This document shows, one piece after another, positions 1 to 64,000 of a stretch of 64,000 nucleotides of DNA. The notes under the pieces were generated by a model. It did not search any database, was not told where the DNA came from, and was given only the letters and a program-made list of their open reading frames with translations. The DNA is from Brachyspira aalborgi. Lineage in GTDB: Bacteria > Spirochaetota > Brachyspiria > Brachyspirales > Brachyspiraceae. Within the stretch, counting starts at the first letter, position 1. Every line of letters starts with the position of its first letter. The stretch spans positions 310,001 to 374,000 of the forward strand of contig NZ_SAXU01000001.1 in assembly GCF_008016455.1 (NCBI RefSeq). Reading direction: 5' to 3'. The position numbers and the translations under genes are program-made.

Positions 1-1
1 A

Positions 2-283
2 GGAAAAAAATTAATATTAACCGATGACGCTATAAATTATATAGTCGATAGAGCTTCGGGAATGGATATGGGAGCGAGAGCATTAAAAAGTATAGTCGAA
101 ACGGCAATGGTTAATATATTATTTAATTTGGACGGAATAAAAGGAAATTCTCTAACTTTAACGAGAGACGATATTGAAGAAGTATTTAATAAAAAAGAAA
201 CTGTAATTTCAAATAAAGAAGATATATTAAAAAAATCTAATATTAATATTGCGAAAAAAGACGATAAAAACTATATGGCTTGA
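2..283 (+). CDS. clpX: ClpX, ATP-dependent protease ATPase subunit (3' part)
   Basis: Only the C-terminal part is in the window; the frame is open to the left edge. It reads LILTDDAINYIVDRASG, then MDMGARALKSIVETAM, which is the C-terminal small AAA+ subdomain of ClpX, including the GARxLxSIVE sensor-2 region. ClpX unfolds substrates and feeds them to ClpP. The last ~30 residues are Lys/Asn/Asp-rich and look like a lineage-specific tail. The stop is TGA at 281-283. A related Clp/Hsp100 C-terminus is less likely because of the characteristic GARALKSIVE segment. Confidence 0.8.
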   Translation, partial: GKKLILTDDAINYIVDRASGMDMGARALKSIVETAMVNILFNLDGIKGNSLTLTRDDIEEVFNKKETVISNKEDILKKSNINIAKKDDKNYMA

Positions 284-385
284 TTTTACTTTATATATAT
301 TTTTTTGTTATATATAGTATAAATAATTGAAAGTAAAACAAGATAGAAAATAAAGTTATAAATTTAGAATTGGAGTTTGCAGAAG

Positions 386-955
386 ATGGAAATAAAAGAA
401 AAAGAATCGCTCAAAGATTATGAGTTAATAGAAGAATATAAAAAAGGCAATAATGAAGCTTTAGATATATTATTAACGAGATATAAAAATTATATTTTTA
501 ATATATCTTATCGCTTTATGCATAATTATGAAGACGCTATGGATTTAACGCAGGATGTTTTGATTCGCGTTTATAAAGCGATAGGAAGATATGAAGAGCG
601 AAATTATTTTAAGGGTTGGCTATACAGAATAATAAGCAATACGGCTATAAATATGTATACAAAAGCCTATAGAAGAGAATCGCCTTATCTTGAAAAATTA
701 GATATTGTTGACGATAAAAGATATAACACGGAAAAAGAATATGAAAGAGTTTATTTGCAGGGAAAAATTTATAGCGCTTCTATGAAATTGAAAGGAAAGC
801 AAAGGGATGTGTTTATATTGAGATATTATGAAAATTATTCGTATAAGGAAATTGCAAATATACTTAATATTTCAAGCGATTCGGCTAAAAGCAATTATTC
901 TTATGCGCTTAAAAAAATGAAATCTTTATTAGAAAAAGAAAGGACTCTTTTATGA
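386..955 (+). CDS. ECF-family RNA polymerase sigma factor
   Basis: A 189-residue sigma-70 family protein of the extracytoplasmic-function type. Region 2 lies at about residues 25-90 (RYKNYIFNISYRFMHNYEDA, then DLTQDVLIRVYKA and FKGWLYRIISNTAIN). Region 4 lies at about 130-185 (QRDVFILRYYENYSYKEIAN, recognition helix near SSDSAKSNYSYALKK). There is no region 1 or 3, as in ECF factors. I chose ATG 386 because the GGAG at 372-375 is 10 nt upstream; the in-frame TTG at 377 nearly abuts that GGAG. The stop overlaps the next start by 4 bp (ATGA), so the two are translationally coupled, typical of a sigma/anti-sigma pair. Two RpoE-like promoter matches occur elsewhere in the window (49807, 57651). 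Confidence 0.9.
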   Translation: MEIKEKESLKDYELIEEYKKGNNEALDILLTRYKNYIFNISYRFMHNYEDAMDLTQDVLIRVYKAIGRYEERNYFKGWLYRIISNTAINMYTKAYRRESPYLEKLDIVDDKRYNTEKEYERVYLQGKIYSASMKLKGKQRDVFILRYYENYSYKEIANILNISSDSAKSNYSYALKKMKSLLEKERTLL

Positions 956-1284
956 AACTATATGAGATTATGAAATTTAAAAACAGAATTGAAAAAAGAA
1001 AATCTTATTTTGAGTTGCCAACTTTACCCGATAGAGAATGGCAGCATCTTTTAAGCATAGCTAGAATTGAAAAAACTAACGATATTAAAGATTATAATAT
1101 TGCAGATAAATTATATTCTTTTATGTGTTCTAAAAAACTTTCATTTGTTTTATCTATAGCCATAATTGTGGCTTTAATGTTTTCTCTGTTGTTTTCAAAT
1201 GCCGTAAATGAAAATAATAATACGGCTTCAAATAATAGAGTAAATGCTCCTATAGTTAATATTTCTAATAATAGTTTTATTTGA
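952..1284 (+). CDS. Single-pass membrane protein, candidate anti-sigma factor
   Basis: A 110-residue protein whose ATG overlaps the sigma-factor stop; AAAGGA lies 7 nt upstream. Residues 1-60 are charged and would be cytoplasmic, about 63-83 form one hydrophobic helix (FVLSIAIIVALMFSLLFS), and the rest is an Asn-rich short external tail. I see no zinc-binding HxxxCxxC motif of ZAS-type anti-sigma factors. The anti-sigma call rests only on its coupling to the ECF gene and its topology (cytoplasmic head, one TM). It could equally be an unrelated small membrane protein. Confidence 0.6.
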   Translation: MKLYEIMKFKNRIEKRKSYFELPTLPDREWQHLLSIARIEKTNDIKDYNIADKLYSFMCSKKLSFVLSIAIIVALMFSLLFSNAVNENNNTASNNRVNAPIVNISNNSFI

Positions 1285-1374
1285 TTTATAAATATGTAAT
1301 TATAGGTTTTTAAATATTTGTATATTAAATTTCTTATTAAAACCGATAATTATAATAAATTTATATTTTCTTAC

Positions 1375-1403
1375 TTGAATAAATAATATATTAAATATAT
1401 AAT
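1375..1403 (+). promoter_or_regulatory. Sigma-70 type promoter of clpC
   Basis: TTGAAT (1375-1380), 17-nt spacer, TATAAT (1398-1403). This places a transcription start near 1410, about 23 nt before the clpC ATG. No CtsR or CIRCE type repeat is visible in 1285-1432. Confidence 0.6.
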
Positions 1404-1432
1404 AGATTAAGTTATAAATTAGGATAACAATT

Positions 1433-3925
1433 ATGTGGCAATTTCATTTAACCAGAAGAGCTAAAGTAGTTATAGATTTTTACTCTCAAGAAGAAGCGAA
1501 AAGATTAAATCATGACCAAGTGACTCCCGAGCATGTTTTATTGGGTTTGCTTCGAGAACCTGAATCTATAGCCATAAAATCTTTAAGAAATTTAAAAGTA
1601 GATTTGGATAAACTTAAAATAGAATTGGAAACTTCAATGGCTAAATCTTCTTCAAATACGAAATTATTTGGACAAATTCCAACCTCTCCAAGAGTTCAAA
1701 GATTAATAGCTTTTTCTGCGGAAGAAGCGAAAGCATTCGGACATAATTATATCGGAACGGAACATTTGCTTTTAGGATTATTGAGAGAAGAAAACGGAGT
1801 AGCTTATAATGTTCTTACAAGTTTAGGAATAGAGTTAAATTCTCTAAAACAGGAAATAATGAAAGTAATCGGAGTAGTAGGAGTAGCCGCCACAAATTCA
1901 AACGAACAAGCTCATCAAGATGAAGTTGTAAGAAAAGTAAAAACTCCCACTTTAGACCAATTTGCAAGAGACTTGACAAAACTTGCAAGAGAAAAAGCAT
2001 TAGATAAAGTTATAGGAAGAGAAAACGAAGTAATGCGAGTCGTTCAAATTTTATCAAGAAGAAAGAAAAATAATCCAATACTTTTAGGCGAGCCTGGAGT
2101 CGGCAAAACCGCTATAGTCGAAGGATTAGCAGAAAAAATTGTGGAAACCGATGTTCCCGATATTCTTCTTAAAAAGAGAGTTTTAACTTTAGATTTGTCT
2201 TCCGTAGTCGCTGGAACAAAATATAGGGGAGAATTTGAAGAGAGAATAAAAAATATAGTTATGGAGATAAAAAAAGCGAATAATATAATAATATTTATAG
2301 ACGAACTTCATACTATAATCGGAGCTGGCGGTGCGGAAGGCGCTCTGGATGCCGCCAATATGTTAAAACCCGCTCTTTCAAGAGGCGAGATTCAATGTAT
2401 TGGAGCTACTACAATTAACGAATATAAAAAATATATAGAAAAAGACGGCGCTTTGGTTAGAAGATTTCAGCCTGTTAATGTAGAAGAGCCTAATATCGAA
2501 GACGCTATTGAAATATTAAACGGAATTAAACCGCAATATGAAGAACATCATAATGTAAAATATACTAACGAAGCAATAAATGCGGCGGTAGTTTTAAGCA
2601 AAAGATATATAACCGAAAGATATTTACCCGATAAAGCTATAGATTTGATAGACGAAGCAGGCTCAAGAGCGAGATTAATTAATATGACAAGACCTCTTGA
2701 ATTAAAAGATATTGAAGAAGAAATAAAAAAACTTGACGAAGAAAAACAGAAATTTGCAGAAAGCCAAAATTTTGAAGAAGCGGCTCGTTTAAGAGACGAA
2801 GTTCGTTCTTTGCAAGATAAACTTTCAGAAAAACAAGAAAAATGGAGGAGCGAAAGAGATAAAATTCAAACATTAATCGAAGAAGACGATATAAGAAATG
2901 TAATATCCGAAATAACAAATATTCCCGTAAAAAGATTATTAAATTCCGAAAGCAAAAGATTAATAGGCATGGAAGAAGAATTGCATAAAAAAGTAGTAGG
3001 GCAGGAAGAAGCGATTTCTTCAATTTCTAAAGCGATAAGAAGAAGCAGAGCGGGATTAAAATCTTCAAAAAGACCTTTGGGAAGTTTTATATTTTTAGGA
3101 CCTACGGGAGTCGGTAAAACCGCTTTGGCAAAAGTTTTGTCGGAATTTATGTTTGGAAATAGTGAGGCTTTAATAAGAATAGATATGAGCGAGTTTATGG
3201 AAAAATTCGCCGTTAGCAGACTTATAGGAGCGCCTCCAGGATATATAGGTTATGAAGAAGGCGGCGGACTTACCGAAAAAGTGAGAAGAAAACCTTATTC
3301 TTTAATATTGTTTGACGAAATAGAAAAAGCTCATCCCGATGTGACGAATATACTTTTGCAAGTTTTGGAAGAAGGACAGCTTACCGATAATTTCGGAAGA
3401 AAGGTTGATTTTTCAAATACGATAATTATAATAACGAGTAATCTTGGAGCGAGAGATATTGTTAAAGGAAGTTCTTTAGGATTTAATGCCATAGGAAGCG
3501 AAAAAGACGCTAATGATATAAAGAATTTTGCTTTAGAAGAATTGAAACAGAATTTTAATCCCGAGTTCTTAAATAGAATAGACGATATTATAGTTTTTCA
3601 TACTCTTACGAAAGAAGATTTAAAAGAGATTATAGATATAATGCTTAAAGAATTGAACGAATCGATTAAAGAAAGAAATATAATAATTAATTTAACTGAC
3701 GAAGCTAAACTTTATATAATCGACAAAGGTTTTGATAAAAAATACGGAGCGAGAAGTTTAAGAAGAGCGATACAGAAAGAGATTGAAGATTATATAAGCG
3801 GCGAGATTTTATTCGGACATATAGATGACGGAGATATTATTAATGTCGATAGTCATGGAAATTCTTTAATGTTTTCTTATATTAAGTGCGCTAAAGCAGA
3901 AGATAAAGAATTATCGAAAAGTTGA
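1433..3925 (+). CDS. clpC: ClpC, Hsp100 ATP-dependent unfoldase
   Basis: An 830-residue class I Clp ATPase acting in cytoplasmic protein quality control, presumably with ClpP. The order is: two Clp_N repeats (residues ~1-145, with [12 protein letters not shown] and [13 protein letters not shown]), AAA-1 with Walker A GEPGVGKT (219-226) and IIFIDELHT, a UVR-type coiled segment at ~426-462 ([11 protein letters not shown]), AAA-2 with Walker A GPTGVGKT (556-563) and [11 protein letters not shown], and the C-terminal ClpB_D2 domain. The UVR segment and the short middle region identify ClpC rather than ClpB or ClpA. ATG 1433 follows AGGA at 1421-1424. Confidence 0.95.
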
Positions 3926-4019
3926 TTTTTAATTTTTTTAATTCATAAAAATATTATTATTTTGATAGCTTTAACCTAATTATTAATATTTAAAATTATA
4001 ATTTTTTTTAATTTAACGC

Positions 4020-4047
4020 TTGACTTATTTTTAATATATTGTATAAT
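4020..4047 (+). promoter_or_regulatory. Strong sigma-70 promoter of the repeat-leader operon
   Basis: TTGACT (4020-4025), 16-nt spacer, TATAAT (4042-4047). The expected transcription start is 4054-4055, exactly at the ATG of the mini-ORF that carries the AGCTC repeat, so that ORF would be leaderless. The 94 nt between clpC and this promoter (3926-4019) hold no other recognisable signal. Confidence 0.65.
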
Positions 4048-4054
4048 TTTAACT

Positions 4055-4141
4055 ATGTTAAATAAAAATGAAATACTAAAAACAATAAATTCTGCAGCAG
4101 CTCAGCTCAGCTCAGCTCAGCTCAGCTCAGCTTCACTTTAA
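4055..4141 (+). CDS. Leaderless mini-ORF containing AGCTC repeats
   Basis: An ATG at the predicted transcription start opens a 28-residue ORF beginning MLNKNEILKTINSA, then AQLSS repeats encoded by the pentanucleotide array, and stopping at TAA 4139-4141 seven bases after the array. No ribosome-binding site is present or possible. Adding one 5-nt unit moves the ribosome into a frame open to TGA 4323-4325, past the ATG of the next gene at 4306. Removing one unit moves it into a frame open to TAA 4285-4287, just before that gene. The product itself is unknown; a regulatory leader or a remnant of a longer gene are both possible. Confidence 0.4.
   Translation: MLNKNEILKTINSAAAQLSSAQLSSASL
4099..4132 (+). 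repeat. Pentanucleotide tandem repeat (AGCTC)n
   Basis: Six perfect AGCTC units plus AGCT (34 nt, about 6.8 copies), flanked by GCAGC and TCAC. Five is not a multiple of three, so copy-number change by slipped-strand mispairing shifts the frame of the mini-ORF that spans it. The array is strikingly GC-rich compared with the surrounding AT-rich DNA. Confidence 0.97.
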
Positions 4142-4305
4142 ACTTTTTAAAATTTTATGTTTACTTATTAATTATAAAAACTATTATATTTATTTTGAGC
4201 TCATATTTGATAAAATCGTTTATTCAATCAAATTATTATATAACGAAAATAACGGCTTCAATAAGCTTTTATTTAAAAATATATTAAAAATGAAAGGATA
4301 TATTT

Positions 4306-4557
4306 ATGTCAAATTTTTATTGTGAATATTGCGGGAAAAAGTTTACATCTATACCGCAACTAACAAGTTCGTTTTGTCCTAAACATCCTGACGGTTTTTC
4401 TAAAGGAAAGCATAAACTTTACGAAGGAAGCGAAAAGTCTCAATATTTTTGTAAATATTGCGGAAAGAAATTTTCTTCCCTACAACCGCTTACAGCCTCA
4501 TCATGTCCTCGACATCCAGATGGATTTTGTAAAGGTAAACATGCGCCAGCTTTATAA
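4306..4557 (+). CDS. Small protein with two tandem zinc-ribbon units
   Basis: An 83-residue protein made of two near-identical halves. Each half has CxxCGKKF, then CPxHPxGFxKGKH: Cys6, Cys9, Cys24, His27 in the first and Cys49, Cys52, Cys67, His70 in the second, with a further conserved His (36, 79). This arrangement would bind one zinc ion per half. It has no signal peptide or TM segment. AAAGGA at 4292-4297 supports ATG 4306. It is the first conventional gene of a closely spaced same-strand run to 9312, and sits behind the AGCTC repeat leader. The function is unknown; zinc binding is inferred from the motif. Confidence 0.85.
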   Translation: MSNFYCEYCGKKFTSIPQLTSSFCPKHPDGFSKGKHKLYEGSEKSQYFCKYCGKKFSSLQPLTASSCPRHPDGFCKGKHAPAL

Positions 4558-4583
4558 AAAATTAAAAAATAAAGGAGATTTTT

Positions 4584-4910
4584 ATGAGCGAATATAATAA
4601 CGAATATAACGAAAATCAACCAGCATCTCAAGGAATAAAACCATGGATACCTTTAATTTTGGCTTTAATATATACAGTTTCGCCAATAGATTTAGTTCCC
4701 GATTTTATTCCGATTGTCGGATGGTTTGAAGACGCTTTATTGCTTTTGGTAGGAGGACTTAACGGCATTCAAAATGGAGTATTAGAAGCTAACAGTTCAT
4801 TAAGGACATTAATAAAATATTTAAAGTGGGGGCTTTTAATAATCGGCGGAATTGCAATATTGATTGTAGTTCTTTTGGTAGTGTTGGTATTTAAAGTCGT
4901 GACTAAATAA
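4584..4910 (+). CDS. DUF1232 (YkvA-like) membrane protein
   Basis: A 108-residue protein. After a hydrophilic start (~20 residues) comes the DUF1232 signature IYTVSPIDLVPDFIPIVGWF (about residues 32-51), a loop, then a strong C-terminal hydrophobic helix at ~82-105. The family is widespread, membrane-associated and of unknown molecular role. GGAG 8 nt upstream supports ATG 4584. It lies 26 nt after the zinc-ribbon gene and 34 nt before the TPR gene, so it is probably co-transcribed with both. Confidence 0.85.
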   Translation: MSEYNNEYNENQPASQGIKPWIPLILALIYTVSPIDLVPDFIPIVGWFEDALLLLVGGLNGIQNGVLEANSSLRTLIKYLKWGLLIIGGIAILIVVLLVVLVFKVVTK

Positions 4911-4944
4911 ATAATTAAAATAGATAGATAGAAGGAGAATAAAA

Positions 4945-7872
4945 ATGGAAAACCTAACTAATGAAGAAAAAGATTATTATGAGCTTTTGGCAGATATGCT
5001 TGACGATGGCATTATAGACGGTAGCGAAAGAGATTTATTAAACAAACGAAAAGAAAAATATCAAATATCGGACGAAAGAGCAAAGGAAATAGAGGATTTT
5101 GCAAAGCAGGAATATTTGGAAAGTAAAACTCCGCAATTTGAAACTGACGGCGAAAAAGATTATTACGATTTATTAGTCGATATGCTTGACGATGGAGTTA
5201 TAGACGAAAGCGAAAGGAATATATTAAACAAGAGAAAAGAAAAATACGGAATTTCGGACGAAAGAGCGAAAGAACTTGAAAATTTTGCTAAAAGTTTAAA
5301 TACGCAAGAACAAGGCAAGCCTATTAAAATTAAGAAAAAAGTTATTAAGAAAGTGATTATAAAAGAAAAAGAAGAAAAAGAGGATGACGATTTATTTGAA
5401 CAAGGAAAATCTGATTATGAAAATGAGGAATATGATAAAGCCATAGAAATATTTAAAAAAGCGGTTGAATTAAATCCTGATAATGAATTTAATTGGAATT
5501 GGTTGGGTTGTTCATATAATAAAAACGGGCAATATAAAGAGGCTATTAACTCTTTATTAAAAGCAGTAGAATTAAATCCTAATAGTGAGGGTAATTATTA
5601 TTGGTTAGGACGCTCATATAATGATAACGAACAATATAAAGAGGCTATTAACTCTTTATTGAAAGCTGTAGAATTAAATCCTGATGATGAATTTAATTGG
5701 TATTGGTTAGGAACTTCATATAATCAAAATGGGCAATATCAAGAGGCTATAAATTCATTATTAAAAGCAGTAGAATTAAATCCTGATAATGAATTTAATT
5801 GGCAGTGGTTAGGAAGTTCATATAATCAAAATGGGCAATATCAAGAGGCTATTAACTCTTTATTAAAAGCCGTAGAATTAAATCCTGATGATTATTTAAA
5901 TTGGCATTGGTTAGGAAATTCATATTATGAAAATGGACAATATCAAGAGGCTATAAACTCTTTATTAAAAGCCGTAGAATTAAATCCTGATAATTATTTA
6001 AATTGGCAGTGGCTAGGACACTCATATTATTTTAATAATCAATATCAAGAGGCTATTAACTCTTTATTGAAAGCCGTAGAGTTAAATCCTGATAATGAAT
6101 TTAATTGTTATTTTTTAGGACACTCATATTATTTTAATAATCAATATCAAGAGGCTATTAACTCTTTATTAAAAGCTGTAGAATTAAATCCTGATAATGA
6201 ATTTAATTGGCAGTGGTTAGGAAGTTCATATTACAAAAATGGGCAATATCAAGAGGCTATAAATTCATTATTAAAAGCAGTAGAATTGAATCCTGATAGT
6301 AAATTTGGTTGGTTTGAATTAGGATGCTCATATAATCAAAATGGGCAATATCAAGAAGCTATCAATTCTTTATTAAAAGAGGTAGAATTAAATCCTGATG
6401 ATTATTTAAATTGGTTTTGGTTAGGACACTCATATTATAAAAATGGGCAATATCAAGAGGCTATTAACTCTTTATTAAAAGCTGTAGAATTAAATCCTAA
6501 TAGTGAGGGTAATTATTATTGGTTAGGTCGTTCATATAACGATAACAAACAATATAAAGAGGCAATAGAGTCTTTAGTTAAAGCCACTCAATTAGTTACA
6601 GATAGTCCCGAGTATTGGTATAGATTATGCATTGCATATAAAAATAATGAACAATATCAAGAAGCTATAAATTCTGGTTTAAAGGCTACGCAATTAAATC
6701 CCGATTATGCGGGTAATTGGCTTGAGTTGGGTTGTTCATATCAAAATAAAGAACAACATAAAGAAGAAATTTTAAGATTTTATAGTGGTTGTAAAATTAC
6801 AAAAAGTTATAAAAATATAGAAGCGATAAATTCTTTATTAAAAGCTTCAGAACTAAATCCTAATAATGCTGCAAATTGGTGTTGGTTGGGGCGTTCATAT
6901 ATTACTGCTGGAAATTACCAAAATGCAATAGAGTCTTTAGTTAAAGCCACTCAATTATATCCAGATAGTTCAGAGTATTGGTATAGGCTATGTATTGCAT
7001 ATTGTCGTAATAACCAATATCAAGATGCTATAAATTCTGGCTTAAAGGCTACACAATTAAATCCCAATTATGCTGGCAATTGGTTTGAATTAGGTGGAGC
7101 ATATAGAGATAATAAACAATACCAAAACGCAATAAATTCGTATCTAAAAGCGACTCAATTAAATCCTAACGATGACGAGTATTTTGTTTCATTAGGATGG
7201 GTTTATTATGATATGGAATTATATAAAGATGCGATGCAATCATTTATTGAAGCCTTAAAATTAAATGCTTCAAATAGTAATGCTTACTATGGAATTGGTA
7301 AAATTTTTATGGAAAGTAGCCAATATGATAAAGCTAAAGATGCAATTAAAAAAGCAATTGAATTAAATCCAAATATTAGCTTTTATAGTGACACTTTGAA
7401 TTTTTTATATTATCTAAATGAAGAATATGAGGAATTTATAAAATATTCTGAAAAATCTATTGAAAATGGAAATTTCGATGAAAATAGATATGGTGATTTA
7501 GGATATGCTTATTCTATTTTTGAAGATTATGATAATGCGGTTATTTCATACGAAAAATATATAGAATTTAGAAATTTAATTAAATTTAAAATAAGTTCTT
7601 ATGTTTGGAATAATTATGGCGTAGCTTTGGCAAATTTAGGAAGAATAGAAGAGGCTAGAAACGCTTATGCAAATGCCGTTAGAATAGACCCAGATAATGA
7701 AATAGCCAGAGATAATCTTAATAATATAGGATATTCAAGTAGAGGCTCTAATAATGGCGGTATTGTTTCTGGAATTTCAAGCACTATAGACGCAGTGAAT
7801 GAAGTATATAAAAAGGTAGACCCCGAAGTCGTTAAAGGCGTTGTGGATATTGTAAAATATTTTTTGAAGTGA
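4945..7872 (+). CDS. Large TPR repeat protein with duplicated N-terminal helical motif
   Basis: A 975-residue soluble protein. Residues ~3-52 and ~68-115 are two copies of a helical unit (EKDYYxLLxDMLDDGxIDxSER, then LLNKRKEKY and ISDERAKE) with an acidic DDGxID turn. A Lys/Glu-rich linker (~120-150) follows, then about 22 tetratricopeptide repeats of 34 residues. Units 2-11 are nearly identical (consensus QYQEAINSLLKAVELNPD). Units 12-13 and 15-16 form a duplicated pair, and unit 14 carries an irregular ~19-residue insertion (near LRFYSGCKITKSYKN). TPRs are protein-interaction scaffolds; no catalytic domain or signal peptide is seen. GGAG 8 nt upstream supports the start. Confidence 0.9.
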   Translation: MENLTNEEKDYYELLADMLDDGIIDGSERDLLNKRKEKYQISDERAKEIEDFAKQEYLESKTPQFETDGEKDYYDLLVDMLDDGVIDESERNILNKRKEKYGISDERAKELENFAKSLNTQEQGKPIKIKKKVIKKVIIKEKEEKEDDDLFEQGKSDYENEEYDKAIEIFKKAVELNPDNEFNWNWLGCSYNKNGQYKEAINSLLKAVELNPNSEGNYYWLGRSYNDNEQYKEAINSLLKAVELNPDDEFNWYWLGTSYNQNGQYQEAINSLLKAVELNPDNEFNWQWLGSSYNQNGQYQEAINSLLKAVELNPDDYLNWHWLGNSYYENGQYQEAINSLLKAVELNPDNYLNWQWLGHSYYFNNQYQEAINSLLKAVELNPDNEFNCYFLGHSYYFNNQYQEAINSLLKAVELNPDNEFNWQWLGSSYYKNGQYQEAINSLLKAVELNPDSKFGWFELGCSYNQNGQYQEAINSLLKEVELNPDDYLNWFWLGHSYYKNGQYQEAINSLLKAVELNPNSEGNYYWLGRSYNDNKQYKEAIESLVKATQLVTDSPEYWYRLCIAYKNNEQYQEAINSGLKATQLNPDYAGNWLELGCSYQNKEQHKEEILRFYSGCKITKSYKNIEAINSLLKASELNPNNAANWCWLGRSYITAGNYQNAIESLVKATQLYPDSSEYWYRLCIAYCRNNQYQDAINSGLKATQLNPNYAGNWFELGGAYRDNKQYQNAINSYLKATQLNPNDDEYFVSLGWVYYDMELYKDAMQSFIEALKLNASNSNAYYGIGKIFMESSQYDKAKDAIKKAIELNPNISFYSDTLNFLYYLNEEYEEFIKYSEKSIENGNFDENRYGDLGYAYSIFEDYDNAVISYEKYIEFRNLIKFKISSYVWNNYGVALANLGRIEEARNAYANAVRIDPDNEIARDNLNNIGYSSRGSNNGGIVSGISSTIDAVNEVYKKVDPEVVKGVVDIVKYFLK
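5494..6513 (+). repeat. Tandem 102-bp coding repeats (TPR units 2-11)
   Basis: Ten consecutive 102-bp units inside the TPR gene are highly similar at DNA level, with long identical stretches such as GAGGCTATTAACTCTTTATT recurring at 102-bp spacing. Unequal recombination between them would change length in whole 34-residue steps and keep the frame. Confidence 0.9.
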
Positions 7873-7903
7873 GATAAAGAATAATATTTAAAAGGAGTTT
7901 TAT

Positions 7904-8383
7904 ATGCAATATGCTTTATTATACAATAAAAAAGATAGCAAATATCATATTTATAAATCAACAAGAAAAGATATTAATATAGAAAAATTAGAATATATCT
8001 ATTATAGAAATGAAAATATTTATCTATATACAAATTGTTTGGACGAAAACATTAAAAAAGGAAAGCCTATTTATATAGACATTAAAATAAATAAATATCC
8101 TTTGTGTAATGAATATATTAAAATGAATGATTTTAATAGATTTGAAAAACATACGCTTACTTTTACTCCAAAAGAAGAATATCGTAATAAACTTTATAAC
8201 CCAAAGCTATATTATTATTTATATAAATTCAATAATAGAAAAGAAGCTGCTTATATCTATGCAGAAAGAAAAGTTATAATGATTTTTTCGTCATTATTTT
8301 ATTCTGAAAATGAAATGTGTCATAAATGCTTTTTAGAATTTATTAGAGAAGCATGCAATGAAAATGGTTCAAATATTAGGTAA
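7904..8383 (+). CDS. Unknown protein, member A of a paralogous Cys-motif pair
   Basis: A 159-residue protein of no family I recognise. It begins MQYALLYNKKDSKYHIY, has an isolated LCNEY Cys near residue 65, is rich in Tyr, Asn and Lys, and ends with a MCHKCFLEFIREAC segment, a CxxC knuckle in a helix. The next gene has the same plan (MGYAII start, HHIY, LCKE, VCPDCLERLIQ end), so the two look like diverged paralogues. No signal peptide or TM helix. AAGGAG upstream supports the start. It lies 31 nt after the TPR gene. Confidence 0.75.
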   Translation: MQYALLYNKKDSKYHIYKSTRKDINIEKLEYIYYRNENIYLYTNCLDENIKKGKPIYIDIKINKYPLCNEYIKMNDFNRFEKHTLTFTPKEEYRNKLYNPKLYYYLYKFNNRKEAAYIYAERKVIMIFSSLFYSENEMCHKCFLEFIREACNENGSNIR

Positions 8384-8395
8384 AAAGGAGATTTT

Positions 8396-8806
8396 ATGGG
8401 ATACGCTATTATACATAATTATTTTATAGGAAAAGAGGATAATATTCATCATATTTATAATGCTAATATAATATCAAATGTAGAAAATGGAATAATAATT
8501 AGAATAGGTGAGACTTCGTTATGTAAAGAAATAACTGTAACGGAAAATTTGGAACATACACTTTGGGTAAATTCTATATATCTTATAGCATCCGATATAG
8601 GAGTAAGTAAAAATTATAATTGTTATTTATATATTGAGTATCCTACTGAAAAAGATAAATATGACGGCGAAACTACTATTATGGAATATAAAGGATATGC
8701 GGAAGAAAATGATATTATTATGCTTTCTGCATTTATTGGCGAAACGGTATGTCCTGATTGTTTAGAGCGTCTAATACAAAATATATTAAGAAGAGAAGGA
8801 GAATAA
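8396..8806 (+). CDS. Unknown protein, member B of a paralogous Cys-motif pair
   Basis: A 136-residue protein starting 12 nt after its paralogue, with AAGGAG upstream. Shared features with the preceding gene are the MxYA start, a HIY motif around residues 18-21, a central LCKE, and a C-terminal VCPDCLERLIQNIL. The lone Cys plus CxxC could form a metal site or a redox pair; this is inference. No membrane or export signal. The function is unknown. Confidence 0.75.
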   Translation: MGYAIIHNYFIGKEDNIHHIYNANIISNVENGIIIRIGETSLCKEITVTENLEHTLWVNSIYLIASDIGVSKNYNCYLYIEYPTEKDKYDGETTIMEYKGYAEENDIIMLSAFIGETVCPDCLERLIQNILRREGE

Positions 8807-8808
8807 AA

Positions 8809-9312
8809 ATGCGAAAAATTTTAATTATATTTCTAATTTTAAATAGTTTAATTTTTGGAAATAATAAGGAAATAGTAAAAGAATGGAGTCAGGGAAATGT
8901 CGATTATGCTTTTTCGTCCGATGGCGATATGATTGTCGTAATTGTAGATGGAATAAGATATTTATTAATTTTATCCCCCGAATATCCTCATTTTTGGTAT
9001 TTGTTTATAAGCGAATATAAGATTAAAAATAATAAATATGATTTTACGGATATTTATGTCGCTACATTGTATGAAGGCATAGGAGAGACAAAAGGAAGTT
9101 CGGCTTTCTATGTGGATAAAAAATTAGCTGTTAAATATGTTAGCGGTGAAAAAATTGAAGTTGATTTTGACGAAACTGTCAATTATTTTGTAACGAAAAT
9201 CAATCCGTATATAAAAGCTATAAATACAAAATTATTTAATAAAGAAGAATTAGAATATTATAATAAATTACTTGAAAAATATAATATGTATGTAAAAGAA
9301 AATAAAAAATAA
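8809..9312 (+). CDS. Exported protein of unknown function
   Basis: I take ATG 8809, 2 nt after the preceding stop and 6 nt after GGAG, over in-frame starts inside the upstream gene. This gives 167 residues with a clear signal peptide (MRKILIIFLILNSLIFG, cleavage near residue 17). The mature part has beta-rich segments (DMIVVIVDGIRYLLIL) and a charged helical C-terminus. No family is recognised. It is the last gene of the 4306-9312 run, which therefore mixes cytoplasmic, membrane and exported products. The 260 nt that follow (9313-9572) contain no supported gene. Confidence 0.8.
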   Translation: MRKILIIFLILNSLIFGNNKEIVKEWSQGNVDYAFSSDGDMIVVIVDGIRYLLILSPEYPHFWYLFISEYKIKNNKYDFTDIYVATLYEGIGETKGSSAFYVDKKLAVKYVSGEKIEVDFDETVNYFVTKINPYIKAINTKLFNKEELEYYNKLLEKYNMYVKENKK

Positions 9313-9572
9313 TTATTATAAAATTGTTTTCGCAATATATGATAAAAGTAAAGAAAAAGTTTTAGATATTTATAATTGCGCTTTAATTTTTAAAGTAAAG
9401 ATACGATAGTTTCAAATTGATTATATTATTTTTACAATTTATATAAAAAGTATATTATCGCAATAAACTATTTTATAATACGATTGCCTATTAATTTTTT
9501 ATAAAAAATATTAATTAAAAGTATTTAATAAAAAACAAAAATTTAAAAATGTTTTAATATTATAATCAATAA

Positions 9573-10301
9573 TTATTTATTCAAAACTTTGTATAAAAAC
9601 TCTTTAGTTCTGTTATGTTTAGGATTATTAAAAAACTCTTCGGGTTTTTCGTCTTCAAGTATTTTACCATCGTTCATAAATAATATTCTTGTCGCCACAT
9701 TTTTTGCAAATCCCATTTCATGAGTCACTATAAGCATAGTCATTCCTTCTCTTGCAAGCTCAATCATAACATCCAAAACTTCCTTTATCATTTCAGGGTC
9801 AAGCGCCGAAGTAGGTTCGTCAAAAAGCATAACTTCAGGCTCCATTGCCAAAGCCCGCGCAATTGCTATTCTCTGTTTCTGTCCGCCCGAAAGTTGATTT
9901 GGAAAAGCGTATTTTTTTTCTAAAAGTCCGACTTTGCTTAAAAGTTTATCCGCCTTTTTTTCGGCTAATTCCAAAGAATAATTTTTAATTTTTATAGGAG
10001 CTAATGTGATATTTTTTATAACATTTTTATGAGGAAATAAATTAAAATGCTGAAAAACCATTCCAACTTTTTCTCTTATTTTATTTATATTCGTTTCTTT
10101 GCTTAAAATATTCTCTCCGTCAATAAATATTTTTCCTTCGGAAGGCTCTTCGAGTCTGTTTATGCATCTTAAAAAAGTAGATTTTCCGCTTCCAGAAGGA
10201 CCGATTATCGCTATTATCTCGCCTTTTTCTACATTAATATCAATTCCGTTTAATACTTCAAGTTTGCCGAATCTTTTGTGTAAATTTTCTATTTTAATCA
10301 C
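9573..10301 (-). CDS. Polar amino-acid ABC transporter, ATP-binding protein (GlnQ type)
   Basis: A 242-residue ABC ATPase that energises import through the adjacent permease. Walker A is GPSGSGKST (34-42), the Q-loop is in [12 protein letters not shown], the signature is [15 protein letters not shown], Walker B is [13 protein letters not shown], and the switch His is in [10 protein letters not shown]. The start is GTG at 10301-10299, overlapping the permease stop by 8 bp with AAGGA just upstream, which implies translational coupling. Full length for the family. The substrate is probably glutamine, another polar or a basic amino acid; sequence alone does not decide. Confidence 0.92.
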
Positions 10302-11004
10302 TTTCCTTTAATCCTTTTTCTATATTTCGCATAAACAGAGCAAAGATAGAAGTCAATATTAAATATATTATTCCAACTGCAATCAAAGGCTCTACTCCTC
10401 TATAAGTTTGACTTGTTATAATATTCGCCGAACGAAGCAAATCTATTCCTCCGATAAATCCTACGATAGAAGTTTCTTTAAGCAAAGTTATAAACTCGCT
10501 AACCAAAGCGGGAAGTATTTTTTTTATAGCTTGCGGAATTATAATTTCTTTCATTGATAAACCGTAATTCATTCCCAAAGCGCGAGCGGCTTCCATCTGT
10601 CCTTTATCGAGTCCTTCAATTCCAGCTCTTATTATTTCTGCTACATAAGCGGATGAGTTTATGCCGAATGCAATTCCCGAAATTAATAATATTGGAGTAT
10701 TTCTTAAAGAACCGATAAAAATTACATTTGCCCAAATCATTAACTGAACTACCGCGGGAGTTCCTCTTATGAGATTGACAAATCCAAAAGCCAATTTTGA
10801 AATAGGATTAAAATTTTCGTATCCTTTTATATTTTTTAACGGATAGAAATGCGAAAGTTCCATAAGCGCTATAAATATTCCAAGCGCGATTCCAAGCAAT
10901 GCGGCAAAAGCTGTAGTTCCAATGGAAAATAGAAGCCCCTTAATCATATACATATATCTGCCGTTAGTAAAAAATATATCTTTAAGAAGCCCTAAATATT
11001 CCAT
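10294..11004 (-). CDS. Polar amino-acid ABC transporter permease (HisM/GlnP type)
   Basis: A 236-residue inner-membrane permease with about five TM helices and the EAA motif region of amino-acid permeases ([20 protein letters not shown], about residues 137-156). The N-terminal [20 protein letters not shown] is the usual first membrane segment. It is the middle gene of the three-gene importer operon: binding protein, permease, ATPase. The intergenic gap to the binding-protein gene is 72 nt. Confidence 0.92.
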
Positions 11005-11076
11005 TTAATTTTCCGTTTATATAATTTTTTATAATTAAAATTTTAAGATAAAAACTTTTTACAAATTAAAATATTT

Positions 11077-11811
11077 TTATTTAAAATATTTATTTAATAA
11101 AGCGTCATAAGTTCCGTTTTCTTTAAGAGTGGTTAAAGCTTTATTAATATCGTTCAAAAGTTGAGTATCTTCTTTTCTAATAGCTATTGCATATTCTTCG
11201 CTTTGAGAATCCGTTTCAATTAATTTTAATTCTGGGTTTTGAGCGGAGTAATTTTTTGCTGGCTCATAATCCAAAACTACGGCTTGAACTTTTTTAGATT
11301 TCAAAGCCATAATAGCTTCCGAAGTGGCGTTATATCTTTGAACTTTAACATTTGCCATTTCAGATACGATTATATCGCCCGTATATCCTAAAACCACGCC
11401 AACCTCTTTTCCGATTAAATTGTCAAAATTATTTATTCCGTTTTCGTCTTTATTAACTACTATAGCCTGTTGCGATTTATAATAAGATTCGGAGAAATTA
11501 ACGAATTTTTTTCTTTCTTCAGTCGCCGTCATTCCCGCTATTATTAAATCTATTTTTTTTGTTTGTAATGCGGGAAGCAATCCGTCAAAAGCCATATCCT
11601 CAACTTCAATATCTTTGTTTATAAGTTTAGATATTTCGCCGATAAGTTCTATATCGAAACCTACAATATTTCCGCCTTCTCTATACTCGAAAGGCTCGAA
11701 CTCTGCATTTGTTCCGACATACAATTTTTTATTTTCCTTTTCGCATCCAATAATTGCAATAAAAATTATTGCAGAAATCATAATTAATTTTAGAATACTA
11801 TTCTTTAACAT
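11077..11811 (-). CDS. Amino-acid ABC transporter substrate-binding lipoprotein
   Basis: A 244-residue family-3 solute-binding protein. The N-terminal signal ends in IIGC (about residues 20-23), a lipobox, so the protein should be lipid-anchored. The mature part carries LYVGTNAEFEPFEYREGG, then GFDIELIGEISKLINK and the FDGLLPALQTKKIDLIIAGM region that contacts the amino-acid ligand. GGAG 7 nt before ATG supports the start. First gene of the importer operon. Confidence 0.92.
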   Translation of the reverse strand: MLKNSILKLIMISAIIFIAIIGCEKENKKLYVGTNAEFEPFEYREGGNIVGFDIELIGEISKLINKDIEVEDMAFDGLLPALQTKKIDLIIAGMTATEERKKFVNFSESYYKSQQAIVVNKDENGINNFDNLIGKEVGVVLGYTGDIIVSEMANVKVQRYNATSEAIMALKSKKVQAVVLDYEPAKNYSAQNPELKLIETDSQSEEYAIAIRKEDTQLLNDINKALTTLKENGTYDALLNKYFK

Positions 11812-12020
11812 AAAATACTCCTCAAAATTTTTAATTTTTTATTAAAATAATTTTATATAATTATTAGAAAAAATCAAGTAAAAATTATAAAATAATTATC
11901 TTTTTATAAATTTTAATCATTAATAAAATTTAAAATATTTATTTAAGACAGTGAAAATTTGACTTAACAATTTTGTCAAGGTTTTTTATTATATAAAATT
12001 TCTATAAAGGAGTGTTCACA

Positions 12021-12233
12021 ATGAACAACAGACAGACAATTTCTAAATCTTTATTAATAATAATTGCTTTATTATTAATGGTAAGCTGTGGGAAGGATGA
12101 TGACAAAAGACTAACTGATTCTAAAGATAGTGTCACTTCCTATAGAGTTTATACGAATGATATCGGAGATACAAACGATAGCGGCGATACCAATAATAGT
12201 GGCGATGACGGAGAATGGGGATTAATTAGTTAA
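12021..12233 (+). CDS. Small acidic lipoprotein
   Basis: I choose ATG 12021 (AAAGGAG at 12006-12012, 8 nt upstream) over the GTG at 12012, which sits on the ribosome-binding site. The 70-residue product has a signal with lipobox LLMVSC and then a short acidic, repetitive tail (IGDTNDSGDTNNSGDDGE) rich in Asp, Asn, Ser and Gly. It is divergent from the ABC importer and followed by a strong terminator, so it is monocistronic. The function is unknown; the repeats resemble divalent-cation-binding turns only loosely. Confidence 0.75.
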   Translation: MNNRQTISKSLLIIIALLLMVSCGKDDDKRLTDSKDSVTSYRVYTNDIGDTNDSGDTNNSGDDGEWGLIS

Positions 12234-12265
12234 AATTTTTTAATTCCACAAGAATAAAGATTTAA

Positions 12266-12304
12266 GGCTCATGTTCTTTTATTTAAGAATATGAGTCCTT
12301 TTTA
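12266..12304 (+). terminator. Rho-independent terminator after the small lipoprotein
   Basis: A near-perfect hairpin: GGCTCATGTTCTT, loop TTATTT, AAGAATATGAGTCC, then a T-rich run. It ends the monocistronic lipoprotein transcript. Confidence 0.85.
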
Positions 12305-12425
12305 TTTAACGGTTTATTTTTTATTAAAACAATTTATATTTATATTTTTAAATTTTTGCACTTGATACAATATATATTTAGATATAATATAACATAATTA
12401 ATTTTAATATTTTAAGGAAAGTATA

Positions 12426-13322
12426 ATGAAGTATCCTGAATTTTTTACGCCTTTTGTAATCTCGCCAAGTATTCCAATAAGATGGTATGGGCTTATGTAT
12501 ATAGTCGGAATAGTCGTTTCATGTTTGGTTTTGAATAGCATAAAAAAGAAAGGTTGGATTAAATATAATGACGATAACAACGGCGGAGTTTACGATATGG
12601 TTTTTTATGCGGCAGTCGGAGCGATAGCGGGAGCGAGATTAGGTTATTTCGTATTTTATTCTCCGCAAACTTTTTTGAAGCCTTGGGAAATACTTGGAAT
12701 AAATCTTGGAAACGGAATAAGTTTTTCGGGTTTTGCAGGAATGTCCTTTCATGGCGGATTTATAGGAATGTGCATATCTTTAATTATTTTCAGTAAAAAA
12801 TATCATTATAAAATTTTAGATATAGGCGACCATGCAACCTTGCCTTCAAGTTTATGTTTATTTTTTGGAAGAATAGGAAATTTTATGAATGCTGAACTTT
12901 ACGGAAGAGTAACGGATTCTTTTATAGGAATGCAATTTCCTTTATATGATGCAGTCGGAGGATATGAAAATTGGAAGGCTATGTTTCCAGCTATAAGACC
13001 TTATACTGAATCTAGGCATCCTTCTCAAATATACGAGGCTATTTTGGAAGGTTTGGTTTTGGCTTTGGTTTCTTATTTTATTTTATATTTAAGTCAAAAA
13101 AATAAAAAAATAAGAAGGGGAACGAGGCTTTGGGTTTGGATGATATTATACGGATTATTTAGAGCTTTTATAGAACAGTTTGCAAGAGATATAACCGAAT
13201 GGACTATAGGACCTATAACTTCGGGAGCGATTTATTCTATATGTATGATTATAGTCGGAGTTGTAATGCTTATTTATACTTATGCTAAAAAATACGATAC
13301 GAATATCGATAAAAATAATTAA
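12426..13322 (+). CDS. lgt: Prolipoprotein diacylglyceryl transferase
   Basis: A 298-residue integral membrane enzyme that transfers diacylglycerol from phosphatidylglycerol to the lipobox Cys of prolipoproteins. The Lgt signature GRIGNFMNAELYGR lies at about 148-161 and RHPSQIYEAILEG at about 197-209; SFHGGFIG carries the conserved His. About seven TM helices. AAGGAAAG upstream supports ATG 12426. The M50 protease gene follows after 18 nt. Its substrates would include the several lipoproteins in this window. Confidence 0.95.
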   Translation: MKYPEFFTPFVISPSIPIRWYGLMYIVGIVVSCLVLNSIKKKGWIKYNDDNNGGVYDMVFYAAVGAIAGARLGYFVFYSPQTFLKPWEILGINLGNGISFSGFAGMSFHGGFIGMCISLIIFSKKYHYKILDIGDHATLPSSLCLFFGRIGNFMNAELYGRVTDSFIGMQFPLYDAVGGYENWKAMFPAIRPYTESRHPSQIYEAILEGLVLALVSYFILYLSQKNKKIRRGTRLWVWMILYGLFRAFIEQFARDITEWTIGPITSGAIYSICMIIVGVVMLIYTYAKKYDTNIDKNN

Positions 13323-13340
13323 TTAAACGGAAAATAAAAA

Positions 13341-14078
13341 ATGGTTTATGAAATATTTTCAAATAGATTATCAATCGGAATTATATCTTATTTTGTATTT
13401 ATAATATCGGCGAGCGCTCATGAATATTCGCATGCAAAAACTGCGTATAATTTTGGCGATAAAACGGCTAGAGATTTAGGAAGATTAACTTTAAATCCTT
13501 TCGCTCATATAGATATTTTAGGCACGGTAATTTTGCCTTTGCTTGCAGCTTTGACAGGAATTCCAATTATAGGTTGGATGAAAGCCGTTCCCGTTAATCC
13601 TAATAATTTTAAGAATTTTGAAAGAGACCAGGCTATAGTTTCGTTTGCGGGACCTTTTGCGAATTTAATAATAGCTTTTATATCTTTTATAATAATGAAA
13701 ATTCTTACATTTCCAATTAAAGGAGTTTTTATTATAAATAAATTAATCATAATTTTGCAATCTAACGATAATGTTATAACGAATATTATTTTAAATATAA
13801 TTCCAATATTTCTTGCAATGTTGTTTATGTCTTACACTATAAATATAATGCTTATGTTTTTTAATCTTCTGCCTTTTCCTCCTTTGGATGGCGGATGGAT
13901 ATTGAGATTCTTTTTATCTCCAAAAGGAAAAAATACTTACGATAAAATATATCCTTACGGTTTTTTGATTTTATACGCTTTATTATTTTTTGGAATATTA
14001 AGAACTATATTGTCGTTTATACAAAATATATCAAGTTATTTATTGGGCGATACATTTAAAACGATATTGTCTATTTGA
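13341..14078 (+). CDS. M50-family site-2 protease-like membrane metalloprotease
   Basis: A 245-residue membrane protein with the zinc motif HEYSH (residues 27-31) in the first TM segment and the second metal motif NLLPFPPLDGG (about 174-184). Both diagnostic elements of intramembrane metalloproteases are present, and LNPFAHIDILGT is typical of the compact M50B (YwhC-like) clade, which lacks the PDZ domains of RseP. The substrate is unknown. Proximity to lgt is a common housekeeping arrangement and does not by itself link it to the ECF gene. Confidence 0.88.
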   Translation: MVYEIFSNRLSIGIISYFVFIISASAHEYSHAKTAYNFGDKTARDLGRLTLNPFAHIDILGTVILPLLAALTGIPIIGWMKAVPVNPNNFKNFERDQAIVSFAGPFANLIIAFISFIIMKILTFPIKGVFIINKLIIILQSNDNVITNIILNIIPIFLAMLFMSYTINIMLMFFNLLPFPPLDGGWILRFFLSPKGKNTYDKIYPYGFLILYALLFFGILRTILSFIQNISSYLLGDTFKTILSI

Positions 14079-14188
14079 TTGTTATTTTTATATTATAAAA
14101 AGACAATATATATTTTCTAAATAAAAATTATATTAAAAAATTATTTAACTTTAAATTAAATAATCTGTTTTTTATTTTGTGAAAATAC

Positions 14189-14217
14189 TTGAATTTTAAT
14201 ATTATTTAATATATAAT
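14189..14217 (+). promoter_or_regulatory. Sigma-70 promoter giving a leaderless transcript
   Basis: TTGAAT (14189-14194), 17-nt spacer, TATAAT (14212-14217). The predicted start of transcription is 14224-14225, the ATG of the following gene, which has no ribosome-binding site. Confidence 0.6.
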
Positions 14218-14224
14218 TATCACT

Positions 14225-14677
14225 ATGAAAATAAACGATTCCACAAGAAGCGCCTTAATCAGAAAAGGAAACGAACTCTTTAATAAAAAAGATATTGAAG
14301 GAGCTTATAGATGTTATTTAACCGCTTCGTATTTTGGCGGAATAGAAAAAATAGCCGATTATTATAATTTTGATAAAAAAAATATTATAAAAGCAATGCA
14401 ATTATATAAATTTATATTAAAAGAAGATTCTAATTTGGGCGGAAATGTTAGAGCGAAACAAAAATTGGATATTCTCGCTCAATCGGTTGTTAAAGTTTTA
14501 AGAAAATGGCTTAAAGAAGACGAAACTTATAATAATTCAAACGATAATAATATAAATAATGAAGATAAAATATTGAAAGAAAATAAAGATAAAATATTTG
14601 AGAAAAAGCCAAATATAAAGAAAGCGGTTTTTAAAAAGATTAATTCTGCCGATAATGATAATATAAAAACGGTTTAA
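14225..14677 (+). CDS. Conserved-type hypothetical protein with TPR-like N-terminus
   Basis: A 150-residue soluble protein. Residues ~8-75 are helical and TPR/SEL1-like (ALIRKGNELFNKKDIEGAYR, then YYNFDKKNIIKAMQLYKFIL). The last 50 residues are a Lys/Asn-rich tail. No enzymatic motif. The start has no Shine-Dalgarno sequence but coincides with the predicted transcription start. It precedes the GlmU-like gene by 32 nt and is probably co-transcribed with it. No molecular role can be assigned. Confidence 0.75.
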   Translation: MKINDSTRSALIRKGNELFNKKDIEGAYRCYLTASYFGGIEKIADYYNFDKKNIIKAMQLYKFILKEDSNLGGNVRAKQKLDILAQSVVKVLRKWLKEDETYNNSNDNNINNEDKILKENKDKIFEKKPNIKKAVFKKINSADNDNIKTV

Positions 14678-14709
14678 TAAATAATTTTTCAAAAAAGGAG
14701 TTTCTCTTT

Positions 14710-16281
14710 ATGGAAAGCAAAGATAAAAAAAAGAAAAGCGATAATTTAATTGAAAAAGAACTTTTAGGATTATCTTCTAAATTTTCTAAAAATGACACTT
14801 TGGTTATAATATTAGCCGCGGGACATGGAAAGAGAATAAGAAGCTCCACTTCAAAAATGCTACATACTATTTGGGGTATTCCTAGTATTGAAAGAGTTCG
14901 TCTTGCGGTAAACGATGGAATTCCAAAAAGCAATGTTACTATAGTCGTTGGAATAAAAGCTTTAGATGTGGCAAATACGGTTGGAAAACAGCCTAACACG
15001 ATTTTTGCCTATCAAGAATCTCAAATGGGAACGGGACATGCAGTTAGAATCGGGCTTGAAAAAAGCGACTTAAAAAATATAAAATATTGCTATGTAATTT
15101 ATGCCGATTTGGGACTTATAGATGCAGAAACAATGAGAGAGTTTAGAGAAGAATTTTTAAAATCAAAATCGGATATGATAGTAATGACGGCTTTATATGA
15201 CGGACCAGCAGATGGCAATTATTACGGAAGATTATTAAGAAGCAGAGGCTTAACTACTGAAGGAAAACAGAGCAAATATAAACTTAAAGCTTTAGGAAAT
15301 GTTGTCGGAGTTGTAGAATATAAAGATATTCTTTCTATGGGAGATGAAGATAAACTTTATAAAACTTATAAAGATGAAAAATTTTCTTTTCATAAAGATG
15401 AGCTTCTTGAGAGTTTTAAAGAATATATAGTCGGAGTATATGGTTTTAAAATGGAAGCTTTGCTTAAATTAATAGGCGAATTAAAATCTAATAATATTCA
15501 AAAAGAATTTTATATAACCGATTTAATAGAGATATTTGTTAATAATGATTTATCAGTTTCAACATTTATGCCTAAAGACAATAAAGTCGTTTTGGGCTTT
15601 AACGATAAAACAGTTCTTAAAGAAATGGAATCAATCGCAAAATCAAATGTGTATAATAAATTAAAAAATATAATTACAATAGAAGATTCGGAGGATTTCT
15701 TTATAGAAGAGAGCGTAGTCGAGCAAATTTTAGAAATAGACAAAGACGAAAAACCTTTAGATATTTATATAGGAAAAGGCGCTTATATAGGAAAAGGCGT
15801 TAAAATAAATTACGGTTTATTTATATCTAACGGAGCGAAACTTGAAGGAAATATAGAGCTTGGCGAAAACTCTTTTATAGGCGATAATGTTTTACTTTCA
15901 TGTCTTGAAAAGCAAAATCTTATTTTAGAGAAAAATGTTAAAATATATTCGGGAAATCAAATAAGAGGAAATGTTTATATAGGCGAAGGAACTATTTTAG
16001 AGAGAGGCGTTAATATAACGGGAAGCGATAATCATCCCGTAAAAATAGGTAAAAATGTTCTTATAAAAGGCGTAAGTTATTTATACGGTTCTATAGTCGA
16101 CAATAACGCTTATATCGAACATTGTATTTTTTATTATTCGCATATAAAAGCTTTGAAAGATAAAAATGGAAATATAATTAAATGCAGATTTATAAGACCT
16201 AAAGAAGAAGGAATAGAATCCGTTATAAAAATAGACGATGAAAAAGATAAAACAAAAAAGAAAATTAGCAAGAAAAAATAA
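14710..16281 (+). CDS. GlmU-like UDP-N-acetylglucosamine pyrophosphorylase
   Basis: A 523-residue cytoplasmic enzyme expected to form UDP-GlcNAc for peptidoglycan and surface glycans. The N-terminal nucleotidyltransferase carries LAAGHGKRIRSSTSKMLH (about residues 35-52) with the Lys pair of the family, QMGTGHAVR and YADLGLI. The C-terminal third is a left-handed beta-helix of hexapeptide repeats (IGKGAYIGKGVKINYG, NVYIGEGTILERGVNITG). At 523 residues it exceeds typical GlmU (~450). The helix is irregular, so I cannot confirm the acetyltransferase half is active. GGAG upstream supports the start. Confidence 0.82.
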   Translation: MESKDKKKKSDNLIEKELLGLSSKFSKNDTLVIILAAGHGKRIRSSTSKMLHTIWGIPSIERVRLAVNDGIPKSNVTIVVGIKALDVANTVGKQPNTIFAYQESQMGTGHAVRIGLEKSDLKNIKYCYVIYADLGLIDAETMREFREEFLKSKSDMIVMTALYDGPADGNYYGRLLRSRGLTTEGKQSKYKLKALGNVVGVVEYKDILSMGDEDKLYKTYKDEKFSFHKDELLESFKEYIVGVYGFKMEALLKLIGELKSNNIQKEFYITDLIEIFVNNDLSVSTFMPKDNKVVLGFNDKTVLKEMESIAKSNVYNKLKNIITIEDSEDFFIEESVVEQILEIDKDEKPLDIYIGKGAYIGKGVKINYGLFISNGAKLEGNIELGENSFIGDNVLLSCLEKQNLILEKNVKIYSGNQIRGNVYIGEGTILERGVNITGSDNHPVKIGKNVLIKGVSYLYGSIVDNNAYIEHCIFYYSHIKALKDKNGNIIKCRFIRPKEEGIESVIKIDDEKDKTKKKISKKK

Positions 16282-17407
16282 AATAAAAAATAATATAATT
16301 ATAAAAATTGTCATCCTTTTATTTTCAATATTTTTAATATTAAACGGACAATACGAAAAAGATATAAAAAAAGACGCTCCGCCTTTATCGAGAGAATATA
16401 CGAGGATAAGCAGTTTTGAATCTTTATCAACTTGGGCTGTCGCTTCTTTAAATAAAGAAACTTATATAAGCAAAGTTTTTGCAGATTCTAAAAATAATAT
16501 TCATTTTGTTTATTATGATAATATTTTGAAAACTCCCGTTTATGTTAGCGGAAAGGACGGAAAATTTAATAGAGAGATTATAGATAAAGACAGAGAATTT
16601 GGCGATTTAGTTAGTATGGCTACGAATTCTGAAAATATGCATATATCTTATATGAAAAATAATAAAGTTTGGTATGCAAATAATAATTCGGGGTATTTTA
16701 ATAATTATCCTATGGAGTTAAAAGAAAATCAAAAAATAATAGACTTAAAATTGGTTGTTTCAACTTTCAATTCGCCCGCTCTTTTTTTTGTAGACAATAA
16801 AGGAATATTATATGTTTCAAGATTTTATAGAGATAATTTTTTTTCCGATTTAATTTATACTAATAAAACTATAGATGCAGTTTATCCTGTAGCCGAAAAA
16901 GACGGTTATGCGATTTATATAAAAGAATATCAAACTGATAATATATTTTACGCTTCGAGAAAAACTAATAGCAAATTTAAATTTTTTGATAATAATCCGA
17001 TAGTTGAAAACGCTTATTTATATTCTGTTAATCATGAAGAGCATAATAGATTTAGCGTAATATATATTCCTAAAGATAATAGAAATTCTATAGATTATAA
17101 AAAATTTTATGAAGGAAATTTTACTGAAGGAAATATAATAACGGAAAACGAAAATATAATTTCTTTAGATTCTACTTTAGATTATTCGGCGAAAGATATA
17201 ATTTTTTATACAAAAGAAAACGGTTATAAATATGTTTATATGGACGAGCAGACAATAGATTTATCTTCGCTTGGAAAAAGCAAGGGAGATATTAGAATTG
17301 CATCCGCTCAATATCCTTATTTTTATATGGTTTATTATAATGATTTATTTAAAGAATTAAGAATAAGCAAACTTAATGTAAGTCATATTAATATTAAGCG
17401 ATATTGA
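16238..17407 (+). CDS. Membrane-anchored or exported propeller-like protein
   Basis: A 389-residue protein with a basic N-terminus (MKKIKQKRKLARKNKIKN) and a hydrophobic helix (IIIKIVILLFSIFLILNG, about 21-38), so it is anchored or secreted. The rest is beta-rich with recurring phrases such as NIHFVYYDN, NMHISYMKNN and VWYANNN, like sialidase/Asp-box beta-propeller blades; I cannot assign an enzyme. The start lies inside the end of the GlmU-like gene (44-bp overlap, different frame) without a strong ribosome-binding site, and no later Met precedes the hydrophobic helix. Confidence 0.75.
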   Translation: MKKIKQKRKLARKNKIKNNIIIKIVILLFSIFLILNGQYEKDIKKDAPPLSREYTRISSFESLSTWAVASLNKETYISKVFADSKNNIHFVYYDNILKTPVYVSGKDGKFNREIIDKDREFGDLVSMATNSENMHISYMKNNKVWYANNNSGYFNNYPMELKENQKIIDLKLVVSTFNSPALFFVDNKGILYVSRFYRDNFFSDLIYTNKTIDAVYPVAEKDGYAIYIKEYQTDNIFYASRKTNSKFKFFDNNPIVENAYLYSVNHEEHNRFSVIYIPKDNRNSIDYKKFYEGNFTEGNIITENENIISLDSTLDYSAKDIIFYTKENGYKYVYMDEQTIDLSSLGKSKGDIRIASAQYPYFYMVYYNDLFKELRISKLNVSHINIKRY

Positions 17408-17473
17408 AAAACATAAAAAAGTCGATAATTAACTTATGCGAATTTATAAAAAATAAATAAAGAAGGAATTTTT

Positions 17474-18355
17474 ATGAGTGGCGAAGAAGTAAAAGTATCT
17501 TATTTTGAAAAAAATCCGAGAGTTTGTCCCGTATGCGAAACTGAATTTTATCATGAAATGCTTCTTACGGGCGGCGGAAGATTAATAGCGGGAGAGTTAA
17601 GAAACGACTTAAGAAGAACTTACGAGAAAAGCAAAAAATACGGAGCGGTTTATCCTTTAATATATGTCGTTGTAGTTTGTCCGAATTGTTTATACGCTTC
17701 ATTTAACGAAGACTTTTCAATTCTTAATAAAAAATTTGTAGACGATATTTTATCAACAAAAGAGTTGAGAAGAAAATATATGGAAGAGTTTTTTGGAGAT
17801 GAGATTGATTTTGAAAAAAACAGAGATTTATATTCGGGAGCGGCGAGTTATTTTTTAGCGCTTGACGGATATTTATATCATGATAAAGAAGTCGCTCCGA
17901 CTCTTAAAAAAGCTCTCTCTTCTTTAAGATTAAGTTGGGTTTTGGAAGATTTATCGGCTATAGCGCCTGAAGAAAATTACGATAGATTGATTCCTTTCTT
18001 TCAATATAAGGCGAGCGAATTGTATGCAGAAGCTATAGAGTTTATGCAAAATGGTAAAGAAAGTTTTGATAAAATAAAATCTTTTGGACCAGATATTGAC
18101 AATAATTTTGGATACGAAGGAATGCTTTATATGGGAGCTTTGCTTGGTTTTGACTCTTCAAAGTTTATTCCCGACCCTAATGTTAAGGCAAATACTTTAG
18201 TTCAAGCTAAAAGAAAAATAAGCAAAGTATTCGGTTCGGGGAAAAGTAGTAAATCTAAACCTTCCGCATTGCTTGAAAAGATTAAAGAATTGCATACAAA
18301 TATAACTGAAGAATTAAATTCTATAAACGAAACTTACGGAATAAACTTGAATTAA
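17474..18355 (+). CDS. DUF2225 zinc-binding protein
   Basis: A 293-residue cytoplasmic protein with two CxxC knuckles, VCPVC (Cys18, Cys21) and VCPNC (about Cys71, Cys74), the hallmark of DUF2225. The rest is alpha-helical and TPR-like (YFLALDGYLYHD, FFQYKASELYAEAIEFMQNG). The family is common in spirochaetes and Firmicutes and its role is not established. GAAGGA 8 nt upstream supports ATG 17474. Confidence 0.85.
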   Translation: MSGEEVKVSYFEKNPRVCPVCETEFYHEMLLTGGGRLIAGELRNDLRRTYEKSKKYGAVYPLIYVVVVCPNCLYASFNEDFSILNKKFVDDILSTKELRRKYMEEFFGDEIDFEKNRDLYSGAASYFLALDGYLYHDKEVAPTLKKALSSLRLSWVLEDLSAIAPEENYDRLIPFFQYKASELYAEAIEFMQNGKESFDKIKSFGPDIDNNFGYEGMLYMGALLGFDSSKFIPDPNVKANTLVQAKRKISKVFGSGKSSKSKPSALLEKIKELHTNITEELNSINETYGINLN

Positions 18356-18375
18356 AATCGTTTTTATTTTATAAT
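18347..18375 (+). promoter_or_regulatory. Sigma-70 promoter giving a leaderless lptF/G-like transcript
   Basis: TTGAAT (18347-18352, inside the end of the DUF2225 gene), 17-nt spacer, TATAAT (18370-18375). Transcription should begin at about 18382, the ATG of the permease, which has no ribosome-binding site. Confidence 0.55.
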
Positions 18376-18381
18376 AATAAA

Positions 18382-19452
18382 ATGAAAAAGTTGAATTTTT
18401 ATCTTTTATCGGAATTCCTTACTCTTTTTTTCGGCTCTTTATTTTTATTCGTAGTTTTAGTAACTATTGCCGATTTAAGCAGTAAATTATCCTATTATAC
18501 TGAACATTCTGAGTATATGAGATATTTTATAATTTATCATGTGGCAAGAATTCCGCATAATATGTATTATATATTTCCAGTAGCGCTTATGTTTTCTTCG
18601 ACTTATGTTTTGGGAACTTTTGTAAAAAATAAAGAGATGCTTGCAGTTCAAAATTCGGGAATAAGTTTATTTAGATTTTCTTCTCCCGTTTTTATAATCG
18701 TTATACTTTTATGTTTATTGCTAGTTATATTTTGGCAATATGTGGCAGCTCCAGCAAATAAAATTTCTTTTGAAGCGGACGATATTGGAAGAGGACGACA
18801 GAAAAGCGAGGAGAGTGGAGTTTGGAATATTTTTGGCGGTAATAGATATGTTTATTTTATAGATAATTATTCTTATAGCGGGCAGTATATGACTAACGCT
18901 ATAATAATAAAATTAAAAGAAGGCGGCGGAATAGAAACTAGAATATCATCGCCTTGTATAAAATGGGACGATAACGATAAAAAATGGTATGTAGAAAATG
19001 GAATATTAAGTAAGTTTGGCGATAAAAATGAGATAACGGTTGAAGTGATTAAAAATTATCCTCTCGATGTGTTGGAAAGACCTGAACATTTAAGTCAGAA
19101 ACCGATTTTAGACACTTTAAGTTTAACGGAATCGTTAAGATTAATTAAACTTCGCAAAGAGATTCATATGAGCACGGCGCTTTTGGAAACAGATTTGCAT
19201 TATAGAATATCTTATTGTTTTTCGGGCTTTATTATCGTTCTTCTTGCATCGCTATTTTCAAAATTTTCAACTCATAGCGTATTGGTTGTAAGTTTGGTTA
19301 TGGTTATAGTTGTCGCTTTGCTTTATTATTCTATTCTCATGATATTTCGTTCAATGGGAGATGGCGGAACTATAAACCCTTTAATTGCCGCTTGGATGCC
19401 GAATATTATATTCGCTTTTCTTTGTTTAGTGGCTTTTAAGAAGTTTTATTAA
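18382..19452 (+). CDS. LptF/LptG (YjgP/YjgQ) family permease
   Basis: A 356-residue inner-membrane protein with three N-terminal TM helices (about 10-33, 55-80, 100-122), a periplasmic beta-jellyroll-like domain (about 135-265) and three C-terminal helices, the LptF/G topology. Together with LptB and LptC, such proteins extract lipopolysaccharide, or in spirochaetes lipooligosaccharide-like glycolipid, from the inner membrane. AARIPHNMYYIFP-type and NKEMLAVQNSGIS segments are family-typical. Only one of the pair is present here; the partner must lie elsewhere. Confidence 0.88.
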   Translation: MKKLNFYLLSEFLTLFFGSLFLFVVLVTIADLSSKLSYYTEHSEYMRYFIIYHVARIPHNMYYIFPVALMFSSTYVLGTFVKNKEMLAVQNSGISLFRFSSPVFIIVILLCLLLVIFWQYVAAPANKISFEADDIGRGRQKSEESGVWNIFGGNRYVYFIDNYSYSGQYMTNAIIIKLKEGGGIETRISSPCIKWDDNDKKWYVENGILSKFGDKNEITVEVIKNYPLDVLERPEHLSQKPILDTLSLTESLRLIKLRKEIHMSTALLETDLHYRISYCFSGFIIVLLASLFSKFSTHSVLVVSLVMVIVVALLYYSILMIFRSMGDGGTINPLIAAWMPNIIFAFLCLVAFKKFY

Positions 19453-19466
19453 TTACAATTTAATTC

Positions 19467-20126
19467 TTAATTTTTTAGATATTTTTTAATTTTATCAAAA
19501 GCGACTTTATCTATATCGTTAAAATCATTATCTTCTACTATTTTGGAATAAATTTTTTCCAATTTATCGTAGTTTTCATTTTTTGATAATTTAGCCGAGA
19601 TTAAACCTATTATACAATGAGTATTAAGTCCAGAACAATTTGGATTATAATCAAACGGATTTTTATTATATAGATTGTCGATAGATTTTATATTTGAATA
19701 TTTTTCAATATAATTTAATCCGTATTTATAAATTAAATTTAATGTTTTATCAATTATTTTATCGATATCGTTTAAGCTAAAAATTTTAAATCTATCTTTT
19801 TGATTATATTGCATTTTCCAACGAGTATTTTCGTCATATTTATTTTTCGCGTATTTTTCAAGAAACAAAAGATTTATAAAAGCCGTGTAATTTAAATCAT
19901 AACCGTTTATTTTGCATATATTATGAATTTGATTTATTTTAATTGTAGCAAACGGGAATAAGTGAATTTCATCTTGCCAATAATTATAAGTAAAATCGAA
20001 AGCGCAAATATATTCTTTTGTATTTTTTTTAATTGCAAAATCTTTTTTAAATATTTTAAATTGATTTTCTTTTGCAAATTTATCAAGCCCTAATAAAATA
20101 TTATTTTTTACTTCGATTAATTTCAT
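19467..20126 (-). CDS. Unknown protein downstream of proS
   Basis: A 219-residue, Asn/Lys/Ile-rich soluble protein that I cannot assign. I take the start at MKLIEVKNN (20126), which overlaps the proS end by 26 bp and has AGAAG upstream; in-frame starts further inside proS lack support. Segments such as FDFTYNYWQDEIHLFPFATI and NPNCSGLNTHCIIGLI suggest a folded globular domain. The gene ends 14 nt from the convergent permease gene. Confidence 0.7.
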   Translation of the reverse strand: MKLIEVKNNILLGLDKFAKENQFKIFKKDFAIKKNTKEYICAFDFTYNYWQDEIHLFPFATIKINQIHNICKINGYDLNYTAFINLLFLEKYAKNKYDENTRWKMQYNQKDRFKIFSLNDIDKIIDKTLNLIYKYGLNYIEKYSNIKSIDNLYNKNPFDYNPNCSGLNTHCIIGLISAKLSKNENYDKLEKIYSKIVEDNDFNDIDKVAFDKIKKYLKN

Positions 20127-21840
20127 TAAATAATTCTTCTTTTTTATTTTTAACATATTCAACAATATCGTCAATTTTAATCTCTTCGCTTTGTGTGGAA
20201 TTTCTTAATTTAAACTCAACAATTCCTTTTTCTAATGATTTTTTTCCTATAATTATTCTCATTGGAATTCCTGTTAAATCGCAATCGTTCAATTTTACGC
20301 CGAGTCTTAAATTTCTATCGTCAAATAAAGTTTCAATTCCAATAGAATTAAGCGAATTATAAATTTCAATAGCTTTATTAAAAGAATTTTCTCCTTCTTT
20401 ATCAACGGCAATTATTACAACTTCGTAAGGCGCTACTGTTATCGGAAAAATTATTCCTTTATCGTCATAATTTTGTTCTATAATAGAAGCCAAAGTTCTA
20501 TTTAATCCAATTCCATAGCAACCCATTATTGGAAAAACTTCTTTATTATTTTCGTCTAATACTTTAAAATCAAAAGCTTTAGTATATTTGTCGCCCAATT
20601 TAAAAATATGTCCTAATTCCAAACCTTTTTTTTGGTATAATTTTTCTCCACATTGAGGACATTTATCTCCTTCTTTTGCCTCTCTAAAATCTCCACAAAT
20701 ATCCGCTTTAATATCTCTTTCAACATTTACATTTTTTATATGAGTATCGTCTTTATTTCCTCCGACTATAGCATCCGAAATAGATTTAATTGAATAATCG
20801 GCGTATATTTTAATTTTCTTTTTTAATCCTATAGGCGATGCAAATCCTACTTTAGCTCCCGTAATTTCTTTAACTGTTTCTTCGTTTGCTAATTCTATTT
20901 CAAGTCCGCCCAAAGAGTTTGATAATTTTGTTTCGTTAATTTCCAAATCTCCTCTTATGATAACCGCTATAATTTCGTTTTCTTCCGTTTTGTATAAAAT
21001 CGTTTTAATAAAATTATCCGCAGTAGTATTAAAAAATTTTTCCAAATCGTTAATCGTTTTTATATTTGGAGTATAAACTTCTTCTAAATTTTTATCGGTA
21101 TAATGTTTTGCAATCTCTTCCGCTTTAACTTCCGCTTTTTCTACATTTGCGCGATAATCGCATTTTGAACAAAAAATTATTGTTTCTTCTCCAACTTCGC
21201 TTAAAACCATAAACTCTTCGCTTCCTTCTCCGCCCATAGCTCCGCTGTCGGCTTTTACGCTCACGGTATTTAATCCCATTCTCTTAAAAATTTTTGTATA
21301 AGCTTTACTCATATCGTTATAACTTTTATCTAAAGATTCTTTTGTCATATTAAAAGAGTAAGCGTCTTTCATAATAAATTCTTTTGAACGAATAACTCCA
21401 TAGCGCGGTCTAATTTCATCTCTAAATTTTGTTTCTATTTGATATAATATTAAAGGCAAATCTTTATATGATTGAATTTCATTTTTAGCGGTAATCGTAA
21501 AAGCTTCTTCATGAGTCGGTCCCATTGCCATATCAATATCGTTTCTATCTTTTAATCTAAATAATTCTTTTTTGAATCTTTCCCATCTTCCTGAAGGAGT
21601 TAACAAAGTTTTTGAAACAAGCAAAGGCATTATGCATTCGTTTGAACCTATGGCGTTCATTTCTTCTCTTATAATATTTGAAATTTTATTTAATACTCTA
21701 ACTCCCAAAGGCAAATACGAATATAAACCGTTTGATATTTTTCTCGCCAAGCCCGCTCTAATCATTAATTTATTTGACGCTATAATCGCATCGTTTGGCG
21801 CTTCTTTTAAAGTCGGCATAAAGAGTTTGGATAAACGCAT
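20101..21840 (-). CDS. proS: Prolyl-tRNA synthetase
   Basis: A 579-residue class II aminoacyl-tRNA synthetase of the bacterial ProRS type. It starts at MRLSKLFMPTLKEAPND (21840) behind AAGGA; in-frame starts further upstream are not supported by a ribosome-binding site. Motif 2 region FRLKDRNDIDMAMGPTHEEA, an inserted editing (INS) domain in the middle, and the C-terminal anticodon-binding domain (VAPYEVVIIAVDKEG) are all present. CSKCDYRAN precedes the editing domain. Confidence 0.96.
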   Translation of the reverse strand: MRLSKLFMPTLKEAPNDAIIASNKLMIRAGLARKISNGLYSYLPLGVRVLNKISNIIREEMNAIGSNECIMPLLVSKTLLTPSGRWERFKKELFRLKDRNDIDMAMGPTHEEAFTITAKNEIQSYKDLPLILYQIETKFRDEIRPRYGVIRSKEFIMKDAYSFNMTKESLDKSYNDMSKAYTKIFKRMGLNTVSVKADSGAMGGEGSEEFMVLSEVGEETIIFCSKCDYRANVEKAEVKAEEIAKHYTDKNLEEVYTPNIKTINDLEKFFNTTADNFIKTILYKTEENEIIAVIIRGDLEINETKLSNSLGGLEIELANEETVKEITGAKVGFASPIGLKKKIKIYADYSIKSISDAIVGGNKDDTHIKNVNVERDIKADICGDFREAKEGDKCPQCGEKLYQKKGLELGHIFKLGDKYTKAFDFKVLDENNKEVFPIMGCYGIGLNRTLASIIEQNYDDKGIIFPITVAPYEVVIIAVDKEGENSFNKAIEIYNSLNSIGIETLFDDRNLRLGVKLNDCDLTGIPMRIIIGKKSLEKGIVEFKLRNSTQSEEIKIDDIVEYVKNKKEELFNEINRSKK

Positions 21841-21936
21841 AATATTTTCCTTATTATTAAATCGAATTTTAATTAATGATATATTAAAAAACAAAATTAT
21901 CAACTATATTTTTATTTTATTAAATAATAATTATAC

Positions 21937-21964
21937 TTGACAATTATTTATTTTAATGTATAAT
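21937..21964 (+). promoter_or_regulatory. Strong sigma-70 promoter upstream of the second repeat leader
   Basis: TTGACA (21937-21942), 16-nt spacer, TATAAT (21959-21964), a near-consensus promoter. The expected transcription start is about 21971, three bases before an ATG at 21974. Confidence 0.7.
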
Positions 21965-21973
21965 AATTTGCAA

Positions 21974-22150
21974 ATGACAATATTTAATTGTATTATTAAT
22001 AAAGTAAACTTGAGAATTCGCAAGCCAAGCCAAGCCAAGCCAAGCCAAGCCAAGCCAAGCCATAATTTTATCATTTTCTCTATTATTAAAAATAGAGACT
22101 TTTTCATTGCAATTTTTTATCTTTTGCGAGGTATAAAATATTATGCCTAA
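21974..22150 (+). CDS. Near-leaderless mini-ORF containing CAAGC repeats
   Basis: A 58-residue ORF starting MTIFNCIINKVNLRIR, then KPSQA repeats encoded by the pentanucleotide array, then HNFIIFSIIKNRDFF, and ending at TAA 22148-22150, which overlaps the glycosyltransferase ATG (22143) by 8 bp. With one more repeat unit the frame would stop at TAA 22134-22136, 6 nt before that ATG. With one fewer unit it would stop at TAA 22063-22065, right after the array. There is no ribosome-binding site. I regard it as a candidate leader for translational coupling; its peptide is not recognisable. Confidence 0.4.
   Translation: MTIFNCIINKVNLRIRKPSQAKPSQAKPSHNFIIFSIIKNRDFFIAIFYLLRGIKYYA
22021..22062 (+). 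repeat. Pentanucleotide tandem repeat (CAAGC)n
   Basis: Eight perfect CAAGC units plus CA (42 nt, 8.4 copies), GC-rich in an AT-rich setting, located between a strong promoter and the glycosyltransferase start. Length changes by slippage would shift the reading frame of the spanning mini-ORF. Confidence 0.97.
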
Positions 22151-23123
22151 CGAAAGATTAAAAAAATACTTAAACGATATTGTCTGGTGGATACCGTCAA
22201 GAAAATTGAGAGATTTTATTAGAGAATTAGTAGATACAATTTTAGAAATCAAAGAACAAAATGATATTTTATTAAAATTATTAGCTCAAAATAATAATCT
22301 TGAATACATAATTATAAAAATGACTGGCGGATTTGCTGACCAACTTTATTTATATAGAGTTGGATATTCTATTGAAAAATTATATGGAAAGAAAGTTTTA
22401 TATGATATTTCTTGGTATAATTATAATGGAAAAGATGATATCGGTAAATATAATCGTAATTTTGAAATTTTAAATATATTTGAAGATTTTTCTTTTAAAA
22501 TCGCTTCTAAAAATATAATATCAATCGCTAAAAGTTGTTATTTTATAGAAGGGTATAAATATAAAAATATTGATATAACGGATATAATTAAGTATAACAA
22601 ATTTATTTATTGCGATAATGGAGTTTGGAGAGCAAGTATAAAACAATTAGATTTTAACGAAATATTTGATTTAGACAAATATATTCTTCCAAAATTAGAT
22701 AACGACAATAAAAAGATTTACGAAGATATTAAAAATTGTAAACATTCTGTAGCCTGTCATGTAAGAAGAAACGATTATTTAAAAGTAAATTATAGACGAT
22801 ATAGTTTAGACGAAAATTATTTTATAAAAGCGATTGAAAAAATCAATAAACAAATTAGACAAAAATTAAAAATATATTTCTTTTCTGACGATATGGATTG
22901 GGTAAAAGAAAAATTAATTCCTTTAGTGAAAGATAAATACGATTATTTGGCAGTAGATATAAACGACAACGATAAAGGATATTTCGATTTTTATTTAATA
23001 AGCAATTGCAAATATCAAATCGCTTCAGAAGGAAGATTTTGCGAAACCGCTCATATATTCAATAAATATCAAAATAAAATTCTCATAACTCCAAATGATA
23101 TAGATAAAAAATATTTTAGATAA
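22143..23123 (+). CDS. GT11-family glycosyltransferase (fucosyltransferase-like)
   Basis: A 326-residue soluble glycosyltransferase resembling alpha-1,2-fucosyltransferases. The N-terminal TGGFADQLYLYRVGYSIEKL (about 60-79) corresponds to the family's GGLGNQ(M/L)FQY motif, with Asp in place of Asn. HVRRNDYLK (about 206-214) corresponds to the GDP-fucose binding HVRRGDY motif. FFSDDMDWVKEKL and the C-terminal SNCKYQIASEGRFCETAHIF are also family-typical. GAGGT at 22129-22133 supports ATG 22143. It probably modifies a surface glycan, and the repeat leader upstream would make it phase-variable. The donor sugar is an inference. Confidence 0.82.
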   Translation: MPNERLKKYLNDIVWWIPSRKLRDFIRELVDTILEIKEQNDILLKLLAQNNNLEYIIIKMTGGFADQLYLYRVGYSIEKLYGKKVLYDISWYNYNGKDDIGKYNRNFEILNIFEDFSFKIASKNIISIAKSCYFIEGYKYKNIDITDIIKYNKFIYCDNGVWRASIKQLDFNEIFDLDKYILPKLDNDNKKIYEDIKNCKHSVACHVRRNDYLKVNYRRYSLDENYFIKAIEKINKQIRQKLKIYFFSDDMDWVKEKLIPLVKDKYDYLAVDINDNDKGYFDFYLISNCKYQIASEGRFCETAHIFNKYQNKILITPNDIDKKYFR

Positions 23124-23185
23124 AATAATTCCTCTTAAATTAAACACTCCAATTTTTTATAAAGTAAATATATTGAATATTACTA

Positions 23186-23214
23186 TTGAAATTTATCTTA
23201 AATTAAACTATAAT
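23186..23214 (+). promoter_or_regulatory. Sigma-70 promoter of the GldG-like gene
   Basis: TTGAAA (23186-23191), 17-nt spacer, TATAAT (23209-23214), about 33 nt before ATG 23247. It separates this gene transcriptionally from the glycosyltransferase. Confidence 0.6.
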
Positions 23215-23246
23215 TAAAAATCAAAAAATAAAAACGGAAATTATAA

Positions 23247-24875
23247 ATGTCTAATAAAAAATTTAATTTAAAAATTCTTATGCTTGCATCTTGGGTATTA
23301 TTATTTTTCGCATGGATATTTTTCTATGCGGTTACTCAAAGACCTACGATTACATTTTTGATTGTTCTTTCAATATCTGCAATAATCACAATTATAACGG
23401 TAATACTTGAGAGAAAAAGCATAATAACTCTTTTTAGAATGCGTTTCGTTCATAAAGCGTTTTTCGGAATATTGTCTTTAATTATAATATTGGCTATACT
23501 TGTAGGTTTGTATATAATAAGCGTTAATTTTCCTTTAAGATTTGATTTAACTCAAAATAAATCTTATACTGTTTCGCAACAGACTATGGATATATTATCA
23601 AGAATAGATAATCCGCTTTCTATAGTAGTTTTGCGTTCGCCAAGTTCCGACCCGACTTCTTCCGATTGGAGAGCCGATTTATTATTAGAACAATATAAAA
23701 GAATAAATAAACATATAATAGTCGAATATATAAATCCTATAGAAAAACCTTCGGCAAAAAGCAAATATCAAATGACTCAAGTCGGAGAAATAGTTTTTAC
23801 TTACGGACAAAATAAACAGGTTAGAATATACAGAAAAGATTTAACTTCGCAATCAAAAGTTACTTCAGAGCCTTTATTTGTCGGAGAGGAAAAATTTACT
23901 CAAGCAATATACACTTTATTAGAGCAGGAATCTTCCGTTATATATTTTACAGTTGGGCATGGCGAAAGGCAATTGCAAGATAGAGGCGGAGAAGGACTTT
24001 CTTTCGTTAAAACTTATTTGGAAAATGAAAATTATAAAGTTAGAGAATTAAATATTATTCTTGAAAATATTCCAACTGACGCTTCGCTTTTAATTATAGC
24101 CTCGCCTATAGAAAAATTTAGCAATTTTGAAATAGAAAAATTAAATAATTATATAAAAACGGGCGGAAAATTACTCGTTTTATACGACAGCTTTATGGAT
24201 AGAAACGCTTTTAACAGCAATTTGGATATATTTTTAAGAGAGTGGGGATTTTATACAAGAAACGATTATATAATAGACGCATCTTCAAGCGTTGTAATTC
24301 CAGTTAATATAGTTCCTCAATATACGGCGCATCCGATAACTCAAACCTTAAAAGAGGGAAATGTTTTTGCATGTTTGGTTGTGGCAAGGAGCGTTCGAGC
24401 GGGAGAAAATAAATATAACGGCGTTTTTGAAAATATTATAACCACTACTCCTCAAGGATACGCAAAGAGAGAAGCGACTTTCGATTTATCGAGAGCGAGA
24501 TTCAATCCTCAAACGGATATTGCGGGACCAGTGCCGTTGGGAATTAGCGGAACTTACGAAATAGAAGGCAGAGAAAATCCCGCGAGAATTGTAGTTTTTG
24601 GAGATTCCACTTTTGCGTTAAACGCTTACATAAATCCCGAGCAAGGGCAATCCGTAGATATAGCTTTTGCGGGAAATAAAGATTTGTTTATGAATACTGT
24701 CGCTTATCTTTTGGAAGCGAGACAAAAAATAACTATTAGACCCAAAGAGGCGAGCGTTAGAAACCTTACTTTAACGACTACTCAAACTAATTTTATAAGA
24801 TATGTCGCTCAAATCGGTTTGCCTTGTTTATTTGGAATTTTGGGAATTCTTATATGGTTTTTTAGAAGAAGATAA
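23247..24875 (+). CDS. GldG-like ABC-transporter auxiliary protein
   Basis: A 542-residue membrane protein: three N-terminal TM helices (about 10-33, 36-55, 74-97), a long extracytoplasmic ABC_transp_aux-type domain (RFDLTQNKSYTVSQQTMDIL onward, with the VYFTVGHGER-like segment at ~233), and a C-terminal TM anchor (about 515-537) ending FRRR. Proteins of this family work with a GldA/GldF-type ATPase and permease, but neither is adjacent here. The function in spirochaetes is unknown. Confidence 0.82.
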   Translation: MSNKKFNLKILMLASWVLLFFAWIFFYAVTQRPTITFLIVLSISAIITIITVILERKSIITLFRMRFVHKAFFGILSLIIILAILVGLYIISVNFPLRFDLTQNKSYTVSQQTMDILSRIDNPLSIVVLRSPSSDPTSSDWRADLLLEQYKRINKHIIVEYINPIEKPSAKSKYQMTQVGEIVFTYGQNKQVRIYRKDLTSQSKVTSEPLFVGEEKFTQAIYTLLEQESSVIYFTVGHGERQLQDRGGEGLSFVKTYLENENYKVRELNIILENIPTDASLLIIASPIEKFSNFEIEKLNNYIKTGGKLLVLYDSFMDRNAFNSNLDIFLREWGFYTRNDYIIDASSSVVIPVNIVPQYTAHPITQTLKEGNVFACLVVARSVRAGENKYNGVFENIITTTPQGYAKREATFDLSRARFNPQTDIAGPVPLGISGTYEIEGRENPARIVVFGDSTFALNAYINPEQGQSVDIAFAGNKDLFMNTVAYLLEARQKITIRPKEASVRNLTLTTTQTNFIRYVAQIGLPCLFGILGILIWFFRRR

Positions 24876-24893
24876 TTTTTTTATTAAAATATT

Positions 24894-26171
24894 ATGAATA
24901 AAATAAAAGAATTATATAAAAATTACGGATATTATATTAATTATATTTTATTGGTTGCATTAAACGGTTTTACAAGTATCTTAAATTATATCTCTTCAAT
25001 TTATATAAATAGAAGTTTATCAATATCCGATTTTGCATATTATAACGGAATAATAAATATATATTCTATAATAATTTTAACCGTTTCAAGTTTCAGTTAT
25101 TATATAATGCATAATTACGAAAACGAAGAAGATGCAAAAAGATATTGGGCAAACGGATATTTTATAGCGATTATAATTTTTGTAGTTTTTGTTTTTTCAA
25201 TTCCTTTAATCGATATTTTATTTAACATAAAAAATTATAAGGCTATGTTTTTAATTTCTATAGCAATTTTTATAAGCGTTTTTACTATAGTTTCGCAGTC
25301 GATTTTAAAGATTAATAATTATATCGGCTACGATTACATGGCAAGTTTTATATCCACATTGTTTGGAAAAATAATTTTGCTTGCGATTTTTATAATAACG
25401 GGATTAAGTTTAGAAAAATCTATTATATGCGTTTTAGTTTCTTGCTTAATTTATTTTATAATTCATATTTTTGAATTAAAGAAAAAAAATCTTCCGTATT
25501 ATGCAGAAATAAAAAATTTAAAAAAATATTTTTCGGTTAAAGATTTGTCGGATTTTAAAAATTATATAATAAATGTCGTTATAATTAATTTTATATTTAA
25601 TTGGATTTCTTTAAACGATGTTCTTATGGCAAATAGATATTTAGATAAATTAAGCGCGGGATATTATTCGACAATTGCTTTAATAATAAAAATGTTTTTC
25701 TATATCGGAGCGCCTATAGCCGCCGTTATGTTTTCTTATATTTTAATTTCAATGAAAAATAAAAATAAAGATAGAGAGAAAAAAGTTTTATATTATTCGA
25801 TTATATTATATTCTTTGGCGTCTTTATTTTTGTCGGCTTTTTTAATAATATTTGCAAAACAGATAATATTAATTCAATTTACAGAAAGATACGAAGCGAT
25901 TATTCCGTTAATTCCAAAAGCGGCGCTATTCGGTTTTTCTTTAGGTTTTGCAGTTTTGACTTTTAATTATGGACTTGCATATAAATTATTCTATCCTTTT
26001 TACGGTTATTTAATAATTTTCGCCTATGTTTATTTTAGCTTGAGAAACGGCGAGAGGACATTTGAGAGATTTATATTTATAATGACTGTGTTTTATTTGA
26101 TTTTATTTATTTACAATCTTTTAATTATAATATTTCATAGAATATTTTTACTAAAAAATAAAATCTATTAA
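24894..26171 (+). CDS. Polysaccharide flippase-like membrane protein
   Basis: A 425-residue protein, almost entirely hydrophobic, with about 12 TM helices and the MOP/Wzx-type pattern (NGFTSILNYISSIYINRSLS, ISDFAYYNGIINIYSII). It probably moves lipid-linked oligosaccharides across the inner membrane. It starts 18 nt after the GldG-like gene without a clear ribosome-binding site, so may be coupled to it. It converges with the CRP-like gene, their stop codons overlapping by 4 bp. Confidence 0.78.
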   Translation: MNKIKELYKNYGYYINYILLVALNGFTSILNYISSIYINRSLSISDFAYYNGIINIYSIIILTVSSFSYYIMHNYENEEDAKRYWANGYFIAIIIFVVFVFSIPLIDILFNIKNYKAMFLISIAIFISVFTIVSQSILKINNYIGYDYMASFISTLFGKIILLAIFIITGLSLEKSIICVLVSCLIYFIIHIFELKKKNLPYYAEIKNLKKYFSVKDLSDFKNYIINVVIINFIFNWISLNDVLMANRYLDKLSAGYYSTIALIIKMFFYIGAPIAAVMFSYILISMKNKNKDREKKVLYYSIILYSLASLFLSAFLIIFAKQIILIQFTERYEAIIPLIPKAALFGFSLGFAVLTFNYGLAYKLFYPFYGYLIIFAYVYFSLRNGERTFERFIFIMTVFYLILFIYNLLIIIFHRIFLLKNKIY

Positions 26172-26806
26172 ATATTATAAGACTTTTTTCTCTTTACATC
26201 TATCTGTCTTTGAATCTCTTTTAAATTCTTAACGAATATAGTATCTTTTTTTATATCTATTTTTCCCGCTTTCAATTTCAAAACTTTTTGAACTTCAATC
26301 GGTTTTATCGCGCACCAATTTGCAATATCGTTTATAGTCGCTTTCAATTCTTGAGGACTATTATAATCTTCTCTATTTATATTTTGAAGTTCGGCAAGAA
26401 GCAATAAACAATCGTATATTCTTAACTCTGTTTCGTTTAATTGCAGTATCAAAAGTCTTCTTTTTGAATCGAATATTCTTTTTGCAAACATTTTTGAAAG
26501 TTTAAGAGCCATTTCCGTATTATTTGCAAGAACTGTTTGAAAATTTTCTTTTTGTAATTCTAGTAAAACCGTAGGCTCGTTAGCTATTGCCGAAGCGCTT
26601 CTTGTAGTGCCTTCCAAAATCGCCATCTCTCCAAAAAAATCTCCAGGGTAAACTATATTAAGAAGTTTTTCAACATCTTTAATTACTTTCATTATTTTAA
26701 CCGAACCGCTTTGAACCATATAAAATTTATCGCCTTTTTCAAATTCCAAAAATATAATATCGTCAGTATCGTATTTCTTTGTATGCGAAGATATATTATT
26801 ATCCAT
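26168..26806 (-). CDS. CRP/FNR-family transcription regulator
   Basis: A 212-residue protein with an N-terminal cyclic-nucleotide-binding beta-roll whose phosphate-binding cassette is intact (FGEMAILEGTTRSASAIA, about residues 58-75), a long C-helix and a C-terminal winged-helix region (LKATINDIANWCAIKPIEVQ, about 153-172). AAGGA upstream supports ATG 26806. It follows the cyclic-nucleotide/TPR gene by 20 nt, same strand. The targets are unknown, and the HTH is divergent from classical CRP. Confidence 0.85.
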   Translation of the reverse strand: MDNNISSHTKKYDTDDIIFLEFEKGDKFYMVQSGSVKIMKVIKDVEKLLNIVYPGDFFGEMAILEGTTRSASAIANEPTVLLELQKENFQTVLANNTEMALKLSKMFAKRIFDSKRRLLILQLNETELRIYDCLLLLAELQNINREDYNSPQELKATINDIANWCAIKPIEVQKVLKLKAGKIDIKKDTIFVKNLKEIQRQIDVKRKKSYNI

Positions 26807-26826
26807 TTTTATTCCTTATTTTTTTA

Positions 26827-27804
26827 TTAAAGTTTTGATATATTTTCTTCCGCTTCTTTTGAAATATTATCATTAGGAGGCATTGACGCCGCTTTTTGAT
26901 AATACGCTTTCGCTTTTTCTTTATCTCCCGTTTTTTCGCATGCTTTACCTAAAAAAAGTATAGCCTCTTTTACATTTTGAGATTTCGGATATTTTTTTAT
27001 TGCCGAAAGTAAAATTGAAGAAGCGTTGTCGTATTTATCTATATTATAATAACATTTTCCCATATAAAATATAGAATTTTCCGTTATAGTTTCATTTTCG
27101 TTTTTCAGCAAAGCGTTAAATAATTTTATAGAATTAATATAATCGCCGTTATCGTATAATTCTAAAGCCTTATTATAATCTTCGTTGTTAATATCGTTAT
27201 TAGAAAAATTATTTTCATTAATAATATCGAGAGGCGGAGCTATATCGCTGTCGTCCGTTATATTTAATTTTTCTTTGCAGGCTTTTATTTTATTTTCAAC
27301 CGTATGATAGAAAGCCGAATTTTCATCCGCATATTGAAAATATCTTTTATAAGCGTATAAAGCGTCTTTATATTTTTGATTTTTAAAATAAAATTCTCCG
27401 ATATTGTATAATCCTTCTAACTGATTAGTCTCTTCTTCATCTTCCGCTTTTTCTACAAGTTTATTTACTTTTTTATTTAATCTTCTAAGCTGATTTGAAA
27501 ATACTCTTAACATTTTTATTATTATAGATTTATTTTTAGCCACTAAATTTTCAAATTCTTCGTAAGTAATAATTATAACGACACAATCGCTTAAACATTG
27601 AACTGTATCTTCTTGAGGATAATCTCCAAGCAGACTTTTTACTCCAAAAAATTCTCCAACATTTATAGCCTCTCTTGCTTCATATCCCGTTTCTTCCGAT
27701 AAAAATATACTTTGAGCTTTTCCTTCTTTTAATATATAAACTCTATCGGATTTGTCGCCAGCAAAATATACCACAGAACCAGCTTGATATACTCTTGTTT
27801 GCAT
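26827..27804 (-). CDS. Cyclic-nucleotide-binding-like domain fused to TPRs
   Basis: A 325-residue protein. Residues 1-105 form a CRP-type beta-roll (GSVVYFAGDKSDRVYILKEG), but the phosphate cassette (GEFFGVKSLLGDYPQEDTVQ) lacks the Arg that binds the cyclic phosphate, so true cAMP binding is doubtful. After a helical linker come TPR-like repeats (YNIGEFYFKNQKYKDALYAY, then YNKALELYDNGDYINSIKLF and a C-terminal unit near DKEKAKAYYQKAASMPP). There is no DNA-binding domain. AAGGA upstream supports the start. Probably a scaffold or sensor working with the adjacent CRP-like protein. Confidence 0.82.
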   Translation of the reverse strand: MQTRVYQAGSVVYFAGDKSDRVYILKEGKAQSIFLSEETGYEAREAINVGEFFGVKSLLGDYPQEDTVQCLSDCVVIIITYEEFENLVAKNKSIIIKMLRVFSNQLRRLNKKVNKLVEKAEDEEETNQLEGLYNIGEFYFKNQKYKDALYAYKRYFQYADENSAFYHTVENKIKACKEKLNITDDSDIAPPLDIINENNFSNNDINNEDYNKALELYDNGDYINSIKLFNALLKNENETITENSIFYMGKCYYNIDKYDNASSILLSAIKKYPKSQNVKEAILFLGKACEKTGDKEKAKAYYQKAASMPPNDNISKEAEENISKL

Positions 27805-27901
27805 CTATTAATTTCCTTAAATATTGTTTAAACTGTTTTTTTAATTGTATCATTTATAATACTTTTTTCAAGTTTTTTTTAATATAATAGTTTTATTATG
27901 C

Positions 27902-27929
27902 TTGACATTTTATAATAATATGTTATAAT
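27902..27929 (+). promoter_or_regulatory. Promoter of tRNA-Tyr
   Basis: TTGACA (27902-27907), 16-nt spacer, TATAAT (27924-27929), 24 nt before the mature 5' end of the tRNA. It probably also serves the STAS gene downstream, since no terminator is seen between them. Confidence 0.65.
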
Positions 27930-27952
27930 AATTCTAAATTTTCAAATGAAAT

Positions 27953-28035
27953 GGGTAGGTGGCCGAGCAGTCAATGGCAGCAGACTGTAAATCTGTCGAC
28001 GGAAGTCTACGGGGGTGCGAATCCCTCCCTGCCCA
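27953..28035 (+). tRNA. tRNA-Tyr (anticodon GTA)
   Basis: A class II tRNA. The acceptor stem GGGTAGG pairs with CCTGCCC (one G-U), with discriminator A. The anticodon loop CTGTAAA has GTA at 27987-27989. It has a long variable arm, and a T arm GGGGG/CCCTC with loop TGCGAAT. The 3' CCA is not encoded. The long variable arm and GTA anticodon agree with bacterial tRNA-Tyr. Confidence 0.97.
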
Positions 28036-28080
28036 AATCTTTTTATAGTTTTAATAAAAAATAAAAATAAAGGAGATATT

Positions 28081-28404
28081 TTGGCTATAGAATTTTATGA
28101 CGGATATATATCTATAGTTATAGAATCCAATCTCGTTTTGCCTGAAGAAATAAAAAAATTCGTAGAAGATTGCGAAGAAGCTTGTTCGATAAGAATGCCC
28201 GCAGTCGTTTTGGATATGCGAAATGTTAAAGAAATAAACAGCGCGGGAATATCAAAAATTCTCAAATTATACAAAGATTTACAATCTATAAAAATAAAAT
28301 TATTTATGGTTAATGTAGACGAATCTATCAATCAAATTTTTAAGGATTTAATGCTATTTGCTCTTATTAAAACTTTTGATAATACAAAAGAATTTTTATT
28401 ATAA
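28081..28404 (+). CDS. STAS-domain protein (anti-sigma factor antagonist type)
   Basis: A 107-residue single-domain protein. The start is TTG 28081 with AGGAG at 28071-28075; an in-frame ATG at 28015 lies inside the tRNA and is not credible. The fold is the SpoIIAA/STAS type, with LDMRNVKEINSAGISKILKL; Ser54 is at the position phosphorylated by anti-sigma kinases. Such proteins act in partner-switching control of sigma factors or other outputs. No kinase or phosphatase partner is adjacent. It lies 45 nt after tRNA-Tyr. Confidence 0.87.
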   Translation: MAIEFYDGYISIVIESNLVLPEEIKKFVEDCEEACSIRMPAVVLDMRNVKEINSAGISKILKLYKDLQSIKIKLFMVNVDESINQIFKDLMLFALIKTFDNTKEFLL

Positions 28405-28505
28405 TTCGTAATTTATATATTAATCAAATTCTATAGCGAAAGCCTCATTGTTTATTTGCATTTCTAATAACAAGTGAATTAAACCCCTTGCATGCTTGCC
28501 AAAAT

Positions 28506-31424
28506 TCAACTTCCATTTTCAATAATCCTAATTTCATTATCGCTCAACCCATACAACCCATAAACCAACCTGTCAATCTCTCCATCCAACGCTCTAACCT
28601 GCCGCTCTAAAATCTCTTTAGTATTAGGGTTATTTTCTCCAACCAACTTCTTATTAATAGCGATTATATTATCTACAAGTTTAACTAATCTATCATGTTT
28701 TTTTTTGTCTTCTTTTTTAGAAAAATCTAATTTTGGAATTGGTAAGTTATTCATTATTTCATTAGAAAATCTTATTGTCAAATCTGCTCCGCTTGTTACT
28801 TTTATGTCGGCATAAATAGTATATAATTTTGAATTTAAAATCCCTAATAAATATTTTAAATTATATGGCGATTTTTTAGGTATTATGACATTTAAAGCAT
28901 TTAAAGATATTAATTTTTCGTTGTCATAATATCCTCTTAAATATTTTGAAATTCTTATAAAAAATAGTTTTTCATCTATAATATTTAATCCTTTATAATC
29001 TATACCAGATAAATTATTTTCTATATAATATTTTGTTTCTTTCAAAGAATACCTATCTATAGAATTACCTATTAATAACGGTGTTGTATTTCTTAATTTT
29101 TTTTGATGTATAAATTTATAAGAATTAGTATTTATTTTTATCTTTTTTTTACAATGTTTGCAATTTGTAATTTTTAGTTCTTTATTTATTTTACCAGGTT
29201 TTTCAAAGAAGTGATTGCAATAAGGACATTTTATTAAATCTCCATTTCTTCCATGTTCTATCCCTCTAAATACGGTAAAATATTCACTTAAAAGAAATGT
29301 ATTTTTTTGCATTTTATTAATTATAGTATTGTAGCCAGACAATTTAGATAAAGTTAAAACTTTAAATTTATCTCGTATTATATTTAATTTATTTAAATCA
29401 GATAAAAATTCTATTTCATTTTTTGAAAATATAATTCTTTTTACATTAGGTTTATTATTATAATCTATAAATAAACCTATGCATTCTTGGGCTACGCCTG
29501 GAAATTTACCAAAATCAACTATACAATTTATATTATTTATAAAACTTTCTCTATATTCTTGATATGAAGAAGTTTTTATAAAATTTTTTGGAATTAACAA
29601 ACCTATAATATACTTATTATTAACTATATTAACTGATTTATCTATAAATATAGCGAAAATATTTAAATTTTTATTTTTTCTTTTAAATTTTTCTTCAAAA
29701 TATGGCATTTCGGTTTTAGATATTACTTCTTTACTACCCCACGGCGGATTACTTATAACAATATCAAATCCGCCCGACTTAAAAATCGAAGAAAATTCCC
29801 TCTCCCAATCAAAGCAATTAATTTTATATTGCGTTTCAATGTCAATATTAAGACTATCGCCTCCGCTATAAAAATCGTTCCCAATTAAAGAGTTTCCGCA
29901 TTTAATGTTTTCGTCAAGTGAAGGCAAAGCCCTCTCGTTAAATAAACTTTGATTATTCATTATAGAGGCGGGCGTTTCGTTTTCCATACATTTCAAAAGC
30001 AACGATAATTTTGTAACCTCAACGGCGTTCGAATCAATGTCGACTCCAAAAATATTATTTATTAGTATTTGCTTTTTCACCCATAATGCAAGCTCTCCGT
30101 CTTCGGTAATTGCGTCTTCTTTTGAACCCAAGAATTTCTTTTTGCCTTGTTTTGAATAATATTCTCTATGATAATTTAAAAGATATTTATAAGCGCCTAT
30201 TAAAAAACTTCCGCTACCGCAAGCAGGGTCCACAATCTTTATATTTGCTATTTCTTTTGGCGTTTTTCCTTTAATTTTTTCTCCAACCGTATTCTCTACA
30301 ATATAATCGACAATATACTCGGGCGTATAATAAACTCCTCCCGCCTTTCGCACTTCGGGTTTAAGTTCAATTTTCGCCTTACTATTTTTCCCAATCGTTA
30401 TAGTCTTTCCCAAAAACTGCTCGTATGCATTTCCTATAATCTCAACCGATATTACCGAAAACTCATAAGGACTTTTTGGATAATACAAATCGTTAATTAT
30501 CTCTTTAATTACTTTATTGTCGACTTCAATATTCTGCGTAATTTTATCTTTAGAAAAATCAAAAATTCCCGAATTATATTTTCCATCCGATTTCTTAAAT
30601 ATATCTACAATATTTTTATAATAATTACTTCCACTGCAAGCCTCCCGCAAATCTCCATAATTCTCAACTCCTCTATCTTCCGCTACTCTCAAAAATATTA
30701 TTCTGTCAATTATATGTTGAACTGCAAAATTCAAATCTCTTAACGACAAACTATTTAACTTGCTTATATTTGAAGCTAATTTTGTTCTCAAATAGTCAAG
30801 CGAATTAAGAAAATCAATATCTACGCTTTCCGTTCCTTTCTTTGATTTTGTATCGGCGTTATATTTTTCTAAAGAGCCTCTTAAAACATTTTCTTTTGCA
30901 AATGTGTCGTATAAAAAATCAAATCTATTTAAATAATCTTCATAATTTATATATTCGATTCTCGACATAGAGGCTTTATCGTTAGGCGAAGGTTTTTTAG
31001 AACAATCGTAAATTGCAAACTCTTCAAAGTCGGTTAAAATGCTTACTGCCAATTTTCCGCTCCAAGCGTATCTTCTTATTTGATAAGCCGCATCCGCATC
31101 TTCTTTTAAATTTCTGCTTGGCTTTTTCGCTTCAACAAAAAATACTCTATTCCCGCCAATTCTAAAAGAGTAGTCAGGGGCTTTCGTTTCTTTTCCTATC
31201 TTTAATTTATCTTCATGAATAACATCTCTATAGGTTTGAGAAAGTCCTTCTTTATTTGAAATATCCCATCCCAAATACTCGAAGAAAGGATTAATAAAAT
31301 CTTGCCTCGTCAAAGTTTCGTTATACTCGCTCGAATGAAACTGCTTATAATTAGATTTAAATTTTTCTACAAGCTCTTTAATTCCGTTGTAAGCTTCTTC
31401 TTTATTTTTGCTATTTGCCGACAT
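28506..31424 (-). CDS. Single-chain type IIG-like restriction-modification enzyme
   Basis: A 972-residue protein. The N-terminal nuclease (HSDR_N-like) has a PD-(D/E)XK core: Asp84 in APDYSFRIGG, then Glu98 and Lys100 in VFFVEAKKP. A helical connector follows, then an N6-adenine methyltransferase with SAM motif DPACGSGSFL (399-408) and catalytic NPPW (559-562). The C-terminal part resembles a TaqI/Eco57I-type target-recognition domain with a four-Cys zinc ribbon inserted (CPYC then CKHC, about 730-760). It should methylate and cut the same asymmetric site, which is unknown. AAAGGAG supports ATG 31424. A stand-alone defence gene between housekeeping genes, so probably acquired. Confidence 0.9.
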   Translation of the reverse strand: MSANSKNKEEAYNGIKELVEKFKSNYKQFHSSEYNETLTRQDFINPFFEYLGWDISNKEGLSQTYRDVIHEDKLKIGKETKAPDYSFRIGGNRVFFVEAKKPSRNLKEDADAAYQIRRYAWSGKLAVSILTDFEEFAIYDCSKKPSPNDKASMSRIEYINYEDYLNRFDFLYDTFAKENVLRGSLEKYNADTKSKKGTESVDIDFLNSLDYLRTKLASNISKLNSLSLRDLNFAVQHIIDRIIFLRVAEDRGVENYGDLREACSGSNYYKNIVDIFKKSDGKYNSGIFDFSKDKITQNIEVDNKVIKEIINDLYYPKSPYEFSVISVEIIGNAYEQFLGKTITIGKNSKAKIELKPEVRKAGGVYYTPEYIVDYIVENTVGEKIKGKTPKEIANIKIVDPACGSGSFLIGAYKYLLNYHREYYSKQGKKKFLGSKEDAITEDGELALWVKKQILINNIFGVDIDSNAVEVTKLSLLLKCMENETPASIMNNQSLFNERALPSLDENIKCGNSLIGNDFYSGGDSLNIDIETQYKINCFDWEREFSSIFKSGGFDIVISNPPWGSKEVISKTEMPYFEEKFKRKNKNLNIFAIFIDKSVNIVNNKYIIGLLIPKNFIKTSSYQEYRESFINNINCIVDFGKFPGVAQECIGLFIDYNNKPNVKRIIFSKNEIEFLSDLNKLNIIRDKFKVLTLSKLSGYNTIINKMQKNTFLLSEYFTVFRGIEHGRNGDLIKCPYCNHFFEKPGKINKELKITNCKHCKKKIKINTNSYKFIHQKKLRNTTPLLIGNSIDRYSLKETKYYIENNLSGIDYKGLNIIDEKLFFIRISKYLRGYYDNEKLISLNALNVIIPKKSPYNLKYLLGILNSKLYTIYADIKVTSGADLTIRFSNEIMNNLPIPKLDFSKKEDKKKHDRLVKLVDNIIAINKKLVGENNPNTKEILERQVRALDGEIDRLVYGLYGLSDNEIRIIENGS

Positions 31425-31547
31425 ACTAACTCCTTTGCTTTTATAAAATTAAAAAACTATAATATCAATAGTATATCAAATTATAGTAAATTATTCAAGA
31501 AAGTATATTTTAAAAATGAATGTTTTATATTAGCGTTTAATTAAATA

Positions 31548-32747
31548 TTATTTTTCAACTTCTTTTCTATATTTAATCAAACCTTCTTTAAGAATATTCA
31601 TAGCTTTTTTTAAATCTTTAGCGTCTAAAGAATAGCATATTCTCACTTCGTCTACTCCTAGTCCATCCGTAGCGTAAAAACCTTCGCCAGGAGCAAACAT
31701 AACAGTTTCGCCGTCAATATTAAAATCTTTAAGAAGCCATATTGCAAAATCTTCCGCATTTTTAACGGGAAGTTTTGCCAAAACATAAAAAGCGCCTTCG
31801 GGTTCTCTAACAATCACATCATCCATTTTTGAAAGTTCTTCAAATAATATTTTTCTTCTGTTATCGTATTCTTTTTTAGCGCTTTCAAAATAATTGGAAG
31901 GCAAATCGTATAAAGCCGCAGCGCCAATCATTTCAAGAGTAGGCATTGATAATCTTGCCTGACATTCTCTAAATACGGCGTTCATAAAATTTTTATTTTT
32001 ACTTATTATACATCCTACTCTAGCGCCGCAAGCGGAAAATCTTTTTGAAATTGAATCTATTATAATAACATTTTCGGCTATATCTTTATAAGTTCCCATA
32101 CTTACGGCTTCTCTATCTCCGTAAACAAATTCTCTATAAACTTCATCGCTTATAATAAACATATTATACTTTTTAGATATATAAGCTATATCATCCAATT
32201 CTTTTTTTGTAAATACTACTCCCGTAGGATTATTAGGATTTGCAAATATATATGCTTTTGTTTTTTTAGTAATATGTTTTTCTATTTCGTCTCTATTTGG
32301 AAGATGAAAACCGTCTTCGGCATAAGTTCTAACGGCATTTCTTTTTATAGAAAGCAAATCGCAAAAACTATTATAATTTGCATAATAAGGTTCGGCTACC
32401 AATATTTCATCGCCTTCGTCAAATATTGCAAATAAACTAAAAAGCACAGCTTCGCTTCCGCCAGCGGTTATTATTATTTCGTCCTCTTCGTAATGAAGTC
32501 CCATTTTATTATAATATTCTTGTATTTTTTGAATAAGCTCTTTACTTCCTCTCGAATGAGAATAGCCTAAAGTTTTTCCGTTATATTTTTCTATCGCTTC
32601 AAAAAATTTTTTAGGCGTTTCAATATCGGGCTGTCCTATATTAAGATGATAAATTTTAATTCCTTTTTTTTCGCTCTCTTCCGCATAAGGATTTAATTTT
32701 CTTGTCGGCGAAGTTTTTAACGCTTGAATTCTTTTAGATAGCTCCAT
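31548..32747 (-). CDS. Class I/II PLP-dependent aminotransferase (aspartate type)
   Basis: A 399-residue fold-type I aminotransferase. The start is ATG 32747 (MELSKRIQALKTS) with GGAG about 8 nt upstream; the in-frame TTG at 32759 overlaps that ribosome-binding site. Key parts are NIGQPDIETP, FANPNNPTG, SDEVYREFVY and the PLP Lys in DSISKRFSACGARVG. It resembles AspC/AAT-like enzymes that also accept other amino acids; the substrate cannot be fixed from sequence. Confidence 0.92.
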   Translation of the reverse strand: MELSKRIQALKTSPTRKLNPYAEESEKKGIKIYHLNIGQPDIETPKKFFEAIEKYNGKTLGYSHSRGSKELIQKIQEYYNKMGLHYEEDEIIITAGGSEAVLFSLFAIFDEGDEILVAEPYYANYNSFCDLLSIKRNAVRTYAEDGFHLPNRDEIEKHITKKTKAYIFANPNNPTGVVFTKKELDDIAYISKKYNMFIISDEVYREFVYGDREAVSMGTYKDIAENVIIIDSISKRFSACGARVGCIISKNKNFMNAVFRECQARLSMPTLEMIGAAALYDLPSNYFESAKKEYDNRRKILFEELSKMDDVIVREPEGAFYVLAKLPVKNAEDFAIWLLKDFNIDGETVMFAPGEGFYATDGLGVDEVRICYSLDAKDLKKAMNILKEGLIKYRKEVEK

Positions 32748-32790
32748 TTTTATCTCCAAAATTTTATTATATATAGTAATTTAATCATAT

Positions 32791-32819
32791 AGAATATACT
32801 AAAATAATTAAATTGTCAA
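32791..32819 (-). promoter_or_regulatory. Promoter of the aspartate-type aminotransferase
   Basis: On the minus strand, TTGACA (32819-32814), 17-nt spacer, TATTCT (32796-32791). Confidence 0.5.
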
Positions 32820-32942
32820 TATTTATTTTTAAGATAATTATTATAAAATACTTGAAAAAAACGATTTTATATTATAAACTATTATAAATTCTTTTAATAT
32901 ATTTTTAAAAATAATCTATAAAATGATAATAACGGAGATAAA

Positions 32943-34040
32943 ATGAGAAAAGTTGCCAATATATTGTTATTGATTTTAATATTTTTAGTTTTTAATTCTT
33001 TAGCTTTCGCTATAGACGATATTGTCGATAAAGATAATTTGTATAATTTAATTGAAGGCGTAACTTCTTCAAGAGCGGGAACTGACAGAATAGGAACGAT
33101 ATACGATTTTTCGCCATTAATGGAAAAAAATACGCCTTTTAAATTAGGTTTTACATTGCTTGATTTAAGTCATATAGTCGATAACAAAACCGTTATAAGC
33201 AACCAAAGGATATTTGCTTTTTTGCCAAAAGGTTTTATAGGTTTAAGTTATGGAATATTCGGAATCGGTTATCAATTTAGTTTATATAACGATTTAAGCT
33301 CAAATAAATCGCCGATAGCTCATAGTCATTCTTTAGCTTTAGGAATTGCAATGGAAAAATACAGATTTAATTTGCCAATTTCGGTTTCTATTGCCGATAA
33401 AAATTATTACGGCGGAAGATTATCGATAAGCACGACTCCTAAATTTTCTTTTATGTTTAGAGGCGGTTTAATGAATGAATTTTCTATTTCTTTGCATTAT
33501 GGAATTCAACTTTCTTCAATAACTAATGAAATATCGAAAACTTCAATAGCTCCTATGGTTATAGGATTTTCTTTATTTGGCGATATTATGCTTACAAGAT
33601 TTGATAATTATCCCGTTCAAATAAGTTTGCCCGTAAAACTTGCATTTTATTATGGAATCGAAAGCAGATGGGCTACTATAGACGCGGGATATGCGGAAGA
33701 TTCTTTGACTAATTATTTATATGACGATAATGGCGGACGCTCTTCTAGTAGCATTAGAATATACGCTTTGCTTCCTGCAAAGTTTGAGGCAAAATTGGGA
33801 GCGATATATGTTTATGCAATGCCTCGATTAATGTTTGAATGCGATATTTATAAAGTGGATAGATTATATAATCTTCATTACGGAATGGAAGGAGAGTTAA
33901 GAATTACTCCCGTTGAGAATATGACTTTCGGATTAACGGCTTATGGAGAAGGCAAAAGCATAATGAAAAAGAATGCCGAATTTGAAATAAAGAACGGATT
34001 TGGCGCTGGTTTGGATGTTTGGGGAATTTGGAGATATTAA
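32943..34040 (+). CDS. Exported beta-rich protein, probably outer membrane
   Basis: A 365-residue protein with a signal peptide (MRKVANILLLILIFLVFNSLAFA, cleavage near residue 23). The mature chain alternates hydrophobic and polar residues with many Gly/Tyr/Phe (FIGLSYGIFGIGYQFSLYND, FMFRGGLMNEFSISLHYGIQ) and ends in an aromatic residue (IWRY), like a small beta-barrel. No family is assigned. GGAG 6 nt upstream supports ATG 32943. Confidence 0.75.
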   Translation: MRKVANILLLILIFLVFNSLAFAIDDIVDKDNLYNLIEGVTSSRAGTDRIGTIYDFSPLMEKNTPFKLGFTLLDLSHIVDNKTVISNQRIFAFLPKGFIGLSYGIFGIGYQFSLYNDLSSNKSPIAHSHSLALGIAMEKYRFNLPISVSIADKNYYGGRLSISTTPKFSFMFRGGLMNEFSISLHYGIQLSSITNEISKTSIAPMVIGFSLFGDIMLTRFDNYPVQISLPVKLAFYYGIESRWATIDAGYAEDSLTNYLYDDNGGRSSSSIRIYALLPAKFEAKLGAIYVYAMPRLMFECDIYKVDRLYNLHYGMEGELRITPVENMTFGLTAYGEGKSIMKKNAEFEIKNGFGAGLDVWGIWRY

Positions 34041-34330
34041 ACTCTGTTCTTTTGAAAGAATCGCTATAGTCTTAAATATTATTTCGTATGAATGCATCGT
34101 TAAAGTTGGATAAAAGCATCTCTTAATGGCTATATTTTTATAAAATAAAAAGTTTAAATAAAATTTTTATATTCAGATTTTGATAAAAAAATACAAACAG
34201 ATTTGCATGCTTTTACAAAATAGACGCATAAAATAAAAACTAATTTTTTATAATAGCAAATTGCAATATCTCATGCTGTTAAACTTTTTTCTGTCTATTA
34301 TCTACAAAGTATAGGTAATAATAATATTTT
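34041..34330. other. Convergent intergenic region with an inverted-repeat copy
   Basis: 290 nt between the exported-protein gene and lon, which end toward each other. I find no gene. It contains TTTGCATGCTTTTACAAA at 34202-34219, 17 of 18 bases identical to the inverted repeat over the dxr promoter. The rest is low-complexity AT-rich sequence. Confidence 0.5.
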
Positions 34331-36829
34331 CTATTTTCTCTTTTTTACTTTAATTTTTTTATTTGATTTATTCGACTTTTTAGATTTATCAATCTTAAAT
34401 ACAAAATCAAAAACTTCTTCAACCTGTTTTACCAAATGAAAAGTCAAGCCCTTTTTAACTTTATCTGGAATCTCGTCTAAATCTCTTTTATTTTCAAAAG
34501 GAATTATAATATGCTTGATAAATCCGAGTCGTTTCGCCGCGATAGTTTTTTCTTTGAGTCCGCCGATTGGAAGAACTTTTCCGTTTAAAGAAAGCTCGCC
34601 CGTCATCGCCGTATCGTTTCTTATTACTTTATTCATTGCCAAAGATAATAAAGCCGTAGCCATAGTTATTCCCGCCGAAGGACCGTCTTTTGGAGTAGCG
34701 CCTTCTGGAACATGCAAATGAATTATAGCGTCTGTAAAATAATCTTCAGAAACGCCATAATTTTTAGCGATACTTCTAACATAACTATAAGCAATTTGAA
34801 CGCTTTCAGTCATAACTTCGCCAAGTTGTCCTGTCATATTTATTGAACCGCCGTCTTTTTTTTCTGCGACTTTAATCGATTCTATTGTAAGAGTCGCTCC
34901 GCCCATAGATGTCCAAGCGAGTCCTATTGAGTTTCCTGGTTTAATTGCTCTTTCTGTTAAATCGTTTGTAAATATAGGTTTTTTTAAATATTTTTCTATA
35001 TCTTTTGAATCTATATTTATATTGTAAGTTTTTTTATTTTTTTCAATTATATCCGCCGCAATTTTTCTGCATATTCTCTCAATTCTTCTTTCAAAATTAC
35101 GAACTCCCGCCTCGCGCGCGTATCCGTTAATAATATATTCTATAGCTCTGTTTGTGAATCTTATATTTTTTATATTAAGTCCATGAGCTTTAATTTGTCT
35201 CGGGATAATATATTTTGAAGCGATTTTTAATTTCTCTTCCATAATATAACCCGAAAGTCTTATAATTTCCATTCTGTCAAGCAAAGGAGATGGAATCGTA
35301 TCGAGAGTATTTGAAGTAGTTATAAAAAGAACATTTGACAAATCAAAAGGCAAATCTAAATAATGGTCTCTGAAAGCCGAATTCTGCTCCGGGTCCAAAA
35401 CTTCTAATAACGCGCTTGAAGGGTCGCCCTGATAACTCATACCCAATTTGTCTATTTCGTCAAGCATCAAAACGGGATTTTTAACTTTAACTATTTTCAA
35501 AGCTTCTATTATTTTTCCTGGCATCGCTCCTATATAAGTTCTTCTATGTCCTTTAATTTCTGCTTCGTCTCTCATACCGCCAAGAGAAAATCTAAAAAAA
35601 GGACGCTCTAAAGCTTCGGCTATGCTTTTTCCTATTGAAGTTTTTCCAACTCCTGGAGGACCTACAAAACAAAGTATTGAAGATTTTTTATTTGGGTTTA
35701 ATTTACGAACGGCTAAAAATTCGTATATTCTTTCTTTAACATCTTCAAGCCCATAATGGTCTCTATCCAATATTTTTTTGCTTTTATTTATATCTTCTCT
35801 TTCTTTAGCTTCTTCATTCCAAGGTAGAGAAAATAAAGTGTCTAAATAATTTTTAGAAACCGTATATTCGGGAGAATGATTATCTATAGAAGAAATTTTT
35901 TCAATTTCTTGTTGCATTCTCTCTTTAACTTCGTCAACTACTTTAAGATTTTTAAGAATGTTTTTATATTTATCAATATCTCTCTGTTTAGGGTCGCTAT
36001 CGTATCCTAATTCTTTTTTTATTTCTTTTAATTGTTCTTTTAAGAAATAATCTCGCTGCTGTTTTTGAACTTTTGAATTTATACTTCCTTGAATTTTCTG
36101 CTGTATTTTAGTTATCTCTCTTTCTTTTTGCAAAAGTAAAAGGACTTTTTCTAATCTATCTCTAACTTCAAAAGTTTCAAGAATTTCTTGCTGACTTGCT
36201 CTCTCAACATTTATCATTGAAGTGACAAAATCCGCTAATCTTCCAGGGTCATCGACATTAATCATAGTAAGACGCATCTCTTCAGTAAATAAAGGATTAT
36301 TTTCGCTTAAAGCTTTAACTTCAGAAATCAAAGCTCTCGTATAAGCTTTAATTTCGTTTTCGTCTTCCTTGCTTGAAGAATTATTAATATCGGGCATATA
36401 CAAAGGCTCTATTCTTAAAACAGGCTCAACATTTATAAACCTAATTATTTTATATCGCTTTATAGAATTAATAAGCAAATTGAGTCCGCCGTCAGGAAGA
36501 TTCAATTTTTTAAATACTTTTACTATAACTCCGACTTTATATATATCTTCTGTAGAAATTTTTCCGTCTTCTTTTGGAGTGTCGGATATAAATAAATTAA
36601 GTCCTAAAAATCCGTTTGATTCTTCTATCGCCTTATTTACAGAATCCGCATAAGCTGGCGGAATTGGAAACGGAGCGTATAGACCTGGAAATAAAGGCTT
36701 TCCGATAACGGGAATTATTATTAATTTTGACGGAAGTTTATCTTCTAAAATTGAAAGCGTATTTTCGCTATTGTTTTCGTTTTTTATTTCTTTTTCTTTT
36801 ATCTCTTTTGTTTCTTTAATATCGTTCAT
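34331..36829 (-). CDS. lon: Lon ATP-dependent protease
   Basis: An 832-residue cytoplasmic protease that degrades misfolded and regulatory proteins. It has an N-terminal LAN domain (about 30-240, starting IIPVIGKPLFPG), a coiled region, AAA+ with Walker A GPPGVGKTS (about 390-398) and VLMLDEIDKLG, and the C-terminal protease with catalytic Ser in DGPSAGITMA (about 717) and Lys in GLKEKTIAAKR (about 760). The 43-residue Ser-Lys spacing matches E. coli Lon. It has a Lys/Ser-rich C-terminal tail of ~20 residues. Confidence 0.96.
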   Translation of the reverse strand: MNDIKETKEIKEKEIKNENNSENTLSILEDKLPSKLIIIPVIGKPLFPGLYAPFPIPPAYADSVNKAIEESNGFLGLNLFISDTPKEDGKISTEDIYKVGVIVKVFKKLNLPDGGLNLLINSIKRYKIIRFINVEPVLRIEPLYMPDINNSSSKEDENEIKAYTRALISEVKALSENNPLFTEEMRLTMINVDDPGRLADFVTSMINVERASQQEILETFEVRDRLEKVLLLLQKEREITKIQQKIQGSINSKVQKQQRDYFLKEQLKEIKKELGYDSDPKQRDIDKYKNILKNLKVVDEVKERMQQEIEKISSIDNHSPEYTVSKNYLDTLFSLPWNEEAKEREDINKSKKILDRDHYGLEDVKERIYEFLAVRKLNPNKKSSILCFVGPPGVGKTSIGKSIAEALERPFFRFSLGGMRDEAEIKGHRRTYIGAMPGKIIEALKIVKVKNPVLMLDEIDKLGMSYQGDPSSALLEVLDPEQNSAFRDHYLDLPFDLSNVLFITTSNTLDTIPSPLLDRMEIIRLSGYIMEEKLKIASKYIIPRQIKAHGLNIKNIRFTNRAIEYIINGYAREAGVRNFERRIERICRKIAADIIEKNKKTYNINIDSKDIEKYLKKPIFTNDLTERAIKPGNSIGLAWTSMGGATLTIESIKVAEKKDGGSINMTGQLGEVMTESVQIAYSYVRSIAKNYGVSEDYFTDAIIHLHVPEGATPKDGPSAGITMATALLSLAMNKVIRNDTAMTGELSLNGKVLPIGGLKEKTIAAKRLGFIKHIIIPFENKRDLDEIPDKVKKGLTFHLVKQVEEVFDFVFKIDKSKKSNKSNKKIKVKKRK

Positions 36830-36861
36830 AAAAAATTAAAATCCTTAATTGTTATATATTA

Positions 36862-36889
36862 ATAATATAAAATTATATATATAAGTCAA
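36862..36889 (-). promoter_or_regulatory. Promoter of lon
   Basis: Minus strand: TTGACT (36889-36884), 16-nt spacer, TATTAT (36867-36862), about 33 nt before the ATG. Confidence 0.55.
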
Positions 36890-37105
36890 CCGTTTATAAT
36901 TAAATTTTATTTAGATTATTTTGTTTGTTTTACTTATTCACACTGATGCTTTTTAGAATTAGAAAACTGTATATTGTTATTGAAATTTTTATTCAATAAA
37001 AAAATCGTAATTGCGAGAATTTAAAAAGTCCAAAGCAATCCATTTTTAATAAAATTCATTTATTAATTAAACAAAATTTTTTAAATAAATAACATAAATC
37101 TTTTA

Positions 37106-38245
37106 TTAACCTACTATTTCTTTCAAAGTTTCTTCTCTTATCTCTCTGTCAGTTTTTATAATATTTTCTATTGTAAGCGGAATATTTATTTCTCTATCGC
37201 ATATTTTATGAACTATATCGAATATATCGGTAAAGCCAATTTTTTTCTCTAAAAAAGAATAAACGCATATTTCGTTTGCAGCATTCAAAATGCAAGGATA
37301 TAATCCTCCTTTTTTACCGCACTCATAAGCGAGTTTAAGCATAATGAATTTTTCAAAATCCATTTTATAAAAATTAATTTCAGAATGCTCATGCAATTTC
37401 AATTTTTCAAAAGGCGTATTTCTAATTTCGGGGTAGGTTAGAGCATGTTGAATCGGAAGACGCATATCGTTTTTTCCAATTTGAGCGTAAATCTCACCGT
37501 CAACAAATTCAACCATAGAATGAATTAAACTTTGAGGATGAATTATAGTTTCAATTTTATCGTAATCCAAATTAAATAAATGATGCGCTTCTATAACTTC
37601 AAAACCTTTATTCATCATAGTAGCGCTGTCTATCGTAATTTTTCCGCCCATTTTCCAAGTAGGATGTTTTAAAGCCATTTCAACCGTTACATTTTTTAAT
37701 TCTTCTTTTGGAGTTTTGAAAAAAGGACCGCCCGATGCTGTTATTATAACTTTTGAAATTTGAGCGTCTTTGAAATGCCTTAATATTTGAAATATTGCCG
37801 AATGTTCGCTATCTATCGGAATTAAACTCGCGTTATATTTTTTTAATAATTCGTTTATTATATCGCCTCCGACAACCAAAGTCTCTTTATTTGCTAAAGC
37901 TATAGTTTTTCCTTTTTTAATTGCTTCTATTGTTGGTAAAAATCCAGCGTATCCCGTCAAAGCGTTTACAAGAATATCAAAATCAGAATCTCTAACAAAT
38001 TCTGCAATACTTCCTTCGTGAACATTAATTTTATTTTTTGTATTTTTAAAATTATTTAAAGCTTCTTTTGAAGATATATGAACTATTTTAGGATTAAATT
38101 CTTTAATTTGTTTTTGCAAAATATCGATTTTAGAATTTGTAGAAATTCCCGCTATTTCAAAATCTTTATTAAACTCTCTTATAACCGAGCATGTATTATT
38201 TCCTATAGAACCCGTTGAACCGAGTATTAAAACTTTTTTCTTCAT
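37106..38245 (-). CDS. dxr: 1-deoxy-D-xylulose 5-phosphate reductoisomerase
   Basis: A 379-residue enzyme of the non-mevalonate isoprenoid pathway that converts DXP to MEP using NADPH. The NADPH-binding start is GSTGSIGNNT (9-18). LANKETLVVGG, PIDSEHSAIFQ and the metal-binding and lid segments (ASGGPFFKTP, HPTWKMGGKITIDSATMMNKG) are all present at full family length. AAGGAT upstream supports ATG 38245. An inverted repeat overlaps the -35 of its likely promoter. Confidence 0.96.
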   Translation of the reverse strand: MKKKVLILGSTGSIGNNTCSVIREFNKDFEIAGISTNSKIDILQKQIKEFNPKIVHISSKEALNNFKNTKNKINVHEGSIAEFVRDSDFDILVNALTGYAGFLPTIEAIKKGKTIALANKETLVVGGDIINELLKKYNASLIPIDSEHSAIFQILRHFKDAQISKVIITASGGPFFKTPKEELKNVTVEMALKHPTWKMGGKITIDSATMMNKGFEVIEAHHLFNLDYDKIETIIHPQSLIHSMVEFVDGEIYAQIGKNDMRLPIQHALTYPEIRNTPFEKLKLHEHSEINFYKMDFEKFIMLKLAYECGKKGGLYPCILNAANEICVYSFLEKKIGFTDIFDIVHKICDREINIPLTIENIIKTDREIREETLKEIVG

Positions 38246-38301
38246 TATTTATTTTATCCTTTGTATTTTGTAATAATTCATTTTGTAGAGTTTAGATTTT
38301 A

Positions 38302-38339
38302 ATTATAATGTATTTATCATTTTTGTAAAAGCATACAAA
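38302..38339 (-). promoter_or_regulatory. dxr promoter overlapped by an inverted repeat
   Basis: Minus strand: TTTACA (38329-38324), 16-nt spacer, TATAAT (38307-38302). A perfect inverted repeat TTTGTA-N6-TACAAA (38322-38339) covers the -35 hexamer, as a repressor operator would. A second copy with one mismatch is at 34202-34219. Confidence 0.5.
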
Positions 38340-38388
38340 TTTATATTTTTGTAAAAAAGAAACAATTTTATAAAACCGCTTAAAATTC

Positions 38389-40128
38389 CTATAAATTAAA
38401 AACAACCGAAATTTCAGTTCCTTTATTCTCTTCGCTGTTTATATATATATCGGCGTTATAATGCGCGCATATATTTTTTACTATAGTCAAACCCAAACCC
38501 GTGCCTTGAACTTTTAAATATTTTTCATTTTTAACTCTAAAAAATCTTTCAAAAATTCTATTTAAATATTTGCTTTCAATTCCGCAACCGTTATCTTTTA
38601 CGGTAAATATCGCTTTATCTTTGTTGTTTTTTAAAATGATTTTTACCTCTCCGCCATCGTCAGTATATTTTATGGCATTGTCTACAAGATTATTAACTAC
38701 TTCGGTTATTTTTTCTTTATTTGCTATTATAATTGCAGATTCTATATCCAATTCTATATTTATATTTCTTTTTTGAGATTTTATTTTATTGCTTTCAAAA
38801 ACATTTAAAATTATATCTTTTAAATCTATTTTTTCGTCTATAGTTTCCTGCCAATTAGCTTCCATTCTGCTTAAAGTTAGCATATTTAAAACAAGCTCTT
38901 TCATTCTCAAAGCTTCCGCGTTAATTCTTTTTATAAAATCAGTTTTTTTATTTTCATTTTTATCTTTAGCGCTCATATTTATAAGAAGTTCAGAATAACC
39001 CAAAATTGAAGTTAAAGGAGTTTTTAATTCATGCGAAGCGTTTATAAAAAAATCTTGCTTTTCAATTTCAACTTTTCTTATATCGGTAACATCTTCAAAT
39101 TTTATTAAAGCGGATATATTTTTATTGTTTAATATCGGAATAACATTTATCTCAATATCCATATTTCTTTCTTTTATGTCGAATTTTGAAAATCTATTTA
39201 ATTTAATAGCGTCTTCTATTTTTTTTATAACGGATTTATCTTTAATAATTTCATTTAAACTTTTAATATCGCTATCTGTAGAGTTTAAAAGTTCAAGAGC
39301 GAATTGATTTATAAAAAATATATCTTTATTTTTATTAATCGCCACAATTCCTTGAGCTATATTTTCAAGCACATAATTTAATTTTTCTCTTTCGGTTTGA
39401 TAGCCTATAATATTATTATTCAAATCTATTGCAAGCTCGTTAATATCGTATAATATGTCGTTAATATCGTTAAAGCCCGTCAAATTTTTTATATTTTGAG
39501 ATTTATTTTTATATATATTATCCAAAGTTTCTTTTATAGAATAAAACGGAATCATAATGCTTTTTGCCGTAGAAGGTAAAATTAAAGCCATTATTATAAT
39601 TACAATTCCTATAACCATAACCGCGGTAAATAAAAAAGTTATTAAATATTTATTAACGGAATCCATAGGCATAGAAATTCTTAAAATATAATCTCTATAA
39701 TCTTCCGCTTTTATTTTTTTTGAAGCGTATATATACGGAATTTTTTGACTAGCCGAAATATGAATCGAAAAAAATGTTCTATCGCCCGAGCTATGCAATG
39801 CCTCTATAACATCGCTTCTATTTGTATGATTTGCCATAGGATTTAGCGCAATATTAATCGTAGTGTCGGCTATCACGATTCCATTTGTCGCTATAACGCT
39901 TATTCTTAAGTATTTTTTATCCGACTGCAAAACAAATCTTCTAAAATCTTCTTCCGTTTTCATGTCGTAAATATCAACTTCACTTTCAAGCATTTCCATA
40001 ATATTCATAATCATTACTTGACTATATTTAATATTATTATATTGAACGGTAAAAAGAATTCCTATAAACATTAAAGCGCTTGTTAAAATAAGAATAAACA
40101 GCGATTTATAAAAAATATTTTTAATCAT
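38389..40128 (-). CDS. Sensor histidine kinase (PhoR-like)
   Basis: A 579-residue membrane kinase. TM1 is at about 8-28, an extracytoplasmic sensor domain runs to ~158, TM2 lies at ~160-185, then a HAMP-like linker, a PAS-like domain (about 245-345, YVLENIAQGIVAINKNKDIF), HisKA with phospho-His in SHELKTPLTSILGYS (His near 367) and HATPase_c with N box (NLVDNAIKYT), G1 (VKDNGCGI), F box (FERFFRVK) and G2 (GTGLGLTIV). It starts 12 nt after the response-regulator gene. The order and architecture resemble PhoR of PhoB/PhoR, but the signal is unknown. Confidence 0.92.
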   Translation of the reverse strand: MIKNIFYKSLFILILTSALMFIGILFTVQYNNIKYSQVMIMNIMEMLESEVDIYDMKTEEDFRRFVLQSDKKYLRISVIATNGIVIADTTINIALNPMANHTNRSDVIEALHSSGDRTFFSIHISASQKIPYIYASKKIKAEDYRDYILRISMPMDSVNKYLITFLFTAVMVIGIVIIIMALILPSTAKSIMIPFYSIKETLDNIYKNKSQNIKNLTGFNDINDILYDINELAIDLNNNIIGYQTEREKLNYVLENIAQGIVAINKNKDIFFINQFALELLNSTDSDIKSLNEIIKDKSVIKKIEDAIKLNRFSKFDIKERNMDIEINVIPILNNKNISALIKFEDVTDIRKVEIEKQDFFINASHELKTPLTSILGYSELLINMSAKDKNENKKTDFIKRINAEALRMKELVLNMLTLSRMEANWQETIDEKIDLKDIILNVFESNKIKSQKRNINIELDIESAIIIANKEKITEVVNNLVDNAIKYTDDGGEVKIILKNNKDKAIFTVKDNGCGIESKYLNRIFERFFRVKNEKYLKVQGTGLGLTIVKNICAHYNADIYINSEENKGTEISVVFNL

Positions 40129-40140
40129 AAAATGATTTCG

Positions 40141-40824
40141 TTAATCTTCCGTAAGTTTATAACCCATTCCGCGAACGGTTACAATATTTTCTTTTTGAAG
40201 ATTTAACTTTTGTCTTATAGATTTTATATGCATATCTATGGTTCTTGATTCCATAGAATAATCAACGCCCCAAACTTCCTCAAGCATAGTTTCTCGAGAT
40301 ACTGCATTTTCCGCGTTTTCAACCAATAATTTTAATAAATCAAATTCTTTTTGAGTAAGAACAACTTGATTATTATTTACAAATACGGCTCTTTTTCTAA
40401 CAAGAACTTTTATCTCTCCAAATATCAATTCTTCGCTTTCTAAACTTCTATCTTTCTTTCTTAAATTTGCCTTTACTCTTGCTATAAGCTCCAAAACCGA
40501 AAAAGGCTTTGGCATATAATCGTCAGCTCCAGCGTTTAATCCCGTTACTATATTTATTTCGCTTGATTTTGCCGTAAGCATTATAACTTTTATAGGAAGA
40601 TGCGAATATTCTGTTCTTATGATTTTTAAGATTTCTGTTCCGTCAATATCGGGAAGCATTATATCAAGTAAAATTAAATTCGGAGTTTTCATTTTCAAAG
40701 CTTCAAGCATATCGTAGCCGTTTGAAAAACATTTTATATTAAAACCAGACTCTTCAATAGTATATTTTATAAGGTCGCTTATATTAATATCGTCTTCGAC
40801 CGAATAAATTAGTTCTTTTTCCAT
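40141..40824 (-). CDS. OmpR/PhoB-family response regulator
   Basis: A 227-residue DNA-binding regulator paired with the kinase downstream. The receiver domain has the acidic pocket EDD (10-12), phospho-acceptor Asp54 in LILLDIMLPD and Lys in MPKPFS. The winged-helix DNA-binding domain lies at about 125-225 (LTQKEFDLLKLLVENAENAV, then MHIKSIRQKL and TVRGMGYKL). A weak ribosome-binding site precedes ATG 40824. Confidence 0.93.
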   Translation of the reverse strand: MEKELIYSVEDDINISDLIKYTIEESGFNIKCFSNGYDMLEALKMKTPNLILLDIMLPDIDGTEILKIIRTEYSHLPIKVIMLTAKSSEINIVTGLNAGADDYMPKPFSVLELIARVKANLRKKDRSLESEELIFGEIKVLVRKRAVFVNNNQVVLTQKEFDLLKLLVENAENAVSRETMLEEVWGVDYSMESRTIDMHIKSIRQKLNLQKENIVTVRGMGYKLTED

Positions 40825-40899
40825 ATATAATTCTGCCGTAATTTTTTTATTCGTATTATATTATTTATTTTAATTAAATACAATATGCGGAAATTTTAG

Positions 40900-41919
40900 C
40901 TATTTTGCATTATTCGGATTATCTTTACTTGAAGAATCTAAACCAGAAATACTATATCTCATTTCCGTATCAGCCATTATATTCTTCATATTATAATAAT
41001 CCAAAACGCCAATATTTCCTTTTTTCAAAGCGTCCGCAATAGCTAAAGGAAGTTGAGATTCAGCTTCCACAACTTTAGCTTTCATCTCTTCAACTTGCGC
41101 TTTCATTTCCTGCTCTCTCGCTATAGCCATAACTCTTCGCTCTTCGGCTTTAGCTTGAGCTATTTTTTTATCCGCTTCCGCTTGGTCAATTTGCAAAACC
41201 GCTCCGATATTGTTTCCGACATCAACATCCGCAATATCTATTGATAAAATTTCAAAAGCCGTGCCAGAATCCAAACCCTTTGCCAAAACTACTTGAGAGA
41301 TTCTATCGGGATTTTCCAAAACTTCTTTATGAGATGCCGAACTTCCTATTGTGGTGACTATTCCTTCTCCCACTCTCGCGATTATTGTCTCTTCTCCCGC
41401 TCCTCCGACAAGTCTATTAATATTCGTTCTAACAGTTACTCTTGCCGTAGCCTTTACCTGAATTCCGTCTTTCGCAACCGCGGCGATTAAAGGCGTGGCT
41501 ATAACTCTTGGAGATACGGAAGTTCTAATCGCGTCTACTAAATCTCGTCCCGCCAAATCTATAGCGCATGCTCTTTCAAATGATAAATTCAAAGAGGCTT
41601 TATCTGCGGCAATCAAAGCGTCCGACACAGCGGTTGGATTTCCTCCAGCCAAATAATGCGCCTCGAGTTCGTTACTTCCTATTTTTAATCCCGCTTTCCA
41701 TAATTTAATCTGATTCAAAACTATTAAAGAAGGATTTACTCTCCTTAATCGCATAGTAAGTAAAGTTATTATGCTTATTCTTACGCCCGAAAACAAAGCC
41801 GTCACCCAAAGTCCGATTGGGAAAAAACGCAAGAAAATAAGCAGAATAATTAATATAATAACTATTCCTATAAACATTGGAATCATACTGAATCCTCCTA
41901 AAGATAAAATATCATACAT
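40900..41919 (-). CDS. floA: Flotillin-like protein FloA
   Basis: A 339-residue membrane scaffold of the bacterial flotillin family. It has an N-terminal membrane hairpin ([18 protein letters not shown] and [11 protein letters not shown], about 12-50), a conserved SPFH core ([40 protein letters not shown]-like), and an Ala/Glu/Lys coiled region (~240-300). The family organises membrane microdomains. AAGGAG upstream supports ATG 41919. Confidence 0.93.
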
Positions 41920-42054
41920 AATAAAATCTCCTTAATTATTTTTTAATTTAATACTAATTTTACTTTATTTTTTATTTCCATAACTTATATATATATTTTT
42001 TTAATATTAAGTAATCCCTTTTTATTAATTATTTTCATCTATAAGTTTATTAAC

Positions 42055-42414
42055 CTATTCTATTGATAAGTTTTCTAAATCCTCTATATCCTCTTCGTTA
42101 TCAAAATCGCTATCATCAAAGTCTTCGTCAAGCATTTTTTCTACTTCATTATTTATTTCAATTATATCTGTAATTATATTACTATTATTCTTATATTCAA
42201 TAGCTATTAAATTATGATATGATAAAGCTATTAACATAGCATCTATATATTTATAATTTTTATTTGAATTATAGAATTTATCATTATATTTATCTTTATT
42301 CCTCATAACCCAATTCCTTACAAATAAACTATTTGGCTTTGTATGCTTTTTATATATCTTAACTATCTTTTTACATAAACTTAATAATACTGATTTATCT
42401 ATAAATTCTAACAT
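42055..42414 (-). CDS. Orphan island protein, acidic C-terminus
   Basis: A 119-residue protein with no recognisable family. It has a basic N-terminal half (LCKKIVKIYKKHTKPNSLFV) and a very acidic C-terminus (DEDFDDSDFDNEEDIEDLEN). GGAG within the upstream small ORF supports ATG 42414. It is the last of a same-strand cluster of small genes between pyrH and floA. Codons such as GGT, CTT and ACC and AGAGGT/GGTAGG type ribosome sites differ from the neighbours, suggesting acquisition from a phage or plasmid. Confidence 0.6.
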   Translation of the reverse strand: MLEFIDKSVLLSLCKKIVKIYKKHTKPNSLFVRNWVMRNKDKYNDKFYNSNKNYKYIDAMLIALSYHNLIAIEYKNNSNIITDIIEINNEVEKMLDEDFDDSDFDNEEDIEDLENLSIE

Positions 42415-42419
42415 ATTTA

Positions 42420-42524
42420 TTACTCCTGCGGCTTATATATTAAAAAATATCTGCCATAATTATCTTTATGCATATCTTCCAAAACCTACTCTCTTTTGTC
42501 TATAAATCCTTTGCTTTCAGCCAT
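42420..42524 (-). pseudogene. Short ORF split by an in-frame amber codon
   Basis: From ATG 42524 the frame reads MAESKGFIDKRE, TAG (42488-42486), then VLEDMHKDNYGRYFLIYKPQ and E, stopping at TAA 42422-42420. Apart from the TAG it is one 35-codon ORF whose end carries the GGAG of the next gene. It is either a decayed small gene or two tiny peptides; the region shows other signs of decay. Confidence 0.4.
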
Positions 42525-42567
42525 CTAAAACTTTATAAGCAATAACTCTTAAAAATTATTTCATTTT

Positions 42568-42921
42568 TTACATCCACTTACTCATCATATCCTCATAATG
42601 TTTATTAAAATCTTCTACTGTTTCTGGGTATTCCGTTGTATATTCCCTTACTAAAAAATCCCAACCTGGTAAGCAAGTTGGTCTTATTTTATTATCTCCT
42701 GCCTTATATCCTATGGTATTTTGTATATTGTTTTTTATTAAATGATAATTCTTATAATTAGCTATATCCTCGGCAAACCTCTTTAATTGCCATCTGCCAT
42801 ATTTATTTGTTTCTATTTCATCATTATCAATATTTAACATACTTTTAAGTAAATTGGCTTTGCCTGTTTCAGATAGATTATTCCAAAAATTCTCATTTAT
42901 TTTTTCTGGTTTTTTTAACAT
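42568..42921 (-). CDS. Orphan island protein (117 aa)
   Basis: A soluble protein of unknown family, starting MLKKPEKINENFWNNLSETG, with a Trp/Tyr-rich middle (KYGRWQLKRFAEDIANYKN, CLPGWDFLVREYTTEYPET). AGAGGT 7 nt before ATG supports it. Its size and neighbours suggest an element remnant; no domain is identified. Confidence 0.65.
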   Translation of the reverse strand: MLKKPEKINENFWNNLSETGKANLLKSMLNIDNDEIETNKYGRWQLKRFAEDIANYKNYHLIKNNIQNTIGYKAGDNKIRPTCLPGWDFLVREYTTEYPETVEDFNKHYEDMMSKWM

Positions 42922-42961
42922 ATTATTTACCTCTTATATTATATACCTTATAACCAATGTT

Positions 42962-43327
42962 TTATTCTATTAATATTTTTACCCCCGGTAAATAAAGTAA
43001 CTTATAACTCTTTGTAGGTATTATAAATACATTTTCACCCTTATAAAATAGCATATCAGCTATTAAGGTATTAGCGCTTAATAATTGAAATTCTGGGAAG
43101 CATAATAATTTATTGCGTATAATTGCCAAATCTTTACCCATTACCTTATAAGTAGCAAAACTATTAATATATAATTCATTTGTAGTATCCTTGGTTGGTT
43201 GAATATCTTCCATAAGCTCACCCATATCGCCGATAGTGGATAGTAAAATAAAATTATTACTTTGATGGCAAATTTTTAATTTTCCTTTGCCAAACATTCT
43301 ACTATATGATTCTATAACTTTATTCAT
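42962..43327 (-). CDS. Orphan island protein (121 aa)
   Basis: A soluble protein of unknown family starting MNKVIESYSRMFGKGKLKIC, with alternating beta-like segments (NFILLSTIGDMGELM, NVFIIPTKSYKLLYLPGVKI). GGTAGG upstream supports ATG 43327. It lies directly downstream of a 5'-truncated ORF on the same strand. Confidence 0.65.
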   Translation of the reverse strand: MNKVIESYSRMFGKGKLKICHQSNNFILLSTIGDMGELMEDIQPTKDTTNELYINSFATYKVMGKDLAIIRNKLLCFPEFQLLSANTLIADMLFYKGENVFIIPTKSYKLLYLPGVKILIE

Positions 43328-43341
43328 TTAATAATACCTAC

Positions 43342-43497
43342 CTAATTTTGATTTTTAAGCCATTTATAATATTCTATTATATTATCTTTAAACTTAAGGC
43401 TTTTATTAAGACGCTCTTTCAATTTTGCCCTATATTCTTTAATCTTACTCTCATCATAACTTGCTACAATTATATTAGCGCCATTAAGTTTTTTATT
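43342..43497 (-). pseudogene. 5'-truncated gene remnant at the island edge
   Basis: A coding-like frame (GANIIVASYDESKIKEYRAK, then LKERLNKSLKFKDNIIEYYK and WLKNQN) ends in TAG at 43344-43342 but has no start codon before the upstream in-frame TAA at 43500-43498, close to the pyrH stop. It looks like the tail of a gene cut by the event that placed the island next to pyrH. Confidence 0.5.
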
Positions 43498-43522
43498 TTA
43501 TTTTATAAATTTATATACTTAA

Positions 43523-44227
43523 TTAATTATGCACATAAGTTCCTATACTCTCTCCCGAAATCGCTTTTGTGATATTTCCCATTTTATTCATATTAAAAAC
43601 TCTTATAGGCATATCGTTATCATTAGCCATAGCGAAAGCCGTCATATCCATAACTCGAAGATTTTTATTTAAAGCCTCTCTAAAAGTAATTTCGTTATAC
43701 ATTTTAGCGTCTTCATTATTTTTCGGATCTTTATCGTAAACTCCATCAACATTTGTGCCTTTAAGCACTATTGAAGCTCCTATTTCTAAAGCTCTTAAAA
43801 TTGCGGTGCTGTCTGTCGTAAAATAAGGATTTGAAGTTCCGCCAGCTATTATTAAAACATTTCCTCTCTCAAGTATTCTTATAGCTTTATCTCTTTCAAA
43901 TCCTTCAATCATACCTTCAATATTAAAAGAAGAAAGAATTTGAGTTGGAGTTCCAGCCGCCATAAATCTATCTTTCAATGCTATAGCATTCATTATAGTT
44001 GCAAGCATTCCCATTGAGTCGGCAGTCGCTCTAACCATTCCCGTTTTATTAGAAAGTTGCATTCCTCTGAAAATATTTCCGCCGCCAACGACAACCGCTA
44101 TTTGAGTGTCGCCTCCCGCTTCCTTCATTTCCAAAGCTATTCTATCGACTACATTATTGTCAATTCCGTAATCTTTTTGTCCAAGTAAAGCTTCGCCTGA
44201 AATTTTTAATAATACAGTTTTTTTCAT
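43523..44227 (-). CDS. pyrH: UMP kinase
   Basis: A 234-residue bacterial UMP kinase (amino-acid-kinase fold) that makes UDP. It starts MKKTVLLKISGEALLG with the nucleotide-binding Lys/Ser, then VVGGGNIFRGMQLS, GTSNPYFTTDSTAILRALEI and LKGTNVDGVYDKDPK, all conserved. Full length. AAGGT upstream supports ATG 44227. Confidence 0.96.
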   Translation of the reverse strand: MKKTVLLKISGEALLGQKDYGIDNNVVDRIALEMKEAGGDTQIAVVVGGGNIFRGMQLSNKTGMVRATADSMGMLATIMNAIALKDRFMAAGTPTQILSSFNIEGMIEGFERDKAIRILERGNVLIIAGGTSNPYFTTDSTAILRALEIGASIVLKGTNVDGVYDKDPKNNEDAKMYNEITFREALNKNLRVMDMTAFAMANDNDMPIRVFNMNKMGNITKAISGESIGTYVHN

Positions 44228-44311
44228 TATACAATTTACCTTAATTTTAAGCTCTTAAATCAATGAATAAGAATAATATTAAACTTTTTTTACAAATAAA
44301 ACAAGCCGATT

Positions 44312-45505
44312 TTATTTACTTTTTTTCATTTCTTCTATAACTTTTGATAGTATAGAAATTCCTTTATCTATCATTTCAGGAGACGAATTAGTATAATTTA
44401 ATCTAAAAGTTCCTTCTCCTCTTTTCTTTTCATAGAAAGGCTCTCCAGGAGCGATAGCGACTCCGTTATCTGCGGCTTTTTTTCCAAGTTCTACGGCGTC
44501 AATTCCTTTAGGAAGTTTAACCCAAATAAACATTCCGCCTTCAGGATGCGTCCAATGTATATCTTTAGCAAAATATTTATCCATAGCTTCAAGCATATAA
44601 TCGCATTGTTTTTTATATAAATCGGTAATCTTTTTTATATGAGCGTCATAATCATTGTCTTTAAGATATTGAGCTACAACCATTTGACTAAATATACTCG
44701 TATGAAAATCAACAAGTTGTTTATAATGTTTCATTTTATTTATTACTTCGTCAACTCCGCAAGCTATCCATCCCATTCTAAAACCAGGCGAAAAAGTTTT
44801 TGAAAAAGTTCCCATAAGTATTGCCTGTTCGCCAAGCAAATTATAAAAAGATTTTTGATGCTCTCCTCTAAATCTCAATTCTCCGTAAGGATTATCTTCA
44901 ATAAAAAAAGTGTCTTTTCCTTTCATTATTTCGGCTATTTTTTCTCTAACTTCGCTCGTATAAGTTATTCCCGTAGGATTTTGAAAAGTAGGAACAGAAT
45001 AAAATAATTTATGATTATATTTATTCATAGATTCTTTAAACTCTTCCAAATTTGCTCCGACTTCGTTTAAACTAACCGTTCTTATATTCGGGTTATAAAT
45101 ATGAAAAGTTTGCAAAGCCACTAAATATGAAGGGTCTTCAACCAAAACATCGTCTCCCGCATCAATCAAAACCGAAGCGATTATATCCAAAGCTTGCTGA
45201 GAACCGTTTGTTATAAGAATATTTTTCGCTTTTATATCCGCTCCCTGCATTTTATATCTATTTGCTATAAACTCTCTTAATGGCAAATATCCGTCCGCAT
45301 TATTATATTGCAAAGATTGAATTCCGTTATTATCTAAAACCTTGCAACATGCTTCTTTAATCTCTTCAACGGGAAAAGAAATAGGATTTGGAAGTCCGCC
45401 TGCAAAAGATATTAAATCTCCCTTTGCCGCAACATCCAACATCATTTTTACAAATTGCCCTTGAAAATCTTCTTTTAACGCTCTCTTTGATAATCTTAAT
45501 TTCAT
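44312..45505 (-). CDS. PLP-dependent aminotransferase (2-aminoadipate/aromatic type)
   Basis: A 397-residue class I/II aminotransferase of the LysN/MocR-aminotransferase type without a DNA-binding domain. It has FAGGLPNPISFP near the N-terminus, ITNGSQQALDIIASVLIDAG, SVPTFQNPTG, EDNPYGELRF and the PLP Lys in GTFSKTFSPGFRMGW. It probably transaminates 2-oxoadipate, aromatic or branched amino acids; not decidable here. AAGGAG upstream supports ATG 45505. Confidence 0.9.
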   Translation of the reverse strand: MKLRLSKRALKEDFQGQFVKMMLDVAAKGDLISFAGGLPNPISFPVEEIKEACCKVLDNNGIQSLQYNNADGYLPLREFIANRYKMQGADIKAKNILITNGSQQALDIIASVLIDAGDDVLVEDPSYLVALQTFHIYNPNIRTVSLNEVGANLEEFKESMNKYNHKLFYSVPTFQNPTGITYTSEVREKIAEIMKGKDTFFIEDNPYGELRFRGEHQKSFYNLLGEQAILMGTFSKTFSPGFRMGWIACGVDEVINKMKHYKQLVDFHTSIFSQMVVAQYLKDNDYDAHIKKITDLYKKQCDYMLEAMDKYFAKDIHWTHPEGGMFIWVKLPKGIDAVELGKKAADNGVAIAPGEPFYEKKRGEGTFRLNYTNSSPEMIDKGISILSKVIEEMKKSK

Positions 45506-45588
45506 TTAAAACTCCTTTATGTTTAATTTAATTATATTTATTTTAAATTTTTTATTTAAAATTTTAATTATAGATTAGTTTAACGATA

Positions 45589-45702
45589 TTACAGAATATT
45601 GACGATAATAGATAAAATGACATTATTTTGATTTTTATATTTTTTAAAATAATTTAAAGAACGATAATTTTTTGTTTCGTTCGTAAATTCAAAAGCGTTC
45701 AT
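45589..45702 (-). CDS. Possible small protein (37 aa)
   Basis: ATG 45702 with GGGAG 8 nt upstream opens MNAFEFTNETKNYRSLNYFK, KKYKNQNNVILSIIVNIL. TTGCAA-N15-TATAAT lies upstream on the same strand. It sits 83 nt before the aminotransferase gene. No homology is recognised; it could be a real small protein, a leader, or chance. Confidence 0.35.
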   Translation of the reverse strand: MNAFEFTNETKNYRSLNYFKKYKNQNNVILSIIVNIL

Positions 45703-45856
45703 ATTTATCTCCCGTTTTTTATTTATTTAATGAATAATATATTATAATTATTTTGTATAAATTGCAATAGTTTAATTTGATTTATTTTTTATTTTAATAA
45801 AACTCGTTTAATTAAATAACCAAAATTTTTGAAATTAACATTTTAATAATTTTTTA

Positions 45857-45884
45857 TTGACAATAATCAAATTTCTAATATAAT
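45857..45884 (+). promoter_or_regulatory. Promoter of the MarR-family gene
   Basis: TTGACA (45857-45862), 16-nt spacer, TATAAT (45879-45884), about 50 nt before ATG 45935. Confidence 0.6.
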
Positions 45885-45934
45885 ACCTTTATTAATTAAT
45901 CGTATAAAATAATATCGAATTGGAGCAGAATTTT

Positions 45935-46393
45935 ATGGATGAAGAATTTGAACAATATTTAGATAAATTTTATAAAGGCTATAAAGGTATGCAGTTATTT
46001 AATTCCATATCTGAAAGTTATGCAAAATCATTCGGGCTTTCTTATGTAAATTTTATTATTTTATATTCTATATTTACAACTGAAAATTGCACTCAAACTA
46101 TTATATGCAAAAATCTATCGCTTCCAAAACAAACTGTAAATATAGCTATAACATATTTTTATAAAAAAGGTTATATAAAATTAATTGAAAATCCAGAAAA
46201 TCGAAGAGAAAAAACTATTCATTTTACTGAAGAAGGCAAAAAATATGCAGAAAATATTATTCTAAAATTTCAAGAATGCGAATATAAAACTATAAAAGGA
46301 ATTGGGCTAGAAAATATTGAAACTTTTATAAAAATTTTAAACTCGTATGCTGAAATATGGCAAAATGAAATAACTAAAATCATTAATAAATAG
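45935..46393 (+). CDS. MarR-family transcription regulator
   Basis: A 152-residue winged-helix regulator. I choose ATG 45935 with GGAG at 45922-45925 (9-nt spacer); the in-frame TTG at 45920 overlaps it. The HTH region is CTQTIICKNLSLPKQTVNIA (about 55-74), followed by the wing KLIENPENRREKTIHFTEEG, which matches the MarR DxRxxxxxLT pattern. MarR proteins usually repress adjacent genes and respond to small ligands. The divergent aminotransferase and the downstream envelope gene are the nearest candidates. Confidence 0.88.
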   Translation: MDEEFEQYLDKFYKGYKGMQLFNSISESYAKSFGLSYVNFIILYSIFTTENCTQTIICKNLSLPKQTVNIAITYFYKKGYIKLIENPENRREKTIHFTEEGKKYAENIILKFQECEYKTIKGIGLENIETFIKILNSYAEIWQNEITKIINK

Positions 46394-46596
46394 ATACATT
46401 CATAAATTTTTAACATAATAGTCATATATAATTACTAATATATTATTTTACTTTTATTTTTTATAATGGTTATATTTAATAATTATAAAATAAATTAATT
46501 ATTATAATATTTTATCTTTTTATTTTAATTTGGTTATATATTATTATAATTATATTTTATGATTATAATGATTTTGTATTATATAAGGAGGTTGCT

Positions 46597-46611
46597 ATGG
46601 ATACAAGCTAA
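46597..46611 (+). other. Four-codon ORF behind a perfect Shine-Dalgarno
   Basis: AAGGAGG (46585-46591), 5-nt spacer, ATG GAT ACA AGC TAA. The leader resembles the start of the gene at 53947 (AAGGAGGATTTGCTATG). It is a minimal leader ORF or the stump of a deleted gene, 68 nt before the next gene. Confidence 0.4.
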
Positions 46612-46679
46612 TAAAATTTAATAAACTAATGATTTATTAAAAATATTAAAACAAAATTTAAAAATTAAGGAATAACAAA

Positions 46680-47318
46680 ATGAAATTAAAAATTTTTATA
46701 ATAACTTCTTTTTTAACGATTTCAAGCGCTCTATTTCCCGCTTTTGAATTCGAGCTTTTGTCTAAACTTGGATTTGCAGACAGTTGGACGGATTTAACTG
46801 AAAGCGTATTTGAGCCAAGAATAAATATAAATTTGCAAATGGGTTATGAATTTCCCGTAAATAAAGGCTTATTCAAAGGTTTCGGTTTATTATTCGATTT
46901 CGGGATTGATGCAAATATGCTTTCTATAGCAAACCCTAACGAAAATTATAAAATAAATCAAATAGAGGCTGGCGGAGTATATACGGGGCTGGCTTTTAAA
47001 TTTGTTTTAAGTAAAAATCCATCTTCTATAGTCGATTTGGCTGTCGGCGTAGCTTCGGGCGTAAAATTTATTCCGATTATTGACGACTTCAATATAAAAC
47101 CCAATAAAGTTCCTTTCTCGCCTTATGTTAAATTATTTTTTGAGGATAGAATTTATACCACTGAAAAAATATCTTTGGTTGCGGGATTTGACATTTATTA
47201 TGAATATATGTTTTTCGATAAAAACGATAGAAACAGATTATTTGCAGGCTATAATATAAATCAGCATCATTCAATAGGAGCTAATGCTACTATAGGGCTT
47301 CGTTTTGGTAAAAGGTAA
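46680..47318 (+). CDS. Exported outer-membrane-like protein
   Basis: A 212-residue protein with a signal peptide (MKLKIFIITSFLTISSALFP, cleavage near 19-20) and a beta-rich mature part with Gly-aromatic strands (GFGLLFDFGIDANMLSIANP, GGVYTGLAFKFVLSK, GANATIGLRFGKR at the end). It is consistent with a small beta-barrel. The family is not assigned. AAGGA upstream supports ATG 46680, and a strong terminator follows. Confidence 0.75.
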   Translation: MKLKIFIITSFLTISSALFPAFEFELLSKLGFADSWTDLTESVFEPRININLQMGYEFPVNKGLFKGFGLLFDFGIDANMLSIANPNENYKINQIEAGGVYTGLAFKFVLSKNPSSIVDLAVGVASGVKFIPIIDDFNIKPNKVPFSPYVKLFFEDRIYTTEKISLVAGFDIYYEYMFFDKNDRNRLFAGYNINQHHSIGANATIGLRFGKR

Positions 47319-47349
47319 TAAATTAAACAATTAAAAATCATTTCACATT

Positions 47350-47390
47350 AAAAAGGATTGTCTATTAATTTAGATAATCCTTTTTATTTT
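47350..47390 (+). terminator. Rho-independent terminator
   Basis: AAAAAGGATTGTCTA, loop TTAATT, TAGATAATCCTTTTT: a 15-bp stem with one G-T pair and a T run. It ends the 46680 transcript. Confidence 0.88.
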
Positions 47391-47424
47391 TATAATTGAT
47401 TAATTAAAATTGATATAAAAACGA

Positions 47425-47453
47425 TTGAAAAAATATAACATTTATACTAAAAT
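47425..47453 (+). promoter_or_regulatory. Promoter of lysA
   Basis: TTGAAA (47425-47430), 17-nt spacer, TAAAAT (47448-47453), 34 nt before ATG 47488. Confidence 0.5.
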
Positions 47454-47487
47454 ATAACAAAATTTTATAAATAAAACGGATTTGAAA

Positions 47488-48726
47488 ATGATTTATTATA
47501 ATAAAAATATTCTCATGTGCGAAGATATTAAAATTTCCGATTTGGTTAAAATTTATAAAACGCCTTTTTATGTTTATTCAAAAAATGATATTCTTGAAAA
47601 AATAAGACATCTGAAAAACATATTTTCCGAATTGAAAGATTGTTCTATAGTTTACGCTATAAAAGCTGAAAATAATTTATCGATATTAAAACTTATGATA
47701 GAAGAAGGAATCGGAGGCGATGTAGTTTCTATTGGAGAGATTTTAAAATATATAAAAGCTGGAGGAAAAGCGGAGAATATAGTTTTTTCGGGCGTAGCTA
47801 AAAGCGAAGAAGAAATAAAAAAATCTATAGAATTAAATATAAAGAGATTCAATATAGAATCGTTTCCCGAAGCGGTAAGAATAAACGATATTGCAAAAGA
47901 ATTAAAAAGAAAAGTAAAATGTTCTATAAGGGTAAATCCGAATGTTGACGCTCATACTCATGAAAAAATTACAACGGGAATAAACGGAAATAAATTTGGA
48001 GTGAGCATAAAAACCATAAGAGAAAATTCAAAATTATTAAAAAGTTTGGACAATATAGAAATAGAATCTTTATCAATGCATATTGGCTCGCAAATGGTTG
48101 ATGCAGAACCTTTTTACAGAGCAATAATTGTAATGAAAAGTTTAATCGAAGAAATAAACAACATGGGATTTAATATAAAAAATATAGACATTGGCGGAGG
48201 TTTTGGAGTTCGTTATAATAGAGACCATTCGGGATTTGATTTTGATAAATTTAAAAAAGAAAGCATTAACTTATTAAAAGAAATGGCATTAAGCGTAACT
48301 GTTGAGCCTGGACGATATTTTGTAGCCGAAGCTGGCGCTTTAATAATGAAAATAGAATATATAAAAGAAGAATTAAACAGAAAATATGTTATTTTAGACG
48401 GAGGCATGAACGATTATATTCGAGTCGCGATGTATGAAGCTTATAACGAAATAGCGCCTTTAATTAAAAGAGAAGGTTTTTCAAATTATGATTTTGTTGG
48501 ACCGATATGCGAAAGTTCCGATATATTTGCAAGCGATAGAGAATGCGCTTTACTTGAATCGGGAGATTATGTGGCTTTGCTTGACGCTGGCGCTTATGGA
48601 TATAGTATGGCTGGAAATTATAATTCCCGTCCTTTAATCGCTCAAATTATGGTTGATAAAGACAAGAATTATATTATAAGAAAAGAGCAGAGTTTTGAAG
48701 ATATGATAAAAGACGAGTTATTATAA
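47488..48726 (+). CDS. lysA: Diaminopimelate decarboxylase
   Basis: A 412-residue fold-type III PLP enzyme that makes lysine from meso-diaminopimelate. I use ATG 47488 (ACGGA 7 nt upstream) rather than TTG 47482. The PLP Lys59 is in VYAIKAENN. SMHIGSQ, DIGGGFGVRY, VEPGRYFVAEAG, GPICESSDIFA and the C-terminal DAGAYGYSMAGNYNSRPLIA all match LysA, including the Cys/Glu pair from the partner subunit. Confidence 0.95.
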   Translation: MIYYNKNILMCEDIKISDLVKIYKTPFYVYSKNDILEKIRHLKNIFSELKDCSIVYAIKAENNLSILKLMIEEGIGGDVVSIGEILKYIKAGGKAENIVFSGVAKSEEEIKKSIELNIKRFNIESFPEAVRINDIAKELKRKVKCSIRVNPNVDAHTHEKITTGINGNKFGVSIKTIRENSKLLKSLDNIEIESLSMHIGSQMVDAEPFYRAIIVMKSLIEEINNMGFNIKNIDIGGGFGVRYNRDHSGFDFDKFKKESINLLKEMALSVTVEPGRYFVAEAGALIMKIEYIKEELNRKYVILDGGMNDYIRVAMYEAYNEIAPLIKREGFSNYDFVGPICESSDIFASDRECALLESGDYVALLDAGAYGYSMAGNYNSRPLIAQIMVDKDKNYIIRKEQSFEDMIKDELL

Positions 48727-48783
48727 ATTGATATTTTTTAAAAGTAAATTAATTTTTTGTAAATAAAAAAATAGGAGTAAATT

Positions 48784-49284
48784 ATGATAAAACATATAAC
48801 TAAAGAAAAAACAAAACTTTTTGAAATACTTGCATTTATACTTTTAATAGGAATAAGTTTAGTCTCGCCGATTGCCGTTCATTATTTCGGATTAAAAGGA
48901 ACTGAATTTTTGCCAATATTTTTCGCTTTATCTTTAGCTTCTTATATTTTAAATCCGCTTTCGCTTATAACTCTTGCAATAATCTCGCCTTTAATTAATT
49001 CGATAATAACGGGAATGCCTCAAGTTCCGATATTATATTTTTTAATATTTGAAGGTTTTACTTTTTCGGTTTTAATTTCTTTACTTAAAAATAAATTTTC
49101 TTTTTGTATATTAGCGCCTTTATCTTTTATAATTGCAAGATTATCTTCTATTTTGCTTGTATTTTTATTAAAGTCAAATATTGAAATTTGGTTTAACGGA
49201 TTTTTAAAAGGATATAAAGGAATTATAGTTAATTCTTTATTTGCCATTTTAATTTATTTAATATTCAAAGATAAGAGAAATTAA
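48784..49284 (+). CDS. Small integral membrane protein (transport-like)
   Basis: A 166-residue, very hydrophobic protein with 5-6 TM helices. The layout is like the S component of ECF-type vitamin transporters (LISLVSPIAVHYFGL, PLINSIITGMPQVPILYFLI), but no binding signature is recognised. GGAG 7 nt upstream supports ATG 48784. It follows lysA by 57 nt and may be co-transcribed with it. Confidence 0.7.
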   Translation: MIKHITKEKTKLFEILAFILLIGISLVSPIAVHYFGLKGTEFLPIFFALSLASYILNPLSLITLAIISPLINSIITGMPQVPILYFLIFEGFTFSVLISLLKNKFSFCILAPLSFIIARLSSILLVFLLKSNIEIWFNGFLKGYKGIIVNSLFAILIYLIFKDKRN

Positions 49285-49339
49285 CATTATATACAAAATA
49301 TTTTATATTGACGATATTAAAGTTTCCGCTCTTGGCGAT

Positions 49340-49798
49340 TTGGATAAAGATTTGGGAGACGAATTAAGAGCTTTCAAAAGAAAAGAAATTAATTTTCCTA
49401 AAAAAATTTTAAATGCGTTTATTGAATATTATAAATCTTCAAATTTAAAATCCGATATTTTATTATTTATTCCTTCAAATAAAAATAATAATATAATGAA
49501 TTTTTTCGCGGATAATATTTCAAAAGAATTAAATATAAAAAAAGAAAATGCGCTAATTTTTAATAATGAAGTAAAAGAACAAAAATATTTGGAAACTCTT
49601 AAAGAGAGAGAAGAAAATATAAAAAACGCTTTTAATATAATTTCGCCCGAAAAATTTATAAATAAAAAAATTCTTTTGATAGACGATGTTTTTGCTTCGG
49701 GATTTACATTAAAAGAAGCGATAAAATTATTAAAAGAAAACAAAATCAATAATATAGAATGCATAATTTTTTGCTATAGAAATCATATTTTTTTATAA
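49340..49798 (+). CDS. ComF-like phosphoribosyltransferase
   Basis: A PRTase-fold protein with the PRPP-binding loop ILLIDDVFASGFTL (about residues 111-124) and the ComF-like start DLGDELRAFKRKEI. The only canonical start is TTG 49340, which has no ribosome-binding site. Coding-like sequence continues upstream in frame (IYKIFYIDDIKVSALGD) to TAA 49259-49261 without ATG, GTG or TTG, so translation may begin at an ATT such as 49286, right after the previous stop. Otherwise the N-terminus is lost. ComF proteins act in DNA uptake; here the role is unknown. Confidence 0.72.
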   Translation: MDKDLGDELRAFKRKEINFPKKILNAFIEYYKSSNLKSDILLFIPSNKNNNIMNFFADNISKELNIKKENALIFNNEVKEQKYLETLKEREENIKNAFNIISPEKFINKKILLIDDVFASGFTLKEAIKLLKENKINNIECIIFCYRNHIFL

Positions 49799-49806
49799 TT
49801 ATTTTG

Positions 49807-49834
49807 GGAACTTTTTGATTATATATTCGTCTAA
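49807..49834 (+). promoter_or_regulatory. RpoE-type ECF promoter before the lipoprotein/RND-1 genes
   Basis: GGAACTT (49807-49813), 15-nt spacer, GTCTAA (49829-49834), matching the E. coli sigma-E consensus in both boxes and spacing. It starts transcription near 49841, upstream of AAAAAGGA and ATG 49868. No sigma-70 promoter of similar quality is seen here. A second copy is at 57651. Confidence 0.72.
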
Positions 49835-49867
49835 TTTAAAAAGAATTATTTTAAAAAGGATTAAATT

Positions 49868-50071
49868 ATGTTAAAATATTTATCGATTATTTTATCTTCA
49901 TTATTTTTGTTTTCTTGCGCTCCTGCAATTCACAGAGTTTATAAACCGCATATTAATTTTTTGCATTTTGACGGAATATTAAATTCAATAATTAAAATAT
50001 TAATAATAGTCGCTTTGGTATTGCTAATAAAAAATTTATACGATAAAAATAAATCAAATAAAAAAGAATAA
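49868..50071 (+). CDS. Small lipoprotein with C-terminal TM helix
   Basis: A 67-residue protein. The signal ends in LFLFSC (lipobox, Cys17), a short middle (APAIHRVYKPHINFLHFDG) follows, then a second hydrophobic helix (IIKILIIVALVLLI, about 42-56) and a basic tail. It is the first gene after the ECF promoter and lies 25 nt before the RND-1 pump, so it may be an accessory subunit. No family is recognised. Confidence 0.72.
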   Translation: MLKYLSIILSSLFLFSCAPAIHRVYKPHINFLHFDGILNSIIKILIIVALVLLIKNLYDKNKSNKKE

Positions 50072-50096
50072 TATAATTTAAAAGTATTTGTAGATT

Positions 50097-53000
50097 ATGA
50101 AAAAATTTATAACGCTTATAGTAAGCAAACCGCATGCAGTAGTTGTAATTTTGGCTTCTTTATTTATTATAGGTTTTATAAGCGTATCAAGATTGGATAT
50201 TAATTATTTGCCCGATATGGAAATTCCTGTTATAAGCGTAAAAACTAAATATAATAACGCGGGTCCCGAAGAAGTAGAAAAATCTATAACGAGATTAATA
50301 GAAGGAGTAGTTTCTTCGGTTAATAATGTAAAAACTATAAAGTCAAAATCTAAAGAATCGGAATCAAATATTGAAATAGAATTTAATTGGGGAACTGATT
50401 TAAGAATGGCTGCGGACGATATAAGAGAAGCGATTGATACGATTAGAAATTCTTTGCCTGACGATGCCGACAATCCTAATATATCTAAATTCTCTTCCGA
50501 CACAACGCCAATAATGGAAATAGCTTTTTTTGGTTCTGATAATTTAGGATATTTATACGATTTAGTAGATAATAAAATTCTTACAAGTTTGAATCAAATA
50601 GACGGAGTAGGGCAGACTGAAATTCGCGGCGGACTGAAAAGGGTAGTTTGCGTGGATGTCGATTTGAATAGATTAAATGCATACTCAATTAATATAAACG
50701 ATATAATGAAAGCTATTGAAAAAGATAATAAAAATATTTTTTGCGGCGAAACTTATGAAGGAGTTTATAAATACGGAATAAGAGCTACGGGAGAGTTTAA
50801 AGATATAGAAGATATTGGAGATGTGGTAGTAGAATTAAAAGATAATACATTTCCCGTTAGAGTTAGAGATTTAGCTTATGTTTATAAATCCTATGATAAC
50901 GAAGCCGAAATTGTTAGAATAAACGGGAATAAAGCTTTAACGGTTGCAATAACAAAAGAGTCGGACGGAAACATAATAAAAATAGCGAGAGATATTGAAA
51001 ATAGACTTAAAAATATTAATTTGCCCGAAGGATTATATTATAAAATATTATTTGACAGTTCAGAGACTATAAAAAATTCAATTAAAAATGTTGCGGACGC
51101 TATTTGGCAGGGCGCTTTATTTTCTATAATAGTTCTTATGATTTATATATGGAATATTAAAAGCGTATTCATAATAGGAATATCAATCCCAATTTCTATA
51201 ATAACGACTTTTATTCTTATGTATTTTTTCGATATAACTATAAATATAATTTCGCTTTCGGGTTTGGTGCTTGGCGTTGGTATGATGGTTGATAATTCTA
51301 TCGTTGTTTTGGAAAATATTTTTTATTATTCGTTAAAATATAGCAAAGAAAATAAATTAAATCTTTTAAATAATAATTATAGAATAATACAAAATTTTAA
51401 ATCTGCAATTTTTGGAGCAAGCGAAGTTTCTCTTGCAATAACCGCGTCAACTTTAACTAGCGTTTGCGTATTTTTGCCTTTTTTATTTGTTAAAGGACAA
51501 ATAGGGCAGATGTTTAGCGATTTATGCATAACCGTTTCAATATCGCTTTTAACTTCTTTATTTGTGGCTATAACAATAGTTCCGTTACTTGCTTCGAGAT
51601 TAATTTCAGACGATTATAAAAATAATGAAAACGATAATAAAATAAATATTATATTTTCTAAAATAAAAAATTTTGTTAATAATAATATTCATAGAAATGT
51701 AGAAAAATTTTATTTGAGTCTTTTGATAATAGTTATTAAAAATAAAAAGAAAGCATTTGTTTTTATAGGTTCTTCTTTATTGTTTTCGTTGATATTATTA
51801 TTAAATTTAATAGGCAAAGAAGGTTATCCCGTATCTGACGAAGGAACTATAATTTCAAGATTGAGATTGCCCGTAGGTTCGAGAGTGGAATTTACGGATT
51901 CTTTTATTAGTAAAATGGAAAAGAATATAGAAAATAGTTTAAGCAATAATATGGCTTATTATGAATCGAGAGTTAGAACGGGAAGAAACGAGCATCATGG
52001 AGAAGTTAGAATAAAATTAGTCGATAAAGAAGACGGTAGAAAATATAAAATAAATCAATATGTCGAAACTATAAGAAATAAAGTAAATAGCTATCCTGGA
52101 AGAATAGAGCTTAATTCGGAGAATGTAGCTTTTGGAAAACCTAAAAATTATAGTTCAATTATAATCGAGCTTGTGGGAGATGATTTAGAGAGAGGATATA
52201 ATCTTTCCGATTCTATTATAAAAACCGTTTCAAAAGTGCGAGGCGTTAGAAATGTATTAATAAAAGAAGACGATTCAAATAGAGAGATTATATTTGATGT
52301 AAATAGAGATTTGATTTCAAAAATGGGAGTTAATGTAAATGAAATCGCTCATATTATAAGAACTTCTTTTAGCGGAAATGTCGCAAGTAAAATGAGATTA
52401 AAAGATTCTATTAATTTTGATGCGGATATTATAGTTAGACTTGAGAATAAAAACAGAAATAATATTTCAGGAATTAATAAAATAATGATTCCGACTTCTC
52501 ATGGAATAGTGCCAATATCTTCTTTGGTTAATATTAATAGAGATATGGGACCTACGGAAATAAACAGAAAAGACGAAAAAAGAATAATAGAAATAAGCGC
52601 CGATTCTTTTGGAAGACCCGTGAACGATATAGTAAGCGATATAAAAAAAGAAATTAATAATATTTATATTCCAATCGGTTTTTCGGTTAATTTTTCTGGA
52701 GACTACGAAGATATGCAAGAGGCTTTTTATCAACTTTTAATTTCTTTAATAATGGCTTTGATTTTCGTTTACGCTATTATAGCGGCGCAATTTGAATCTT
52801 ATATAATTCCTTTTGTAATATCTTTAGCCGTCCCTTTCGCTTTATTTGGAGCTTTAATATGTTTATATTTTAGCTCCAATACTTTAAATGTTTATAGCGG
52901 AATTGGTATAATAATGTTAATTGGAATAGTTGTTAATAACGGAATAGTATTGATTGATTATATGAATAAATTATTTTTGGCAAGGAATATAAGTTGGGAA

Positions 53001-53240
53001 GTTGCGGCTTTGGAATCTTGCAAAAGGAGAATGCGTCCCGTTCTTATGACTTCATTAACTACAATTTTAGGTTTATTTCCTATGATTATTGAAACGGGAA
53101 GCGGAAACGAAATGTATAAACCAATTTCAATTGCGGTTTGCGGAGGTTTAATATTTTCTACAATGTTTACTCTTATTATAATTCCTGCGGTTTATTCAAG
53201 TTTTAGAAATAGATTTAAAATTAAAATATATAAAGAATAA
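50097..53240 (+). CDS. RND-family efflux pump 1 (inner-membrane transporter)
   Basis: A 1047-residue AcrB-like proton-driven pump with 12 TM helices and two large periplasmic loops. It starts MKKFITLIVSKPHAVV. The TM4 motif is VLGVGMMVDNSIVVLENIF (Asp near 396; Asn follows where AcrB has a second Asp). The second half has GDYEDMQEAFYQLL and IGIVVNNGIVLIDYMN. The sequence is clearly more diverged than pumps 2 and 3. It has no adaptor of its own nearby; it may share the 59177 adaptor and TolC. The ribosome-binding site is weak. Confidence 0.93.
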   Translation: MKKFITLIVSKPHAVVVILASLFIIGFISVSRLDINYLPDMEIPVISVKTKYNNAGPEEVEKSITRLIEGVVSSVNNVKTIKSKSKESESNIEIEFNWGTDLRMAADDIREAIDTIRNSLPDDADNPNISKFSSDTTPIMEIAFFGSDNLGYLYDLVDNKILTSLNQIDGVGQTEIRGGLKRVVCVDVDLNRLNAYSININDIMKAIEKDNKNIFCGETYEGVYKYGIRATGEFKDIEDIGDVVVELKDNTFPVRVRDLAYVYKSYDNEAEIVRINGNKALTVAITKESDGNIIKIARDIENRLKNINLPEGLYYKILFDSSETIKNSIKNVADAIWQGALFSIIVLMIYIWNIKSVFIIGISIPISIITTFILMYFFDITINIISLSGLVLGVGMMVDNSIVVLENIFYYSLKYSKENKLNLLNNNYRIIQNFKSAIFGASEVSLAITASTLTSVCVFLPFLFVKGQIGQMFSDLCITVSISLLTSLFVAITIVPLLASRLISDDYKNNENDNKINIIFSKIKNFVNNNIHRNVEKFYLSLLIIVIKNKKKAFVFIGSSLLFSLILLLNLIGKEGYPVSDEGTIISRLRLPVGSRVEFTDSFISKMEKNIENSLSNNMAYYESRVRTGRNEHHGEVRIKLVDKEDGRKYKINQYVETIRNKVNSYPGRIELNSENVAFGKPKNYSSIIIELVGDDLERGYNLSDSIIKTVSKVRGVRNVLIKEDDSNREIIFDVNRDLISKMGVNVNEIAHIIRTSFSGNVASKMRLKDSINFDADIIVRLENKNRNNISGINKIMIPTSHGIVPISSLVNINRDMGPTEINRKDEKRIIEISADSFGRPVNDIVSDIKKEINNIYIPIGFSVNFSGDYEDMQEAFYQLLISLIMALIFVYAIIAAQFESYIIPFVISLAVPFALFGALICLYFSSNTLNVYSGIGIIMLIGIVVNNGIVLIDYMNKLFLARNISWEVAALESCKRRMRPVLMTSLTTILGLFPMIIETGSGNEMYKPISIAVCGGLIFSTMFTLIIIPAVYSSFRNRFKIKIYKE

Positions 53241-53294
53241 AATTTAATCCGATAATAACTATTAATATAAATCATAAAAAGGATAATTGAAATA

Positions 53295-53663
53295 ATGAAA
53301 GGAATAATTACAATATTTTTATTAATTTTATCAAACACATTTATGACTTTTGCTTGGTATGGACATTTAAAATTTAATCGAATGAAAGGATTTGATAAAT
53401 TGGCTCTTCCTTTAGTTATATTAATAAGTTGGGGAATTGCATTATTTGAATATTGTTTTCAAGTTCCTGCAAATAGAATAGGATTTTCAGAAAATGGCGG
53501 TCCATTCTCGCTTTTGCAACTTAAAGTAATACAGGAAGTTATAACTCTAACTATTTTTACGATTTTCACTATAATATTTTTTAAAACCGAAACTTTTAAG
53601 CTTAATCATTTTATAGGTTTTTTATGTTTGATTCTTGCGGTATTTTTTATTTTTAAAAAATAA
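53295..53663 (+). CDS. DMT/DUF486-family membrane protein
   Basis: A 122-residue protein with four TM helices, starting MKGIITIFLLILSNTFMTFA and carrying AWYGHLKF, LISWGIALFEYCFQVPANRIG and QLKVIQEVITLTIF, which are characteristic of DUF486. A small drug/metabolite-transporter-like family of unknown substrate. AAGGAT upstream supports ATG 53295. It lies 54 nt after RND-1 and may be part of that transcript. Confidence 0.88.
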   Translation: MKGIITIFLLILSNTFMTFAWYGHLKFNRMKGFDKLALPLVILISWGIALFEYCFQVPANRIGFSENGGPFSLLQLKVIQEVITLTIFTIFTIIFFKTETFKLNHFIGFLCLILAVFFIFKK

Positions 53664-53885
53664 TTTTTAAATATTTTACGATTTTATACTTCATTTTTTC
53701 AAAATTATTATTAAAATTACATATATTTTTTACATTTATCTATGAATTAATCAAGAATTACAAAAAATATTTATAATTTATTTTTAAATATCTAATTTTT
53801 TGTATTAAATGTATTATAATTATTGTTAAATTATATAAATTAAGTAAAAATAATTAAAAATTATTAAAAATAAGTGTAAAAATAC

Positions 53886-53914
53886 TTGACATTTATTTTT
53901 AAATGGTTTATAAT
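53886..53914 (+). promoter_or_regulatory. Consensus sigma-70 promoter of the PepSY-like gene
   Basis: TTGACA (53886-53891), 17-nt spacer, TATAAT (53909-53914), followed by AAGGAGGA at 53934-53941 and ATG 53947. Both elements are close to consensus, so the gene is probably strongly expressed. The rest of 53664-53946 is featureless AT-rich sequence. Confidence 0.75.
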
Positions 53915-53946
53915 ATAAATATATTAAACATTAAGGAGGATTTGCT

Positions 53947-54381
53947 ATGACAAATCGAATAAAAAAATTATTTTTAGTGATTACGGTTATATCCGTAACG
54001 AGCATAAGCGCTTTGGCTGGAGTGGTTATACAACCTTCGGGTTTGCCTAAAGCGGCGCAAGATTTTATTAAAAAGTCTTTTCCGAACGACCCTATAGTTT
54101 ATGCGGAACAAAACAGAAACGACTTTGAAGCCGCTTTAGAAAGCGGAATTGAGATTGAGTTTTTTATAAACGGAGATTGGAAAGAAATATCGTCTCCTTA
54201 TAAACCTTTGGCTCAAACTTTATTGCCTAATGCCGTTTCAAACGCTCTTAAACAAAAATATCCGCAAGCGAGCATATTGAAAATTCAAAAACAATATAGC
54301 AGTTATGAGATAAGTTTGGATAATAGAAGAGAAATCTATATATCCAATAACGGAGAGGTTTTGGGAGAAAAATTAGATTAA
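53947..54381 (+). CDS. Periplasmic PepSY-like protein
   Basis: A 144-residue exported protein with a signal peptide (cleavage after about SISALA, residue 24) and two PepSY-like units (LPKAAQDFIKKSFPNDPIVY and PNAVSNALKQKYPQASILKI), each with the pattern helix, then strands bearing Tyr and Glu. Proteins of this kind sense or inhibit partners in the periplasm. It has its own strong promoter and terminator, so is monocistronic and highly expressed, directly before RND-2. Confidence 0.85.
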   Translation: MTNRIKKLFLVITVISVTSISALAGVVIQPSGLPKAAQDFIKKSFPNDPIVYAEQNRNDFEAALESGIEIEFFINGDWKEISSPYKPLAQTLLPNAVSNALKQKYPQASILKIQKQYSSYEISLDNRREIYISNNGEVLGEKLD

Positions 54382-54396
54382 TATCTAAAAGTCGTA

Positions 54397-54429
54397 AAGG
54401 GGAGTAAATATTTTTATTCCCCTTTTTTT
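54397..54429 (+). terminator. Rho-independent terminator after the PepSY-like gene
   Basis: AAGGGGAGTAAA, loop TATT, TTTATTCCCCTT: a 12-bp stem with one G-T pair, followed by TTTTT. Confidence 0.88.
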
Positions 54430-54464
54430 ATAAGAAATTAATATAAAAAATATGGAGTTTCATT

Positions 54465-57400
54465 TTGAAAAATTTTATTGAATTGATAGTAAAAAAGCCC
54501 GTTGGGGTTTGTATGGGAATAGTCGCATTGGTTATTTTAGGAGTAATAAGCTTAACGAGATTGCCCGTTGACTTTTTGCCCGATATCGAGCGTCCTTATA
54601 TAACGGTTAGAACGAGTTATGATAATGCAGGACCAGAAGAGGTTGAAAAATCCGTGACAAGATTGATTGAAAACGCAGTTTCGAGCGTAAATAATGTAAA
54701 GTCTGTAACATCTTCTTCAAAAGAGGGAGAATCTAAAGTTACTATAGAATTTAATTGGGGAAGCGATTTGACGAGCGCGACGGCAGATATAAGAGAAGCT
54801 CTTGATAGAATAAGAAAAAATCTTCCTGATGACGCCGACAGTCCGACTGTTTATAAATTTTCTACTGATAATATTCCCGTTATGGAAATTTCTTTTTACG
54901 GAACTGAAAATTTATCCGCTCTCTATAATTTGGTTGATAATAATGTATTAAATAAAATAGAGCAGGTTGGAGGAGTAGCGATGGCTGATATTAAAGGCGG
55001 ACTTAAAAGTCAAATAAAAGTCGATATTGATATGAATAGACTTCAGGCTTATGGACTCGATATTAATGCGATAGTAAGAACATTAGGAGAAGAAAATCAG
55101 AATTTAGCTGGAGGAGAAACTTACGAAGGAGTTTATAAATATATATTAAGAACTACGGGAGAGTTTAAAACTATAGACGATATAGGAACTGTCGTAGTCG
55201 CCTTAAAAAATAATAATACGCCAATAAGATTAAGAGAATTAGCCCATATTTACGAAGGCTATGACGATAAAATGGATATAATTAAAGTAAACGGAACGGC
55301 TGCAATTTCGATTTCAATAAATAAAGAATCGGGAGCGAATATGGTTGCCGTTTCAAAAGCGGTAAAAAAGCAGCTTGAAAAACTAAATTTGCCCGAAGGC
55401 ATAAAATATGAAATTCTTTTTAATAATGCCGACACGGTTAATAAATCAATATCGGGAGTTTTGGATACGGCTTGGCAGGGCGGACTTTTTGCCGTAATAA
55501 TTCTTATGATTTATTTATGGAATTTTAGAACGGTTTCAATAATAGCGATTTCTATTCCAATGTCGATAATAATCACTTTTACGATTATGTATTTTATGGG
55601 AGTTACATTAAATATAATATCTTTGGCGGGATTGGTTTTAGGAATTGGTATGATGGTTGATAATTCTATTGTAGTTTTGGAAAATATATTTTTCTACAGA
55701 AATAACGGTTATGGAAAATATTCTTCGGCAATAGAAGGAACTTTTACGGTATCTCTTGCTATTTTAGCGTCAACTTTAACTACAATCGCCGTATTTTTGC
55801 CTTTTCTATTCGTTCAAGGACAAACGGGACAAATGTTTAGAGATTTATGCATTACTGTGACGGTTTCTATGATAGCTTCTCTTGGAGTCGCTTTGACTAT
55901 AGTTCCAATGCTTGGAGCGAGATTAATCACGGGTAAGAAATCAAAAAGATTGGCTAAATTTGAAAACTTTTTTAATAAATATTTTCATTCTAAAGTTAAT
56001 TTTGTTTATAATAAAATATTGACTTATTCGGTTAATCATAAAAATAGAGTTTTAATTCCTACTTTAAGCATAGTTTTTGCTATTATAATTATAGGTTTAA
56101 TATTTATAGGAAAAGAAGGTTTTCCCGTTTCTGACGAAGGACAATTTCAAGCAAAGGTTACAATGCCCGTTGGAACGAGAAAAGAACAAACTAAATCTTT
56201 TGTAGAAAGAATGGGCAAAGATATTGAAGAGGCTATAGGAGAAGATTTGAAGAGAATACAGACTAGAGTTAGATACGGTTCTTCGGCAAATAAAGGAGAG
56301 ATAAGAGTTCAATTAAGAGATAAATCTGAAGGAAGAAAATTATCTACTTTAAAATATATGGGTTTATCAAGAAAAAAATTATCGGTTTATCCTGCGAAAA
56401 TAAGCTTAAAATTAATAACTTCAACAAAAATTATGGGAAATTCGTCTTCTGATGGAATAGATATCGATATTGTCGGCGAAGATTTAGACAGAGGAATAGA
56501 TTTGGCTGAAAAAATTTTAGTCGCTTTGGAAGATGTGGAAGGACTTAAAGATGTTCGTTTAAGAAGAGACGATTCAAATCCCGAGCTTAATATTTCTATT
56601 AATAGAGATTTGGCTTCAAAAATGGGACTTAATATGAAAACTGTAGCTAGTTCTATTAAAACGGGTTTCGGCGGAACTACTGCTACAAGAATGACTCCAG
56701 ACGGTTCTCTTCATACCGATTTGGATGTTCAAGTTCAATTAAATCAGAGAGATAGAATAAATATAGACGATATTAAAAGAATGCTTATCCCCACTTCATT
56801 TGGAATAGTTCCAATATCTTCGATTGCCGATATAAAAAAGACTTTCGGACCTACGGCTATTGACAGAAAAGACGATAGCAGAATAATCACAATAACGGCT
56901 TCGGGCGAGGGAAGAGCTATGGATAGAATAATGGCTGATGTTCAATCGGCTATTAATTCAAAAGTCTTTATTCCTTCTGGCTTCAGTATAAATTATTCGG
57001 GCGATTACGAGGATATGCAGGACGCTTTCGCTCAACTCTTGCAAGCTATAATTTTAGCTTTGGTTTTAGTTTATGCGGTTATGGCAACTCAATTTGAATC
57101 TTATATTGCGCCTTTCGTTATCGCTTTGGCTATTCCTTTTGGTTTTGCTGGTTCAATTTTGTTATTATTAATTACGAGACAAACTTTAAGCGTTTATAGC
57201 GGAATTGGAATAATAGTTTTAATCGGAGTTGTAGTTAATAACGGAATTGTCTTAATAGATTATATGAATCAATTAATGCATGAAAAGAAAATAAACGGAG
57301 ATAAGGCGGCGTTAATTGCAGGACCAAGAAGATTGCGTCCTGTTTTAATGACTTCGCTTACTACAATATTAGGACTTTTGCCTATGGCTTTGGCGAGCGG

Positions 57401-57605
57401 AGAAGGAAACGAAATGTATAAACCTTTATCAATAGCGTTATTAGGCGGACTTACCGTTTCGACAATGTTTACTTTGGTAATAGTTCCAACCGTTTATGCT
57501 GCGATAAGAAATAGAATTCCGCTTAAAGATTATGCCGCTAAAGATACGGCAAGCATTGAAAATAAAGCGAATATTGAAGACGCTTTAGGAGATATTGGAG
57601 AATAA
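54465..57605 (+). CDS. RND-family efflux pump 2 (inner-membrane transporter)
   Basis: A 1046-residue AcrB-like pump starting at TTG 54465 (GGAG 7 nt upstream; MKNFIELIVKKPVGV). The TM4 motif is VLGIGMMVDNSIVVLENIF; IGVVVNNGIVLIDYMNQLM is in TM10. It is very similar along its whole length to pump 3 (60495), so the pair arose by recent duplication and could form a mixed trimer as MdtB/MdtC do (inference). No clear promoter lies between the terminator and the TTG; transcription may come through the terminator. Confidence 0.93.
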   Translation: MKNFIELIVKKPVGVCMGIVALVILGVISLTRLPVDFLPDIERPYITVRTSYDNAGPEEVEKSVTRLIENAVSSVNNVKSVTSSSKEGESKVTIEFNWGSDLTSATADIREALDRIRKNLPDDADSPTVYKFSTDNIPVMEISFYGTENLSALYNLVDNNVLNKIEQVGGVAMADIKGGLKSQIKVDIDMNRLQAYGLDINAIVRTLGEENQNLAGGETYEGVYKYILRTTGEFKTIDDIGTVVVALKNNNTPIRLRELAHIYEGYDDKMDIIKVNGTAAISISINKESGANMVAVSKAVKKQLEKLNLPEGIKYEILFNNADTVNKSISGVLDTAWQGGLFAVIILMIYLWNFRTVSIIAISIPMSIIITFTIMYFMGVTLNIISLAGLVLGIGMMVDNSIVVLENIFFYRNNGYGKYSSAIEGTFTVSLAILASTLTTIAVFLPFLFVQGQTGQMFRDLCITVTVSMIASLGVALTIVPMLGARLITGKKSKRLAKFENFFNKYFHSKVNFVYNKILTYSVNHKNRVLIPTLSIVFAIIIIGLIFIGKEGFPVSDEGQFQAKVTMPVGTRKEQTKSFVERMGKDIEEAIGEDLKRIQTRVRYGSSANKGEIRVQLRDKSEGRKLSTLKYMGLSRKKLSVYPAKISLKLITSTKIMGNSSSDGIDIDIVGEDLDRGIDLAEKILVALEDVEGLKDVRLRRDDSNPELNISINRDLASKMGLNMKTVASSIKTGFGGTTATRMTPDGSLHTDLDVQVQLNQRDRINIDDIKRMLIPTSFGIVPISSIADIKKTFGPTAIDRKDDSRIITITASGEGRAMDRIMADVQSAINSKVFIPSGFSINYSGDYEDMQDAFAQLLQAIILALVLVYAVMATQFESYIAPFVIALAIPFGFAGSILLLLITRQTLSVYSGIGIIVLIGVVVNNGIVLIDYMNQLMHEKKINGDKAALIAGPRRLRPVLMTSLTTILGLLPMALASGEGNEMYKPLSIALLGGLTVSTMFTLVIVPTVYAAIRNRIPLKDYAAKDTASIENKANIEDALGDIGE

Positions 57606-57650
57606 TAGATTTTTACTAAAAATATAAATTTTTGTTATTAAATCAGATAG

Positions 57651-57678
57651 GGAACTTTTTTAAAAGTTATTCGTCTAA
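57651..57678 (+). promoter_or_regulatory. RpoE-type ECF promoter before TolC/adaptor/RND-3
   Basis: GGAACTT (57651-57657), 15-nt spacer, GTCTAA (57673-57678). Same boxes, same spacing and same flanks (a G before, ATTC before GTCTAAT) as the site at 49807. Transcription would start about 90 nt before the TolC GTG. Confidence 0.72.
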
Positions 57679-57775
57679 TAAAATATAGAAAATTATATAT
57701 TGATATTTTTAATTTGAAGTTTATAATAATCGTTTATTAAATATTGTAAACTATCCTTAAACAACGGAGTTTATT

Positions 57776-59131
57776 GTGAGATTTTATTTATTTTTATTTT
57801 TATTTTTGCTTTTTAGTTTTATTATATACGCTCAAGATAACAATTATACTAATGAAACTTCTGCAAATACAAATAATATAAAAGTAAGAATAAATTTGGA
57901 AGATGCCTTAAAAATAGCTTCCGAGAACGATAAAACGCTTAAACAATCGGAATACGATGTTAGAATAGCTCAAGCTCAAAAGGACGCTTCTTTTTCCGAT
58001 TTATTTTTGCCTTCTCTTTCGGTTGGCGGAAGCGTTAATTTAGGCGAACAGCAAGAATTGGGTTCGGAACTTTCTTCAAGTTCAACGACTTGGAGCGCAA
58101 ACGCCACTTTATCGAAAACGCTTTTTACGGGATTTAAAAATTGGAATACGGATAAAGCTAACGATATAAATTTAAAAATGAAGAAAAACACTTATTATGA
58201 TAACGCTAAAAGCGTAGATTTAAATACAAAACTTGCATTTTATAACACTTTTATAGCTCAAGAAAATTATAAAGTTTATTTGCAATCTCAATTAAATTAT
58301 AGCAATAGAATGAATTATAATTATATTCAATATAGAAATGGGCAGGTTTCAGAATACGAATATTTAAATTCAAAAGTTCAATACGAAAATACAAAACCTC
58401 AAGTTGTTACTTTAAGCAATCAATACCAAAGTTTAAAATTAACATTTATCCGACAAATAGGACTTACCAATATTGCGGATGAAGTTGAATTAATAGGAAA
58501 TATTTTGGACGCTACAAATATAATAATTCCCGATATGGAATATGACGATTTGCTTACTATTATAATGAATAATAATGTAGAATTAAACAATATGGAAAAT
58601 AATTTGCAAATGCTCGAATATAATAAAAAAGTTGCAAGAAGTTATTTGTGGCCCACGCTAACGGGAAACGCGACAGTCGGAGTAAGCAAAGCGGATAAAT
58701 TAAGAGATTATAAAGGTTATGCGGATAGAAAAGGACAATTTAATTGGGGAGTTGGTTTTTCTCTAAATTATTATCTCGATTCTCTTCTTCCTTTTTCTTC
58801 AACGGCAAAGGCGGCGGAACAGATAGATTTGAGTATAAAACAGATGGAATTAAATTATTCGCAGTTAAGAGACACTATAGAGGTTAGCAGCAGAGATTTA
58901 ATATCAACGGCTCGCTCGCAAGCATTGAATTTAGAATCGCAGGCTGAAAATGCAAGGACGGCGGCTTATGCATTACAAATGGCAGAGAGACAATATAGAG
59001 GCGGAAGTATTTCTATGCTTGAAGTGAATGATGCGGAAGTAACTTATTTGAACGCTCAACTTTCGTATTTGCAAGCTATTTATGAATATTTGTCAAGCGC
59101 TCTTCAGGTTCTTAAACTTTTAGGAATTTAG
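57776..59131 (+). CDS. TolC-family outer-membrane efflux protein
   Basis: A 451-residue protein starting at GTG 57776 (GGAG 7 nt upstream). The signal peptide ends near residue 20 (FSFIIYAQ). Two OEP repeats follow, with ALKIASENDKTLKQSEYDVR near the start, long helical stretches and the second repeat near AEQIDLSIKQMELNYSQLRD and RQYRGGSISMLEVNDAEVTY. It forms the outer-membrane channel for the pumps here. First gene of an operon with the adaptor (45 nt) and RND-3 (37 nt). Confidence 0.92.
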   Translation: MRFYLFLFLFLLFSFIIYAQDNNYTNETSANTNNIKVRINLEDALKIASENDKTLKQSEYDVRIAQAQKDASFSDLFLPSLSVGGSVNLGEQQELGSELSSSSTTWSANATLSKTLFTGFKNWNTDKANDINLKMKKNTYYDNAKSVDLNTKLAFYNTFIAQENYKVYLQSQLNYSNRMNYNYIQYRNGQVSEYEYLNSKVQYENTKPQVVTLSNQYQSLKLTFIRQIGLTNIADEVELIGNILDATNIIIPDMEYDDLLTIIMNNNVELNNMENNLQMLEYNKKVARSYLWPTLTGNATVGVSKADKLRDYKGYADRKGQFNWGVGFSLNYYLDSLLPFSSTAKAAEQIDLSIKQMELNYSQLRDTIEVSSRDLISTARSQALNLESQAENARTAAYALQMAERQYRGGSISMLEVNDAEVTYLNAQLSYLQAIYEYLSSALQVLKLLGI

Positions 59132-59176
59132 ATTTATATAAACGATTTAATATTATTAATTAGGAGATTAAAAATT

Positions 59177-60457
59177 ATGAGTTTAAAAAATAAAATTAAT
59201 ATTTTAGTTTTTTTCGTTTTCTTTACATTGTTATTTATATCTTGTAAGAAAAAAGAAGATTTGCAAAGAAAAGAAAATCCTATAAGCGTTTTGGTTGCAG
59301 CTCCGATAAGACAGAATCTAAACGAATATTTGGATTTGTCGGCTGAAATTAAGGCTATTAAAGAAGTGGAAATATCTTCCGATGTTCCTGGAAAAATAGC
59401 AAATATTCTTAAATATGAAGGAAGTTTTGTTAAAAAAGGAGACACTATAGCTTTAATTGACAGATTCGTAATAGGCGCAAATTATGCATACGCTCCCGCA
59501 AGAACTCCGATAGCGGGATATGTTACAACTACTTATATGGCTGTTGGCGCTTCAATAGCGGCTTCAACTCCAATTGCAAATGTGGCGGATATTAGCAAAT
59601 TAGAAGTTGAAATACAAGTTCCCGAAAGGTCGATTACGGGAATAGAATTAGGGCAGTCGGTATTTATAAGAGTGCCTTCTTCTCCAAATAAAGAGATTGA
59701 GGCTAAAATAACAAAGAGAGATTATGCGGTTAATCCTTCAACAAGAACTTTAATGGTTAAAGCCTTAATAGACAATAAAGACAGATTACTTTTGCCTGGA
59801 ATGTTTTCCGATGTTTCTATTTTATTAAATTCTGCAAATAATGTATTCGTTATACCAAATAGCGCGGTATTTAGCGATGATTTGGGAAAAAATTATATAT
59901 ATGTAGTAAAAGGAGATAGCGTAGTTCCTAAAGACGGAAATATTACAGAAAGCGAAAATACTAACTCTAAATATAGAGCTTATACGAGAGAGGTAAATAT
60001 ATTATTTGTTTCAAAGGATAAAGTGGCTTTAAGCGGCGGACTTGAAGACGGCGAGGAAGTCGTTATGTTTGGTAGAGAATTCTTAAAAGACGGTTCTTTA
60101 GTTAATAGAATAGAAAACGACCCTACGATTATGGAATATATAACTCCTTCAGATTCTATAGAAACAAATACAATAATAACGAATGCCTCAACAAATAATA
60201 ATGCGCAAGTTTCAGCAAATACGAATAATAGAGTTAATAACGATAGAACTATAAAACAAAAAAATAGTTCTACAAATCAAAATAATACTCAAAAAACAAA
60301 AAAAGAAAATGTTATTCAAACTCCGCTTATTAATAATACGAATAATTTAAGCACCAATAATATTAATAATTCTAATTCTTTAAAATCGGATATAGTAGAA
60401 GGAACGAATACAAATAATAACGAAGAGATTAACGAAGTTTATTCCGTAGGCGGTTAA
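59177..60457 (+). CDS. RND periplasmic adaptor lipoprotein lacking the alpha-hairpin
   Basis: A 426-residue membrane-fusion protein with a lipoprotein signal (lipobox LLFISC). The lipoyl halves are contiguous: EISSDVPGKIANILKYEGSF and VKKGDTIALID run almost straight into ARTPIAGYVTTTYMAVGAS, leaving no room for the coiled-coil hairpin that contacts TolC in AcrA. Beta-barrel and membrane-proximal domains follow. The last ~90 residues are an Asn/Thr/Ser-rich low-complexity tail. A hairpin-less adaptor is known from BesA of Borrelia. GGAG upstream supports ATG 59177. Confidence 0.92.
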   Translation: MSLKNKINILVFFVFFTLLFISCKKKEDLQRKENPISVLVAAPIRQNLNEYLDLSAEIKAIKEVEISSDVPGKIANILKYEGSFVKKGDTIALIDRFVIGANYAYAPARTPIAGYVTTTYMAVGASIAASTPIANVADISKLEVEIQVPERSITGIELGQSVFIRVPSSPNKEIEAKITKRDYAVNPSTRTLMVKALIDNKDRLLLPGMFSDVSILLNSANNVFVIPNSAVFSDDLGKNYIYVVKGDSVVPKDGNITESENTNSKYRAYTREVNILFVSKDKVALSGGLEDGEEVVMFGREFLKDGSLVNRIENDPTIMEYITPSDSIETNTIITNASTNNNAQVSANTNNRVNNDRTIKQKNSSTNQNNTQKTKKENVIQTPLINNTNNLSTNNINNSNSLKSDIVEGTNTNNNEEINEVYSVGG

Positions 60458-60494
60458 TTAGTTATAAAATAAATAATAATTAAGGAGAATATCA

Positions 60495-63400
60495 ATGAGA
60501 AGTTTTATCGAATTAGTAGTAAAAAAGCCCGTAGCGGTTTGCATGGGTATTGTCGCTATAGTAATTTTGGGAATAGTGAGTTTATCGAGATTGCCCGTAG
60601 ACTTTTTGCCAAATATGGAACTTCCATTTATAAGCGTGAGGACGACTTATGATAATGCGGGACCAGAAGAGGTTGAAAAATCGGTAACGAGATTAATCGA
60701 AAGTGCCGTTTCGGGAATTAATAATGTTAAAACAATAACATCTTCCTCAAGAGAGGGAATATCGAGCGTTTTTATAGAATTTAATTGGGGAAGCGATTTA
60801 TCGAGCGCAACCGCCGATATAAGAGAAGCTTTAGACAGAATAAGAAGTTCTTTGCCAGACGATGCGGAAAGTCCCGCTGTTTATAAATTTTCTACCGACA
60901 ATATTCCCGTTATGGCTATAGCTTTTTACGGAACGGATAATTTATCCGCTTTATACGATTTGGTAGACAATCAAATATTAAACAGAATAAAGCAAGTCGG
61001 CGGAGTCGCAATGGCTGAAATTTGGGGAGGACTAAAAACTCAAATAAAAGTCGATGTCGATATGAATAGACTTCAGGCTTACGGACTCGATATTAATACT
61101 ATTGTGTCCACGCTTGCTCGCGAAAATCAAAACTTGGCGGGAGGACAAACTTACGAAGGAGTTTATAAATATACTTTAAGAACTACGGGAGAGTTTAAAA
61201 CGGTAAGCGATATCGGAACGGTTGTTGTAGCGTTAAAAGAAAATAATACTCCTATAAGATTAAGAGATATAGCGAATATTTACGAAGGCTACGATGAAGA
61301 TATGGATATAGTTAAAGTAAACGGAGCGCCCGCCGTTTCTGTTTCGATAAATAAAGAATCTGGAGCGAATACCGTTGGAGTTTCTGACTCTATTAAAAAA
61401 CAGCTAGATAATTTGAATTTGCCCGAAGGAATTAAATACGAAGTTCTTTTTAATACCGCCGATACGGTTAATGATTCTATTGCGGGAGTATTGGACGCCG
61501 CTTGGCAGGGCGGACTTTTTGCAGTAATAATTCTTATGATTTATTTATGGAAATTTAGAACAGTCGCCATAATTGCTATATCTATTCCTATGTCTATAAT
61601 AGTGACTTTTACTTTAATGTATTTTATGGATATTACTTTGAATATAGTTTCGCTTTCGGGACTAGTTTTGGGAATAGGAATGATGGTAGACAATTCTATA
61701 GTTGTTTTGGAGAATATATTTTTCTATAGAAATAGCGGATACGGAAAATATTCCGCGGCAATAGACGGAACATATACCGTAGCGCTCGCAATATCGGCGT
61801 CAACTCTAACGACAATAGCCGTTTTCTTGCCTTTCTTATTCGTTGAAGGAATGACGGGGCAGATGTTTAGAGATTTATGTATTACGGTTACGGTTTCTTT
61901 GCTTGCTTCTTTGGCGGTTGCTTTAACTATAGTGCCAATGCTTGGAGCAAGATTAATAACGAGCAAGAAATCAAAACATTTATACAAATTTGAAAATTTC
62001 TTTGATAAACATTTTCATTCAAAAGTTAATAATATTTATGATAAAATATTGACTTATTCGGTAAAACATAAGAATAGAGTTTTAATTCCAATTATAAGCA
62101 TAATTATGGCTATAATAGTTATAGGACTTATATTTATAGGAAAAGAAGGTTTTCCTGAAGCCGATGAAGGACAATTTCAAGCAAATGTTACAATGCCTGT
62201 TGGAACGAGAATAGAACAAACAGGCTCTTTTATAGATAGAATGGAAAAAGATATAATGGATGTATTAGGAGACGATATGGAGAGAATACAGACGAGAGTT
62301 AGATACGGTTCTTCGGCTAATAGAGGAGAGTTGAGAGTTAAATTAATAGATAAGGATAAAGGCAGAAAAATTGAAACTAAAGAATATGTCGAGCTTGTTA
62401 GAAATAAATTGATAAGCTATCCCGCTAAAATTAATGTCGATACCGTAAATAATACTATGGGCGGACGCGGAGGCGACTCTGGAGGAATAGATATTGAAAT
62501 AATAGGAGAAGATTTAGACAGAGCGGTAGATTTGGGAAATAATATTATAGCGGCTTTGGAAGATGTTAAAGGATTGAGAGATATTCGTTTGAAAAGAGAC
62601 GATTCAAGTCCCGAGCTTAATATTTCTATAAATAGAGATTTAGCTTCAAAAATGGGATTAAATATAAGCACGGTTGCCAATTCTATTAAAACGAGTTTCG
62701 GAGGCACTAAAGCCACAAGAATGACGCCAGAAGGTTCGGCAAATACCGATATCGATGTTCAAGTTCAATTAAACGAAAGAGACAGAATAAATGTAGACGA
62801 TGTTAAAAGAATGCTTATTCCTACTTCGGCTGGAATGGTTCCCGTTTCTTCAATAGCGAGCATAGATAAAACTTTTGGACCTACGGTAATTGATAGAAAA
62901 GACGATAGCAGAATAACTACCGTAACGGCTTCGGGTTATGGGCGTCCTATGAATCAAATTATGGAAGATGTTCAATCGGCTATCAATTCAAAAGTCTTTA
63001 TGCCTTCTGGATTTAGTATAAATTATTCTGGAGATTACGAGGATATGCAGGAAGCTTTCGGACAACTTTTACAAGCTGTAATTTTGGCTTTAGTTTTGGT
63101 TTATGCGGTTATGGCAACTCAATTTGAATCTTATATCGCGCCTTTCGTTATAGCTTTAGCAATTCCTTTCGGTTTTGCTGGCTCTCTTATTTTACTTCTT
63201 ATAGGAGGCGAAACATTGAGCGTTTATAGCGGAATTGGAATTATAGTTTTAATCGGAGTTGTAGTTAATAACGGAATAGTTTTAATCGACTATATGAATC
63301 AATTAATGCAAGAGAAAAAGATAAACGGAGATGAAGCCGCTATGATTGCAGGACCAAGAAGATTGCGTCCAGTTTTAATGACTTCTCTAACCACTATACT

Positions 63401-63635
63401 GGGGCTTTTGCCTATGGCTTTAAGTAGCGGAAGCGGAAATGAAATGTATAGACCTTTGGCTTTGGCTTTATTAGGCGGGCTTACAATTTCTACAATGTTT
63501 ACTTTGGTTATAGTTCCTACAGTTTATGCGGCTATAAGAAATAGAATTCCGTTAAAAGATTACGCGGCTAAAGATATTGAAAGCATTGAAAAGAATGAAA
63601 ATATTGATGACGCTTTGGGAACGGCGGATAAATAA
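60495..63635 (+). CDS. RND-family efflux pump 3 (inner-membrane transporter)
   Basis: A 1046-residue AcrB-like pump in the TolC/adaptor operon, so probably the primary partner of both. It starts MRSFIELVVKKPVAVCMG. The TM4 motif is VLGIGMMVDNSIVVLENIF (Asp near 396), with GDYEDMQEAFGQLLQAVILA and IGVVVNNGIVLIDYMNQLM. It is highly similar to pump 2. GGAG upstream supports ATG 60495, and a bidirectional terminator follows. Confidence 0.95.
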   Translation: MRSFIELVVKKPVAVCMGIVAIVILGIVSLSRLPVDFLPNMELPFISVRTTYDNAGPEEVEKSVTRLIESAVSGINNVKTITSSSREGISSVFIEFNWGSDLSSATADIREALDRIRSSLPDDAESPAVYKFSTDNIPVMAIAFYGTDNLSALYDLVDNQILNRIKQVGGVAMAEIWGGLKTQIKVDVDMNRLQAYGLDINTIVSTLARENQNLAGGQTYEGVYKYTLRTTGEFKTVSDIGTVVVALKENNTPIRLRDIANIYEGYDEDMDIVKVNGAPAVSVSINKESGANTVGVSDSIKKQLDNLNLPEGIKYEVLFNTADTVNDSIAGVLDAAWQGGLFAVIILMIYLWKFRTVAIIAISIPMSIIVTFTLMYFMDITLNIVSLSGLVLGIGMMVDNSIVVLENIFFYRNSGYGKYSAAIDGTYTVALAISASTLTTIAVFLPFLFVEGMTGQMFRDLCITVTVSLLASLAVALTIVPMLGARLITSKKSKHLYKFENFFDKHFHSKVNNIYDKILTYSVKHKNRVLIPIISIIMAIIVIGLIFIGKEGFPEADEGQFQANVTMPVGTRIEQTGSFIDRMEKDIMDVLGDDMERIQTRVRYGSSANRGELRVKLIDKDKGRKIETKEYVELVRNKLISYPAKINVDTVNNTMGGRGGDSGGIDIEIIGEDLDRAVDLGNNIIAALEDVKGLRDIRLKRDDSSPELNISINRDLASKMGLNISTVANSIKTSFGGTKATRMTPEGSANTDIDVQVQLNERDRINVDDVKRMLIPTSAGMVPVSSIASIDKTFGPTVIDRKDDSRITTVTASGYGRPMNQIMEDVQSAINSKVFMPSGFSINYSGDYEDMQEAFGQLLQAVILALVLVYAVMATQFESYIAPFVIALAIPFGFAGSLILLLIGGETLSVYSGIGIIVLIGVVVNNGIVLIDYMNQLMQEKKINGDEAAMIAGPRRLRPVLMTSLTTILGLLPMALSSGSGNEMYRPLALALLGGLTISTMFTLVIVPTVYAAIRNRIPLKDYAAKDIESIEKNENIDDALGTADK

Positions 63636-63657
63636 TTAGTTAATAAATTTAATAAAT

Positions 63658-63704
63658 AAAGTCGTAAACTATTATTAATTTTAATATAGCTTGCGACTTT
63701 TATT
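63658..63704. terminator. Bidirectional terminator between RND-3 and the P-type ATPase
   Basis: AAAGTCGTAAACTAT and ATAGCTTGCGACTTT form a ~15-bp stem with one mismatch and one G-T pair around an AT-rich loop, with A and T runs on both sides. It serves the two convergent genes. Confidence 0.82.
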
Positions 63705-63714
63705 AATTTAAATA

Positions 63715-64000
63715 TTATTTACTAGGCTTAAAAAAATTTAATCTCAAAGCGTTAGCAACCACGCAAACTGAACTTAAACTCATAGCAAGCGCGGCAAATA
63801 TAGGATTTAATAATAAATCTTTTCCCATTATCGCTACTAAAAAATTGCCGATTGACGAATTAATCAAACTCTCTCTAAATATATGCAATAATCCCGCGGC
63901 AACGGGTATTCCCAAAACATTATAACAAAAAGCCCAAAAAAGATTCTGCTTAATATCTCGCATAGTAGCCTTGCTTAATTCTATCGCGGTCACAACATCT
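63715..64000 (-). CDS. Heavy-metal (copper-type) P-type ATPase, C-terminal part
   Basis: The frame is open to the right edge, so only the last 94 residues or so are present. It reads [20 protein letters not shown], then [18 protein letters not shown] and [20 protein letters not shown], ending [10 protein letters not shown]. This is the final hinge and TM segments of P1B ATPases; NxxxxPxAA-like [11 protein letters not shown] and [15 protein letters not shown] match CopA-type (Cu+) exporters, where the Met-x-x-Ser-Ser is a metal site. Confidence 0.9.

Follow-up and report, generated by a model that had tools for sequence, protein, structure and literature searches.

In classical translational phase variation, short repeats lie inside the coding sequence of the gene they switch, as do the CTCTT units of the Neisseria opa genes and the tetramers of Haemophilus lic. 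In trp-type attenuation and in translational coupling, hairpin formation in the RNA depends on where the ribosome stands on the leader. The closest described systems are the pil1 and pil3 loci of Streptococcus gallolyticus, where a GCAGA array lies in a leader peptide and its long frames prevent the terminator, i.e., transcription attenuation (Danne et al. 2014; PMC3894217). There, the mechanism was tested by hairpin deletion, mutation of the start codon and the placing of stop codons (PMC3894217).

In the window (the whole 64,000-nt stretch of Brachyspira aalborgi DNA that was analysed), one locus shares with pil1 and pil3 a promoter, a short leader ORF with a pentanucleotide array whose repeat number sets the stop, a hairpin located between the array and the gene, a target with a link to the surface and long frames that correspond to ON, the last two here by prediction. 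From its sequence anatomy, we consider the locus to be a phase-variable leader ORF with a probability of roughly 0.75, in which gain or loss of repeats probably switches a glycosyltransferase gene on or off. Its elements are as follows.

21937-21964, plus strand: sigma-70 type promoter, TTGACA (21937-21942), 16-nt spacer, TATAAT (21959-21964); 12 of 12 consensus positions
21974-22150, plus strand: leader mini-ORF with a predicted leaderless start; in the present frame 58 codons and TAA
22021-22062, plus strand: pentanucleotide array (CAAGC)8.4, 100% pure, stop-free in all three frames
22063-22065, plus strand: stop reached with one unit fewer; predicted OFF state, 11 nt upstream of hairpin 1
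22077-22098, plus strand: hairpin 1, TCTCTATT-ATTAAA-AATAGAGA, then CTTTTTCA; weak terminator-like attenuator candidate
22108-22128, plus strand: hairpin 2, weak, about -4 kcal/mol
22128-22131, plus strand: Shine-Dalgarno (SD) sequence GAGG of the glycosyltransferase gene
22129-22148, plus strand: hairpin 3, AGGUAUAA-AAUA-UUAUGCCU, -6.4 to -7.5 kcal/mol
22134-22136, plus strand: stop reached with one unit more; ON or partial state predicted, beyond hairpins 1 and 2
22143-23123, plus strand: target gene, glycosyltransferase family 11 protein of 326 aa (Pfam PF01531, E 4e-14)
22148-22150, plus strand: present-frame stop TAA, overlapping the glycosyltransferase ATG (22143) by 8 nt

A promoter score as good as the one found here (0.3 or less) occurs upstream of 0.45% of random positions. 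The mini-ORF lacks an SD sequence, and its ATG (21974-21976) is located 9 nt past the -10 element, within about 3 nt of the predicted transcript start. The array begins 47 nt after the A of this ATG, and an array of such purity is not random. Since the 5-nt unit is not divisible by three, the number of units determines where the ORF ends (22065, 22136 or 22150): two of the three frames run to the start of the glycosyltransferase gene, while the third stops directly after the array, and the present array length predicts the ON state. The coordinates of promoter, ATG, 8.4-unit array and three stops given in a first-pass annotation all proved exact in our sequence, ORF and tandem-repeat checks, and its account of the frames, with two states open to the gene and one closed, was borne out. 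An interval of 80 nt separates the array from the gene, and the glycosyltransferase is not fused to the mini-ORF in any frame; classical in-gene repeat phase variation was rejected for this locus, the array being outside the target coding sequence. Antisense ORFs running through the array are incidental.

The target was described in the same annotation as a surface glycosyltransferase: the enzyme class is confirmed by the Pfam match, the surface location is presumptive. Its nearest named relative is a B. catarrhinii protein (75% identical), and a motif alignment revealed an N-terminal IVWWIP-type motif common to other phase-variable transferases.

Another repeat leader, the first of the window (4020-4141), consists of TTGACT-N16-TATAAT, a leaderless ATG at 4055 and (CAGCT)7.0 at 4098-4132. 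Its present frame stops at 4141 and is predicted OFF, and the two other frames reach the start of the gene at 4306-4557, which specifies a protein of 83 aa carrying two zinc-binding motifs of C2H2-like type. Adjoining this leader, long 102-nt tandem repeats occur in a coding region (5420-6675) with LNPDNEFNW-type, TPR-like segments.

The first sign of a wider set was that a leader search of the own genome matched many other arrays. Pattern searches for GC- and TC-containing pentamer units, after which each stretch was read, yielded about 60 perfect pentamer arrays of over a dozen different units. A near-consensus promoter (simple score at most 2, reached by 6.6% of random positions) was found just upstream of 51 arrays; one of these, L005 at 2004424, was discarded because its minus-strand call is an artefact, the array belonging to the plus strand and being split by an assembly gap, so that about 50 promoter-bearing arrays remain. 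With L005 left out, all units are stop-free in three frames in the promoter sense, and 16 entries contain stops in antisense: this is the expected look of an array that needs to be translated in any frame. The L005 region itself (G000 C1 2004283-2004464) has a run of Ns between two TCTCA array stretches, upstream of an FkbM methyltransferase gene; the run marks a gap in the assembly, either within a long array or next to it.

Taken alone, the two open frames over the 80-nt interval at the window locus are not significant (0.575 of dinucleotide shuffles). The significance of frame openness stems from the genome-wide set. A next gene could be defined for 43 loci, and 42 of these leave one frame or more free of stops between the array and a point at most about 25 nt from the start of that gene, against 7.8 expected from dinucleotide shuffles of the same intervals. 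The open intervals between array and next gene start span 61-274 nt. All 32 intervals of at least 120 nt are open (1.1 expected), as are all 17 that remain (0.6 expected) when the CAAAG family, whose members are not independent, is taken out; this CAAAG-free set covers a dozen units. At predicted OFF loci, the stop is found 0-32 nt past the array in all but one, and such stops close behind the array are a further sign that frame matters.

Judged from this genome-wide anatomy, the earlier proposal of phase variation via a translated leader is strongly supported. It could be objected that the array, as a mutational hot spot, is neutral and that the glycosyltransferase is expressed constitutively from its own SD sequence, given that GAGG is at a workable distance from the gene start and that chance can account for the openness of the window locus taken by itself. 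We regard this as improbable: some 50 loci with unrelated units and genes repeat the layout of promoter, ORF, array and open frame, and the SD sequence in question is predicted to be buried (see below).

In 18 of 50 leaders, the ATG is located 6-9 nt past the -10 element; none has it at 10-22 nt, and in the remainder the distance is at least 23 nt, promoters and gene starts being rule-based predictions throughout (the gene starts of L014, L093 and L102 are possibly wrong). An SD sequence is absent from all 18 leaders with a close ATG and present in 19 of the 32 others. From the two-peaked distances and the missing SD sequences, the predicted leaderless start therefore emerges as a real, recurring class among the leaders. 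Intrinsic terminators were rejected as a universal part in the window's own genome (median shuffle p 0.24; p at most 0.1 in 14 of 43). ATGA overlaps were set aside as proof of coupling because many gene starts have an A directly behind the ATG.

The genes downstream of the switches encode glycosyltransferases of families 8, 10, 11 and 61, FkbM methyltransferases, beta-barrel and LPP20-like proteins and dynamin-like GTPases, as well as many short proteins with lipoprotein-like signal sequences, as judged by eye from the sequence. Several of the target transferases share the N-terminal motif IVWWIPFRKLRD. In a subset of lipoprotein leaders, the open frame fuses in frame to the gene.

The paralogue L009 is 97% identical to the window locus in the DNA from promoter to array and carries 5.0 units versus 8.4, and the CAAAG family has near-identical flanks around 3.8 to 19.8 units; by these comparisons, made across loci of one assembly (one assembly per species), array length moves faster than the flanks. 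The ON state is predicted for 8 of 43 leaders, the window locus among them, against 17 expected for random frames. The CAAAG-family leaders (L011-L019, L093, L098 and others), many of them before lipoprotein-like genes and several with an open frame that fuses to the gene, are predicted OFF in 16 of 16 cases, and could possibly constitute a silent repertoire.

Arrays of another kind were seen at the 3' ends of long ORFs: these are purine-rich (GCAGA, AGAAG, AGACG and, in up to 52 copies, AGAGA), and the ORFs stop 0-10 codons past the array. They may set C-terminal tails or the coupling to the next gene. Examples in G000 C1 are:

L085 4974, L086 151734, L088 534931, L089 592758: purine-rich 3'-end arrays
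L096 1553372, L111 144906, L112 149309, L110 133884: purine-rich 3'-end arrays

The regularity with which all frames of the CAAGC array encode a KPSQA repeat peptide might suggest that the mini-ORF makes a functional peptide, or else that the DNA or RNA sequence of the array has an effect of its own, e.g., by spacing or protein binding. Both are very improbable: over a dozen units are used across the loci and the B. catarrhinii orthologue has ATACT in this position, so that neither the peptide nor the array sequence is conserved, and the array is downstream of the promoter. A functional leader peptide was rejected because the units turn over between loci.

The RNA between array and gene (22063-22150) is more stable than any of 200 shuffles (z -4.25) and folds into the three predicted hairpins. 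Hairpin 1 (-7.6 kcal/mol; 1 of 200 shuffles equally stable) contains only two G-C pairs, and a strict terminator scan of the window found none, hairpin 1 included. Hairpin 3 is predicted to pair the AGG of the SD sequence with the CCU just 3' of the AUG, so that the glycosyltransferase AUG is inside the stem. With -14.8 kcal/mol, the initiation region of the window gene has the lowest energy of 71 array genes (median of 26 control genes, -0.8). Two features expected of translational coupling are present at the window locus: a leader stop that overlaps the gene start and, by prediction, an initiation site buried in structure. Burial of SD and AUG as a universal part of the switches was rejected, SD accessibility in the set being no different from the controls; since it is not general in the set, the burial seen at the window locus may be a local accident.

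The B. catarrhinii orthologue carries (ATACT)6.2 and an interval of 81 nt (80 nt here); one of its frames continues to the same TAA that overlaps the gene, and the mini-ORF frame is OFF. Its contig starts 17 nt before the mini-ORF ATG, the promoter region falling outside. Apart from a single A-U to G-U substitution, the SD/AUG hairpin keeps its pairing in the orthologue, and no hairpin 1 can be recognised there.

We propose that the strong promoter drives a short ORF in which the length of the CAAGC array would set the frame of the departing ribosomes, and that slipped-strand gain or loss of units would change this frame. In the two long frames, ribosomes would cross hairpin 1 and enter or cross hairpin 3, so that transcription and translation of the gene would follow (ON); the short frame would release them at 22065, the hairpins would form, and the gene would be OFF or low. 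The larger step at the window locus is, by a little better than even odds, the opening of the SD/AUG hairpin, i.e., translational coupling. We lean to it because the orthologue keeps this hairpin, hairpin 1 is unrecognisable there and the strict scan came out empty. Attenuation at hairpin 1 is a tentative second step and Rho-type polarity an improbable third; the three can act together. A caution for the switch reading is the short distance of 11 nt from the OFF stop to hairpin 1; S. gallolyticus remained ON with a stop 4 nt ahead of its hairpin (PMC3894217).

Relatives across the genus Brachyspira bear on the relative weight of these steps. We took 60 upstream regions of motif-bearing genes, in 47 of which the gene start could be set; 29 of the 47 have arrays, whose units measure 4, 5 or 7 nt and never 6 or 9 nt, and 18 are array-less. 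The absence of 6- and 9-nt units is another sign that frame matters. Units of 4 nt occur in G010 and G019 and units of 7 nt in G000 and G014, with the same gene family downstream. Between species, the number of GC-containing pentamer arrays per genome differs by a factor of more than ten, from 3 to 55 (G000-G025).

Strong intrinsic terminators are present between array and gene in 18 of the 29 array-bearing relatives versus 1 of the 18 array-less ones (p 3.8e-5), and their stems vary in sequence, e.g., AACCTATGTTGCAATACTATATTGCAGCATAGGTT-TTTTATTT and AGCCAGAGCATAAATTTATGCTCTGGCT-TTTTTTAT. In leaders with a strong terminator, the long frame frequently stops within the hairpin, and it reaches the gene in 10 of 18, versus 52 of 54 leaders with a weak or missing terminator (p 1.2e-4); differences in species and gene family confound this contrast. 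The pattern is suggestive of two sub-designs, one an attenuator for which ribosomes would need only to reach the hairpin, the other dependent on their arrival at the gene.

These terminators, the long frames that end within them and the proven precedent of pil1 (PMC3894217) favour pure transcription attenuation in the pil1 style, with hairpin 1 as the intrinsic terminator and the SD/AUG hairpin irrelevant. For the window locus, we nevertheless consider it unlikely, as hairpin 1 is weak, with its two G-C pairs, and fails the strict scan, and as the orthologue keeps the SD/AUG hairpin and the overlapping stop rather than hairpin 1. Alternatively, the untranslated leader RNA exposed in the short frame could allow Rho to halt transcription before the gene. 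Rho is encoded in the genome (TIGR00767 over cut-off), and most leaders of this genome are without strong terminators yet open up to the gene, as Rho protection would need; the unprotected stretch at the window locus is A/U-rich and, at only about 80 nt, short for Rho loading, and polarity leaves the SD/AUG hairpin unexplained, which makes this mechanism improbable here.

For the leader switch, the first-pass annotation had put forward delivery of ribosomes to the gene. The frames agree with this; as the sole or best-proven step it does not stand, given the pil1/pil3 precedent, the two hairpins, the terminators of the relatives and the roughly 50 arrays. That reading missed the attenuator-like hairpin, the SD/AUG hairpin and the relatives' terminators. 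The leaderless start of the coupled design that it called unusual is upheld as a class (18 of 50 leaders). Also absent from that reading were the pil1/pil3 precedent for the leader-ORF design and the place of this locus in a set of about 50 leader arrays.

If our reading is true, a mechanism known from two Streptococcus loci would be a general control principle in another phylum, and the ON or OFF state of each gene could be predicted from plain genome sequence. Leader switches before sugar-modifying enzymes, lipoproteins and outer-membrane proteins would help to explain antigenic and lipooligosaccharide diversity. A literature search, in which few subscription journals were covered, returned no description of such leader phase variation for Brachyspira surface structures.

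Compared with the opa and lic type, the Brachyspira switches have in common units not divisible by three, frame switching and targets in surface glycosylation or antigens. Unlike there, the repeats occupy an ORF of their own ahead of the gene, and every state yields the same target protein, except in the subset of fused lipoprotein leaders. As in trp-type attenuation and in coupling, the position of the ribosome would govern a hairpin, but the signal at the window locus would be a heritable, random change in repeat number and not amino-acid shortage or an upstream operon gene.

By analogy, the design of the window locus would work like the pil1 type, though its terminator is only a weak candidate hairpin. 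In pil1 and pil3, which are the two loci known, the leader ORF has an SD sequence and the terminator is strong (-18.7 kcal/mol), whereas the window locus has a predicted leaderless ORF, the weak hairpin 1, an added SD/AUG hairpin and a frame that reaches the gene start, and about 50 loci of the same design are present in one genome. We consider the chances even that Brachyspira operates some 50 random leader-ORF switches, many of them leaderless, and that many of the switches lack a terminator and instead need ribosomes to arrive at the gene start, for coupling or Rho protection, which would set them apart from the S. gallolyticus attenuator.
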